Shown here piece by piece: positions 1 to 44,137 of a DNA stretch of 44,137 nt. Position 1 is the first letter of the stretch; each line of letters starts with the position of its first letter. Below the pieces are notes generated by a model. The model was not told the DNA's origin, did not search any database, and saw nothing but the letters and a program-made list of their open reading frames with translations. A program made the position numbers and the translations under genes. The stretch is from Synergistales bacterium (GTDB lineage Bacteria; Synergistota; Synergistia; Synergistales; Aminithiophilaceae): positions 1 through 44,137 of the forward strand of contig JAHDQY010000037.1 of NCBI GenBank assembly GCA_018433595.1, in the 5' to 3' direction.

Positions 1-62
1 GACGCAGCCTCTGCACCCACGACACCGAAGGGCATCACGACTGCGGCCTCCCCTGCCGCTGA
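1..62 (+). CDS. 3' end of an upstream gene (partial, unidentified)
   Basis: An open frame enters from the left edge and ends at a TGA at 60-62, two bases before the next ATG. Only 19 codons are visible, ending in His-Asp-Cys-Gly-Leu-Pro-Cys-Arg. The tight spacing suggests co-transcription with the two ATPase genes that follow. Ferredoxin-containing MinD ATPases often follow small NifX/NifB-type cofactor-binding proteins, and the His/Cys-rich tail would suit such a protein, but 19 residues cannot establish it. The other frames here lack a comparable junction, so I prefer this one. Confidence 0.4.
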   Translation, partial: RSLCTHDTEGHHDCGLPCR

Positions 63-64
63 CG

Positions 65-901
65 ATGCGCGTCGCCGTCGCCAGCGGCAAGGGAGGCACC
101 GGCAAGACCTGCGTGACCGCCTCGCTGGCCCTTTCCGCATCGGACATTCTGGCCGTTGATCTTGACGTCGAAGAGCCCAATCTGGCGCTTCTCCTCGACT
201 GCCCGCCTCTGGAGAGCATGCTCGTGACCCGCCCCCGTCCGCACGTTGACGAGACGCGATGCAGTGCCTGCGGTCTCTGCGCCCGCGAGTGCCGCTTCGG
301 GGCCATCAATCTTTTCGGGAAAAAGCTCCTCTTTTCCCACGAGCTCTGCCACGGCTGCGGCCTCTGCGTTCATCTCTGCCCGACAGGAGCCCTTTTCGAG
401 GAGGAGCGCCCCCTGGGAGAGATCCGCCGCGGCCACTGCAACGGCATCGACCTGCTCGAAGGGCGGCTCTGGACGGGGCAGATGAACCCCGTCCCCGTCA
501 TCGAATCCACCCTTGACGCCGCCGAAGCCTTCAAGGGAGATTCCCTCTGGGACGCTCCGCCGGGCACGTCCTGTTCGATGGTCGCCGCCGTCCGTCGGGC
601 CGACGCCGTCGTTCTCGTCACGGAACCGACGCCCTTCGGCGCCTCCGACCTTGAGCTGGCCCTTCAGGTGCTTCAGAAAATGGGGAAAAAAGCCTCCGTC
701 GTCATCAACCGCTGTGACCTCGGCGAGGCCGATATCGACGGCCTATGCAGCCGTTATGACGCCCAAATCGCCGCACGGCTCCCCTTTTCGCGGGAAGTGG
801 CCTCCCGCTACGCCCGCGGCGAGGCGCCGGCCCGGTTCGATCCTCTCTGGCAGGAGGCCATGGAAGGCCTCTGGGCCCATTTGAGGAGGGGACTGTTATG
901 A
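65..901 (+). CDS. MinD-superfamily P-loop ATPase with inserted ferredoxin domain (first of pair)
   Basis: A 278-residue cytoplasmic ATPase of the COG1149 type. A deviant Walker A (GKGGTGKT, residues 8-15) opens the protein. Two [4Fe-4S] motifs follow: Cys66, 69, 72, 76 and Cys95, 98, 101, 105. A Walker B-like segment (DAPPGTSC) and the nucleotide-fold strands of the MinD/ParA/NifH superfamily come after. The order P-loop, two ferredoxin clusters, rest of the ATPase fold is diagnostic. Its last four bases (ATGA) overlap the start of a paralogue, so the two are translationally coupled and may form a heterodimer. Family members are thought to act in Fe-S or metal-cofactor assembly or ATP-dependent electron transfer; the substrate is unknown. 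The usual VDGPPG of the switch region reads WDAPPG here, a possible specialisation of this copy. Confidence 0.9.
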   Translation: MRVAVASGKGGTGKTCVTASLALSASDILAVDLDVEEPNLALLLDCPPLESMLVTRPRPHVDETRCSACGLCARECRFGAINLFGKKLLFSHELCHGCGLCVHLCPTGALFEEERPLGEIRRGHCNGIDLLEGRLWTGQMNPVPVIESTLDAAEAFKGDSLWDAPPGTSCSMVAAVRRADAVVLVTEPTPFGASDLELALQVLQKMGKKASVVINRCDLGEADIDGLCSRYDAQIAARLPFSREVASRYARGEAPARFDPLWQEAMEGLWAHLRRGLL

Positions 902-1767
902 CCCCCCGAGAGATCGTCATCGTCAGCGGCAAGGGAGGGACGGGCAAGACGACCGTGTCGGCTTCGCTCGTCGCCCTCCTCTCCGGTCAAGGGCTTTTCT
1001 GCGACACCGATGTCGACGCCCCCAACCTGGAACTGCTTCTTCAGCCCCGAGTCATTCGAGATGAACCCTTTTACGGTATGCCCGTCGCCGCCGTCGACTC
1101 CGGCTGCTGCACCGGCTGCGGTCTCTGCGCGCAGGAATGCCGCTTCAACGCCATAACCATGGTGAGGGAAACAGCCACCGTTGACAGTGACGCCTGCGAA
1201 GGCTGCGCTCTCTGCCTTCATCGCTGCCCCGTCAAAGCCATCACCATGACGGATATCGTCAAAGGCAGGATTCTGGAAAGCCGGACGTCTTATGGTCCTC
1301 TTTTCCATGGCCGCCTCAACCCCGGAGCGGCCAATTCGGGCAAGCTCGTCCAGCAGATCAAGGACAACGCCCGCCGGAGGGCCCGCGAGGAGTCGGTCCC
1401 CTGGATCATCGTCGACGGACCGCCGGGTATCGGCTGCCCGGCCCTTTCGGCCATGAGCGGCGCCGATCTCGTGCTCATCGTGACGGAAGCCTCCCGATCG
1501 GCTCAAAGCGACCTGAAGCGCCTCGTCGAGACGATAAAACCCTTCCGTCTCTCCTCGACCGTCGTCCTCAACAAGGCCGGCCTGGCGCCTCAGGAGGAAC
1601 AGGCCCTCTTCGTCCTCTGCGGCGAACTGAATCTGCCCTTCTGGGGCTCGCTGCCCTTCCGCCCTGACGTCGCCCGCCTCCAGGGACGAGCCGAACCGCC
1701 TCTTGATCTGCTTCGCTCTGAGATGGAGTCTCTCCGAGAACGAATTCTCTCCTTTTTTTCCGAATGA
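898..1767 (+). CDS. MinD-superfamily P-loop ATPase with inserted ferredoxin domain (second of pair)
   Basis: A 289-residue paralogue of the preceding protein in the same arrangement: deviant Walker A (GKGGTGKT, residues 11-18), ferredoxin clusters at Cys71, 74, 77, 81 and Cys100, 103, 106, 110 (with an extra Cys70), then a canonical VDGPPGIGC switch segment. It begins inside the stop region of the first copy (ATGA overlap). Such tandem pairs occur in anaerobes and are believed to work together in Fe-S or metal-cofactor handling. This copy keeps the standard switch motif that its partner has altered, which would fit a division of labour within a heterodimer; that is inference. A GC-rich hairpin follows the stop codon. 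Confidence 0.9.
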   Translation: MTPREIVIVSGKGGTGKTTVSASLVALLSGQGLFCDTDVDAPNLELLLQPRVIRDEPFYGMPVAAVDSGCCTGCGLCAQECRFNAITMVRETATVDSDACEGCALCLHRCPVKAITMTDIVKGRILESRTSYGPLFHGRLNPGAANSGKLVQQIKDNARRRAREESVPWIIVDGPPGIGCPALSAMSGADLVLIVTEASRSAQSDLKRLVETIKPFRLSSTVVLNKAGLAPQEEQALFVLCGELNLPFWGSLPFRPDVARLQGRAEPPLDLLRSEMESLRERILSFFSE

Positions 1768-1771
1768 TCGC

Positions 1772-1802
1772 GCCGGGGCAGGCCTTTATGGCTTGCCCCG
1801 GC
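1772..1802 (+). terminator. GC-rich hairpin after the ATPase pair
   Basis: Arms GCCGGGGCA (1772-1780) and TGCCCCGGC (1794-1802) are perfect complements, with further GCC/GGC pairing inside. The hairpin starts five bases after the stop codon of the second ATPase. No clear T-run follows, so it may be a weak terminator or a transcript-end stabiliser. Confidence 0.55.
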
Positions 1803-1902
1803 TACGCTCTCTCCGGCAGAAAGTCTCCTCCTTAAGGACGGACAACCGCCTTCGAATGAACTTGGTTTTTAAAAGGCCTTCCTGATAACATAAATTTTCC
1901 AT

Positions 1903-1931
1903 TTGCATTGCTTGTCATTATGGTGTATTTT
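1903..1931 (+). promoter_or_regulatory. candidate promoter of the binding-protein gene
   Basis: TTGCAT (1903-1908), a 17-base spacer and TATTTT (1926-1931) lie in a distinctly AT-rich stretch, followed by a Shine-Dalgarno site (GGGAGG) before the ATG at 1968. An overlapping alternative is TTGTCA with TAGATG, so the exact hexamers are uncertain. Confidence 0.4.
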
Positions 1932-1967
1932 TTAGATGCCTTTTAACTTACGGGAGGTGTCTTTATC

Positions 1968-2741
1968 ATGAAACGTTTCATGGCTTTCGGTGTCGCCCTT
2001 TTCATCTTAGCCTTTTTGGCAGTTTTACCCGCCTCCGCTGCGACTTTGGCCGAGATCCGGGAACGAGGCGTGATGTATGTCGCCATCGAAGACGAAGACT
2101 TCGGTCTCTTCCACTTCCGCGACGGAGACAAGTGCAGTGGCCTCGATTATGATCTGGCCCAGGCTATCGCCGATGCCGCCGGCGTCTCACTCAAAACCGT
2201 CCCTCTCCCCTGGGGCGACGGCGAGGCCGGCACCGTCAGCGGCGCATGGGGCAAGGGAGGCTGGCCCGTTTTCGGCGTTGACCTGATATGCACGGCAGCG
2301 ACGATCACCGACGAGAGAGCCGAAAAGGTGACTTTTTCCGAGCCCTACAGCTCTGTCGGTCAGCTTGTTTTGACCCTGAAAGAGAAAAAACTCACGACGA
2401 TTGGCCAGATCAAGGGACGCAAACTCGGCTTCCAGCAGGCCACAACAAGCGAGGCAACAGCCAGAGAATCTCTCTCCGAGAACGATCTTGTTCCGTTGCC
2501 TTCCGCCATCGACGTCATGAACGCCCTGCGAAACGGTCTCATTGATGCAGCCCTTATCGATAGTCCTGTGGCCTTGGCAGAAGCAAGAAAAGATGCATCC
2601 TTTCACGTTATTAACGAACTGCTCACTGAGGAGCACTTCGGCGTCACCTTACCCAAAAATGCCGATCCCGAGTTGAAGGCCCTTGTCGATGACGTGGTCC
2701 GCTCGAAGGGGCAGGCCCTCAACGACAAGTGGTTCAAGTGA
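1968..2741 (+). CDS. periplasmic amino-acid-type solute-binding protein (SBP_bac_3 family)
   Basis: A 257-residue secreted protein. A signal peptide (MKRF, hydrophobic core, PASAA) ends near residue 25. The mature part begins with the LAEIRERG element of family 3 solute-binding proteins and continues with the LDYDLAQAIADAAG segment, the ITDERAEKVTFSEPY hinge region and the IGQIKGRKLGFQQATT strand typical of polar amino-acid binding proteins. It would deliver a ligand to an ABC importer in the periplasm, but no matching permease or ATPase gene is adjacent, so it is an orphan and may serve a transporter elsewhere or a sensor. It has its own AT-rich promoter region and a strong terminator. Its codons look less GC-extreme than its neighbours', which may hint at separate acquisition. 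Confidence 0.85.
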   Translation: MKRFMAFGVALFILAFLAVLPASAATLAEIRERGVMYVAIEDEDFGLFHFRDGDKCSGLDYDLAQAIADAAGVSLKTVPLPWGDGEAGTVSGAWGKGGWPVFGVDLICTAATITDERAEKVTFSEPYSSVGQLVLTLKEKKLTTIGQIKGRKLGFQQATTSEATARESLSENDLVPLPSAIDVMNALRNGLIDAALIDSPVALAEARKDASFHVINELLTEEHFGVTLPKNADPELKALVDDVVRSKGQALNDKWFK

Positions 2742-2756
2742 TCGACGTCCCCTCCC

Positions 2757-2800
2757 AAAGAGCGAGGGCCTTCCTTACGTAAGGAAGGCCCTCGCTCTTT
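2757..2800. terminator. bidirectional terminator, perfect 22-bp inverted repeat
   Basis: Left arm 2757-2778 and right arm 2779-2800 are exact reverse complements with no spacer. The outer ends are AAAG and CTTT, so a T-run follows on the plus strand (through 2804) and T residues occur on the minus strand as well. It lies between the convergent ends of the binding-protein gene and mrp and should stop transcription both ways. Confidence 0.92.
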
Positions 2801-2816
2801 TTTTGTTTCCCGAGAG

Positions 2817-3665
2817 TCAATCGGCTCCCTTGACGGAAGCCTCCTTCAGCGAGGTTTCGAGAGCCGAAGCAAGTTCGTCGAGGTCTTTATCCTCGTATTC
2901 CTCGACCCTGCCGGCATCACAGAGCAGAGCCAGGGCCGGGTCGACGGGGAAACGCCCCAGAAGGGGCATGCCGAAGCGCTCCGTCAGCTTGGCCGCGTGG
3001 CTGGGGCCGAAGAGGTCGAGTGACTGGCCGCAGGCGGGGCAGCGGACGAAGCTCATGTTCTCGACGACGCCCAGGAGGGGGACGTCGAGCATCTCGGCCA
3101 TGTGGCAGGCCTTTTCGACGATCAGCTCGGCCAGCCCCTGAGGGGAGGTGACGAGGACCATCCCGTCGAGAGGGAGGCTCTGCATGACCGTCAGCGGCGC
3201 GTCGGCCGTCCCCGGCGGCAGGTCGATGAGGAGGTAGTCCAGATTGCCCCACTCCACCTCGTCCCAGAACTGCTTGAGCAGGTTGGCGATGAGAGGTCCC
3301 CGCCAGACGACGGGCTTGGCCGGGTCGTCGAGAAGGAGGTTGACGGACATGACGCGGATTCCCAGCTGCGGCGAGGCCGGAGGGAGCATGCCTCCCGTCG
3401 TTCCCACCAGGGGGTCGCGGACTCCCAGCAGCTTGGGGATGGAGGGCCCCGTCACGTCGGCGTCGAGAATCCCCACCTGAAGTCCCCGGCGGGCCAGGGC
3501 GACGGCCAGCAGGGCCGTCGTCGTGCTCTTGCCGACGCCTCCCTTGCCGCTGCCGACAGCGATAAAGCTCCTCACGCCCCTTTTATCGAAGGCCTTTTCA
3601 GCCTGGTTCGGGCAGGCATCCCCTTCACCGCAGGAGGACGAAGAACAGCTCTGGCATTCGGACAT
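2817..3665 (-). CDS. mrp: Mrp/NBP35-family Fe-S cluster carrier ATPase
   Basis: A 282-residue P-loop ATPase that carries and transfers [4Fe-4S] clusters to apoproteins in the cytoplasm. A Cys-rich N-terminus (several Cys in the first 18 residues) precedes the deviant Walker A GKGGVGKS (40-47), the DADVTGPS and DLPPGT switch motifs, and a CPAC motif at 209-212, the conserved cluster-binding CxxC of the family. I start at the ATG at 3665, which has GGGGAG ten bases upstream; a TTG two codons earlier (3671) is closer to the same site and cannot be excluded. The gene is divergent from an iron-type importer, and the intergenic region holds a good promoter plus a Fur-like palindrome, which fits iron-responsive control. 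Confidence 0.9.
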   Translation of the reverse strand: MSECQSCSSSSCGEGDACPNQAEKAFDKRGVRSFIAVGSGKGGVGKSTTTALLAVALARRGLQVGILDADVTGPSIPKLLGVRDPLVGTTGGMLPPASPQLGIRVMSVNLLLDDPAKPVVWRGPLIANLLKQFWDEVEWGNLDYLLIDLPPGTADAPLTVMQSLPLDGMVLVTSPQGLAELIVEKACHMAEMLDVPLLGVVENMSFVRCPACGQSLDLFGPSHAAKLTERFGMPLLGRFPVDPALALLCDAGRVEEYEDKDLDELASALETSLKEASVKGAD

Positions 3666-3690
3666 GAACAACTCACTCCCCGCTTTTATC

Positions 3691-3705
3691 TGAGAAGAAT
3701 TCTCA
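3691..3705. promoter_or_regulatory. Fur-box-like 15-bp palindrome
   Basis: TGAGAAGAATTCTCA has perfect 6-base outer arms (TGAGAA/TTCTCA). It resembles the 7-1-7 Fur consensus TGATAAT-N-ATTATCA, with G or C at the variable fourth positions. It sits just downstream of the -10 of the mrp promoter, over the predicted transcription start, where a repressor would act. The Fur assignment is inference from consensus and context. Confidence 0.5.
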
Positions 3706-3709
3706 ATAG

Positions 3710-3738
3710 TTTATACGCCCTTTTCCGGACACCGTCAA
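3710..3738 (-). promoter_or_regulatory. sigma-70-type promoter of mrp
   Basis: On the minus strand TTGACG (3738-3733), a 17-base spacer and TATAAA (3715-3710) match the consensus at 5 of 6 positions each. The start codon of mrp lies about 45 bases downstream of the -10. Confidence 0.65.
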
Positions 3739-3843
3739 GAAGAGGCTCCTTTCGCAGACTTTGGTGCCACCCTGGGGCCGCTTCGTGCTATTCTTGGCCC
3801 GAAGCCGACTTCTGCACAAGATTTCACAACGGAGGTGTTTTTC

Positions 3844-4950
3844 TTGCAGCGACGGAACTTTTGCGCCCTCTGCCTCGCGGCGGTCTTTCTTTTCGTTCCG
3901 ACATCGGCGGCACCCTCGACAGGCGTCGTCGACGCGCTGGGGCACCCCTTCGCCCTGGAAGGGAGCGTCACAAAGGTTCTCTGCTCCGGATCCGGTGCCC
4001 TGAGGCTTCTGACCTATCTCCAGGCCCAGCATCTCATCGTCGCCGTCGAGGATATCGAAAAGAGGGAAAGCCCCGTCGATCCCCGCCCCTATTTCCTGGC
4101 CAACCCGGGCTTTCGCGAACTCCCTCTTTTCGGGGAGTTTCGCGGTCAGGCCCGCGCCGAGCTGATTCTGGGGCTTCCCGAACAGCCTCAAGTGATCTTC
4201 AAGACCTACCCCGAAGCGGGCATTCCCGCTGCGGAGCTCCAGGACGCCACCGCCATCCCCGTCATCCCCCTCCACTACGGCGACCTGCTCGAAGGCCGGG
4301 AGAAGCTCTATGCCTCTCTGCGGACGATGGGACAGATCATCGGCAGAAAGAGACGGGCCGAGGAGGTCATCGCCTTTTTCGAGAATGCCCTTGACGATCT
4401 CCGCCGCCGCACGGCCGACGTTAAGGAGGAGGAGCGCCCCACCTGCTTCATCGGCGGCGTGGCCTACCGGGGCGCCCACGGTCTGACCTCGACGGAGCTG
4501 GGCTATCCCCCCTTCGTCTTCACCTCGGCCCGGGCCGTAACGGAGGCCGAAGCCCCTTCGACACGGTCGGCTCATGCCGAGATCTCCCGCGAGAAGCTGC
4601 TGGCCTGGGATCCGGAGTATCTCTTTATCGATCTTTCGACGCTCAACGCCGGAGAGCGGACGGGAGCCCTCCACGAGCTGGGGGAAACGTCTCTCTGGAG
4701 AGACCTCCGCGCCCTGCGGGAGGGAAAGGCTTTCGGCGTCCTTCCCTACAACTGGTACACCCAGAACTTCGGCTCCATTCTGGCTGATGCCTACTTCGTC
4801 GGGAAGACCCTCTTCCCCGGCCCTTTCGCCGACATCGACCCGGCCGGGAAAGCCGACGAGATCTACCGGTTCCTCATCGGGAAGGAGCTCTTCGCCGTCA
4901 TCGACACCTCCTTCGGCAACCGGACCTTCCGCCCTCTGGATCTGGAGTAG
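3844..4950 (+). CDS. periplasmic binding protein of a FecCD-type metal-chelate ABC importer
   Basis: A protein of about 368 residues starting at the TTG at 3844, which has GGAGG eight bases upstream; the in-frame GTG at 3835 overlaps that site and is rejected. The N-terminus (QRRNFCALCLAAVFLF, then PTSAAP) is a signal peptide. The rest matches the BtuF/FepB-like class: an early VVDALGHPF segment, a central helix with paired ligand-cleft lobes, and a C-terminal lobe with YNWYTQNFG and ADAYFVGKTL segments. It leads a three-gene operon with permease and ATPase, the complete inventory of an iron-siderophore, haem or cobalamin importer. The Fur-like site upstream favours iron, but the ligand cannot be read from sequence. 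Confidence 0.85.
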   Translation: MQRRNFCALCLAAVFLFVPTSAAPSTGVVDALGHPFALEGSVTKVLCSGSGALRLLTYLQAQHLIVAVEDIEKRESPVDPRPYFLANPGFRELPLFGEFRGQARAELILGLPEQPQVIFKTYPEAGIPAAELQDATAIPVIPLHYGDLLEGREKLYASLRTMGQIIGRKRRAEEVIAFFENALDDLRRRTADVKEEERPTCFIGGVAYRGAHGLTSTELGYPPFVFTSARAVTEAEAPSTRSAHAEISREKLLAWDPEYLFIDLSTLNAGERTGALHELGETSLWRDLRALREGKAFGVLPYNWYTQNFGSILADAYFVGKTLFPGPFADIDPAGKADEIYRFLIGKELFAVIDTSFGNRTFRPLDLE

Positions 4951-4954
4951 GGCC

Positions 4955-6007
4955 GTGCACCTCGAGGAAGGGCACCTCCCCGAAGGCTATATCCGCCACC
5001 TGGACGCCAAGAGGCGCTGGAGCGCTGTCGCCGCCTCCGCCGCCTTCCTGGCCCTTCTGGCCTCCCTCTGTCTGGGAGCCGTTCCCGTCCCGCCCCTGGA
5101 GGCCCTCCGATCCCTTCTCGGGTTGGGCATCGACGCCCGCTGGGACCGCATCGTCCGCCAGATCCGCCTTCCCCAGGCCCTGGCGGCCCTGCTGGCCGGG
5201 ACGGGACTCTCCCTGGCCGGAGCCGTCACCCAGTCGACGCTCCGAAACCCCCTGGCCTCCCCCTTCACCCTGGGAATCAGCCACGCCGCCGCCTTCGGCG
5301 CCGCCGCCTCCGTCTTCTTTCTGCCCCGGAGCGGTGGGACGCCGCTGTTCTTCCGCCTCTACGGCACGGCCGCCATCGCCCTGGCGACAAGCCTTGTCGC
5401 CGCGGCGGCGATTCTCGCCCTCTCCCGGCGGAGAGACTCACCGCCGGAGGGCATCGTTCTCTGCGGCATCGCCCTTGGATCGCTCTTCACGGCGGCGACG
5501 ATGCTTCTTCAATATTTCGCCGACGACGTCCAGCTGGCGACGATGGTCTTCTGGACCTTCGGCGATCTTGCCCGGGCCCGGTGGCCCGAGCTGCTCTTCA
5601 TGGCAGTCGCTGTAGCCCTGACGACGGTCTACTTCCTCGGCCGCCGTTGGGACCTGAACACGCTTCTCGCCGGCGAGGAAACGGCGCGCTCCCTGGGCGT
5701 TTCCGTCACCCGGGTCCGGCTGGAAGCGATGTTCGTCGCCTGCCTCGTCACCGCCATCGTCGTCTCCCTCGTCGGCGTCATCGGCTTCGTCGGCATCGTC
5801 TGCCCCCACATGGCCCGCAGGTTCACCGGCGACGACCATCGATTCCTTCTCCCCGGCGCAGCCCTGACGGGCGCCCTGCTGCTTCTCCTTGCCGACACGG
5901 CGGCCCGGACGCTTCTTTTGCCCCGGGTGCTGCCCGTCGCGATCGTGACGGCCTTTTTCGGAGCGCCCGCCTTCATCTGGCTTCTGGGAAGGAAGGCCTG
6001 CCGGTGA
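4955..6007 (+). CDS. FecCD-family ABC transporter permease
   Basis: About 350 residues from the GTG at 4955 (GGAG seven bases upstream, overlapping the end of the previous gene). It is an inner-membrane protein with roughly ten hydrophobic segments. Family hallmarks are the RLPQALAALLAGTGLSLAGA segment followed by QSTLRNPLASPFTLGIS, and a C-terminal VGFVGIVCPHMAR-type region (here GVIGFVGIVCPH then RRFTG), which contacts the ATPase. It forms the homodimeric channel of the importer between the binding protein and the ATPase. Overlap with the ATPase gene is four bases. Confidence 0.92.
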   Translation: MHLEEGHLPEGYIRHLDAKRRWSAVAASAAFLALLASLCLGAVPVPPLEALRSLLGLGIDARWDRIVRQIRLPQALAALLAGTGLSLAGAVTQSTLRNPLASPFTLGISHAAAFGAAASVFFLPRSGGTPLFFRLYGTAAIALATSLVAAAAILALSRRRDSPPEGIVLCGIALGSLFTAATMLLQYFADDVQLATMVFWTFGDLARARWPELLFMAVAVALTTVYFLGRRWDLNTLLAGEETARSLGVSVTRVRLEAMFVACLVTAIVVSLVGVIGFVGIVCPHMARRFTGDDHRFLLPGAALTGALLLLLADTAARTLLLPRVLPVAIVTAFFGAPAFIWLLGRKACR

Positions 6008-6762
6008 TCCTCGACGTCGAAGGCCTTTTCTTCCGCTACGGGAGCGAGTCGGTCCTGGACGAGGTGACCTTCTCGGCCCGCCGCGGCGAAGTCCTCATGA
6101 TTCTCGGCCCCAACGGAGCCGGTAAATCGACGCTGCTGCGCTGCCTCGACGGGCTTGCCCGCCCCTCCCGCGGCGTCATCCTCCTCGACGGAAAGGCGTT
6201 GGCCGCCTTCGACGGCCCCGACCTGGCCCGATCCGTGGGTTACGTCCCCCAGAGACCGGAAACAGCCGGGCTCATCGCCTTCGATGCCGTCCTTCTGGGA
6301 CGGCGCCCCCATTTCGGCCGGCACCCAGCCGAGGAAGATCTGCGCCGTGTCGACGCCGTCTTCCGCACCTTGGCCATGGAGCATCTGGCCCTTCGCCCCC
6401 TTGAGGCCATGAGCGGCGGCGAGCTTCAGAAGGTGATCCTCGCCCGCGCCCTGGCCCAGGAGCCTTCTCTCCTCCTTCTCGACGAACCGACGAGCAGTCT
6501 GGACCTGAAAAACCAGGTCGAAATCCTCTCCCTTCTCCGCCGCATCGCCAGGGGACACGACATGGCCGTCGTCGCCAGCCTCCACGATCTCAACCAGGCT
6601 TTCCGTTTCGGCGACCGCTTTCTTTTCCTTAAAGAAGGACGCATCGTCGAAGCGATGGAGGACCGCTCCCGCCTCTCGGCCGAACTCGTCGAGGAGGTCT
6701 ACGGTCTCCCCGTCGATGTGACCCGCCACGGAGGACTTCCCGTCGTCATCCCCCGCGGCTGA
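6004..6762 (+). CDS. ABC transporter ATP-binding protein (FepC/BtuD-like)
   Basis: About 252 residues starting at a GTG that overlaps the permease stop (GTGA). Walker A GPNGAGKS (35-42), Q-loop Gln83 (YVPQR), signature MSGGE (136-140), Walker B LLLLDE (156-161) and the H-loop ASLHD are all intact. It powers the metal-chelate importer from the cytoplasmic face. Order and overlaps (binding protein, permease, ATPase) show a single transcript. The end of the gene runs into a 115-base spacer before the next operon. Confidence 0.93.
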   Translation: MILDVEGLFFRYGSESVLDEVTFSARRGEVLMILGPNGAGKSTLLRCLDGLARPSRGVILLDGKALAAFDGPDLARSVGYVPQRPETAGLIAFDAVLLGRRPHFGRHPAEEDLRRVDAVFRTLAMEHLALRPLEAMSGGELQKVILARALAQEPSLLLLDEPTSSLDLKNQVEILSLLRRIARGHDMAVVASLHDLNQAFRFGDRFLFLKEGRIVEAMEDRSRLSAELVEEVYGLPVDVTRHGGLPVVIPRG

Positions 6763-6877
6763 AGAAGCCACATTGCCCTCTTCGGCGGGGCCTTCTGGCC
6801 CTTTCCCTTTCGTCCCTTAAGGACCATTCTCATGATAAAGACGATATATTAAAGAATCTGTTAAAGGAGGAAGGGCC

Positions 6878-7834
6878 ATGAACGTTTTCGGACCCGTGCC
6901 GTCGCGAAGGCTCGGCCGAAGCCTGGGGATCAACAACATCCCGCCCAAGATCTGTTCCTACGCCTGCCGCTACTGCCAGCTGGGCGACGCCCTGACGATG
7001 ACGACGGAGCGCCGGGCCTTTTTCGAGCCTGAGGCGATCGCCGCGGAGGTCGAGAGAAAGCTGGCGGAGCTCAAGGAAAAGGGGGAGCGGGTCGACTATC
7101 TCGCCTTCGTCCCCGACGGCGAACCGACCCTCGACGCCCGGCTGGGCGAAACGGCCCGGCGACTCAGGACTTTCTCCATCCCTCTTGCCATCATCACCAA
7201 CGCTTCGCTCCTCTCCGACGAGGCCGTCCGACGCGAGCTGGCCCTCTTCGACTGGATCTCCCTCAAGGTCGACGGGGCGACGGAAGGAATCTGGCGCGTC
7301 ATCGACCGCCCCCATCGGCTTCTTTCCTTCGACGCCATCGTCGAAGGGATCAAGCGCTTCCGCGCCGCCTACGGCGGCCATCTGGAGACGGAGACCATGC
7401 TCGTCACCGGGGTGAACGACGGCGACGAGGCGCTCCTGGCCCTGGCCTCCCTGCTTGCTGAAATCGCCCCTTCCGTCTGCCGCCTCTCCTCTCCCACAAG
7501 ACCTCCCGCCTGTTCCGACGTCCGTTGCTGCGACGAGGAGCGTCTTGCGGCATCGACGGCGATTCTCGGCGAACGGGGGCTGGATGCAAGGCTTCTCAAC
7601 GCCTATGAAGGCAATGACTTCGTCCGGACCGGAGACGCCCGGGAGGCCCTCCTCTCCATCCTCTCCGTCCATCCCATGAGAGACGATGCGATCCGTCTTT
7701 TCCTGGCCGATGTCGAAGATGGAGACGAGCTGCTCCGTCAGGCCGTCGAATCAGGCGACATCCGGGTCACCTCCTGGAGGGGCGGGACCTTCTACGCCCG
7801 CAATCTGCGCAAGGCCGCCGGGAGGAGAGGCTGA
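6878..7834 (+). CDS. radical SAM protein (COG0731-like Fe-S oxidoreductase)
   Basis: A 318-residue enzyme with Cys26, Cys30, Cys33 in the radical SAM CxxxCxxC motif (CSYACRYC), which binds the catalytic [4Fe-4S] cluster and S-adenosylmethionine. The opening FGPVPSRRLGRSLGINN is the signature of the COG0731-related group. The following FVPDGEPTLD motif and the SLKVDG segment belong to the partial TIM barrel. The C-terminal 80 residues look like a small helical or winged-helix add-on. A strong Shine-Dalgarno site (AAAGGAGG) precedes the ATG. Its stop overlaps the start of the AIR-synthase-like gene, suggesting a shared pathway. The substrate of this group is not established. Confidence 0.85.
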   Translation: MNVFGPVPSRRLGRSLGINNIPPKICSYACRYCQLGDALTMTTERRAFFEPEAIAAEVERKLAELKEKGERVDYLAFVPDGEPTLDARLGETARRLRTFSIPLAIITNASLLSDEAVRRELALFDWISLKVDGATEGIWRVIDRPHRLLSFDAIVEGIKRFRAAYGGHLETETMLVTGVNDGDEALLALASLLAEIAPSVCRLSSPTRPPACSDVRCCDEERLAASTAILGERGLDARLLNAYEGNDFVRTGDAREALLSILSVHPMRDDAIRLFLADVEDGDELLRQAVESGDIRVTSWRGGTFYARNLRKAAGRRG

Positions 7835-8853
7835 TGTCCAAGTTCTCTCGCCCCGTTCTCGAGCGGGCCGTCTACGCCCCCCTGTCGCGGCAGGAGAAGG
7901 ACCCCTCGGTTCTCCTGGGAAGCCGCTTCGGCGAGGATATCGCCCTCGTCGACGCCGGAGGCGCCCTGGTGGCCTCCCATGTCGATCCCATCGTGGGCGC
8001 CGCGAAAGGCATCGGAAGGCTTGCCGTCCACGTCGCCTGCAACGATCTGGCTTCGAGCGCCGTCCGGCCCCGCTGGCTCCAGCTTCTGGTCCTCCTGCCG
8101 GGGAAGGAGCGGACAGGCGACCTCAAGACCGTCATGGACGAAGCCGTGGAGGCCGCGGCCGAGGTGGGAGCCGTCATCGTCGGCGGGCACAGCGGCTACA
8201 CATCGGCTCTGAGCCGCCCTCTCGTCGCCGTGACGGCCATGGGCGTCGCCGAGGGCCGGGTCGTCTCAACGGGCGGAGCCCAAGAGGGCGACAGGATCTG
8301 TCTCACCCGCGGCGCCGGCCTGGAGGGAACGGCCATTCTCGCGACCGACTATGAAAAGGAGGCTATCCGGTTGGGCCTGACGCCGGACGAAATCGCCCAG
8401 GGACGCGGCCTGTCGGCTGTCCTCTCCGTCGTTCCCGAAGGGCTGGCCCTGGCCGCCGCCGGCGCGACGGCCATGCACGATCCGACGCGGGGAGGCGTCG
8501 TCGAGGCGCTGCTGGAAATGGCCGAGGCCTCGGGGAAAGCCTTTCGCGTCGATTGCTCCGCCCTTCCGGTGCCTCCCGTCGTGAGACGTTTCGCCGAAGC
8601 TTTCGCCTTCGATCCCCTGCGGATGATTTCTTCGGGGACTCTCGTCCTGACCCTTCCCGAAGAAAAGCTCCCCCGCGCCCGGAAGGCGGCGGAGGAGCTT
8701 CTTCTTCCCCTGGCGGTCATCGGGACCGTCGAAGCCGGCGGGGGGGTACGCCTCTGCGGCCCCGACGGGGAGACCTTTCTGGAAGAGGCCGAACCGGAAC
8801 AGGACGAGCTGGCCCGCCTCCAGGAACTTCTGGGACCCCCGGGAGGCCGTTAG
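7834..8853 (+). CDS. AIR synthase/HypE-like protein (PurM superfamily)
   Basis: A 339-residue protein of the PurM/HypE/SelD/ThiL fold. Recognisable parts are the DPIVGAAKGIGRLAVHVACNDLA segment (N-terminal dimer strand and helix), VGGHSGYT, and the C-terminal MHDPTRGGVVEALLEMA and GGVRLCG motifs typical of HypE-like members. Such proteins bind ATP and activate an acyl or carboxamide group. It differs from true HypE by lacking the C-terminal PRIC tail that carries the thiocarboxamide, so a role in [NiFe]-hydrogenase maturation is unlikely. The ATG overlaps the stop of the radical SAM gene by one base, so the two are translationally coupled. It converges with the serine hydrolase gene with only 12 bases between. 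Confidence 0.82.
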   Translation: MSKFSRPVLERAVYAPLSRQEKDPSVLLGSRFGEDIALVDAGGALVASHVDPIVGAAKGIGRLAVHVACNDLASSAVRPRWLQLLVLLPGKERTGDLKTVMDEAVEAAAEVGAVIVGGHSGYTSALSRPLVAVTAMGVAEGRVVSTGGAQEGDRICLTRGAGLEGTAILATDYEKEAIRLGLTPDEIAQGRGLSAVLSVVPEGLALAAAGATAMHDPTRGGVVEALLEMAEASGKAFRVDCSALPVPPVVRRFAEAFAFDPLRMISSGTLVLTLPEEKLPRARKAAEELLLPLAVIGTVEAGGGVRLCGPDGETFLEEAEPEQDELARLQELLGPPGGR

Positions 8854-8865
8854 GCCTCATCCGCC

Positions 8866-10869
8866 TCACCGCGCCCGGGCTTCCAGCACGTCCCCCGGCG
8901 ATCCGGCGAAGAAGAGGTAGCTCCCGGCCGGAGCGTAAACCTCGCCGTCGTCGACGAGGCTGTCATAAAGCGGGCTCTCTCCCTTGACAAGGACGAGAGC
9001 CCGCCCCCCTTTGGGAACGGAGAGATCAAGGACCGCCTCCTCTTCCATCCGCATCCACTGGTTCGCGCCGTCGGGTCCTACGACGAGGCGGTTTTCCCCC
9101 GCAGCGACGGCCGGGAAGCCGTCGGCGGGAGAAAAGACGAAACAGCTCAGCTTCGCCCGCGTTTCATCGCCTTCGCGGACCAGACGAAGCTCCATCTGAT
9201 CCCGGAAGGCCGTGGCGGCAACGGAGGCGAAATCGGCGCTCTCGACGCGCAGGACGCCGCAGAAGTTGACGTAGCCCGGCAGCTCGGGATAAAGGGAGGA
9301 AGTGACTACGCAAAAATCCTCAAGGATCTGGGCCTGAGGAGAGAAGTTGCGGATCAGCCAGGTCCGGCCGTCCATCTCCGCCCCAAGCCGCCGGGGATCG
9401 GCGGGAGGATCGACCCTCTGAAACTGGACCAGGTCAACGCCGTAGAGGGGGACGTCGCTGCGGACGAAATAGCGGGTCCCGCCGTCGGAGACGAAGTAAT
9501 GGGAGGCGACCCTGCCTGACTTGAAGGCGTGGAAACGCCCCTCCCGATGGGTCAGGGAGAGAAAGGGGCCCTCTTCGGAGCCGGGGCCGAGACGGAAGAT
9601 GTCGAGGCTCCTTCGCTCGTCGTCGAAGGCGAAGCGGTAGACGCCGCCGTCTCCGTCGACGTAAAAACCGGCCCAATCGTCGAAGCCGGCGGGGATCGGC
9701 TCGCTCCCGGCGAACTTCTGCAGCGCCGCCTCGGATGGAAGAGGAAGTCCCTTGTCCTTCAGCAGCCCTTCCAGGACGGGTCGGATGACGGCCTCGATTT
9801 CGGCGCGGCCCGAGAGGCTGACGGCGATGACGAGGCGATGGGCGGGCACGACCACCAGGTCCGTCGAATAGCAGCCCGTCCCTCCCGTCTTGGCCACCAC
9901 CTGAAGACCCGCCTTCCCGAATGTCGGGAAACCGGCATAATCCCAGCCGAAGGCGTGAAGGATCTGCGGCCTCTCAAGCCTCTCCAGGAAAGGAGTGGGC
10001 TGGAGGCGGAGCATCTCTCCCAAGGACTTTTCGGAGAGGATTCCCGCCCCCCCCGAAGTGAAGCTGTCGCCGAAGCGGCAGAGGTCTTCCGCCGTCGATG
10101 AGAGGCCGCCGGCACCGTAGACGGGAACCCATTCGGGCGGATAGCGCTTCCCCGAAAGGGGTGCATAGTAGACGGCCCCCTCGTCGCCCCGTTCGCCCAG
10201 ACTGGGGCCCGTGCCGCTCATTGCAAGGGGGCGGAAGACCCGCTCCTCAAGGAAGGCGAGGAAGGGCTTGCCCGAGAGCCGTTCGACGATCCGCTCGGCC
10301 AGGGTGAAGCCGTCGTTGCAGTAGATGGACAGGGCCCCGGGATCGTGTTTGAGGTGCGACTCCTTCAAGGTCTCCAGGAGCAGCTCCTGAGGATCGTCCC
10401 CCCTGGCGTAACCGAAGGTGAAGGTCGACCCGGGAAGGCCCGAAGAGTGGTTGAAAAGCATGCGCACCGTGATCTTCCGGTAGCGTTCGTCAGCCATGAC
10501 GAACTCGGGGAGATAGGCTGAAACCGCTTCGTCGAGGTCGATCTTCCCCTCATCGACGAGGAGCATGACGGCCACGGCGGCGAACATCTTGCTGGTGGAG
10601 CCGATGTTGAAGGGCGTCCCGCTCAGGACGGGAAGGCCCAACGACCGGTCGGCGACGCCGAAGCCTTCGGAATAGACGATGCGGCCGCCGTCCATGACGG
10701 CCACTGTGGCCGATCCGGCTCCCCCGGAAGTGATCGCCCGCCAGAGGCTCTCTCGGGCGGCGGCGACGGTGTTATCGTAGCCCTTCGCCGCCACGCCGGC
10801 CCAGGCCAGAGGCGCGGACAACCCCAACAGCACAACGAGAAGCGATGCGAGGAAAACCGTTTTCTTCAA
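8866..10869 (-). CDS. secreted class C beta-lactamase-like serine hydrolase with long C-terminal extension
   Basis: A 667-residue exported protein starting at a TTG (10869) with AGGTGG just upstream. The signal peptide (MKKTVFLASLLVV to AWAG) ends near residue 24. The catalytic domain (about 30-380) has the SxxK motif S91-T-S-K94, YxN at Y183-C-N185 and KTG at 327-329, so the penicillin-binding-protein-like active site is intact. Family members are D-aminopeptidases, esterases or peptidoglycan-related carboxypeptidases, and the real substrate is unknown. The last roughly 280 residues are beta-rich with no motif I recognise, like the lipocalin-like or repeat domains that often follow this fold. 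It is the last gene of the hisD, GAF-like protein, hydrolase run (28-base gap). Confidence 0.85.
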   Translation of the reverse strand: MKKTVFLASLLVVLLGLSAPLAWAGVAAKGYDNTVAAARESLWRAITSGGAGSATVAVMDGGRIVYSEGFGVADRSLGLPVLSGTPFNIGSTSKMFAAVAVMLLVDEGKIDLDEAVSAYLPEFVMADERYRKITVRMLFNHSSGLPGSTFTFGYARGDDPQELLLETLKESHLKHDPGALSIYCNDGFTLAERIVERLSGKPFLAFLEERVFRPLAMSGTGPSLGERGDEGAVYYAPLSGKRYPPEWVPVYGAGGLSSTAEDLCRFGDSFTSGGAGILSEKSLGEMLRLQPTPFLERLERPQILHAFGWDYAGFPTFGKAGLQVVAKTGGTGCYSTDLVVVPAHRLVIAVSLSGRAEIEAVIRPVLEGLLKDKGLPLPSEAALQKFAGSEPIPAGFDDWAGFYVDGDGGVYRFAFDDERRSLDIFRLGPGSEEGPFLSLTHREGRFHAFKSGRVASHYFVSDGGTRYFVRSDVPLYGVDLVQFQRVDPPADPRRLGAEMDGRTWLIRNFSPQAQILEDFCVVTSSLYPELPGYVNFCGVLRVESADFASVAATAFRDQMELRLVREGDETRAKLSCFVFSPADGFPAVAAGENRLVVGPDGANQWMRMEEEAVLDLSVPKGGRALVLVKGESPLYDSLVDDGEVYAPAGSYLFFAGSPGDVLEARAR

Positions 10870-10897
10870 TCAGTCCACCTGCTTTCTTCCTGAAGTC

Positions 10898-12349
10898 TCA
10901 CTTCTTTTCCGGCCTGCCCTTTCCTTCGCGACGCAGCCTTCCCGCCAGGTGGCAACGGTTGAGAGCAACCGCCGCAGCCGCGACGAGCGTCTCGAGGTTT
11001 TCCTCTTCGCCGTACCGTCCCCCCTCCGTCGAGGCCGAGAGGGCCAGAAACCCCAGCAGGTGCCCCCTGTCAACGAGGAAGAGAAGACGTTCCATGCCCT
11101 GAAGCAGGGCCTCTTCGGCGAGGGCCTCGCCGCCGAAGGAAACCAGAAGCGGCCTCGCCGAAGAGACGGGGCAGAAAAAGGCCGCCTCACCCACATCAAA
11201 GGGGTCGGGACAGGACAAAAGCAGCCTGCCCAAGCGCACTGCCGGGCCTTGGGGTCTCTCGCCCCAGAGGAGATAGCCCGGCGCCGACGGATCGAAGACG
11301 ACTGCCGCGATGCGGCTGCTGCGGGTGATTTCACTGAAGACGTCAAGAAGGATCTCCAGAAGCGCCTCTGCGGAATCGCTTCTGAGGAGGCTGAGTGTCG
11401 CCTGGCGCAGGGCGCGGAGAGAGAATTCCCGCTCCGACAGCTCCCGAATCCGCCCCTCCCGCTCCTCGTGCAAGGCGTTGATGGCCATGGCCTTGGACGT
11501 CACGCCGCCCATCAGCTCCAGAACCAGAACCGCCTCGGAACAGACGACGTTGCCCCATCTGAGAAGGTAGAAAAAACGCCGTTCCCCGCAGAAGAGAGGT
11601 AGAACGACGGAATAGACCGCCTTCAGCGCCGTCAGGTTCGCCTCTCCCAGCGTCTCGCTGTGGGCGTCATCGACAGGTATCGGAACCGGGGAGAGGTGGC
11701 GGGCGGCGAAAAGGCCCTGGCGGGTCGGAAGAGGTCCCTCGTCGCCTGTGATCTGAAAAAGCCGCCTGCCATCGTCTCCGAGAAGGGTCAGCCGCTCGGG
11801 GACAAAGCTTTCTCTTAGCACATCGGTGAGAAAGACGGCGATCTCATCGGGAGGGAAGGGCTCGAAGATGGAGGGGAAGGCGCTTTTCGCGGCGTAAAGC
11901 ATGTAAGAGAGCCCCGCCAGGGCCCGCTCCTTTCCTTCGATGGAGTCATAGCGCCGCCAGAGGCGGATCAGCCCGTCAGCGGCGGAAAGGAGGGCCGTCA
12001 TCCCGTCATCGGGCTTTCTTTCGAGAAGGACGGCAACGCCCCCTTCCCCTTCTCCGAGAAGGGCAAGATGTCTCCAGTCTCCGGGAAAGAGATTTCTCCC
12101 CTCCTCATCAAGGTCAAGGCGCTTCCACCGGTCTTCGAAAGGAAGGGCACGCCGCTGAAGATAGGAGAGGGCGCCCCTGACGGAAGGCACCGTCTCGACG
12201 CCGAAGGCGTCGATGACGTAGAGCTCCTCCCCCTGAAGCTGAAAGATGACGGCACGGTCCGCCCTCTCGGCGAGGGAGCGGCCGAGAAGAGGCAGAATTC
12301 CCCCGCCCAGAAGGTACTTCACGTCTCCATAAAGCTCATCCAGTTTCAT
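10898..12349 (-). CDS. GAF-domain-like protein, function unknown
   Basis: A 483-residue, apparently cytoplasmic protein without signal peptide or membrane segment. The region around residues 150-280 and the last 170 residues have the alternating hydrophobic strand/helix look of GAF-type sensory domains, joined by a helical linker with coiled-coil character (INALHEEREGRIRELSEREFSL). No output domain (kinase, GGDEF, HTH) is visible, so it may be a stand-alone sensor or scaffold. It lies 22 bases after hisD and 28 before the serine hydrolase in the same direction, suggesting one transcript, although the three products do not form an obvious pathway. The GAF assignment rests on overall pattern and is moderate. 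Confidence 0.6.
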   Translation of the reverse strand: MKLDELYGDVKYLLGGGILPLLGRSLAERADRAVIFQLQGEELYVIDAFGVETVPSVRGALSYLQRRALPFEDRWKRLDLDEEGRNLFPGDWRHLALLGEGEGGVAVLLERKPDDGMTALLSAADGLIRLWRRYDSIEGKERALAGLSYMLYAAKSAFPSIFEPFPPDEIAVFLTDVLRESFVPERLTLLGDDGRRLFQITGDEGPLPTRQGLFAARHLSPVPIPVDDAHSETLGEANLTALKAVYSVVLPLFCGERRFFYLLRWGNVVCSEAVLVLELMGGVTSKAMAINALHEEREGRIRELSEREFSLRALRQATLSLLRSDSAEALLEILLDVFSEITRSSRIAAVVFDPSAPGYLLWGERPQGPAVRLGRLLLSCPDPFDVGEAAFFCPVSSARPLLVSFGGEALAEEALLQGMERLLFLVDRGHLLGFLALSASTEGGRYGEEENLETLVAAAAVALNRCHLAGRLRREGKGRPEKK

Positions 12350-12371
12350 GATGCCCCCCTTTTCCGGCGAC

Positions 12372-13655
12372 TCAATCCAGTCGGGCCTCGGCGGCGGCGG
12401 CGTGGCCGTGAAGCCCCTCGGCTCTGGCCATGGCGGCCGCCGTGGGAACCAGGTTCCGGACGCCCTCAGCCGTCATGCGCTGACGGGTGCAGACTTTGAG
12501 GAAGGTGCCGGCCCAGACGCCTCCCGTGTACCGCGACGCCCTGAGGGTCGGCAGCGTATGGTTCGGCCCAGCCACATAGTCGCCGAAGACTTCGGCCGAC
12601 AGCTTGCCGACGAAGAGAGCTCCGTAGTTATGCAGCTTGGGAACGAGCTCCTCCGGATCGGCGACGGCCAGTTCGAGATGCTCCGGAGCGTAACGATCCG
12701 AAAGGGCACAGGCCTCGTCAAGGCTTTCGACGACAAGGATCTCGCCGTTGTTCTCCCAGGCCCTCCGGGCCGATTCGGCCGTCTGCAAAGCAACGAGGCG
12801 GTCTCCGACGGCGGCCTGGGCCTTCCTGGCCAGCTCCTCGCTTGTGGAAAGAAGGATCCCCCGGGCCTGGGCATCGTGCTCCGACTGGGCCAGCAGATCG
12901 ACGGCGATCACTTCGGCGTCGGCGCTGCCGTCGGCGATGACGAGGACCTCGCTGGGACCGGCGACGAAATCGATCCCGACCTGGCCGTAGCACTGGCGCT
13001 TGGCCTCGGTGACATAGCTGTTTCCGGGGCCGACGATGACGTCGACGGCGGGGATCTGCTCCGTCCCCCAGGCGAAGGCGGCCACGGCCTGGGCGCCGCC
13101 GACGGCGTAGATCTCGTCGACGCTGGCGATATCCAGAGCCGTCACCGTCGTCGGGTGGATGCGGTCGGTCCCCTTCATGACGGGGGAGGCGGCGATGACG
13201 CGGCCCACGCCGGCGACGCGGGCCGGAAGGGCCAGCATGAGGGCCGTCGAGAAGAGGGGATAGCTCCCGCCGGGGACATAACAGCAGCAGGAGCTGACGG
13301 GGATAACGCGGTGGCCCAGGAAGACGCCGGGCGTCATCTCCCTCTCGGGAAGATCGGAGAGAGTCTTTTTCTGCGCTTCGGCGAACTTGCGGATATTGGC
13401 CGCCGCCAGCTCCATGTGGCCGATCAGTTCCGGAGGGACAAGGCTTCGGGCCTGGGCGATCTCCGCGGCGGTAACGCGGAAGGAAGAGCGGCCCGAACCG
13501 TCGAAACGCCGGGAAAATTCGATCAACGCCGAATCGCCGCCGTTTCTGACGGCCTCGACGATGGCATGGACGTCCCTCCGGAGCCGTCCTATCTCCTCCT
13601 GGATCTTTGGCTTTGCCTCTTTCAGGTGTCGGATGATGACTCTCCTCCTTGCCAT
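12372..13655 (-). CDS. hisD: histidinol dehydrogenase family protein (HisD or HpsN-like)
   Basis: About 427 residues. HisD oxidises L-histidinol to L-histidine with two NAD+ and a zinc ion. Conserved elements are present: VDVIVGPGNSYVTEAKR, DFVAGPSEVLVIAD, the zinc/catalytic Q-S-E-H in LLAQSEHDAQ, the Glu-His of YAPEHLEL, the Asp of FGDYVAGPNHTLPT, and the C-terminal EGLHGHAAAAEAR histidine. No other histidine-biosynthesis gene is nearby. Because the sulfopropanediol enzyme HpsN shares these residues, the annotation as true HisD is not certain. The start is unclear: the ATG at 13655 lacks a Shine-Dalgarno site, while a perfect AAGGAGG lies just inside the frame (13650-13644). Longer in-frame starts would run through the upstream terminator and are rejected. 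Confidence 0.85.
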   Translation of the reverse strand: MARRRVIIRHLKEAKPKIQEEIGRLRRDVHAIVEAVRNGGDSALIEFSRRFDGSGRSSFRVTAAEIAQARSLVPPELIGHMELAAANIRKFAEAQKKTLSDLPEREMTPGVFLGHRVIPVSSCCCYVPGGSYPLFSTALMLALPARVAGVGRVIAASPVMKGTDRIHPTTVTALDIASVDEIYAVGGAQAVAAFAWGTEQIPAVDVIVGPGNSYVTEAKRQCYGQVGIDFVAGPSEVLVIADGSADAEVIAVDLLAQSEHDAQARGILLSTSEELARKAQAAVGDRLVALQTAESARRAWENNGEILVVESLDEACALSDRYAPEHLELAVADPEELVPKLHNYGALFVGKLSAEVFGDYVAGPNHTLPTLRASRYTGGVWAGTFLKVCTRQRMTAEGVRNLVPTAAAMARAEGLHGHAAAAEARLD

Positions 13656-13657
13656 GC

Positions 13658-13679
13658 GCACTGCAACCCGTCGCAGTGC
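13658..13679 (-). repeat. small inverted repeat before hisD
   Basis: GCACTGC (13658-13664) and GCAGTGC (13673-13679) pair perfectly around an 8-base loop, immediately upstream of the assigned hisD ATG. In mRNA it would form a hairpin in the leader or, if translation starts later, next to the AAGGAGG site. A regulatory role is possible but not shown. Confidence 0.4.
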
Positions 13680-13712
13680 CAGCCGTTTAAGGAACCATTT
13701 TACCTCATCGCG

Positions 13713-13752
13713 AAAAAAGGCGTCTCTCCGCGAAAGGCGGGAAGACGCCCTT
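13713..13752 (-). terminator. terminator after the Fn3-like Synerg-CTERM gene
   Basis: On the minus strand AAGGGCGTCT (from 13752) pairs with AGACGCCTT and is followed by a run of six T (13718-13713). An inner CCGC/GCGG helix extends the stem. It ends the envelope-protein operon 14 bases after its last stop codon and separates it from hisD. Confidence 0.75.
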
Positions 13753-13766
13753 TCCAAGCGATGGGC

Positions 13767-14489
13767 CTAGCGGCGGAAGAGCAGAGCCAGAGGGAGAAGG
13801 AGCAGAACACCCGCCCTGCCGGTGAGGGAGCAGCCGCCGCTGATGGAATCGTCGCAAGCGGTGTAAAAGGTCCACAGCGGAGAGCGGTAGGCGCCGCCGG
13901 CGCCGTCCCGCGCCTCGATCTGCCAGTGATACTTCTTCGAGGAGGCCAGCGGCATGTCGCAGAGAGTCCGCGAAAGGTTGGAGGCCACGCGCCGCATCGA
14001 TGCCGCATCCTCTCCCAACCAGACGTCAAAGAGAAGTCCCGGCGTATCGGTGTTCCAATGAAGGGTCACCTTGCCGAAGGGGACGTCCTTCTCCTTGTCT
14101 GCGGGATAGACGCCGGTAACGGTGGGTGCCTCGGCGTCCACCGTCCTGAAGGAGTAGATCCTGGATTTGATTTCGACGTCATCGGAGGCGTTGACGGCTG
14201 AGACCTGCCAGTAGTAGGCGGTGGACAGCTCGACCGTCACGTCGGCCATGCACAGAGAGGGATCGGCAAGCTTCAGGCCTTTCATCGAATCCGCACCGTC
14301 GCCGAACTGGACGCGGTAGGTCAGGTCGGCGGAGGCCTCTTCCCAGATCAAGGACAATTTTCCCGCGCTGACGTCGACAGCGCCGTTTTGCGGATAGACG
14401 GCGTCAAGAGGAGCGCCGAGGGCGGGCCCGCCCGGGAAGAGCGCCAGGAGGATCAGGACGGCAATCAGGCTGTATCCGTGATATCGCAA
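13767..14489 (-). CDS. secreted Fn3-like repeat protein with Synerg-CTERM sorting tag
   Basis: About 240 residues from the TTG at 14489 (GAGG eight bases upstream); the longer GTG start at 14531 overlaps the previous stop but has a poor ribosome site. A signal peptide (hydrophobic stretch ending ALGAP) is followed by two tandem beta-sandwich repeats of about 95 residues. Each opens with VYP-x-(N/D)-x3-DV and contains YRVQFG or FDVWLG and YYWQVSA or YHWQIEA, like fibronectin-III or Big domains. The C-terminus has GGCSLTGRAG, a hydrophobic helix and FRR, the Synerg-CTERM architecture: an invariant Cys, a membrane helix and basic residues, thought to be cut by an intramembrane protease for surface attachment. 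It ends an operon with the CsgG-like gene. Confidence 0.75.
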   Translation of the reverse strand: MRYHGYSLIAVLILLALFPGGPALGAPLDAVYPQNGAVDVSAGKLSLIWEEASADLTYRVQFGDGADSMKGLKLADPSLCMADVTVELSTAYYWQVSAVNASDDVEIKSRIYSFRTVDAEAPTVTGVYPADKEKDVPFGKVTLHWNTDTPGLLFDVWLGEDAASMRRVASNLSRTLCDMPLASSKKYHWQIEARDGAGGAYRSPLWTFYTACDDSISGGCSLTGRAGVLLLLPLALLFRR

Positions 14490-14527
14490 TGAAGCCACCT
14501 CTTTTCTTGGGTATCTTTGAATTTTTT

Positions 14528-15373
14528 TCACTTCAAGGCAGCCAGGATCTCTCCGCGGCCGACGGAGCTGATGACGAGGTTCGTCTGCCGCTTCGCCAGG
14601 GAGGCGGCCAGATCCTGAAGGGCGCCTCGATAGTCGAGCTCGATCACGCCGGTCCCGCCGGAATAGCCCGTGGCCTTGGCCGTGCTGACGCCGGCCAGGT
14701 GACGGCAGGTTTCGAGGATCTCGTTGAGCTGGCTGAAAGAGGTCACGTTGCGCACCGTGAGACGGACACCGGAAGAGGCGGCACCCGCCGCAGGCGCGGC
14801 GCCGTCGTCTGCGGCCCCTCCGCCGGTGAGTTGGGCCGCCATGGACTGGGCCGCCTCCATGAGCGCCTTTTCCAGGGCCTCTCCGGCGCTGTAGCCGACC
14901 TGCTTGCCTGATGTCCTGCCCGAGAAGACGTACCTGCCCGTGGCCGTGGAGTAGGCTTCGACGGCCACATCGGCCGTGGCGGTGAAGAGGCCGAACTCGT
15001 TCTGCCGCGGCTGAGGCAACTTGGCCCTTCCGGAGACGAAAAAGGCGACGCCGTACTGGGAACCCAGCCTGAGGATCGCCTCGACGTCGCCGTCGAGGGC
15101 GAGGCGGGCCGCCTTGCTCCTCCGGAGCTCCTCCATCTTCTTGGGATTGACGACGCTGTATCCCTGCTGAAGAAGGATCTCCATGACCCTAGCTTCGGCC
15201 GTCCCCAGGGATTGGCCGGACCCGTCGAGACTTTCCACCCCCTCGTGGATGACGACGGCGACGGTCCCCTTCTTCGGCAGAGCCCCTTCGGCCGCCCCGA
15301 AGGGGGCGGCGAAGAGGCAGGCAAGAAGCAGAAGCAGCGTGACACCCTTAGGTCTTGATCTGTGGGCCGTCAT
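14528..15373 (-). CDS. secreted protein of unknown function with CsgG-like N-terminal fold
   Basis: A 281-residue exported protein. A signal peptide (SRPKGVTLLLLLACLF to AEGA) precedes a region (about 35-190) whose order, VAVVIHEG strand, EARVMEILLQQGYSVVNPKKMEELR, GVAFFVSGRA and YSTATGRYVFSGRTSG, mirrors the nucleotide-binding-like core of CsgG/FlgT/TolB-N proteins. An Ala/Gly-rich linker (about 195-215) leads to a compact C-terminal domain (VRLTVRNVTSFSQLNEILE to the end) resembling the small alpha/beta FlgT or BON type. The gene sits 14 bases after the CsgG-like gene and just before the Synerg-CTERM protein, so it probably acts with them in the periplasm or outer membrane. No family name can be assigned from reading alone. 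Confidence 0.65.
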   Translation of the reverse strand: MTAHRSRPKGVTLLLLLACLFAAPFGAAEGALPKKGTVAVVIHEGVESLDGSGQSLGTAEARVMEILLQQGYSVVNPKKMEELRRSKAARLALDGDVEAILRLGSQYGVAFFVSGRAKLPQPRQNEFGLFTATADVAVEAYSTATGRYVFSGRTSGKQVGYSAGEALEKALMEAAQSMAAQLTGGGAADDGAAPAAGAASSGVRLTVRNVTSFSQLNEILETCRHLAGVSTAKATGYSGGTGVIELDYRGALQDLAASLAKRQTNLVISSVGRGEILAALK

Positions 15374-15387
15374 GGCGCGAGACCCTC

Positions 15388-16803
15388 TTAAAGCTTGTAC
15401 TTGGCCCGATATTCCTGGGCCGGCTGGTAGCTGGGATTGATCTCAAGGGCCTTGTCGAGCCACTGAGAGGCCTCCTTCTTGCGACCCAGCTTGTGGGCGG
15501 CGCGGGCGGCCCAATAGGCGTCGAGATAATTCCCGTCGTAGGCTTCGAAGGCGTTCTCGAAGGCGGCATAGGCCTTGGAGAACTGGCCATTGGAATAACT
15601 GTAGTAGCCCCCCTTGTGGGAGATGAGGATGGCGTTCTTCGTCGCCCCGTCGACGGGATAGGCGTCGACGACATCGATCTGGTCGGAGGTATCGGCCGCT
15701 CCGGAGGGTGACGACGGCACCGGAGCCGGCGACGGGACGGCCGAAGCGGCGACTTCCGCGTCGCCTCCTGCGGGAGCGGAGGCGGCGGGAACCGAGGCCG
15801 TCTGGAAGGAAGGTGCCGGCTGAGGCGAGGATGGAGCCGTCTCGGAGGCCGTGTCGATCTGGCTCAGAAGCTGGCGGGAACGACTGTGGACCTGCTCTTT
15901 CTCGGCGTTGCCGAAGAAGAATTCCACCTTGTCTCCCCGTTCCAGCTCGCCCCCCTTGCCCTTCACGACGGAACACTTGGAGTAGCGCCCCTGAACCTCG
16001 TCGACCTTGAGGAGGGCCACCGTCTCCTTTTCGACGTCGAGGATGGAGCCGTCGATGCCAATGACGGGGTTGGTCTCGACATAGACGCGCATCAGCTGAC
16101 CCTTTTCGGCGCCGCCCGAGCTCCCCGCGTCGATGGTGACCACCGAGGCGGAGGCGGAAAGGACGTTGTAGGCTACGGGGCTCAGCTCCCGCATGAGCCG
16201 CTGGGAGATCTTGCGGACACAGTCGTAGGTGGCCGCCGACAGTAGGCCGCCGCTCTCTCCCTGGCCCAGAACGACGCCGCCCAGATAGGCCCCCTCCAGC
16301 GAGTGATCGGCCACACCCGATTCGCGGACGGAGGTTCTCACCTCGCCGGTCTCGACGTCGACGACCCGCACGTCGAGGGAGACCTTGGCCTTCGTCTCTC
16401 CCACCGCCACGCCGACACCGGCGCCGAAAAGGGGGAGGACGCCTCCGGACGTCTCGGTGGTGAACTCCGTGATGGCTCCGGTTATGATGCCGTGAACACC
16501 TGCGAGCCGTCCCAGGGAGACGGCCGTCCCCGTATCGACAAGCCCCGACGCTGCCAGGCTCTGTTCGCGGGCGACACCCTCAAGCTGGCTTCTTTCGTAA
16601 ACGGAGAACCCCCCCGTCTTGACCAGTTCCGTTGTCAGCATGTCGGTGATGCCGCGGCAGACGGCGTCGTCGACGGCGGAACCGCCGGTGGCGTTGTTCT
16701 GAAATTCCAGGACGGCGATCTTCATCTTCGCCTGGGCGGACGGCGGGGACAGAAGAAGCAGCAACAGGGAGAGCAGCAGGGTAAGGCTCTTCGCTCGTGG
16801 CAC
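15388..16803 (-). CDS. CsgG/HfaB-like exported protein with C-terminal TPR
   Basis: About 471 residues from the GTG at 16803, which has GGAGG eight bases upstream; the ATG 13 codons earlier would place that site inside the gene. A signal peptide (a run of leucines, then SPPSAQA) is followed by a CsgG-family domain: MKIAVLEFQNNATG, GITDMLTTELVKTGGFSVYERSQLEGV, GRLAGVHGIITGAITEF and VSLDVRVVDVETGEV are the family's core. Unlike CsgG there is no lipobox Cys after the signal. A Pro/Ala/Ser-rich linker (about 330-385) joins to two tetratricopeptide-type helical repeats at the end. CsgG relatives form outer-membrane export channels or peptidoglycan-linked rings. It leads the operon with two other secreted proteins. 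Confidence 0.8.
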   Translation of the reverse strand: MPRAKSLTLLLSLLLLLLSPPSAQAKMKIAVLEFQNNATGGSAVDDAVCRGITDMLTTELVKTGGFSVYERSQLEGVAREQSLAASGLVDTGTAVSLGRLAGVHGIITGAITEFTTETSGGVLPLFGAGVGVAVGETKAKVSLDVRVVDVETGEVRTSVRESGVADHSLEGAYLGGVVLGQGESGGLLSAATYDCVRKISQRLMRELSPVAYNVLSASASVVTIDAGSSGGAEKGQLMRVYVETNPVIGIDGSILDVEKETVALLKVDEVQGRYSKCSVVKGKGGELERGDKVEFFFGNAEKEQVHSRSRQLLSQIDTASETAPSSPQPAPSFQTASVPAASAPAGGDAEVAASAVPSPAPVPSSPSGAADTSDQIDVVDAYPVDGATKNAILISHKGGYYSYSNGQFSKAYAAFENAFEAYDGNYLDAYWAARAAHKLGRKKEASQWLDKALEINPSYQPAQEYRAKYKL

Positions 16804-16876
16804 GAGGGGCACCTCCGGAAGGATAGACTTTTGTGTCTTCAATTAAAAACGCAAGATTCTTTCGGCCTTTTTTATC

Positions 16877-16882
16877 ATTATA
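16877..16882 (-). promoter_or_regulatory. candidate -10 element of the CsgG-like operon
   Basis: On the minus strand a perfect TATAAT occurs in an AT-rich stretch about 75 bases before the GTG start. No convincing -35 lies 16-18 bases upstream (CTGAAA is the closest position), so only the -10 is supported. Confidence 0.35.
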
Positions 16883-16910
16883 TATCAGAAAAAGCCTTTT
16901 TTCAGATTAC

Positions 16911-16953
16911 AAAAATGGAGGGTCACCGCCGCAAGAGGCAGGTAACCCTCCAT
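16911..16953 (-). terminator. terminator after the beta-helix gene
   Basis: Arms ATGGAGGGT and ACCCTCCAT pair perfectly, extended inward by ACC/GGT and GCC/GGC across one mismatch. On the minus strand the hairpin is followed by TTTTTG. It ends the beta-helix gene and separates it from the CsgG-like operon promoter. Confidence 0.8.
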
Positions 16954-16969
16954 GATTCGCCAAAGGCGG

Positions 16970-18352
16970 CTATCGGCGCCGGAGCAGGATCAGAGGGATC
17001 ACGAGGGAGAAAAGCAGGGGCGAGAAGCCCAGATCACAGCCTCCGCCGCCGTCATCGGCTCCGGGCGCATAGGCGTTTTCCAGCCAGGACGCGTAGTCGA
17101 CGCCTGAGGAAACGGCGTCACCCTGCCCCGAGGGATTGCCCGAGGGGTCGAAGGGCCCCGTCTCATGTCCCCACCAGTTGCCGCGGGCCGTCACCGTCAC
17201 GGCCGAACCGTTGATGAAGGCGCCGTCGCCGTTGCCCCGGAAATTGTTGTTCCTGACCGTGAAGGTCGAGGCGTCGAAGCGGGCCGCCGAGGCGGCCACG
17301 ACCTGAAAGCCGATGCCGTTGTCGTAAAAGTTGTTTCCCTCGAAGGAGGCATCTCCCGGAAGGAGGGGATAGAGGCTGTCGATGACCAGTCCCCGATCAC
17401 AGCCGGAAAGGACGTTCTCCTTCACGTCGACCCGTGATCGGGAGGCTCCGAGGTAACCCAGGCGCTGGAGACGGATGCCGTAGGCGAAATTCCCCTGGAC
17501 CCGGTTGCGGCCGATCGTCGTCGTCCTCTCGGCGTTGCCCAGAAAGAGAGCCGTCCCCCCTCCGGGGCCGTTGGAGGTGAAGCGGTTATCGACGACGGTG
17601 ACGGTGACGGCCTCGGCGGCCGACCCCATCTCCTCGACGACGAGGCCGAAGGAGACACAGTCGATGAAATCGTTGGCCGTGATCTCGACGGCTCCGCGGA
17701 CAAGGCGTCCCAGAGAGAGGCCGCCTGACAGGTCGAGAAAATCGTTGTCATCGATGATCAGGACCGTGTCGGCCCCCCGCTCGATATCGTCGCCCAGAGG
17801 CCGACCGGAGAGGCTGAGTCCGGTTGAAGAGGGACCGCCGATGCGGAAGACCGTCTTTTCGATGATCGTTTCGGCGCCGTTGAGAGACCCGGCGAAACGG
17901 ATGCCGTAGCTCGTGAAGCGCTCGATGAAACAGGAGGACACGGTCACGTCGTCCCGTTGAGGGGCATCGAAGAGGAGGCCCCTCACGGCATTCTGAACGG
18001 TGAAGCCCTCGAAGGCGAGTCCGCTCCCCGCAAGGGCCAGGACCCAATCGCCGCCCCCTCCGTCGAGGACTGTCCTTGAGGCTCCTTCGGCGGAACGCAA
18101 CTGCAGTCTGTCCCTGGCAATGAGGACGTTTTCCCCGTAGGTTCCCGCCCCGACGACGACCTCGTCGCCGTCGGAGGCACGGTCGACGGCGTACTGAATC
18201 GAGAAAAAGGCGTCTTTTCCTCCCGCCCTTCCGTAGCCGGGACCGTCCGTCCCCTCTTTCGAGACATGCCAAGTGGCCGCCGAAGCCGGAGCGACAGCGA
18301 CAACGAGGGCGACCGCCAACGACAGAAGCGTCGACAGGAGTTTTCCCCTCAT
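16970..18352 (-). CDS. secreted right-handed beta-helix protein with Synerg-CTERM sorting tag
   Basis: A 460-residue exported protein. The signal peptide (RGKLLSTLLSLAVALVV to ASAA) is followed by the WHVSKEGTDGPGYGRAGG opening and DAFFSIQYAVDRASDGDEVVVGAGTY, typical of DUF1565/pectate-lyase-like solenoids. The body (about 60-410) is a series of short parallel-beta turns with Asn ladders (for example ITANDFIDC, NNNFRGNG, WWGHETGPFDPSGNP near the end). The tail DDGGGGCDLGF, hydrophobic helix and LRRR is a Synerg-CTERM tag with the invariant Cys. Such proteins bind or process polysaccharide, or act as surface adhesins; no catalytic triad is evident. AGGGAG precedes the ATG. It is transcribed alone, between two non-coding segments. 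Confidence 0.82.
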   Translation of the reverse strand: MRGKLLSTLLSLAVALVVAVAPASAATWHVSKEGTDGPGYGRAGGKDAFFSIQYAVDRASDGDEVVVGAGTYGENVLIARDRLQLRSAEGASRTVLDGGGGDWVLALAGSGLAFEGFTVQNAVRGLLFDAPQRDDVTVSSCFIERFTSYGIRFAGSLNGAETIIEKTVFRIGGPSSTGLSLSGRPLGDDIERGADTVLIIDDNDFLDLSGGLSLGRLVRGAVEITANDFIDCVSFGLVVEEMGSAAEAVTVTVVDNRFTSNGPGGGTALFLGNAERTTTIGRNRVQGNFAYGIRLQRLGYLGASRSRVDVKENVLSGCDRGLVIDSLYPLLPGDASFEGNNFYDNGIGFQVVAASAARFDASTFTVRNNNFRGNGDGAFINGSAVTVTARGNWWGHETGPFDPSGNPSGQGDAVSSGVDYASWLENAYAPGADDGGGGCDLGFSPLLFSLVIPLILLRRR

Positions 18353-18457
18353 CTTCTCTCCCTCCTCGCTCGTTTACCACCTCGAAGGATTGGTGAAGAT
18401 GGATTCATCCTAACACGATGGGAGAGAGGGGGGAAGCACCTGAAGCCTCCCCTGCCC

Positions 18458-18528
18458 GTCGCAGAAATCGAGGGACACCTGGGCCAGAAGGGCAGCGCCT
18501 CGTCAGAGAACTCCCTCGTCGAAATCGA
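18458..18528 (-). pseudogene. remnant of a second M20 amidohydrolase 3' end
   Basis: These 71 bases match the 3' end of the intact amidohydrolase gene (19027-19097) with about six mismatches (roughly 91% identity). Read in the same frame they give DFDEGVL-stop-RGAALLAQVSLDFCD, against DFDEGVLWRGAALLAQVALDFCDW in the intact gene. The Trp codon TGG has become TGA and the original stop is lost. Nothing upstream resembles the rest of the gene. It is therefore a decayed fragment of a duplicate copy, lying just past the truncated TRAP permease. Confidence 0.8.
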
Positions 18529-18559
18529 GTGGCTTTGCCAAGGCCCTGCCCCAATGGAG

Positions 18560-19006
18560 CTAAAATCGGCCAGGGAACGAGTCTGTTTGGGCATGCCCCT
18601 TTCTTCCGGCTTTATGAGCCCGCAAAAGGTGCTGCATCACAAGAAGAGAGAAGAGGATCAGACTGGCAAGCCGGATGAAGCGAAGCGGATTGACAAGGGC
18701 CAGGCCGGAGCAGAAAAAGAGCAGCCTCTCGGCCTTGGCAAGCCGCCGCTGAAAGGTTCCGATGATCCCCACGGAAAGCGAGAAAACACCCGCCGAGGCG
18801 GCAATCACGGTCGGAACAAAACGGCTCCAGGAGAAGTCGATAAAGAGAAGGACCGGGTTGTAAACGAAGAGGAAGGGCAGCAGCAGGCCCGAAAGGGCCA
18901 GCCCGAGACCCGTGAGGGCGACCTTCAGCGGCTGAGCCTGAGCCAGCCCGGCGGCCGTGTAACTCGTCGGAGCCACAGGAGGAACCACGGCCGACATCGT
19001 CCCGTA
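18560..19006 (-). pseudogene. truncated TRAP transporter fused permease (C-terminal remnant)
   Basis: An open frame gives (Y)GTMSAVVPPVAPTSYTAAGLA, then LKVALTGLGLALSGLLLPFLFVYNP and further hydrophobic segments. This is the C-terminal end of 4TM/12TM fused TRAP permeases, whose TMSA(V/I)TPPVA..SY.AAGIA and PF.FVYNP motifs are very conserved. Full-length proteins exceed 600 residues, and here at most about 148 remain, so the whole N-terminal channel is missing. The homology begins only about 15-20 bases from the stop codon of the intact amidohydrolase, which marks a deletion junction. The internal ATG at 18997 could start a 145-residue product, but no ribosome site precedes it. No TRAP binding protein is nearby. 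Confidence 0.75.
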
Positions 19007-19020
19007 CGGTAAATCCCTCT

Positions 19021-20178
19021 CTACCAGTCGCAGAAATCGAGGGCCACCTGGGCCAGAAGGGCAGCGCCCCGCCAGAGGACGCCCTCGTCGAAGTCGAATT
19101 TGGGATGGTGATGAGGCTCGCCGGGGCCGCCTCCGAGGAAGAAGAAGGTCCCGGGGCGCTCCTGGAGATAGAGAGCCATATCCTCTCCCACCATGGTGGG
19201 GCAGGTCAGCTCGATGATGTCCTTCGCGGGAAGAACGCGGAGCGCCGACTGGCGGAAAGCCTCGGTGAAGGTGGGGTTGTTGATGACGGGAGGCGCCCCC
19301 TTGTCCCAGAAGACGATGGCGTCGCCTCCGTGAAGAGCGGCGATGCCGCGACCCACCTCCTGGACACGGCGGCCGAGAAGCTCCCGATCGTCGACGGTAA
19401 GGGCGCGGAAGGTCCCCTCCAGGTGGACCTCGTCGGGAATCACGTTGAAGGCCCGCCCCCCCTCGATTCTCCCTAAAGAGACGACGGCCGAATGGGAGGC
19501 GGGAATCTCCCGGCTCACCAGGGTCTGAAGGATGGCGATGTACTCTCCGGCCATGACGATGGGGTCGATTCCCTTGTGAGGGGCCGCCCCGTGGGTCCCC
19601 TTGCCCCGGAAGGTGATGGTGAACCGATCCATGCTGGCCATGGCCGTTCCAGGGAAATAGCCCACCTGCCCCGTGGCGAGTTCGTCGAAGAAGCGGCCGA
19701 TGTGAAGGGCGCAGACGGCGTCGACACCTTCAAGGACGCCGGCGGTGATGAGGGGCGCCGCCCCCTTGGCCAGCTCCTCGCCGGGCTGGAAGAGGAGGCG
19801 GACACCGCCGTTCCATGCATCGAAATCCTCGACGAGGATCGCCGCCGCTCCGAGAAGCATGGCCATATGCCCGTCATGACCGCAGGCATGCATCGCCCCC
19901 TCGGTGCAGGCGAAAGGAAGACCCGTCTCTTCCTGCAGAGGAAGGGCATCCATGTCGGAGCGCAGCAGAAGGGTCGGTCCCGGCGTGCTGGCCTTCAGAT
20001 CCGCCACGAGCCCCGGCCCGAGGCGATAGGGCGTGATTCCCAGCTCCCCGAGCTCTCTTTCCAGATAGGCCAGCGTCCCGGGCAGTTCAAGACCGACTTC
20101 GGCCAGGGCGTGAAGCTCCCGCCTCCACCGGACAAGACGAGGTTGAAGCTTTTTCGCCGCCTTCCCTGTCTGATTCAT
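19021..20178 (-). CDS. M20 family amidohydrolase (M20D-type aminoacylase/hippurate hydrolase)
   Basis: About 385 residues from the ATG at 20178 (AAAGGAGG eight bases upstream). It hydrolyses N-acyl or amide bonds of amino-acid derivatives with a two-metal centre. Seen: RSDMDALPLQE (Asp75, Asp77), the metal site HACGHDGHMA (Cys99, His101), the catalytic/metal GEE at 134-135, LHIGR with its His, the dimerisation domain with GKGTHGAAPHKGIDPI, and the C-terminal HHHPKFD histidine. The set is complete, so the enzyme should be active. Synergistota use many such enzymes in amino-acid and peptide fermentation. A decayed copy of its 3' end and a TRAP permease remnant lie directly downstream, so an ancestral amidohydrolase/TRAP cluster is likely. 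Confidence 0.9.
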   Translation of the reverse strand: MNQTGKAAKKLQPRLVRWRRELHALAEVGLELPGTLAYLERELGELGITPYRLGPGLVADLKASTPGPTLLLRSDMDALPLQEETGLPFACTEGAMHACGHDGHMAMLLGAAAILVEDFDAWNGGVRLLFQPGEELAKGAAPLITAGVLEGVDAVCALHIGRFFDELATGQVGYFPGTAMASMDRFTITFRGKGTHGAAPHKGIDPIVMAGEYIAILQTLVSREIPASHSAVVSLGRIEGGRAFNVIPDEVHLEGTFRALTVDDRELLGRRVQEVGRGIAALHGGDAIVFWDKGAPPVINNPTFTEAFRQSALRVLPAKDIIELTCPTMVGEDMALYLQERPGTFFFLGGGPGEPHHHPKFDFDEGVLWRGAALLAQVALDFCDW

Positions 20179-20202
20179 CGGCACCGCCTCCTTTTTTTGA
20201 GG

Positions 20203-20242
20203 GGAGAAGGGACGGGACCGCCTGCGGCCCCGTCCCTTCTCC
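20203..20242. repeat. 14-bp perfect inverted repeat upstream of the amidohydrolase
   Basis: GGAGAAGGGACGGG (20203-20216) and its exact complement (20229-20242) flank a 12-base loop that itself pairs CCGC/GCGG. No T-run follows on either strand, so it is not a classic terminator. It could end the methyltransferase transcript or form a leader hairpin just before the amidohydrolase ribosome site. Confidence 0.6.
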
Positions 20243-20348
20243 TATCCTATCCGATTCCCGGTGAAAAGTCCCTACGCCGCCAGCCGGGCGACGGAGGGAG
20301 ATCGTCGAACGTGTCAGCTCCGGGGAAAACGACCCTGAAGACGACGGC

Positions 20349-21053
20349 TTACCTGTCCCTTTCGGCCTCATCGGGAGGATGATTTATCGTAAAAATCGTA
20401 AAGGATTGATCTTCAAAGAAAGAACGGCTCTCAACGAAGCGGAAACCGGCCTTCTCCGCTGACGCCCGGATAACGGCCTCTTCCGTGCTGTGCCTCCACC
20501 AACCGTGTCTCCCAGGCCGCCTCTCGACAATCGCCAGCCGGCCGCCGCTTTTAAGCCCTCTCCCGATTCGGCTCAAATAGGGCGTCGGATCGGCCAGATG
20601 GTGAAAAACATTCCTCATGAACAGGAGATCGCAGCTTTTTTCCGGAAGCCAAGGGCCATCGGGATCACAGGGGAAAGGAACAAGATTCAGCAATCCCCTG
20701 CGGCGGGCCTGCCTGACCACTCGGTCCAGCAGGGCTTCATCGATATCGACGGCGAAAACCCGACCGGCCGGTCCTGCCAGTCGGGCCAGCTCCAAGGCGA
20801 AAAGACCGCCGCCGGAACCGATATCGGCGATGACGCTTCCTTCGTGGATGTCGAGGCGCTCCAGGACGGATGCGGCGTCCTTCAGGGCCCTCCGGTTGAA
20901 CAGGACAGCCCGAGCCGAGGCCCAACAGCTCCGGATCAGCCCCCCTCCTTCTGGCACCACCCCCTGCCCGGCCTCTGAGCCGCCGAGGACGACACCGTCC
21001 CGATCGGTCGCGGTATTCACGACCTGTCCCTTTTCGCCAAGAGATCTCTTCAT
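20349..21053 (-). CDS. class I SAM-dependent methyltransferase
   Basis: About 234 residues from the ATG at 21053 (GGAG upstream; the adjacent GTG at 21056 is an equal alternative). The Rossmann-fold motifs are intact: motif I VIADIGSGGGLFALELA, an acidic residue at the end of strand 2 (VFAVDIDEALLD), motif post-II around CDLLFMRNVFHHLADP, and the GLKSGGRLAIVERRP strand. It is of the UbiE/Methyltransf_11/25 type, acting on a small molecule or lipid rather than obviously on RNA or DNA. Neighbours give no substrate. The RND permease gene ends 141 bases upstream in the same direction, so read-through from the efflux operon is possible. Confidence 0.8.
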   Translation of the reverse strand: MKRSLGEKGQVVNTATDRDGVVLGGSEAGQGVVPEGGGLIRSCWASARAVLFNRRALKDAASVLERLDIHEGSVIADIGSGGGLFALELARLAGPAGRVFAVDIDEALLDRVVRQARRRGLLNLVPFPCDPDGPWLPEKSCDLLFMRNVFHHLADPTPYLSRIGRGLKSGGRLAIVERRPGRHGWWRHSTEEAVIRASAEKAGFRFVESRSFFEDQSFTIFTINHPPDEAERDR

Positions 21054-21194
21054 CACGCACAGACTCCTCTCCTGACGATGCTGTCCATCTTCATCCTGCC
21101 TCTCTTTCCGCCTCTCAGCGAGGCCCGTCTCGGAGGCTCTCCGGCCTCTCCGCCATCGGGACTCCATCCTCCGGAAGAGATCGCGCCCAAGGCC

Positions 21195-24100
21195 TCAGCC
21201 CCTCTCTCCGTCGCCGAAGAACAGGCGGTAGAGGACAGGGACGACGACGAGGGTGAGGAAAGTCCCGACGAGGAGGCCCCCCATGATGGTCAGGGCCATG
21301 CCGGCGTAGAGGGGATCCTTCATGAGAGGGATCATGCCGAGAATCGTCGTTCCCGCGGCCATGACGACGGGGCGGAGACGGCTCACCGACGCGTCGGCAA
21401 GGGCCTCCCCGATGGATTTGTCCCCGGCCCTGTCGATCTCGATTTGGTCGATGAGGACGATGGCGTTTTTGATGAGCATCCCCGAAAGCCCCAGGAACCC
21501 CAGGATGGCCATGAAGCCGAAGGCCTGTCCCGTGAGGAGGAAGGCGACTGCGACGCCGATGACGGAAAGGGGGGCCGTCAGGAAGACGATGAGGGCACGG
21601 CGGACCGAATCGAAAAGCCCGATGAGAAGGAGCATCATGCCGGCCAGACAGAGGGGGAAGATGCGCCCCAGGGGCTCGCAAGCCTCCTTCGAGGCGAGAT
21701 ATTCGCCGCCCCATTCGAGGGAATAGCCCGGCGGGAGCTCCAGGGCCTCGACGTCGGGGGCGATCTCCCTGCGGAGCGGCTCGGCCAACCCCCGGACGGA
21801 GTTGGCCTGGACGGTGATCGTCCTCTCGCCGCCGCGGCGACGGATCAAAGGATCCTCCCAGACCGTCTCGACGGAGGAGACGACCTGACGGAGGGGAAGA
21901 TAGCCCCCCTGGAAGTCGCTCCAGACCTGGACGTTGCCGATCTCCTCGGCCGAAAATCGTTCGGCCTCGACGGGACGGGCAAGGATGGGGATCAGCTTGT
22001 CGCCTTCCCGGTAGAGCCCGACGGAGGTTCCGCCGAAGTTCCACTGCAGGGCCGAGGCCACCTCGCGGCGCCCCACACCGCCTCGGCGTCCCCGGTCCTC
22101 GGCGAGAAGGGGACGAAGGACGAAAAGGGGCTGACGCCAATCCGTTCCGATGTCGCGGGCGTCGTCGTGCCGACGCAGCAGGACCTCGCAGCGGCGGGCC
22201 AAGGACTTGAGGAGGCCCGCGTCGGGACCGCGGAGACGGATCTCCAGGGAGTAGGCCCTGGAAGGTCCCGTCATGACGCGGACCAGAGAGAACTCTCCGT
22301 CGGACAGGGTCCGGCGGAGGTGGGCTTCGACGTCGGCGATGACTTTTTCGATGGGTCCGTCCACCTCGACGAGGATCTGGCCGTAGCTGGAATTGGGGCT
22401 TTCGTAGTTGTAGTTCAGGACGTAGCGGAGCGCTCCCTCGCCGACGAAAGAGGCGAAGTTGCGCACGCCGGAAACATGGCGAAGAAAGGCCTCGACGGAG
22501 GCCACTGTCCGGTCCGTCTCCTCGATGGCCGTCCCCTGAGGCTTCCAGATGTTGAGAGAGAAATAGGGCTGCGTCGTAGGGGGGAAAAAGGACTGAGGGA
22601 CGTTGCGGAAAGCGGCCAGGGCACTGAGGAGAGAGATGACGACGAGTCCCGAGAGGAGCCGGGGCCGCCTCAGACAGGCCTGGACGAAACGGCGGTAGAG
22701 GCGCAGGAAGGGGCCGTCGTGAGGATCGCCCTCGGCATCCGAAGGCGGACCGGCAAGGAAAAGGACGCCCAGCAGAGGCACGGCGGTGAGGGCCACGACC
22801 CAGCTGAGAAAGAGGGAAAGGGCCATGACCTGAAAGAGGGATCGGCTGAATTCGCCCACGTTGCCCGGCGCCAGGCCGACGGCGGCGAAGGCCAGGATCG
22901 CCACGGCCGTCGCCCCCAGAAGGGGCCATTGCGTCGCCGCCACGACGGAGCAGGCCGCCTCTTCGGGTCCCTCTCCCCTCGCCATGCGGACGAGCATGCC
23001 GTCGACGACGACGATGGCGTTATCGACGAGCATGCCCAGGGCGAGGATCAGGGCGCCCAGAGAGACCTTCTGGAGCGTCACGCCCATGAGGAACATGCCG
23101 ATGAAAGTGGCCAGAAGGGTGAGCAGGAGCGAAAAGCCGATGAGAAGGCCACTTCTCCAGCCCATGAAAAGCAGCAGAAGGCCGATGACGATGGATAGAG
23201 ACTGGAGAAGGTTGACGACAAACTGGCCGATGGAGGCCACGACGATCTCGTCCTGACCGTAGATCGGCTCCAGCTCCATTCCGAGGGGACGGAGCCCCTC
23301 CAGCTCGGCCAGGCGCCCTCTCACGGCCTCCCCCATGGTCACGACGTTGCCTCCGGCGACGGTCGATATCCCCAGTCCGACGGCCCTTTTGCCGTTGAAA
23401 CGGAGGAGATTGCGGGGCGGGTCCTCGTAGCCCCGCGAGAGGGAGGCCACGTCGCCCAGCCGGACCAGCCCTCCGCCGCCTCCGACGAGAAGATCGCCGA
23501 TGGCCCTCTCGGCTCCGAAATCTCCCGTCGGGGATATGCGGACGTAGCGCCCGCCCACGGCGATGTTGCCGCTCTGTCGGACGAGGTTCTGCGAGAGGAG
23601 AAGGTCCGAAAGGACCTTGGGCGAGAGGGCACTTCTGACGAGGCGGGAGCGGGTGAAATCGAGATAGATCCTCTCCTCCCTCGTCCCCCAGAGGCGGACC
23701 TTGCCCACGTCGCGACAGAGGAGGAGCTCCGATTTCAGCTCCTCGGCGTAATCCTCGAGCTGCCTGTAGGAGTAGCCCTCGCCGGTAACGGCGAAAAAGA
23801 GGCCGTAGACATCGCCGAAATCGTCTGTCACCAGGGAGGCCCCCGCCCCCGGAGGCAGGAGGCGCTGGGCGTCGCCCACCTTGCGGCGCAGTTCGTCCCA
23901 GACCTGGGGGAGCTCGGCGGCCCTGTAGCGGTCCTTTATGTCGACGAAGACGATCGACAGCCCCTCCTGAGAGGTCGAGCGAAAGCACTTCACCTGCTCC
24001 ATGGACTGAACGGCCTCTTCGATGACGTCGGTGACCTCCTGCTCCGTCTCCTCCGGCGAGGCACCGGGATAGGCCGTGAGAATCATGGCCGTCTTGATGG

Positions 24101-24227
24101 AGAAGGAGGGGTGCTCGAGACGGCCCAGCCTGCCGTAGGCGAGGGCTCCCGCTCCGACGAGCAGAAGGATGAGGACGATCGTCAACGTCCGCCTGTGCAG
24201 GGAAAAGGCCGCCGGGTTGAAGGCCAT
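21195..24227 (-). CDS. RND efflux transporter permease (AcrB family)
   Basis: About 1010 residues from the ATG at 24227; longer frames run into the adaptor gene and are rejected. It is an inner-membrane proton/drug antiporter with the twofold AcrB layout. TM1 (LHRRTLTIVLILLLVGAGALAYGRL) and a large periplasmic loop with YPGASPEETEQEVTDVIEEAV come first. The TM4 segment LGMLVDNAIVVVDGM corresponds to the family's GLLVDDAIVVVEN, with Asn replacing one of the two proton-relay Asp residues. The second half has FGFMAILGFLGLSGMLIKNAIVLID. This Asp-to-Asn change is common in CzcA/MdtB-like subgroups and needs alignment. It follows the adaptor gene by ten bases. No outer-membrane channel gene is in the window. 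Confidence 0.92.
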   Translation of the reverse strand: MAFNPAAFSLHRRTLTIVLILLLVGAGALAYGRLGRLEHPSFSIKTAMILTAYPGASPEETEQEVTDVIEEAVQSMEQVKCFRSTSQEGLSIVFVDIKDRYRAAELPQVWDELRRKVGDAQRLLPPGAGASLVTDDFGDVYGLFFAVTGEGYSYRQLEDYAEELKSELLLCRDVGKVRLWGTREERIYLDFTRSRLVRSALSPKVLSDLLLSQNLVRQSGNIAVGGRYVRISPTGDFGAERAIGDLLVGGGGGLVRLGDVASLSRGYEDPPRNLLRFNGKRAVGLGISTVAGGNVVTMGEAVRGRLAELEGLRPLGMELEPIYGQDEIVVASIGQFVVNLLQSLSIVIGLLLLFMGWRSGLLIGFSLLLTLLATFIGMFLMGVTLQKVSLGALILALGMLVDNAIVVVDGMLVRMARGEGPEEAACSVVAATQWPLLGATAVAILAFAAVGLAPGNVGEFSRSLFQVMALSLFLSWVVALTAVPLLGVLFLAGPPSDAEGDPHDGPFLRLYRRFVQACLRRPRLLSGLVVISLLSALAAFRNVPQSFFPPTTQPYFSLNIWKPQGTAIEETDRTVASVEAFLRHVSGVRNFASFVGEGALRYVLNYNYESPNSSYGQILVEVDGPIEKVIADVEAHLRRTLSDGEFSLVRVMTGPSRAYSLEIRLRGPDAGLLKSLARRCEVLLRRHDDARDIGTDWRQPLFVLRPLLAEDRGRRGGVGRREVASALQWNFGGTSVGLYREGDKLIPILARPVEAERFSAEEIGNVQVWSDFQGGYLPLRQVVSSVETVWEDPLIRRRGGERTITVQANSVRGLAEPLRREIAPDVEALELPPGYSLEWGGEYLASKEACEPLGRIFPLCLAGMMLLLIGLFDSVRRALIVFLTAPLSVIGVAVAFLLTGQAFGFMAILGFLGLSGMLIKNAIVLIDQIEIDRAGDKSIGEALADASVSRLRPVVMAAGTTILGMIPLMKDPLYAGMALTIMGGLLVGTFLTLVVVPVLYRLFFGDGERG

Positions 24228-24237
24228 CGTCCCGGCC

Positions 24238-25368
24238 CTACCGCGAGGCGAGGGGCCTGACGGCCATCCCGTCGACGACGAAGGCGGCCCCGGCCGTGAC
24301 GATCCGCTCCCCCTCGACGAGGCCGCCTCGGACGACGAGGCGATCGGGGCCGCCGCAGGGCCCCACGTCGATGGGGCGTCGCGACACTGTCGACGTCGCC
24401 GGATCGAAGACGAAAACCGTCGGAGCTCCCCCGTCGTCGGCGACGACGGCATCGGCGGGAACGGTCAGGACGCTCGCCCTCTTCGTCTCGGCCCAGGCCA
24501 GTTCTCCTGTCATCCCCGGCAGAAGGCGCAGCTCCGGAGGCGAGGCGAGAGAAAAGGTCACGCCGTAGGTGCCCGTCGCCCTGTCCGGGGCGGCGCTCCA
24601 CTCCTTCAGAAAGACGGAGAAGACCCTATCGGGGAGGGAATGGAAGGTGACGAGGGCCTCCTCTCCTCCTGTCAGGGACCTTTCGGCGACCTCGCCTTCG
24701 GGGATGTCGACCCTGACGTCGACGCGGGAGAGATCGAGAAGGGTGAGGACCGTCTGCCCCGCCGAGACCATCTGGTGGACGTCGACGTCCCGCGTCGCCA
24801 CGACGCCGTCAAAGGGGGCGCGGAGGCGGCAGTCCTCTCGGCTGTGCCGGGCTCCGGCAAGACGGCTCTCGGCACCCCGCAGTGCGGCGGAGGCCCGATC
24901 GTAGGCACTCCGGGCACTGTCAAAGCTCGCCTGGGCGATGACCGCCTCGGCCAGGAGGGAACGGGCCCGCTTCAGATCGAGGCGGGCCTGATCAAGGTTA
25001 ACGGCGGTCATCTCCCTCTCGGCCTCCAGCATCCTCAGGACGTCGTCGAAATCACGGCGGTCGATTTCGAGCAGCACGTCTCCCCGACGGACCGCGTCGC
25101 CAGGCTGAACGGAAACGGCCGAGAGGGGGCCGCCGACGCGGAAAGAAAGGGGAATCTCCTTCGAGGCCAGAACCGTGACAGGGTAGCGGTTGGAGCTTTC
25201 TTCCCGTGAGGAGCGGACCTCTTCGATCCCGACCGGCCTGGGCCAGGCCGGTGAGGTCTCCCCTTCCACGGGCACGGTCTGCCGATCGAGGCACAAAAAA
25301 GCGACAGCCGCCGCCGCGATCGCGGCGACGCAGAGAAAGACCATTACCCTTCTCGTCCTCTTTGCCAT
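24238..25368 (-). CDS. RND periplasmic adaptor (HlyD/AcrA membrane fusion protein)
   Basis: About 376 residues from the ATG at 25368 (AAAGGAAG upstream; another ATG ten codons earlier is possible). An N-terminal membrane anchor (RRVMVFLCVAAIAAAAVAFLCL) is followed by the lipoyl-type half-motif (VGGPLSAVSVQPGDAVRRGDVLLEID), an alpha-hairpin (about 110-190), the second half-motif LRAPFDGVVATRDVDVHQMV, and beta-barrel and membrane-proximal domains. It bridges the RND permease to an outer-membrane channel. There is no lipobox. The first gene of the efflux operon; a 15-bp motif shared with the marR promoter lies 108 bases before its start. Confidence 0.9.
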   Translation of the reverse strand: MAKRTRRVMVFLCVAAIAAAAVAFLCLDRQTVPVEGETSPAWPRPVGIEEVRSSREESSNRYPVTVLASKEIPLSFRVGGPLSAVSVQPGDAVRRGDVLLEIDRRDFDDVLRMLEAEREMTAVNLDQARLDLKRARSLLAEAVIAQASFDSARSAYDRASAALRGAESRLAGARHSREDCRLRAPFDGVVATRDVDVHQMVSAGQTVLTLLDLSRVDVRVDIPEGEVAERSLTGGEEALVTFHSLPDRVFSVFLKEWSAAPDRATGTYGVTFSLASPPELRLLPGMTGELAWAETKRASVLTVPADAVVADDGGAPTVFVFDPATSTVSRRPIDVGPCGGPDRLVVRGGLVEGERIVTAGAAFVVDGMAVRPLASR

Positions 25369-25398
25369 CTTGAATCTTCCTTTCCGGCTTGCTTCCAT

Positions 25399-25662
25399 GC
25401 TCCACGCTACGGCGAAAGACGCTCCGACAGGCCTGCCTCCAAAAGCCTTCGCCGAGGGGAAACCTCAGGAGAGGTGTTTAGGTGCTATACATCTTAAAAA
25501 CAAAGAACATCTGCCCCTCGTCGCCTTGAGCGGCGAGGAGACCTCTATGGAGGCGGCCAGCAAGGCCGCATTTCAGGGAAAGGTCCCTCTCGGGCGACAG
25601 GGACCGCAAGACGGGGAGGACCTATTCCGAAAACCTCCGGCGAGCGGAATTGCAGAGGTCCC
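25399..25662. other. non-coding spacer between efflux operon and methyltransferase
   Basis: I see no gene here. Besides the operator at 25476 it contains two small hairpins: GCGGCC/GGCCGC (25553-25569) and GGTCCCT/AGGGACC (25582-25605). A further CTCGTCGC/GCGGCGAG pairing lies around 25517-25538. On the minus strand, reading toward the pump genes, they may form a terminator region for the upstream methyltransferase gene, though no good T-run follows. Some of this may be the decayed 3' end of that gene. Confidence 0.5.
25476..25490. promoter_or_regulatory. putative MarR operator 1 (RND operon)
   Basis: GTTTAG-GTG-CTATAC. It shares both half-sites (GTTTAG and CTATAC, three bases apart) with the tandem sites near 26139-26168 and CTATAC with the marR promoter site. 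It lies about 108 bases upstream of the adaptor start, within an AT-rich stretch that could hold the operon promoter. Confidence 0.6.
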
Positions 25663-26109
25663 TCACTCCCTCCGATCTTCTCCGGCAACGGCCGCAACGG
25701 AAAAAACTTCCTCTCCGGAAGAGGAGGGGCAAGAGAGAGCGGGCCCTTTGCGGAAAAGCTGGCGGCGGGCTATGGAATTGATGTAGCCGTCCGCCTCGGA
25801 AAGAAGTCCCTGTTCGCGACAGAGTCGGGGATAGACGTTGTTCCAGTTGTCTTTGTTCCCCTCGCCCCAGCAGCAGAGGGGGAACCAAACGATGCCCCAG
25901 ATCCTGGCCTCCTCGTGGGACCGGGAGGCCAGGAGAAGCATCATGGAACCCGGGCCGCAGCCCAGATCGAGGGCCCTCTCCCTCGCCCCGAGAACCAGCG
26001 CCCCCAGGGCCTTTCTGTAGAAGGGGGCCTTCATGCCGAAAAGGGCTGCGAACCGATCGTAGCAGGCACCTCCGCAAAGCCCCGTGAAGACCCGTCCCTT
26101 GTCTTTCAT
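25663..26109 (-). CDS. internally shortened SAM-dependent methyltransferase
   Basis: A 148-residue frame from the ATG at 26109 (AGGAGG eight bases upstream). Residues 1-60 look like the N-terminal half of a small class I methyltransferase: RVFTGLCGGACYDRFAALF, then motif I ALDLGCGPGSMMLLLA and EEARIWGI. The expected acidic strand 2 and motifs II-III are absent. Instead the frame passes directly to VWFPLCCWGEGNKDNWNNVY and YINSIARRQLFRK, which I recall as a C-terminal pattern of such methyltransferases. The final 25 residues look unrelated. The simplest reading is an in-frame internal deletion of some 70-90 codons plus an altered end, so the product is probably inactive. Tandem MarR-type operators precede it, and marR is just upstream. 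Confidence 0.6.
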   Translation of the reverse strand: MKDKGRVFTGLCGGACYDRFAALFGMKAPFYRKALGALVLGARERALDLGCGPGSMMLLLASRSHEEARIWGIVWFPLCCWGEGNKDNWNNVYPRLCREQGLLSEADGYINSIARRQLFRKGPALSCPSSSGEEVFSVAAVAGEDRRE

Positions 26110-26138
26110 GGTCCTTTCCTCCTCTCTGGGCACATATG

Positions 26139-26153
26139 GTTTAGAGTCTATAC
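26139..26153. promoter_or_regulatory. putative MarR operator 2 (methyltransferase promoter)
   Basis: GTTTAG-AGT-CTATAC, directly abutting an equivalent site at 26154-26168. The two form a tandem array 30 bases upstream of the methyltransferase ATG, in the gap after marR. Confidence 0.65.
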
Positions 26154-26168
26154 GTTTAGCTCCTATAC
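26154..26168. promoter_or_regulatory. putative MarR operator 3 (methyltransferase promoter)
   Basis: GTTTAG-CTC-CTATAC, the second unit of the tandem. The six-base half-sites are identical in both copies while the central three bases differ, as expected of protein-binding half-sites rather than a simple repeat expansion. Confidence 0.65.
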
Positions 26169-26184
26169 GGTTTAACAACAAAAC

Positions 26185-26655
26185 TCACTCCTTCTCGGTC
26201 GAAAATCTGTCCAGGGCAAGAGTCAGCCTCGAGATGAAGTCCTGCAGAAACGCTCTTTCCTCCTCCGTGGCCCCCTGCAGAAGCCCCTCGACGAGGTCGT
26301 CGAAGTCGCGGTGGGCCCTCTCATGGACGGAATAGGCCCTTTCCCCCTTGGCCGTCAGGGAGAGGACGACGCGGGCCCTGTTGGCAGGATCGCGGTCCTT
26401 GACGACCATGCCCTTCTCCTCCAGTTTTTTGACGAGTTGGGAGACGGCCCCCTTCGTTACGCCCAGCCTGTCGGCCAGGGCCGTGAGGTGAGCCTCCGGG
26501 TGTTCCCTGATGGCCTTGATCATGTGGATCTCGGCGATGAAAAGGGGCTGGTCCGTTCCGTAAGTATGGGTCTTTCGCTCCAGATCCTGGAGGCGGACGA
26601 TGATGGAAAGAAGACCGTAGCTGACTTTTTTTCGGCACAGCGTCGATTTTTTCAT
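26185..26655 (-). CDS. MarR-family transcriptional regulator
   Basis: A 156-residue winged-helix regulator. The central part has the MarR recognition region: HPEAHLTALADRLGVTKGAVSQLVKKLEEKGMVVKDRDPANRARVVLSLTAKGE, that is HTH, recognition helix and the wing with Asp-Arg. Flanking helices form the dimer interface. It probably represses itself, the adjacent methyltransferase and the RND pump, since a shared 15-bp motif precedes all three. The ATG at 26655 has no Shine-Dalgarno site and a palindromic operator ends eight bases upstream of it, so the transcript may be nearly leaderless. MarR proteins usually release DNA on binding phenolic or antibiotic ligands; the ligand here is unknown. Confidence 0.9.
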   Translation of the reverse strand: MKKSTLCRKKVSYGLLSIIVRLQDLERKTHTYGTDQPLFIAEIHMIKAIREHPEAHLTALADRLGVTKGAVSQLVKKLEEKGMVVKDRDPANRARVVLSLTAKGERAYSVHERAHRDFDDLVEGLLQGATEEERAFLQDFISRLTLALDRFSTEKE

Positions 26656-26662
26656 GGCTGAA

Positions 26663-26681
26663 GCATATAGCAGCTATACGC
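26663..26681. promoter_or_regulatory. putative MarR operator 4 (autoregulatory, marR promoter)
   Basis: GCATATAGC-A-GCTATACGC is a near-perfect palindrome (one mismatch pair), eight bases before the marR ATG. Its core ATATAG-CAG-CTATAC (26665-26679) aligns with the three other sites; the ideal symmetric form would be GTATAG-N3-CTATAC. Confidence 0.65.
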
Positions 26682-26743
26682 TGTCGTCAAGCCCCCGATG
26701 TCGATGGTCGTGATGGCGTCCCACGCCGACGGTCCGGATGAAA

Positions 26744-26776
26744 AGCCGTCGGGCCCCGAGAAGGGGCCCGACGGCT
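26744..26776 (-). terminator. terminator of the nucleoside operon
   Basis: AGCCGTCGGGCCCC (26744-26757) and its exact complement (26763-26776) enclose a 5-base loop. On the minus strand the hairpin is followed by TTTTC. It lies 42 bases after the last gene of the operon and protects the marR promoter from read-through. Confidence 0.9.
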
Positions 26777-26817
26777 CGGTCGATGGGCGGAAAAGGGGAG
26801 AAAAACCGCACCGCCGA

Positions 26818-27567
26818 TCAGGACGTCAGCCAGGCGACGAGGTTGTTCCAGAAGCGGCCGTAACCGCTCCAGCTCAAGAACTCGGGAGGTCCCCAGTGGG
26901 GGGCGCAGTCGGAGGAGAAGGCGGCCGTCCGCCCCTTTTCGACCCGGCGCAGGGCGATGAAGGGGTCGCCGTTGATCGTGGCGGCGACAAGGGCCTCCTC
27001 GACGGCTTCGGTGCGGTTGTAGCCGAGAAAGAAGGGCCACTCTCCCTCAAGCCCCTCGAAGACGGGGTGATCGGCCGCAAGCACCTCGGGAACGACGCCC
27101 TGGGGGATCTCGACGCGGTCATCCCCGTCGAGGCAGCGCACGGGAAGAACGGAGGCGAGGGCCGTCCGCCCCCATCTCCCCTTGCCGTCGATGCCGGAGA
27201 AGGTCATGTAGCCGCCGATCATGCAAAAGCCGCCGCCGCCTGCGACCCACTCGGCCAGGAGGGCCGCCCTGTCGGGCGTCCTCCGGCTGCGGTTGAAGGT
27301 GGCCGGAGCCAAAAGAAGCGTGTTGGAGCCGATGTCGGAGAGAAGGACGACATCGTAGCGGGCGAGCTCCTCCTCCGTCGAGGGGAACCGTTCCGGGGCG
27401 AGGTGGTTGGGCAGAAAGGTCACCTCGTGACCGCCGCACTCCAGCGCGGCGATGAGGGCTCCGGCCCCCTCTTCGTATTCGTCGGTCGTGAAGCTGTCGA
27501 AGCCCTTGACGTGGATCGTGTGCTTCATCCACGATTCGCCGGCCAGAAGGATGCGTTTCTTCTTCAC
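26818..27567 (-). CDS. PF07090-type putative glutamine amidotransferase-like protein
   Basis: About 249 residues from the GTG at 27567 (GGGGAGG nine bases upstream; it overlaps the previous stop as GTGA). The segments VLLAGESW, GYMTFSGIDGKGRWGRTALASVLPV and YNRTEAVEEALVAATINGDPFIALRRVEKGRTAAFSSD are characteristic of the PF07090 family. This class I glutamine-amidotransferase-like fold usually lacks a convincing catalytic triad and has no known reaction. It is the last gene of the nucleoside operon, translationally coupled to the M20 deacylase, so both probably act on the same compound. Confidence 0.75.
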   Translation of the reverse strand: MKKKRILLAGESWMKHTIHVKGFDSFTTDEYEEGAGALIAALECGGHEVTFLPNHLAPERFPSTEEELARYDVVLLSDIGSNTLLLAPATFNRSRRTPDRAALLAEWVAGGGGFCMIGGYMTFSGIDGKGRWGRTALASVLPVRCLDGDDRVEIPQGVVPEVLAADHPVFEGLEGEWPFFLGYNRTEAVEEALVAATINGDPFIALRRVEKGRTAAFSSDCAPHWGPPEFLSWSGYGRFWNNLVAWLTS

Positions 27568-28835
27568 TGCTGTCGACCTCCCCATTTGAGAATCAGCATC
27601 GCGTAGGCCACGATGCTCTCCAGGTAGTCTTCCAGAGGCAGCCACTCGTCGGGCATGTGGCAGTTGGCCAGAGGGCCGGGTCCGACGATGACGGCGGGCA
27701 TTTTCCCGATGTTGCGAAGAAGGCGGGCGTCGTTGCCGGCAGGCGATCCGTCGACGACGGCCTTTCGCCCCGTCGCGGCCTCGACGCTCTCCCTGACAAC
27801 CTCGACGAAGGGATGGGCCTCCTCCATCTCGAAGGGACGCCCCTCCTGGTAGATGAAGACCCGGGGCGGGTTCTCCCGCAGCCAAGGGTCTCCCTGCGAA
27901 CGGAGGGCCAGCGTCTCCTCGACCTGGCGGACCACGTCGTCCCGGTCCATCGACGGCAGGTAGTGGAGGCAGAGCTTGAAGGCGCAGTGATCGGGAACGG
28001 TCGAGCCGGCCGTCCCGCCTTCGATGACGCCGACGTTGAGCGTCGGCGGGGGCAGAAGGAGGTGGCGGTGCTCCATGAGCCAGCGGTGCTCCAGGTCATG
28101 GAGAGCCTCGATGAGCAGGATGGCCTTTTCGATGGCACTGACGCCGAGCCACTTGCTTCCCGAGTGAAGGGCCCGACCAAAGACGTCGACGCGGAAGAAG
28201 AGGAAGCCCATGTGGGCCCGGGTGACGGCCAGGGAGGTCGGCTCGCAGACGACGGCGGCATCGGCCTTCACTCCGCCCACCATCGCCGCCAGCGTCCCGT
28301 TGCCGCCGCCCTCCTCGTCGACGACGGAGAGGATCGTCACGTCACCGGGCAGTTCGAGACCGGCCTTCCGGAGAAGGCGCAGGGCCATGACGGCGGCCAT
28401 GAGCCCTCCTTTCATGTCGTTGGCGCCGAGGCCGTAGATCCGCCCGTCGGCGACGCGGGGCTCGTGGGGATCGAAGGTCCAGTCGGCCCGGTCGCCGGGA
28501 GGCATGGTATCGACGTGGCCGTCGAAGAGGAGGGAAGGGCCGCCGAGGCCGCCGAAGCGGCCGATGACGTTCCATCGCCCCTCGTAGTTGTGGCCCCGAT
28601 TGCCTTCGCCCCAGAGCCGCCTCCCTTCGTCGATGAGGGACTCATCGAGAGGCTGGCGGATCACCTCGGCACCGAGAGAGCGAAGCAGGCTTTCAAGGTA
28701 CTCCTGGCCGGCCCGCTCCCGGCCCCCCTCGACGCCGTGTCCCAGGACCTGCGTGTCGATGGCGATCAGATCGAGGAGAGGCCGGAGAAAGCCTTCCCGA
28801 TCATCGTTCACGATTCCGCAAAGACGGGATTCCAC
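27564..28835 (-). CDS. M20 family deacylase (ArgE/DapE-like)
   Basis: A 423-residue two-metal hydrolase starting at a GTG (28835) with GGAGG eight bases upstream. Metal and catalytic motifs are intact: FDGHVDTMP (His and Asp), GANDMKGG (bridging Asp), DEEGGGNGT (catalytic Glu pair), VCEPT (Glu) and NCHMPDEW (C-terminal His). The dimerisation domain around HMGFLFFRVDVFGRALHSGSK is of the ArgE/DapE/CPG2 type. These enzymes remove acyl or carbamoyl groups from amino-acid-like substrates. Its location between the nucleoside hydrolase (3-base gap) and the PF07090 gene suggests it processes a purine- or pyrimidine-derived amide, but this is inference. Confidence 0.85.
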   Translation of the reverse strand: MESRLCGIVNDDREGFLRPLLDLIAIDTQVLGHGVEGGRERAGQEYLESLLRSLGAEVIRQPLDESLIDEGRRLWGEGNRGHNYEGRWNVIGRFGGLGGPSLLFDGHVDTMPPGDRADWTFDPHEPRVADGRIYGLGANDMKGGLMAAVMALRLLRKAGLELPGDVTILSVVDEEGGGNGTLAAMVGGVKADAAVVCEPTSLAVTRAHMGFLFFRVDVFGRALHSGSKWLGVSAIEKAILLIEALHDLEHRWLMEHRHLLLPPPTLNVGVIEGGTAGSTVPDHCAFKLCLHYLPSMDRDDVVRQVEETLALRSQGDPWLRENPPRVFIYQEGRPFEMEEAHPFVEVVRESVEAATGRKAVVDGSPAGNDARLLRNIGKMPAVIVGPGPLANCHMPDEWLPLEDYLESIVAYAMLILKWGGRQQ

Positions 28836-28838
28836 GCG

Positions 28839-29786
28839 TCACCCCTCCCTTCCGTAGAGGGCCAGCGTCTCGATGATGAAGTCCCAGAAGCGGGGGACAT
28901 CGAGCTTCACGGCCACGTCGGCGTTGGGCGCCTTGCCGGTGACGCCGTACCAGTCGCAGCAGGTGCGGCCGTAGGTGTGCTCGCCCCGGAGTTCGATATC
29001 GACATGCATCGCCTTCGTCGTGATGAGGGTCGGATCAATGAGCCAGGCCAGCGTCGTCGGGTCGTGGAGGGGCGGCGCCTCCCAGCCGAAGACCTCCTTC
29101 TGGGTTGCGGCGAAGAACTCCATCAGCTCGGCGAAGAGCCGGGCCACGGGATTGCCGAGCTTCCGTACGCGGCCGATGACGTCGGGGCCGCAGAGGGCCT
29201 GGCGGGTCAGATCAAGCCCCATCATGACCAGGGGGCGGCCCGAGGAGAAGACCACCTGAGCCGCCTCGGGATCGGCGTAGATGTTGAACTCCGCCGCCGG
29301 CGTGAAGTTGCCCAGCTGACAGGCGCCGCCCATGAGGACGATCCGCTCGATCCGCTCGACGATGCGCGGCTCCTTTCTCATGGCCATGGCCACGTTCGTC
29401 AGAGGCCCCGTGGGAACGACGGTGATGTCGCCGTCGGAGGCCAGAAGCGTCTCGATGATGAGATCGACGGCATGGCGGCCGTCGAGGGCGACGGTGGGCT
29501 CGCCGAAGACGGGACCGTCCAGGCCGGAGACGCCGTGGATGTCGTCGGCGATGACCTGCTCCCGCACCAGGGGGCGGGACATACCCGCCGCGACGGGACA
29601 GGTCAGGCCGATGGCCGATGCCACATTGAGGGCGTTCCGCGCCGTCTTCTCCAGCGTCTGATTGCCGGCGACGACGGTGACGGCCCTGAGATCGACGGCG
29701 GGATGGACGGCGGCGATCATCATCGCCACGGCGTCATCGTGGCCGGGGTCAACGTCGAGGATGATCTTCCTGGGCGGTGCGGTCAT
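28839..29786 (-). CDS. nucleoside hydrolase (IunH/RihA-type)
   Basis: A 315-residue cytoplasmic enzyme that splits ribonucleosides to base and ribose. The calcium-binding signature DVDPGHDDAVA (Asp11, Asp13, Asp17, Asp18) is complete. The NxxxE-region EFNIYADPEAA and the C-terminal LHDPTTLAWLIDP with its His-Asp pair are also conserved. It sits directly after the importer permeases, so imported nucleosides are cleaved at once; the ribokinase encoded divergently at 35687 would use the ribose. Specificity (purine, pyrimidine or both) cannot be read reliably. Confidence 0.92.
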   Translation of the reverse strand: MTAPPRKIILDVDPGHDDAVAMMIAAVHPAVDLRAVTVVAGNQTLEKTARNALNVASAIGLTCPVAAGMSRPLVREQVIADDIHGVSGLDGPVFGEPTVALDGRHAVDLIIETLLASDGDITVVPTGPLTNVAMAMRKEPRIVERIERIVLMGGACQLGNFTPAAEFNIYADPEAAQVVFSSGRPLVMMGLDLTRQALCGPDVIGRVRKLGNPVARLFAELMEFFAATQKEVFGWEAPPLHDPTTLAWLIDPTLITTKAMHVDIELRGEHTYGRTCCDWYGVTGKAPNADVAVKLDVPRFWDFIIETLALYGREG

Positions 29787-29817
29787 GGGCGGATACCTCC
29801 TTGTCGATGAAAGGAAC

Positions 29818-30750
29818 TCACTTGAGGGCGCTGCGGGCCCGCCGTTCGTTGGCCGTCTTGCGGGCCAGGGCCAGCGCCAGAACGGCGATGGTCGCCACGT
29901 AGGGGATCATGAGAATGAACTGGGGCGGCAGGCCCAGGGACTGGAGGCGGGAGCCGACGGAGTCGGTAAAGCCGAAAATGAGACAGCCGATCCAGCTCCG
30001 GATCGGGTCTCCGCCGCCGAAGAACATGGCCGCCACGCCCATGAAACCCCGCCCGTTGGTCATGTTTTCGGCGAAAAGACGGGAGTAGCCCAGGGAGAGA
30101 TAGGCCCCGGCCATGCCACCGACGACACCCGAGTAGAGCATGACTTCGAACTTCTTCCTGAAAACGGGAATCCCCGCCGTCTCTGCCGCCAGGGGGTTGA
30201 GTCCGACGCTGCGCAGACGGAGCCCCCAGACGGTTCGGTAGAGGAGCCACCAGAGCAGGAAAACGAAGACGATCCCCAACGGCTCGAAGAGGGAGTAGTC
30301 GCTGAAAAGGCTTCTGAGAATCTCGTTGCCGTCGGTGAAGGCCAGGTGAATCCGGGGCAGGGGGACGATGGCCTTGTCGTAGAAGGAGCCCGACGTGCCC
30401 AGCACCTTCTGAAGGAGGAAGCGGGTCACCGCCAAGGCCAGCATGTTGATGGCCATGCCGACGACGAAGATGTCGGCCTTGTAGCGGAGATGGGCCACGG
30501 CCATGACGGCCGAAATGGCCGTCCCTACGAGGACGGCGGCGGCCAGGGCCAGAAGCCAGCTGCCGCTGAAGTAGCTGACGGTCACGGCCATGAAGGCCCC
30601 GCAGAGCATGATCCCTTCGACGCCGATGTTGAGAATGTCGGCCTGCTGGGTCAGGATGCAGGTCAGAGTGGCGTAGAGGATGGGCGTCGAGGCCCGGAGC
30701 GTAGCGTGCACGAGAGTGTAGTTGAAGACCAGCGAGAGGTCGTCGAACAT
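29818..30750 (-). CDS. nucleoside ABC transporter permease (NupQ/YufQ-like)
   Basis: A 310-residue inner-membrane protein of the BPD_transp_2 (LivH-like) family with about eight to ten hydrophobic segments. Segments such as ADILNIGVEGIMLCGAF, LRYKADIFVVGMAINMLA and GLNPLAAETAGIPV are typical of the second permease of BMP-type nucleoside importers. It has GGAGG eight bases before the ATG and starts three bases after the stop of the first permease. Together the two permeases form the heterodimeric channel. Confidence 0.9.
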   Translation of the reverse strand: MFDDLSLVFNYTLVHATLRASTPILYATLTCILTQQADILNIGVEGIMLCGAFMAVTVSYFSGSWLLALAAAVLVGTAISAVMAVAHLRYKADIFVVGMAINMLALAVTRFLLQKVLGTSGSFYDKAIVPLPRIHLAFTDGNEILRSLFSDYSLFEPLGIVFVFLLWWLLYRTVWGLRLRSVGLNPLAAETAGIPVFRKKFEVMLYSGVVGGMAGAYLSLGYSRLFAENMTNGRGFMGVAAMFFGGGDPIRSWIGCLIFGFTDSVGSRLQSLGLPPQFILMIPYVATIAVLALALARKTANERRARSALK

Positions 30751-30753
30751 GAT

Positions 30754-31779
30754 CTAGGCCTCCTTCCCCTTGGCCCGGCGGCGGAGGAGGAAGAGCCCCT
30801 CCATGGCGGCGAGGAGGATGAACATCGCGATGATGGCATCGACGAGGGATTTGGGAATCCCCGTGAAACGCTCCATTCCGAGGGCTCCCGCCTTGAGGGC
30901 GGCCAGGAAGAAGGCCAGCAGCGGCACGAGACGGATGTCGTTTCGGGCGATGAGGGCCGCCAGCATGCCGTCGAAGGCGATGCCCGGCGAGAAGTTGTCC
31001 AGAAAGTAGCCGTAGATCCCCATGACCTCGATGGCTCCGGCGAGACCGCCCAGGGCGCCGCTTATCATCATGCCCCAGATCATGGTCGATCGGGCGCGGA
31101 TGCCGACGTGCTCGGCATAGCCCGGATTGTCGCCGACGGCCCGCATCCGGTAGCCCCAGGTGCTGCGATGGACGAGCCACCAGGTGAAAAGCAGGGCGGC
31201 CAGGGCGATGAAGAGTCCCACGTTGGCCCGGCTCGGCGGCAGAATCCGGGCCAGTCTGGCCGTGGCCGTCAAAGCCTTCGTCTGAGGGACTCCCGTTCCC
31301 GCCGAGAGGGGGTAGCCGACGAGATAGGAGGTGATGTAGATGGCCACGTAGTTGGCCAGGATGGTGACACAGACCTCGTTGACCCGCCAACAGGCCTTCA
31401 GGGCTCCGGGGATGGCCGCCCAGAGGCTGCCGGCGATCATGGCGACGACCAGGCAGAGGGGGATGTGAAACACCATGGGCAGCCCTGCGGCGGCGACACC
31501 GACCCAGGCGGCGGCGATGGCGCCCAGATAGAGCTCCCCTTCGACGCCGACGTTGAAAACGGCCACCTTGGAGGAGACGGCGAAGGCCAAAGCCGTCAGG
31601 AGAAGGGGGACGAAGCGCTCCAGGGTCCCGCCGAAGTTGAAGCGGCCCCAGAAGGCTCCCTTGAGAAGCTCCCGGTAGGCCTCCAGGGGGCTGTGCCCCA
31701 TGAACGCCACGACGGCGGCGCCGAAAAGGAGGGAGACGGCGATGGTGGCGACGGTGTTGAAAACGGCGCTTCTACGCAC
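30754..31779 (-). CDS. nucleoside ABC transporter permease (NupP/YufP-like)
   Basis: About 341 residues from the GTG at 31779 (GGGAGG eight bases upstream; a GTG three codons earlier overlaps the ribosome site). It has many hydrophobic segments, and KVAVFNVGVEGELYLGAIAAAWVG, INEVCVTILANY-like (here VNEVCVTILANYVAIYI) and RAVGDNPGYAEHVGI are family marks. It overlaps the ATPase gene by eight bases, indicating translational coupling in the same transcript. Confidence 0.9.
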   Translation of the reverse strand: MRRSAVFNTVATIAVSLLFGAAVVAFMGHSPLEAYRELLKGAFWGRFNFGGTLERFVPLLLTALAFAVSSKVAVFNVGVEGELYLGAIAAAWVGVAAAGLPMVFHIPLCLVVAMIAGSLWAAIPGALKACWRVNEVCVTILANYVAIYITSYLVGYPLSAGTGVPQTKALTATARLARILPPSRANVGLFIALAALLFTWWLVHRSTWGYRMRAVGDNPGYAEHVGIRARSTMIWGMMISGALGGLAGAIEVMGIYGYFLDNFSPGIAFDGMLAALIARNDIRLVPLLAFFLAALKAGALGMERFTGIPKSLVDAIIAMFILLAAMEGLFLLRRRAKGKEA

Positions 31780-33295
31780 GGACGGCACCTCCCGTCATGA
31801 AAAGGCCCAATGTCTCCTCGTCGGCCTCACCGGCTTCGAGAAAGCCCGTGATCTTTCCCTCGTACATGACGGCAATCCGATCGGAGAGGGAGAGAATCTC
31901 TTCCAGATCGGCCGAGACGAGCAGGATCGCCGTCCCCTTCTCACAGGCCCTGACGAGCTCGCGGCGGATGTTCTCGATGGAGCCGACGTCGACGCCCCTC
32001 GTCGGCTGGGCCGCCAGAAGCACATCGGCGTCGGCGTCGATCTCCCGGGCGACGACGACCTTCTGGGCGTTCCCGCCGGAGAGATTGGCCACCGCCACCT
32101 CGGGCCGGGGGGGACGGATGTCGAAGGCCGCGATCAGCCTTTCGGCGAAACGCCTCAGGGCCGCCGGCACCAGCATCGGCCCCAGGGAAAGAGGCCTTTT
32201 GCGGAAGACCGTGGCAATCAGATTCTCCTCGATCGACATGGAGCGGTTAAGCCCGCGCTGATTGCGGTCCTCGGGAATGTGGGCCAAGCCTGCGGCGCGA
32301 ACCTCCAGGGGCGTCCGGTTCTGGATCTCCCGCCCCTGGAGGAGAATCCGCCCCTTTTCGACGGGACGGAGACCGGCGATGGCCTCGACGAGCTCGCTCT
32401 GGCCGTTGCCGTCGATGCCGGCGACGCCCAGAACCTCGCCGCGGCGGAGTTCGAGGGAGACACCCCGCAACTTGGAAAGCTCCTTGTCACCGGGGACATA
32501 GATGTCTTCAACGGTCAGCACCGGCTCCCCCGATCCGTGGCGGTTTGAGGGCTGGACGCCGAGGAAGACGTCGCGACCCACCATGAGCCGTGCCAGCTCG
32601 GGAATGGACGTCGCCGAAGCCTCAAGGGTGGCGATATGCCGTCCCTGGCGCATGACGGTGACGCGATCGGAAAGGGCCATCACCTCCCGCAGCTTGTGGG
32701 TGATGAAGACGATCGACTTGCCGTCGGCCTTGAGGGTCCGCAGAATCTCGAAGAGCCGCGACGTCTCCTGGGGTGTGAGAACCGCCGTCGGCTCGTCGAG
32801 GATCAGGATATCGGCCCCGCGATAGAGAGCCTTTATGATCTCCACTCTCTGGGCCTCGCCCACAGAGATTTCGTTCACCTTTTTATGAAGCCGGATGTGG
32901 AGACCGTAATCGTCGACGAAACGTCGGACCCTGGCCTCGGCCTCGTCGAAATCGATACGGCCGCCCCCCTTCCGGGGCTCGAAGCCGAGGATGACGTTCT
33001 CCAGAACGGTCAGCTCCCGAACGAGCATGAACTCCTGGTGCACCATGCCGATGCCGAGAGCGATGGCCTCGGTCGGCGTCAGGGTTTCGAAGGTCCGGCC
33101 CCTGACGGTGATCCGTCCCTCTTCGGGCTCGTAGAGACCGTAGAGGGTCTTCATCATCGTCGATTTGCCCGCCCCGTTCTCGCCGATCAGGGCGTGAACT
33201 TCCCCGGACCAAAGATCGAAGCGGCCGCCGTCAACGGCCCGCACGTTGGGGAAATTCTTGACGATGGCCTCCATGGTCACGATCGGCTCGGTCAA
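31772..33295 (-). CDS. nucleoside ABC transporter ATPase with tandem ABC domains (NupO/YufO-like)
   Basis: A 507-residue double ATPase starting at a TTG (GAGG nine bases upstream). The first domain has Walker A GENGAGKS, signature VGEAQRVEI and Walker B ILILDEPTAVL. The second, as in sugar and nucleoside importers of this class, has a degenerate Walker A (GIDGNGQSE), signature LSGGNAQKVV and ARPTRGVD-type region (AAQPTRGVD). It drives nucleoside uptake with the two permeases and the BMP protein. Four genes in order BMP, ATPase, permease, permease match known nupNOPQ loci. Confidence 0.93.
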   Translation of the reverse strand: MTEPIVTMEAIVKNFPNVRAVDGGRFDLWSGEVHALIGENGAGKSTMMKTLYGLYEPEEGRITVRGRTFETLTPTEAIALGIGMVHQEFMLVRELTVLENVILGFEPRKGGGRIDFDEAEARVRRFVDDYGLHIRLHKKVNEISVGEAQRVEIIKALYRGADILILDEPTAVLTPQETSRLFEILRTLKADGKSIVFITHKLREVMALSDRVTVMRQGRHIATLEASATSIPELARLMVGRDVFLGVQPSNRHGSGEPVLTVEDIYVPGDKELSKLRGVSLELRRGEVLGVAGIDGNGQSELVEAIAGLRPVEKGRILLQGREIQNRTPLEVRAAGLAHIPEDRNQRGLNRSMSIEENLIATVFRKRPLSLGPMLVPAALRRFAERLIAAFDIRPPRPEVAVANLSGGNAQKVVVAREIDADADVLLAAQPTRGVDVGSIENIRRELVRACEKGTAILLVSADLEEILSLSDRIAVMYEGKITGFLEAGEADEETLGLFMTGGAVRA

Positions 33296-33322
33296 CGCAA
33301 CTCACCTCTTTCGCATCCGACG

Positions 33323-33355
33323 GGGGGCCGCTCCCGACAGGCGGATACGGCCCCC
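33323..33355 (-). other. intercistronic hairpin between binding-protein and ATPase genes
   Basis: GGGGGCCG (33323-33330) pairs with CGGCCCCC (33348-33355). There is no T-run. Such hairpins often stabilise the upstream binding-protein message and reduce read-through, which would give excess binding protein over the other subunits. Confidence 0.45.
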
Positions 33356-33368
33356 TCCTCGAGAAAAG

Positions 33369-34403
33369 CTAGTTGCGCTGGAAGCCTGCGTAGGCCTCGA
33401 CCTTGATCTCGCCGCTCTTGACCTTCTCCGTCAGCTCCTGAATCCTGTCGAGGATGTCCTGAGGGAACTTCTCGCCCAGGGCCTCCTTCATGACGGACAT
33501 GTCCGTCAGGCCGACGCCGCCCGAGGCGATGCCCATCTCGACGACGGAATTTCCTCCGAAGGTCCCCTTGACGACGTCTTTGACGAGCTCGTAGCTGGCC
33601 ACGTCGACGCGCTTGAGCATGGACGTCAGGATATGGCCGGGGTAGATGCCGTCCTGGTCGAGATCGACGCCGATGGCATACTTGCCCGTATCGCTGGCTG
33701 CCTCAAGAATGCCGTTGCCGGTGTTGGAGGCGACGTTCATCACGATATCGGCGCCCTGGTCGTACTGGGCCAGAGTCAGCTCCTTGCCTTTAAGTGGGTC
33801 GTTGAAGGTACCGGCAAAGGAGACGAGAACCTTCACCTCGGGATCGATGAACCTGGCGCCCTGCTCGTAGCCGACGAGGAAATCGTGAAGGACGGGAATG
33901 TCCATGCCGCCGACCCAGCCGATGATCTTCTTGTCGTTCACGCCGGGAATCTCCGTCCGGGTCGTGAAGAGGGCCGCCGCGGCCCCGGCCAGGAAGGAGC
34001 CCTCATTCTGGGCGAAGACGATGGACTTCACGTTGGGCGCCTTGACGGCCCCGTCGATGACGCCGAACCTGACCTCGGAAAAATCGGCGGCGTGCTTGTC
34101 GACAAGCTCGGCGATCTGGGTGCTGCAGGCGAGGACCAGATCGTAGCCCGAGGCGGCCATGGCGATGAGGTTCGACTCCCAGTCGGCGGGATTCTTCGAC
34201 TCCATCACCTTCACCTCGACGCCGAAATCGGCGATGGCCCGCTCCAGCCCCTGGTAGGCCGAATCGTTGAAGGACTTGTCGCCGAGGAAGCCAGCGAGTA
34301 CAAGAGCCACCTTGACCGGCTTATCGGCGGACATCGCGGGCAGGGCGAAAAGGCAGGAGGCGATGAGACAGAGGGCGACGACAACAAGAGACTTTCTCTT
34401 CAT
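33369..34403 (-). CDS. BMP-family nucleoside-binding protein
   Basis: About 344 residues from the ATG at 34403 (AAGGAG eight bases upstream). The N-terminal signal (KRKSLVVVALCLIASCLFALPAMSADK) contains IASC, which could be a lipobox, but an AMSA-D signal peptidase I site follows. The mature protein has PVKVALVLAGFLGDKSFNDSAYQGL, YDLVLACSTQ, GWVGGMDIPVLHDFLVGYEQGA and VASNTGNGILEA, all typical of PF02608 (BmpA/Med/PnrA) purine-nucleoside-binding proteins. It supplies the ABC importer encoded downstream. Confidence 0.92.
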   Translation of the reverse strand: MKRKSLVVVALCLIASCLFALPAMSADKPVKVALVLAGFLGDKSFNDSAYQGLERAIADFGVEVKVMESKNPADWESNLIAMAASGYDLVLACSTQIAELVDKHAADFSEVRFGVIDGAVKAPNVKSIVFAQNEGSFLAGAAAALFTTRTEIPGVNDKKIIGWVGGMDIPVLHDFLVGYEQGARFIDPEVKVLVSFAGTFNDPLKGKELTLAQYDQGADIVMNVASNTGNGILEAASDTGKYAIGVDLDQDGIYPGHILTSMLKRVDVASYELVKDVVKGTFGGNSVVEMGIASGGVGLTDMSVMKEALGEKFPQDILDRIQELTEKVKSGEIKVEAYAGFQRN

Positions 34404-34489
34404 GGAAACCACTCCTTCCCGACAGAAACGTACAGAGCGTCATCAACGGACACATCTGCAAGGGACGCACCACAGCCAACCGACAGAGA

Positions 34490-35512
34490 CTAACCCGGCA
34501 GACCACCCCCCGCAGGAGACCCGGAAGAACGCCTTACCACAAGGGTCGTGTTCATCAGGACGGGACGGCGGCGAGGCAGGGTGCCGTCCCGCATCCGCTC
34601 CAGAAGGATCCTGGCCGCCGCCCGACCCATCTCGAGCCGGGGCTGGGCGACCGTCGTCAGGGGGGGGTTGAAATAGGCGGCCAGAGCAATATCATCGAAA
34701 CCGACGACGGAAACGTCGCCGGGGACGGAAAGACCCGATTCGGCCAGGGCCGTAATGGCGCCGAAGGCCATGAGATCGTTGCAGGCGAAAATGGCCGTCG
34801 GTCGCTTTTCCCGGGCCATCAGGGACCGGGCGCAATCGTAGCCCGAGGAGGGCGTGAAATCGCCCCGCTCCACCAGACCGGGATCGAAGACGACTCCCGA
34901 GGCCTCCAGAGCCTGGCGGTAACCGGTGACCCGGTCGGCGCTCGGGGAAACCTGAGAGGGTCCCGCGATACAGGCGATGCGCCGGTGGCCCAAAGCGAGG
35001 AGGTGTTCCGTCGCCTGCTGCCCGCCATGGGCGTTGTCGATCTGGATGGAATCGACGGTGATGCCGGGAATCTCCCGGTCGAGCATCACCATGGGAATGT
35101 CGAGCCCCTCGAAAAGAGCGGCATCACGCTCGGTGACGCCGACATTGACGAGGAAGATCCCGCCGACGCGGTTGGCGGCTAGCACCTCGATGACCTCTTT
35201 CTCCCGGTCCCGCCGGCCGTCGGAGTTGCAGACGATGACGGCATAGCCCCTTTCGGCGCAGGCGTCAGCCACGGCCCGGGCGATCTCCGCGAAGTAGGGA
35301 TTCGTCGCGTCGGGCACGACCAGGCCCAGGAGGGTCGCCTCGCCGCGTCTCAGTCCCCGGGCGAGAATGTTGGGACGGTAACCGATCTCCTCCATGACCC
35401 GTTCGACACGGAGGCGCACCTCTTCGCTGACGTACCGGGTACCGTTGACGACGTGAGAAACCGTCGTCACCGAAACGCCGGAGCGTTCCGCCACATCTTT
35501 CATCGTCGCCAT
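34490..35512 (-). CDS. LacI-family transcriptional regulator of the nucleoside locus
   Basis: About 340 residues from the ATG at 35512 (GGAGG nine bases upstream). The first 60 residues are the LacI HTH and hinge helix ([29 protein letters not shown], then [13 protein letters not shown]). The rest is a periplasmic-binding-protein-like sensor ([46 protein letters not shown]) most like RbsR/PurR-type receptors, so ribose or a nucleoside base is a reasonable effector. It is the first gene of the operon and has a CpG-centred operator over its own promoter, so it should autoregulate and control the importer and hydrolases, and possibly the divergent ribokinase. Confidence 0.92.
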
Positions 35513-35580
35513 GAGGGGAAACCTCCTCCATGAAAGGTTCTTCGGACGCCACACCGGGAAAAAGGGGCGGCACCCGCCAA

Positions 35581-35604
35581 GCAAAGGTTTGCGCAAAGGT
35601 TTGC
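35581..35604. promoter_or_regulatory. tandem LacI-type operator
   Basis: Two exact head-to-tail copies of GCAAAGGTTTGC (35581-35592 and 35593-35604). Each copy is itself symmetric (GCAAA/TTTGC), and the junction forms the 10-bp palindrome TTTGCGCAAA with the central CG typical of LacI-family operators. It lies immediately downstream of the -10 of the lacI-like gene and upstream of the ribokinase gene. Confidence 0.75.
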
Positions 35605-35607
35605 TTT

Positions 35608-35637
35608 ATGCTAGTTTCTATTACGGTGCCTTGTCAA
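35608..35637 (-). promoter_or_regulatory. sigma-70-type promoter of the nucleoside operon
   Basis: On the minus strand a perfect TTGACA (35637-35632), an 18-base spacer and TAGCAT (35613-35608, 4 of 6 matches). The tandem operator begins four bases after the -10, a classic repression position. Confidence 0.7.
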
Positions 35638-35686
35638 GCTGAATCGACCGTCTCAGAGGGCTCAGAGGGAAGGATGTGCATAAAAA

Positions 35687-36589
35687 GTGAGGAAAATCGT
35701 CGTGGTGGGGTCGATCAACATGGATCTGATCATGGGAACGCCCCGGCTGCCCGTTCTGGGAGAGACGATTCTCGGAGGGCCCTTCTCGACGGCTCCGGGG
35801 GGGAAGGGAGCCAACCAATCGGCGGCCTGCGCCCGCCTGGGCGCCGCAGCCGTCCACATCGGCCGCATCGGCGACGACGGATTCGGAAGACAGCTTCTGG
35901 AGGTTCTCAAGGCCGAGGGGATCGACACCGAAGGCGTTCTCAAGACTCCGGGGACAAGCAGCGGCGTGGCCCAGATCTGCGTCGCCGGCGGGGACAACAG
36001 CATCATCGTCGCCCCGGGGGCCAACGCCCTTCTCAGCGCCGGCGACGTGAGACAGTCGGAGCACCTCTTCCGGGAGGCCAGGGCCGCCCTCTTTCAGCTG
36101 GAGGTCCCGTTGGAGGCCGTAGCCGAGGGACTGAGGCTCGCCAAGGCCCGGGAGGTCCTGACGATTCTCAATCCCGCCCCCTGGCGGGAGCTGCCTGAAG
36201 AGATTCTCTCCCTCGTCGACGTCTTCGTCCCCAACGCCATCGAGCTGAGCCAATGCGCCAAGACGGCCAACAGGGAGACGGCCTTCGAGAGACTCCTCGG
36301 ATCAGGCGTCGGCGCCGTCGTCATGACGGCCGGTTCCGACGGGGCTTACTTCGCTTCGGACCACCTCTCGGGCCACGTGGCCGCCCCCGTCGTCGAGGTC
36401 GTCGACAGCACCGGCGCCGGCGACACCTTTACGGGGGCCCTGGCTGTGGCCCTCGGCGAGGGGCGTCAGCTGGCCGAGGCGGTCCGTTTCGGCGTCTGCG
36501 CCGGAGCTCTGGCCTGCACCCGCCTGGGGGCCCTGCCCGCCATCCCGCGCCGCCCGGAAGTGGACGATCTTTACGAGAGGAGCCGGTGA
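35687..36589 (+). CDS. rbsK: ribokinase (PfkB family)
   Basis: A 300-residue cytoplasmic kinase that makes ribose-5-phosphate from ribose and ATP. PfkB signatures are present: the N-terminal VVVGSINMDLIMGTPRLPVLGETI, the substrate-site GGKGANQSAACARLGA, and the C-terminal DSTGAGDTFTGALAVAL with the catalytic Asp. It starts at a GTG (35687); a GGAAGGA site lies somewhat far upstream (about 12 bases), so initiation may be weak. It is divergent from the LacI-like gene and shares the operator region; together with the nucleoside hydrolase it links nucleoside breakdown to pentose phosphate metabolism. Confidence 0.92.
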   Translation: MRKIVVVGSINMDLIMGTPRLPVLGETILGGPFSTAPGGKGANQSAACARLGAAAVHIGRIGDDGFGRQLLEVLKAEGIDTEGVLKTPGTSSGVAQICVAGGDNSIIVAPGANALLSAGDVRQSEHLFREARAALFQLEVPLEAVAEGLRLAKAREVLTILNPAPWRELPEEILSLVDVFVPNAIELSQCAKTANRETAFERLLGSGVGAVVMTAGSDGAYFASDHLSGHVAAPVVEVVDSTGAGDTFTGALAVALGEGRQLAEAVRFGVCAGALACTRLGALPAIPRRPEVDDLYERSR

Positions 36590-36606
36590 GATCACCGGCT
36601 CCTCTC
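36575..36606. terminator. hairpin at the ribokinase end (convergent genes)
   Basis: A perfect 15-base stem (36575-36589 with 36592-36606) includes the ribokinase stop codon and lies between convergent genes. There is no strong T-run on either side, so it may slow or stabilise rather than sharply terminate. Confidence 0.55.
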
Positions 36607-36612
36607 CTCTTC

Positions 36613-37200
36613 CTAGAGTTCGTACTTGACGTGTCCCTTCTCCTCGGAGAGTTTCTGCGTCGCGAAGAGCTCCTCCAGCGCCACGTCGATCTCGCCTTCG
36701 GGGATGCTGTTCTTGAAACAGTTGATCAGGTGGGACCGGAGGGAGCTGACCTTCCGGGGACGCTTCTGCGGCTGAATCTTGCGGAGGTTCTCGATGATGG
36801 CCCCCGTGTACTTCGACTTGGGCTTGCTCACCGTGGAGGCGGGGAGCTGAGAGAGATGCGTCACGCGCAGCGTCTTCATCCCCTTGCCGTTGGCGTAGTC
36901 GATGACGGCGTCGTACCCCTTGTCGTTGCTCAGGACGAAGACGCTCTCGGGCCGCTCCGGAGCGGCGCAGATGGCGCCGAGCTCGAAGCAGATGTGAAAA
37001 TCGAGGCTGTTCTTGCCCTGCCTGGCGATCTTGATCCAGCGGCAGGCCTCGCCGAGCCGCTGGAGTCCGGCGACGGTCTCGAAGGGAAGGTTCTTCTGGT
37101 TGGGGCCGACAAAGATCCACAGAGAGGTCGACGTCGTGTCGACCTCGGCGACGGAATCGAGATTGATGTTCTCATAGTCCACCAGGACCAGCCTTTTCAT
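36613..37200 (-). CDS. NYN/PIN-like domain protein (putative ribonuclease)
   Basis: A 195-residue cytoplasmic protein from the ATG at 37200 (GAGGAG ten bases upstream, inside the end of the ATPase gene). The first 110 residues fit a NYN/PIN-like nuclease: RLVLVDYENIN (Asp8, Glu10, Asn11) at the end of strand 1, KNSLDFHICFELG (Asp67) on the central helix, and VFVLSNDKGYDAVIDYANGKG (Asp93, Asp97). The set of acidic residues would bind the catalytic metal. The C-terminal 80 residues are basic and helical, suggesting nucleic-acid binding. It is the third gene of an operon with an SbcC-like ATPase and an SbcD-like phosphoesterase, with a 4-base gap to the ATPase gene. Nuclease activity is inferred from fold motifs only. 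Confidence 0.8.
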   Translation of the reverse strand: MKRLVLVDYENINLDSVAEVDTTSTSLWIFVGPNQKNLPFETVAGLQRLGEACRWIKIARQGKNSLDFHICFELGAICAAPERPESVFVLSNDKGYDAVIDYANGKGMKTLRVTHLSQLPASTVSKPKSKYTGAIIENLRKIQPQKRPRKVSSLRSHLINCFKNSIPEGEIDVALEELFATQKLSEEKGHVKYEL

Positions 37201-37204
37201 GATC

Positions 37205-40200
37205 TTATCTCTCCTCTTTACCCAGGGCGGGTTCCTCTTTTTCTCGAGGACTTTCCTCTTCATCGCCGCCGACGCGACACCCGGCCTCAAGCCAGTCGAC
37301 GACGGCATTGATCTCGGGCAGTTCCGCCTCATCGACGACGGAGGCGACGGCCTGACGGCGCTCCTCGGCGTCGAGACGTCTTCCGGCGTCGATGTAGCCC
37401 TCCGCACGAAGCCAGGCTTCGAGCTGATCGATGTTCTCCGATCGGAAACGGCTCAGCTCTCCGGAGCGGAGCGCGGCGACGAGGAGCGCCCCGTCACCGC
37501 CGCACTCCCGGGCCAGGTCGCCGGCGCGATCGATGTAACGGGGCGAGACGGCTCCGGAAGCCTCCAGAGCGGCTCCGTCGACGATCCTGCCCCGCCCCTG
37601 AAGCCAGGCCGCGCACCAGGCCCGGGCGATCCGGACCCGACGGCCCAGCCTGCCGAAGGCCTCCTCCCCGAGACGAAGCGGGGCGCGGCGGCCGGAGAGG
37701 AAGAGCTCCAGGGCTCCCAGGGAAGAAAGACGGCAGTCTTCCATCAGGCGATGGAGCAGCTCCAGATCGTCCCTGAGGATGTAAAAAAGATGGAGCGCCC
37801 CGAAAGAGCGCGGATCGACGGGGGCCGCCGAAAGCACGGCGCCGTAGCTCTCGGCGCTCCTCTCCCCCGGCTCTGGGACCGGGTCGGTCGCGGGAAGAAG
37901 GTAGGCCTCGGGGAGGCGCTCCTCTTCCCTTCCCCGCAGGGCCTCCAGATCGATCCGGTGGGGAGCTCGTCCCGTCGCCTCTTTCCAGAGAGCGGCCTCA
38001 TAGGATCTGGCGCTGAGGTAAAAGATCTGCCGTCCTCCACGGGCCAGATCGTCGAGACAGCAGGCCACCTGGCCGAAGCGGATGGCATCGCTGTTGGTGA
38101 GGGCCTCGTCGAGGAAAAGGGGAAGCGAGAGCTTCCCCTTTTCGACCTGTGCGATCCAGGCCAGACGCATGGCCAGAAGAAGCTGCATCCGCGTCGCCGT
38201 CGAGAGTTCCGGGAGACTTCGATCGATGCCGCAAGAGCAGTCACGGACGAGGAAACCCTGGGAGAGGTCGACTCTCAGCTCGAAAGCATGACCGGTGAAA
38301 CGGCCCAAAAGCTCCCGGGCCTCCCGGAGGAGCTCCGGCTCGTTCTCGGTCCGGAAATCCCCCTCGATCTCGTCCAGAAGCAGGGCCGCCAGGTCGGCGG
38401 AAAAGGCCTGGTCCCGCCTTGTCCTGAGCGAGGCCAGGGCCTCGTCGACGGCGGCCGAAGCCTCTTCGAGCCGCTTCCCTCGGAGCGCCGCCTCGGTTCT
38501 TTCGTCGATCCGGGCGATTTCCTCTCCAAGGGGCTCCGCGCTGCGGGCCAGCCTTTTCGCCTCCTCCAGATCCCTTTCGATGCCGTCGCCGTCGCCGCTT
38601 TCGACGCGGCTCAGCAGATCGGGGCGGCTCTCAAGGAGCTCCCGGAAGAGCCGCTCCCGGCTTTGGGCCTCAAGAAGCCGAGAGCGGCCCTCCCTCCAGG
38701 ACTCCCGTCGCTCCAGCCGCGCCAGAAGCTCTCCCCGTTCCCCTCCGGCGAGTCCGGCCCCCTCGTAGAGCGCCTTTTCGGCAGTCCCCTCTTCATCGAG
38801 CCGATGGGTCAGACGGCGCGCCTCTTCAAGGAGGGCCTCCTTCGCCGACAGGGCTTCCCGAGCCTCCCGGCCTCTCCGCGACAGATCCTCCAGGGCCGCT
38901 TCGGCGGTCGGAAGGGCGAAGTCGCCGTCGAGGCGGCACCAGGATTCGAGGAACGAGCGGACCCCTTCGAGGGCCGATTCTCTCTCGGCCTGAAGGCGGA
39001 GGCAGTCGGCCTCGGCGGCGAGGCGTTCCCGCCGGAAACGGCCGTAATCGGAGCTCAGACGGACGAAGAGGTGAAAGCCCTGGCCCGTCAGGGAAGGATC
39101 GAATCCGATTTCTTCCGCCAGAAGCCTTTTGCGCCTTTCCGCCTCTTCCAGCTCCCCTTCGATCCGCTCCAGATCCCGGCCCATCTCCAGGCCCTGGAGA
39201 GCCCGCTCCCTCAGCTCCATCTGCCGGGCCCGTTCGGCCTCAAGGGCCTTCAGCCGCCGCCGGACCTCCTCCCGGCGCCACGCCTCGGGGCACTCGACGG
39301 CGAAGGCCTCGAAACGCTCACGGGCCGCACGGCGTCCGTCACCGGAAGACTCGAAAAGGGCCCAGCAGAGGCCGGCCAGGGCAACGGCGGCGGCGATGAG
39401 GGGAAGGCCGTCATGACTGCCGTAGACGGAGGCGACGACGGCGAGCAGTCCCAGAAGCACCGAGGCCAGGGCGGGCCGGAGGCGGGGCGAGCGGGCCTTG
39501 TCGGCGGCGAGCCACTCCCGGAGGGCGTCGACGGCTTCGAAAAGGGCGTCCAGACGCTCCTCGTCGGGAGGGGAAGGGAGCTCGGCCAGGCGGACTTCCC
39601 GGCACCTTCTCTTCTCCTGGAGGCCATGAAGCTCCGCGGCGATCTTTTCGGCCTCGCTGACGACCTCGGGGCGCAAATCCGCCCCCGCCGGATTTCCGCC
39701 CAGGGCGGCCAGAGTCTCGGCCTCCGCCGCCGCCGAAGCCTCCCTCTCCCTTTTCCGGCGCCGCAGCTCATCATCGAGCCGACGGACCGCATCGAGTCCT
39801 TTCGCGGCCCCGGCAAGAGCGGCGTCGCCGGGAACGGCTTCGGCCAGCCCCGTCGTCTCGATACGGCGTTCCGCCTCCCCGAGGCGGGCCTCGTTCAGTT
39901 CGATCGCCCGGAGCGCCGCCTCACGAGCCTTTTCGAGCGCCTCAAGGCGGCGGCCCTCGTCGCCGACGAGGCGTTCCATGCCGGAAGGGAAGCTCTCCAG
40001 AAAGGCCTCCGCCTGACGCCGTTCCCCGGCGAAGCGGAGGAGCTCCCGGGCGCGGGCAAGGGCCTCGGCCTCCTCCCCGGCGCGACGGGCCCTATCGAGG
40101 TGCGCCCTCAGCTCGGGAAGACGCGACTCGGCCCGTTCCAGTTCGGAAAAATCCCGCTGAACCTCCCGAAGGCTCCGCCGGGCCTCGATAAGGTCGCGAG

Positions 40201-40663
40201 CCTCGGCGGCGCCGAACCTGGGGCCGACGCGGAAGGGCTCCGCCCCCCGCAGTCCGTCGAGATCGTAGCCTCCCCGAAGGCTGCGCCGAAGCTCTCCGAA
40301 AAGGCGCTCCTCGTCGTCCGCCGCCATCAGCGACTCCATGTCGAGGCGGTAGCGGCGCAGCTCATCGCCGTCAGGAAGGGAGGGACGCTCCGCCCTTCTG
40401 CCGTCGACGGTCCACGAAACCTCCCGGCCCCTGCGGACGACCTCCCAGAGAGCCTCGCCCCGACGGAAGAGCGCCCGCAGCTCCAGATCGACGGCCGCCT
40501 CGCCGGGAAGGTCGTCGAGAAGCCGGCTCAGAGCCCGGATGAGGCTGCTCTTGCCCGAGGCGTTGGGGCCCGTCACAAGGTTGCACCCCTCGGCGACGTC
40601 GTCGAGAACGAGGGGGCCTTCGATGCCCGGAAGCCGGGTGATTTCCAGGCGGACCAGCTTCAC
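37205..40663 (-). CDS. SbcC/YhaN-like SMC-type ATPase with extra C-terminal region
   Basis: A 1152-residue protein starting at a GTG that overlaps the phosphoesterase stop (GTGA). Walker A GPNASGKS is at 32-39. Long charged coiled-coil arms (about 150-390 and 440-760) surround two hydrophobic segments near 397-437, as in YhaN-type proteins. The signature-like LSTATRMQLLLAMRLA (about 820-835) and Walker B LPLFLDEAL (about 847-855) complete the head at roughly residue 910. The remaining 240 residues form a mainly helical region (HLFYILRDDLELLHRLMEDC, and an AWLQGRGRIVDG part) that ordinary SbcC or YhaN lacks. With its partner phosphoesterase it should form a DNA-end-processing complex, perhaps membrane-linked. 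Confidence 0.85.
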   Translation of the reverse strand: MKLVRLEITRLPGIEGPLVLDDVAEGCNLVTGPNASGKSSLIRALSRLLDDLPGEAAVDLELRALFRRGEALWEVVRRGREVSWTVDGRRAERPSLPDGDELRRYRLDMESLMAADDEERLFGELRRSLRGGYDLDGLRGAEPFRVGPRFGAAEARDLIEARRSLREVQRDFSELERAESRLPELRAHLDRARRAGEEAEALARARELLRFAGERRQAEAFLESFPSGMERLVGDEGRRLEALEKAREAALRAIELNEARLGEAERRIETTGLAEAVPGDAALAGAAKGLDAVRRLDDELRRRKREREASAAAEAETLAALGGNPAGADLRPEVVSEAEKIAAELHGLQEKRRCREVRLAELPSPPDEERLDALFEAVDALREWLAADKARSPRLRPALASVLLGLLAVVASVYGSHDGLPLIAAAVALAGLCWALFESSGDGRRAARERFEAFAVECPEAWRREEVRRRLKALEAERARQMELRERALQGLEMGRDLERIEGELEEAERRKRLLAEEIGFDPSLTGQGFHLFVRLSSDYGRFRRERLAAEADCLRLQAERESALEGVRSFLESWCRLDGDFALPTAEAALEDLSRRGREAREALSAKEALLEEARRLTHRLDEEGTAEKALYEGAGLAGGERGELLARLERRESWREGRSRLLEAQSRERLFRELLESRPDLLSRVESGDGDGIERDLEEAKRLARSAEPLGEEIARIDERTEAALRGKRLEEASAAVDEALASLRTRRDQAFSADLAALLLDEIEGDFRTENEPELLREARELLGRFTGHAFELRVDLSQGFLVRDCSCGIDRSLPELSTATRMQLLLAMRLAWIAQVEKGKLSLPLFLDEALTNSDAIRFGQVACCLDDLARGGRQIFYLSARSYEAALWKEATGRAPHRIDLEALRGREEERLPEAYLLPATDPVPEPGERSAESYGAVLSAAPVDPRSFGALHLFYILRDDLELLHRLMEDCRLSSLGALELFLSGRRAPLRLGEEAFGRLGRRVRIARAWCAAWLQGRGRIVDGAALEASGAVSPRYIDRAGDLARECGGDGALLVAALRSGELSRFRSENIDQLEAWLRAEGYIDAGRRLDAEERRQAVASVVDEAELPEINAVVDWLEAGCRVGGDEEESPREKEEPALGKEER

Positions 40664-41940
40664 GACCGCTCTCCCCTCTGGCCTTCGAGCTCCTCCAGAA
40701 GGCGCAGCCCGACGCGGCGCAGCTCTTCGGCCAGGGCTTCATCGTCGAGGGAGGGGCGGGGAAGCTCCGCCCAGGGATGGCGGTCGCATAGGGCCTCCAG
40801 ACGCCGCCGGGCCTCATCGAGAAGGCGGCGCCCGACCCTGCTTCCGTCATCGTCGAGAGCCAGAAGCTTCCGGGCCAGCAGGCCCGGCGGGTCAACCCCC
40901 TCGGCGAGGCGCGTCAGCGCCTTCACCGGACGTGTCATCACCCGGAGGGATTCGACGAAATAGGCCGTCTTCCCCTCGCCTTCGAAAAGGACCGCCCCCT
41001 CTTCTCCCAGAAACCGGCCTGCCGCCGAGCCGAGGGAGGTCCTTCCCGTCAGGGCAAGGCGGAGCCCCACCGCCTCGGGAACGCGAAGCGATCGGGCGAT
41101 GAGCCCGTCAAGCCGGCGAAGCTCCGCCAGAAGGCGGCCCTGAGCCTCCACCGCGTCGGCGATCTCCGAGAGGTCGACGTCGAGACGCTCCCAGCGCATC
41201 GGGGCCAGAAGCCACTGTTCGACCGCGGCGATCCGTCCTCCGTCGATGGTGATCAGCCAGGGGCCGCGAGGACCCGGCTCACCGGCGTCGAGGCCACAGA
41301 GAGAGCCCAGGTAGCCCAGAGGGCGGGGAACCCTGAGGGCGTCAGGGCGGTGGACATGTCCCAGAAGCCAGCCGTCGAGGCCGCTTCTTTCCAGCTCCGC
41401 CGGCGCCGTCGGGGCGTAGGGGCTGTCGCCTCCGCCTCCGCCTCCGTCGACATCGGCGTGGAGCAGCCCCAGGGCCGGGACCTCATCGACGGGGAAGACC
41501 GCCCCCGCCAGAGGGCTCCGTCGAAAGCCCCCCGAGGGCATCGACCAGCCCCAGAGCCTCACCCTCTCGCCCCCGCCTTCCAGGAGAATCGGCTCCCATC
41601 GCCCGCCGGCGCCGAGGAGGCGAAAGGCACCGATCTCCGAGGCCAGCCGGGGAAGGACCCGTCCGTCGTGATTCCCGGCGACGGCGACGACGGCGACTCC
41701 CGCACCGGCAAGGCGTGCGACGCCCCGCGAGAGATGGCGGTAGGCCTCGAAAAAATCGTCCTCCCTCTCGACGACGTCGCCGGCCAGGGCAAGGGCGTCG
41801 ACGTCGGCCTCGACGGCCGCCTCGACGGTCCGCTCCCAAGCCGCCGCCGGCCCGAGACGTGACGGATCGAGGCCCGACGGCAGGGGAGAGGGCCTTCGTC
41901 CCAGATGAATGTCTCCCAGGGCGAGCATTCTAAAAGCCAT
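40660..41940 (-). CDS. SbcD/YhaO-like metallophosphoesterase (DNA nuclease subunit)
   Basis: A 426-residue Mre11/SbcD-type enzyme. Phosphoesterase motifs are complete: GDIHLG (Asp10, His12), GDVVEREDD, GNHDGR, LLHADVD and GHVHRPD. The SbcD-like C-terminal half carries a cap or ATPase-binding region (residues about 260-426, Leu/Arg-rich helices). It is the first gene of the operon and overlaps the ATPase gene by four bases, so a stable complex is expected. The motif IV sequence LLHADVDGGGGGGDSPYAP contains a run of six Gly that is unusual at this position and may form a flexible loop. Chromosomal repair versus a defence role cannot be separated from sequence. Confidence 0.88.
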   Translation of the reverse strand: MAFRMLALGDIHLGRRPSPLPSGLDPSRLGPAAAWERTVEAAVEADVDALALAGDVVEREDDFFEAYRHLSRGVARLAGAGVAVVAVAGNHDGRVLPRLASEIGAFRLLGAGGRWEPILLEGGGERVRLWGWSMPSGGFRRSPLAGAVFPVDEVPALGLLHADVDGGGGGGDSPYAPTAPAELERSGLDGWLLGHVHRPDALRVPRPLGYLGSLCGLDAGEPGPRGPWLITIDGGRIAAVEQWLLAPMRWERLDVDLSEIADAVEAQGRLLAELRRLDGLIARSLRVPEAVGLRLALTGRTSLGSAAGRFLGEEGAVLFEGEGKTAYFVESLRVMTRPVKALTRLAEGVDPPGLLARKLLALDDDGSRVGRRLLDEARRRLEALCDRHPWAELPRPSLDDEALAEELRRVGLRLLEELEGQRGERS

Positions 41941-42303
41941 GACGACCTCCCTCCGCCTCGCCCCAGGCGCCGAGTCGATCTCTTCAGGTTGTCTGTGTCA
42001 TCGGCGCCTGTCGAAGCGATCAACGTCATCTTAACCGATCGGACCTTCTTCCCCAAGAAGGGCTGCCCCCATCCGCGAAAGAGAAGAGAATCGAAATGCT
42101 GGCATCGCAAAATAAGAATCGATGAATTTTAATGATAGGTCAATTCAAATTCTTTCAATTTACCATGGAATTCTCCTCCGCCGGGAACGTATGATGAAAC
42201 CCTCTTCAAAAGTCCGCCGGAAACTGTCGCGAGACCTCCTTCAGCCGAGGCGGGCGCCGCGGAGAGCCATCTTCGAGAGATCGTCGAAAACGGAGGGTTC
42301 ATC
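41941..42303. other. intergenic region upstream of the chemoreceptor
   Basis: No gene seen. An AT-rich island (about 42110-42165) probably holds promoters for the chemoreceptor and/or the divergent nuclease operon, but I cannot fix hexamers with confidence. Two copies of TCCGCCGG followed by (G/A)AAC lie about 36 bases apart (near 42178 and 42214), each followed by GA-ACC-CTTCA-like sequence, so a short imperfect direct repeat is present in the leader. No known riboswitch consensus was recognised. GGAGG at 42293-42297 serves the ATG at 42304. Confidence 0.45.
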
Positions 42304-44137
42304 ATGTCAGGCAACCTGAAACTGCGCACGAAAATGCTTCTTTCCATCCTCACCGTGGCGGCCATCACCTTCGCCTCGGCCCTGGGCTACCTCTCCTTCA
42401 AGGCGCGGCATCTCCTCACCGAGGCGATCCACCGCGAGTCCCGGGAGATCGCCCTTCACCACGCCGCCTCGGCCCGAGCGGAGATCGACGTCGCCGCCGA
42501 CGCCGCCCACCATCTGGCTGCCGCCTTCGCCGCGCTGCACGAGGAAGGCGGCGCCGACCGAGCCGTCTTCGACAGCCTGCTCCGGCGCATCCTCGAAGAG
42601 AACCCCCGGTTCTTCGGCGCCTTCACCGTCTGGGAGCCCGACGCCCTCGACGGCAGGGACGCCCTCTACCGCAACGCACCCGGCCACGACGGGACCGGCC
42701 GCTACGTCCCCTGGTTCAACCGGAGCGGAGGGGCCATCGCGGTCGAAGCCTGCACCGGCTATGACGATCCCCAACAGGGGGACTTCTATCTGGGGACGAA
42801 AAAGACCGGAAAGGCCCGCCTCCTGGATCCGGCGACCTGGGAAGTCGGCGGCAGGTCGGTGATGATCGCCGAATACATCGTCCCCATCCTCTCGAAGGGA
42901 CGGTTTCTGGGCGTCGTCGGCATCGATTTGAGCCTCGACTCCTTCCAGGAGAGCATCGGAGCCGTCAGGCCCTTCGAGAGCGGCTTCCTCGCCCTTCTCT
43001 CAGCCAACGCCGCCTACGTGGCCTATCCCGACGCCTCACGGCTCGGCAAAACCTACTTTCATGAGGACAAGGCCGTAGAGAAGGAGATCATCGACCATGT
43101 CACGGCGGGCAGGCCTATGACCTTCAGTGCCTTCTCCCCGGCCCTGAAGACCGACGTGCTCACCCAGATCGTCCCCTTCGCTCCAGGCAAAACGGATCGG
43201 GCCTGGTCGCTCATGGTGGCCATCCCCATGGAGCAGGCCCTGGCCGGCGTCCGGGCGATCAACATCGCCGGCGCCGCCGCCGGCATCGCCGCCATGATTC
43301 TTCTCTCCTTCGTCGTCTTCCTTCTGACCCGGGCCATCGTCAGGCCCCTTCAGACCGTCGTCGCCCTGGCCGAGAGGGCCCGCGGCGGCGACCTCACCAT
43401 AAGCCGTGACGATTTCTCCATCACCGCCCACGACGAGCTGGGACAGATGGCCGACGCCCTGGCCCAGATGATCGCCACCCAGCGGGAGACTCTTTCCGTC
43501 ATCCTCGGCGAGGCCGAGAAAAACGGCAGGCTCGCCGAATCGCTGGCGGCCCTGGCGGAAGAGTCCAATGCCTCGACGATGGAGATCAAGCACGTCGTCG
43601 ATCAGGTGGCCAATCTGGCCGAATCGAACGCCGCAGCCCTTGAGGAGACGAACGCCTCCATCGAAGAGGTGGCCTCGTCGGCCACGAGCTCCGCCCAGTC
43701 GTCGACGGCAGGGGCCGAGGCCTCCCAGGAAACCCGCAAGGCCACGGAGGAGGCCGTCTTTGTTTTCGATTCCGTCATCGCCGACGTCGCCGACGTGGGA
43801 CAGCTCAGCGGCGCCTCCCAGAAGAGCATGGAAGAGCTGACCCAGGCCGTTACGGCTATCGCGGGCTTCGTAACGACCATCTCCGCCATCGCCGACCAGA
43901 CGAACCTGCTGGCCCTCAACGCCGCCATCGAGGCCGCCCGGGCCGGAGAGCAGGGGCGCGGGTTCGCCGTCGTCGCCGAAGAGGTCCGCAAGCTGGCCGA
44001 GGAGTCGAACCAGGCGGCCCGCCAGGTCGACGGACTCATCGAATCCCTCAAGCGCAGCGCCGACGTCTCTTCGGCCGGAGCCCGCCAGGCCGGGGAGAAA
44101 TTGGCGGCGACGGAGCAGAAGGCCCTGGAGGCCCAGC
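42304..44137 (+). CDS. methyl-accepting chemotaxis protein (partial, runs off the window)
   Basis: 611 codons are visible from the ATG at 42304 (GGAGG seven bases upstream). TM1 lies at about 10-28. The periplasmic sensor (about 30-315) is of the double-Cache type: [26 protein letters not shown] and [10 protein letters not shown], then a second lobe with [11 protein letters not shown] and [15 protein letters not shown]2 is at about 318-345 and is followed by a HAMP domain ([23 protein letters not shown]). The cytoplasmic coiled coil contains the signalling tip [39 protein letters not shown]. Double-Cache sensors with this WEP/RYVPW pattern often bind amino acids, which would suit an amino-acid fermenter. 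The receptor's C-terminus is beyond the edge. Confidence 0.95.

Follow-up and report, generated by a model that had tools for sequence, protein, structure and literature searches.

Copies of one short inverted motif precede a marR gene, a methyltransferase gene and the genes of an RND efflux pump in a Synergistales bacterium, which raises the question of whether these genes form a single regulon and whether the regulator encoded among them is the protein that occupies the motif. The window, i.e., the whole stretch of DNA that was analyzed, was 44,137 nucleotides in length, with 65% GC. All genes of the locus were encoded on the minus strand, and the following features were assigned:

26662–26690, minus strand: predicted marR promoter, TTGACG - 17 bp - TATGCT, from a promoter scan
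26665–26679, minus strand: putative marR operator, GTATAGCTGCTATAT on the coding strand, inside a 21-bp near-palindrome (AGCGTATAGCTGCTATATGCT) and filling the spacer of the marR promoter
26185–26655, minus strand: marR, a 156-aa MarR-family winged-helix regulator (Pfam PF12802/PF01047 above cut-off)
26154–26168, minus strand: first of two abutting putative methyltransferase operators, GTATAGGAGCTAAAC on the coding strand
26139–26153, minus strand: second abutting putative operator, GTATAGACTCTAAAC on the coding strand; the pair is kept in G001 and G002
25663–26109, minus strand: remnant of a SAM-dependent methyltransferase, 148 aa, from comparison with the G001 relative
25476–25490, minus strand: putative RND adaptor operator, GTATAGCACCTAAAC on the coding strand, kept in G001, G002 and G021
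24238–25368, minus strand: RND periplasmic adaptor (membrane fusion protein), 376 aa (TIGR01730, 236 bits, above cut-off)
21195–24227, minus strand: RND permease of the AcrB/AcrD/AcrF family, 1010 aa (PF00873, E 9.6e-141)
20349–21167, minus strand: second class I methyltransferase, co-directional (PF08241)

The regulator belongs to the MarR family, with profile scores of 42.4 bits for PF12802 (cut-off 27) and 41.6 bits for PF01047 (cut-off 24.6). A MarR fold was predicted by its AlphaFold model (mean pLDDT 87.5), the top solved-structure matches of which were 3bpx (MarR protein) and 6jbx (FabT bound to DNA).

Motif sites in the window and the genome

The earlier note had placed four copies of the motif at positions 26665, 26154, 26139 and 25476, assigning one to marR, two abutting ones to the methyltransferase and one to the RND adaptor. 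The positions were confirmed to the base and the assignment held: the sites were ATATAGCAGCTATAC (26665–26679), GTTTAGCTCCTATAC (26154–26168), GTTTAGAGTCTATAC (26139–26153) and GTTTAGGTGCTATAC (25476–25490), with a symmetrical consensus of GTATAG-N3-CTAWAC. The marR site was the most symmetrical of the four; the tandem pair, with centres 15 bp apart, and the RND site were asymmetric, reading GTATAG...CTAAAC in the sense of transcription.

A search of the window for GTWTAGNNNCTATAC with up to two mismatches returned these four sites only, a number reached in none of 100 dinucleotide shuffles. In the genome (2,530,233 bases), the four sites of the locus were likewise the only matches to GTWTAGNNNCTAWAC with up to one mismatch; the reversed control pattern gave three matches genome-wide. 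The pattern TAGNNNCTATAC matched exactly four times, always at the locus. The earlier note had named frequent occurrence in coding DNA as an observation that would speak against a regulon; no such abundance was seen, as the genome held no other site with up to one mismatch.

The 2.53-Mb Synergistota genome thus contained three perfect sites and one site with one mismatch, all within 1.2 kb. Base composition alone predicts about 0.10 perfect sites and about four sites with up to one mismatch per genome. The one-mismatch count taken by itself was therefore unremarkable, which is the point in favor of a chance origin, i.e., of an AT-rich inverted repeat recurring in the intergenic DNA of a GC-rich genome. 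What is remarkable is the three perfect sites, against 0.10 expected, and the clustering of all four in 1.2 kb, with a gene beginning shortly after every site. Moreover, the motif was conserved across families and occurred on a contig of another phylum (see below). Chance is refuted by the clustering and by the retention of the motif alongside the marR orthologue, and has a negligible probability.

Conservation of the putative operator and turnover of its probable targets

We surveyed 188 Synergistota genomes, taking as close orthologues of marR the proteins with E below 1e-40 (47–100% identity). Such an orthologue was found in 11 genomes, and in all 11 a perfect site lay within about 100 bp of marR, so the motif was not absent beside orthologous genes, the second finding that according to the earlier note would have counted against it. 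A perfect site anywhere was found in 13 of the 177 remaining genomes (Fisher p 1.3e-11, uncorrected for the common descent of the genomes, which makes them less than fully independent). Ten perfect sites not adjacent to marR were inspected; all lay inside long ORFs. Weaker MarR homologues in eight other Synergistota genomes had no perfect motif alongside; six of nine such loci were read directly (five of the eight genomes plus the second MarR of G117). A motif general to MarR proteins was rejected on this basis.

The possibility that a different regulator binds the motif, such as a global AT-rich binder, with marR merely one of its targets, was also considered. Binding of the sites by the MarR protein is what we infer, and a CodY-like protein with AT-rich palindromic boxes (AATTTTCWGAAAATT and AAAATT-N15-AATTTT) has been described in Synergistetes (PMC9318921). 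A CodY-like regulator was rejected because its published boxes are unlike GTATAG-N3-CTATAC. A global regulator would have many sites, whereas four were found here in one locus, and the motif was present in all 11 genomes with a marR orthologue and rare elsewhere. We regard a different binding protein as very unlikely, and the MarR protein itself as the very probable occupant of the sites.

At least two sites with up to one mismatch were present in each of the 11 loci, one preceding marR and another preceding the gene that follows it. The 29 Synergistota sites followed GTATAG-N3-CTA(T/A)AC, with arms that were invariant or nearly so and free central bases, which bears out the earlier description of conserved half-sites around a variable three-base centre. 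Such a pattern is expected for a dimer-binding operator, with one symmetric dimer presumably seated at each site. The congeners G001 and G002, each matched on a single chromosome-sized contig, had the same four-site layout (one site at marR, an abutting pair at the methyltransferase and one at the adaptor).

The gene next to marR varied. It was a methyltransferase of the window type in the window, G001, G002, G021, G035 and G038. In G042 and G039, marR was followed directly by a relative of the second methyltransferase, and in G116–G118 by a different RND operon. Homologues of the methyltransferase in G109 and G123 had no close MarR homologue in the 10–11 kb fetched and no motif within 180 bp upstream; thus, this control does not extend to every such methyltransferase.

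A further regulator, 42% identical, was found adjoining a MATE transporter gene on a contig labelled Spirochaetia (JAIPFY010000064.1; L024:4280–4967). Its own promoter contained the perfect site GTATAGCTGCTATAC, and two sites preceded the MATE gene, one perfect and one with one mismatch. This occurrence may reflect lateral transfer or a mis-binned contig. A single regulator site combined with a pair of target sites was thus found in the window, G001 and G002 (methyltransferase) and on this contig (MATE); the remaining Synergistota loci had a single site at the target.

The methyltransferase of the window lacks 261 nt (87 codons) in frame compared with its 235-aa G001 relative (L012:3547–4254). 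The deletion spans exactly the stretch between two 12-bp direct repeats, TCTGGGGC(A/G)TCG. The remnant retains 148 codons in frame, with much of the catalytic domain gone and no Pfam match at E 0.001. To judge from this comparison, the methyltransferase of the window is probably inactive, or else the deletion is an assembly error. One point of the earlier proposal needs correcting: the methyltransferase gene behind the two abutting sites is, in this genome, a deletion remnant. In the congeners, the G002 methyltransferase had an additional one-base frameshift, and in both G001 and G002 the RND adaptor had a frameshift close to residue 242, with its end joined to the permease at about residue 302 (L012:4557–7725 and L013:4497–7657), whereas the pump of the window was intact. 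With the methyltransferase seemingly inactivated in the window and the pumps broken in G001 and G002, the regulon may be in partial decay within the genus. The regulator and operators were intact in all three, while the broken targets differed, so the genus has retained the switch and lost one or another of the genes under its control.

The congeners also encoded a second RND permease (65% identical) upstream of marR on the same strand (L012:1–2505 and L013:1–2439), near which there was no motif site beyond the four of the regulon.

Promoter geometry and the proposed repression

The marR promoter was the only one found by the promoter scan of 7 kb of the window. The operator occupies the -35/-10 spacer of this sigma-70-like promoter, and in the marR promoters of the compared loci its last three bases are the first three of the -10 box (TAC or TAT). 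The scan identified a TTG(A/C)C hexamer separated by 17 bp from the -10 box in 10 of the 11 Synergistota marR promoters; the eleventh had TTGTCA at 17 bp, as read by eye, and the promoter on the Spirochaetia-labelled contig had an 18-bp spacer. By sequence geometry, the palindromic operator overlapped the regulator's own promoter in the 11 Synergistota orthologues and in the Spirochaetia homologue. The marR start codon followed the -10 box by 6–7 nt in all 12 loci (6 nt in the window; L012 and L066 read from the sequence by eye), and no Shine–Dalgarno sequence was visible before it. For these two reasons a leaderless mRNA is predicted for marR. Unlike marR, the methyltransferase gene had a purine-rich leader in the window, G001 and G002.

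A genome search for TTGAC-N18-TANNNT with ATG 5–8 nt past the -10 box gave seven matches (26653–26690 of the window and six others) vs. two for the reversed control; some of them may mark additional leaderless genes.

The CTAAAC arm of the methyltransferase and RND sites overlapped a weaker -10-like TAAACA/G; the right half of the RND site overlapped the weak -10 box of TTGTTT - 17 bp - TAAACA. These two promoters are less certain because their -35 boxes are weak. Just upstream of the RND promoter, a GC-rich hairpin (25516–25538, CCTCGCCGCTCAAGGCGACGAGG on the minus strand) was found, also in G001 and G002, with no T run directly behind it; an attenuator or a processing site is possible.

A MarR-type repressor is very probably seated at the four sites, switching off marR, the methyltransferase and the pump. 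It is highly likely, judging by the position and conservation of the sites, that they would serve as operators of a MarR dimer that represses its own gene, the methyltransferase and the RND operon through separate operators and is released by a ligand. One dimer of the regulator (encoded at 26185–26655) would occupy each site. Since the operator fills the promoter spacer and extends three bases into the -10 box, a bound dimer should keep RNA polymerase off the marR promoter, and the two would exclude each other there, resulting in autorepression. The separate operators downstream would allow repression of the methyltransferase and of the RND efflux operon, and a ligand freeing the dimer would induce all units together. 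Detoxification by modification and export is the role that we infer.

The regulator could instead be an activator, or it could repress marR alone, the other sites being decayed or non-functional. Consistent with this, the methyltransferase and RND promoters have weak -35 boxes, the methyltransferase and RND genes are damaged in one or more congeners, and some MarR proteins, such as SlyA (PMC5797941), are activators. However, the sites before the next gene were kept in 11 of 11 loci, and the RND site also in G021, where the target genes are intact; furthermore, the overlap of an operator with the -10 box is a repressing position. We consider either variant improbable and retain repression of all units. 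The linking of marR, the methyltransferase and the RND pump into one regulon, as proposed by the earlier note, is supported by the near-exclusivity of the sites to this locus and their conservation with the orthologue, with the binding itself putative. The arrangement was kept across distant relatives, and the regulon is therefore taken as real and of a familiar kind.

Relation to known MarR-type systems

Literature searches for the motif or for a Synergistota MarR regulon returned nothing directly relevant. The closest system in layout was MepR–MepA of Staphylococcus aureus. According to a review (PMC8698293), MepR is a MarR-family repressor whose gene immediately precedes that of an efflux pump and which shuts off both genes; the operator of the regulator gene holds a single inverted repeat, and that of the target holds two. 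The locus of the window resembles it, with one site at marR and two abutting ones at the methyltransferase, and so does the Spirochaetia-labelled contig, with one site at marR and two before the MATE gene. The likeness is one of layout: MepR belongs to a different protein branch with distant similarity (27–28 bits), and the genes targeted here encode a methyltransferase and an RND pump.

FabT was the best NCBIfam match of the regulator and was among its best sequence and fold matches, although the score for the equivalog NF050133 (57.9 bits) was below the 200-bit cut-off; that for AdcR/ZitR (NF038251, 35 bits) was below the cut-off of 175 bits. Unlike those of FabT and AdcR/ZitR, the targets here are efflux and methylation rather than lipid synthesis or zinc uptake, and the operator GTATAG-N3-CTAWAC differs from the ZitR/AdcR box TTAACYRGTTAA (PMC6372160). 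Three histidines of the regulator (His44, His111 and His115) were invariant in nine diverged homologues, and FabT also has His at the aligned positions. Zinc site 1 of AdcR is formed by Glu24, His42, His108 and His112 (PMC6372160); the spacing of the three histidines fits His42, His108 and His112, a putative match of positions that FabT shares, and the position of Glu24 was not conserved. The invariant trio, the histidines of FabT and the AdcR-like spacing leave both a metal and an acyl ligand possible.

The locus also resembles the MexR and MarR systems of Gram-negative multidrug pumps, in which a MarR-fold repressor adjoins an RND pump, and the regulator model matched MexR in fold. The sequences are distant (20% identity in the fold alignment), the likeness lies in fold and neighborhood, and the single-locus regulon here, unlike those of MexR and MarR, includes a methyltransferase. 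CrtR of Corynebacterium glutamicum is a MarR-type autoregulator with a single-locus regulon and a reportedly leaderless transcript of its own (PMC5401885), as is predicted for marR of the window. CrtR, however, controls carotenoid genes through an operator with an essential TTAA element (PMC5401885), and no clear promoter motif was found for crtR, unlike marR of the window.

Methylation of metalloids by an ArsM-like enzyme was not supported, as no known arsenite methyltransferase model reached its cut-off. Beyond the DLGCGPG motif, the only cysteines common to six homologues of the methyltransferase were two: one mid-protein and one in a C-terminal P-x-(L/I)-C segment.

As a tentative and less probable extension, the regulator may represent an undescribed MarR branch with an invariant three-His set and the GTATAG-N3-CTATAC class of operator, sensing a metal-linked or other toxic ligand. 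Made from a leaderless, self-repressed mRNA, it would then control a 'methylate and export' defence shared by Synergistota with one or more Spirochaetia lineages, in which the pump type (RND or MATE) and the methyltransferase are swapped while regulator and operator stay fixed.

The locus provides a MarR regulator with an operator that is defined and can be tested, in a phylum with few regulons worked out, and mapping of transcription starts could check the prediction of a leaderless, self-repressed marR mRNA. The regulator–operator pair is fixed, while the targets vary: methyltransferase and RND pump, methyltransferase alone, another RND pump or MATE. The locus is thus a compact case of the rewiring of a resistance-type regulon.
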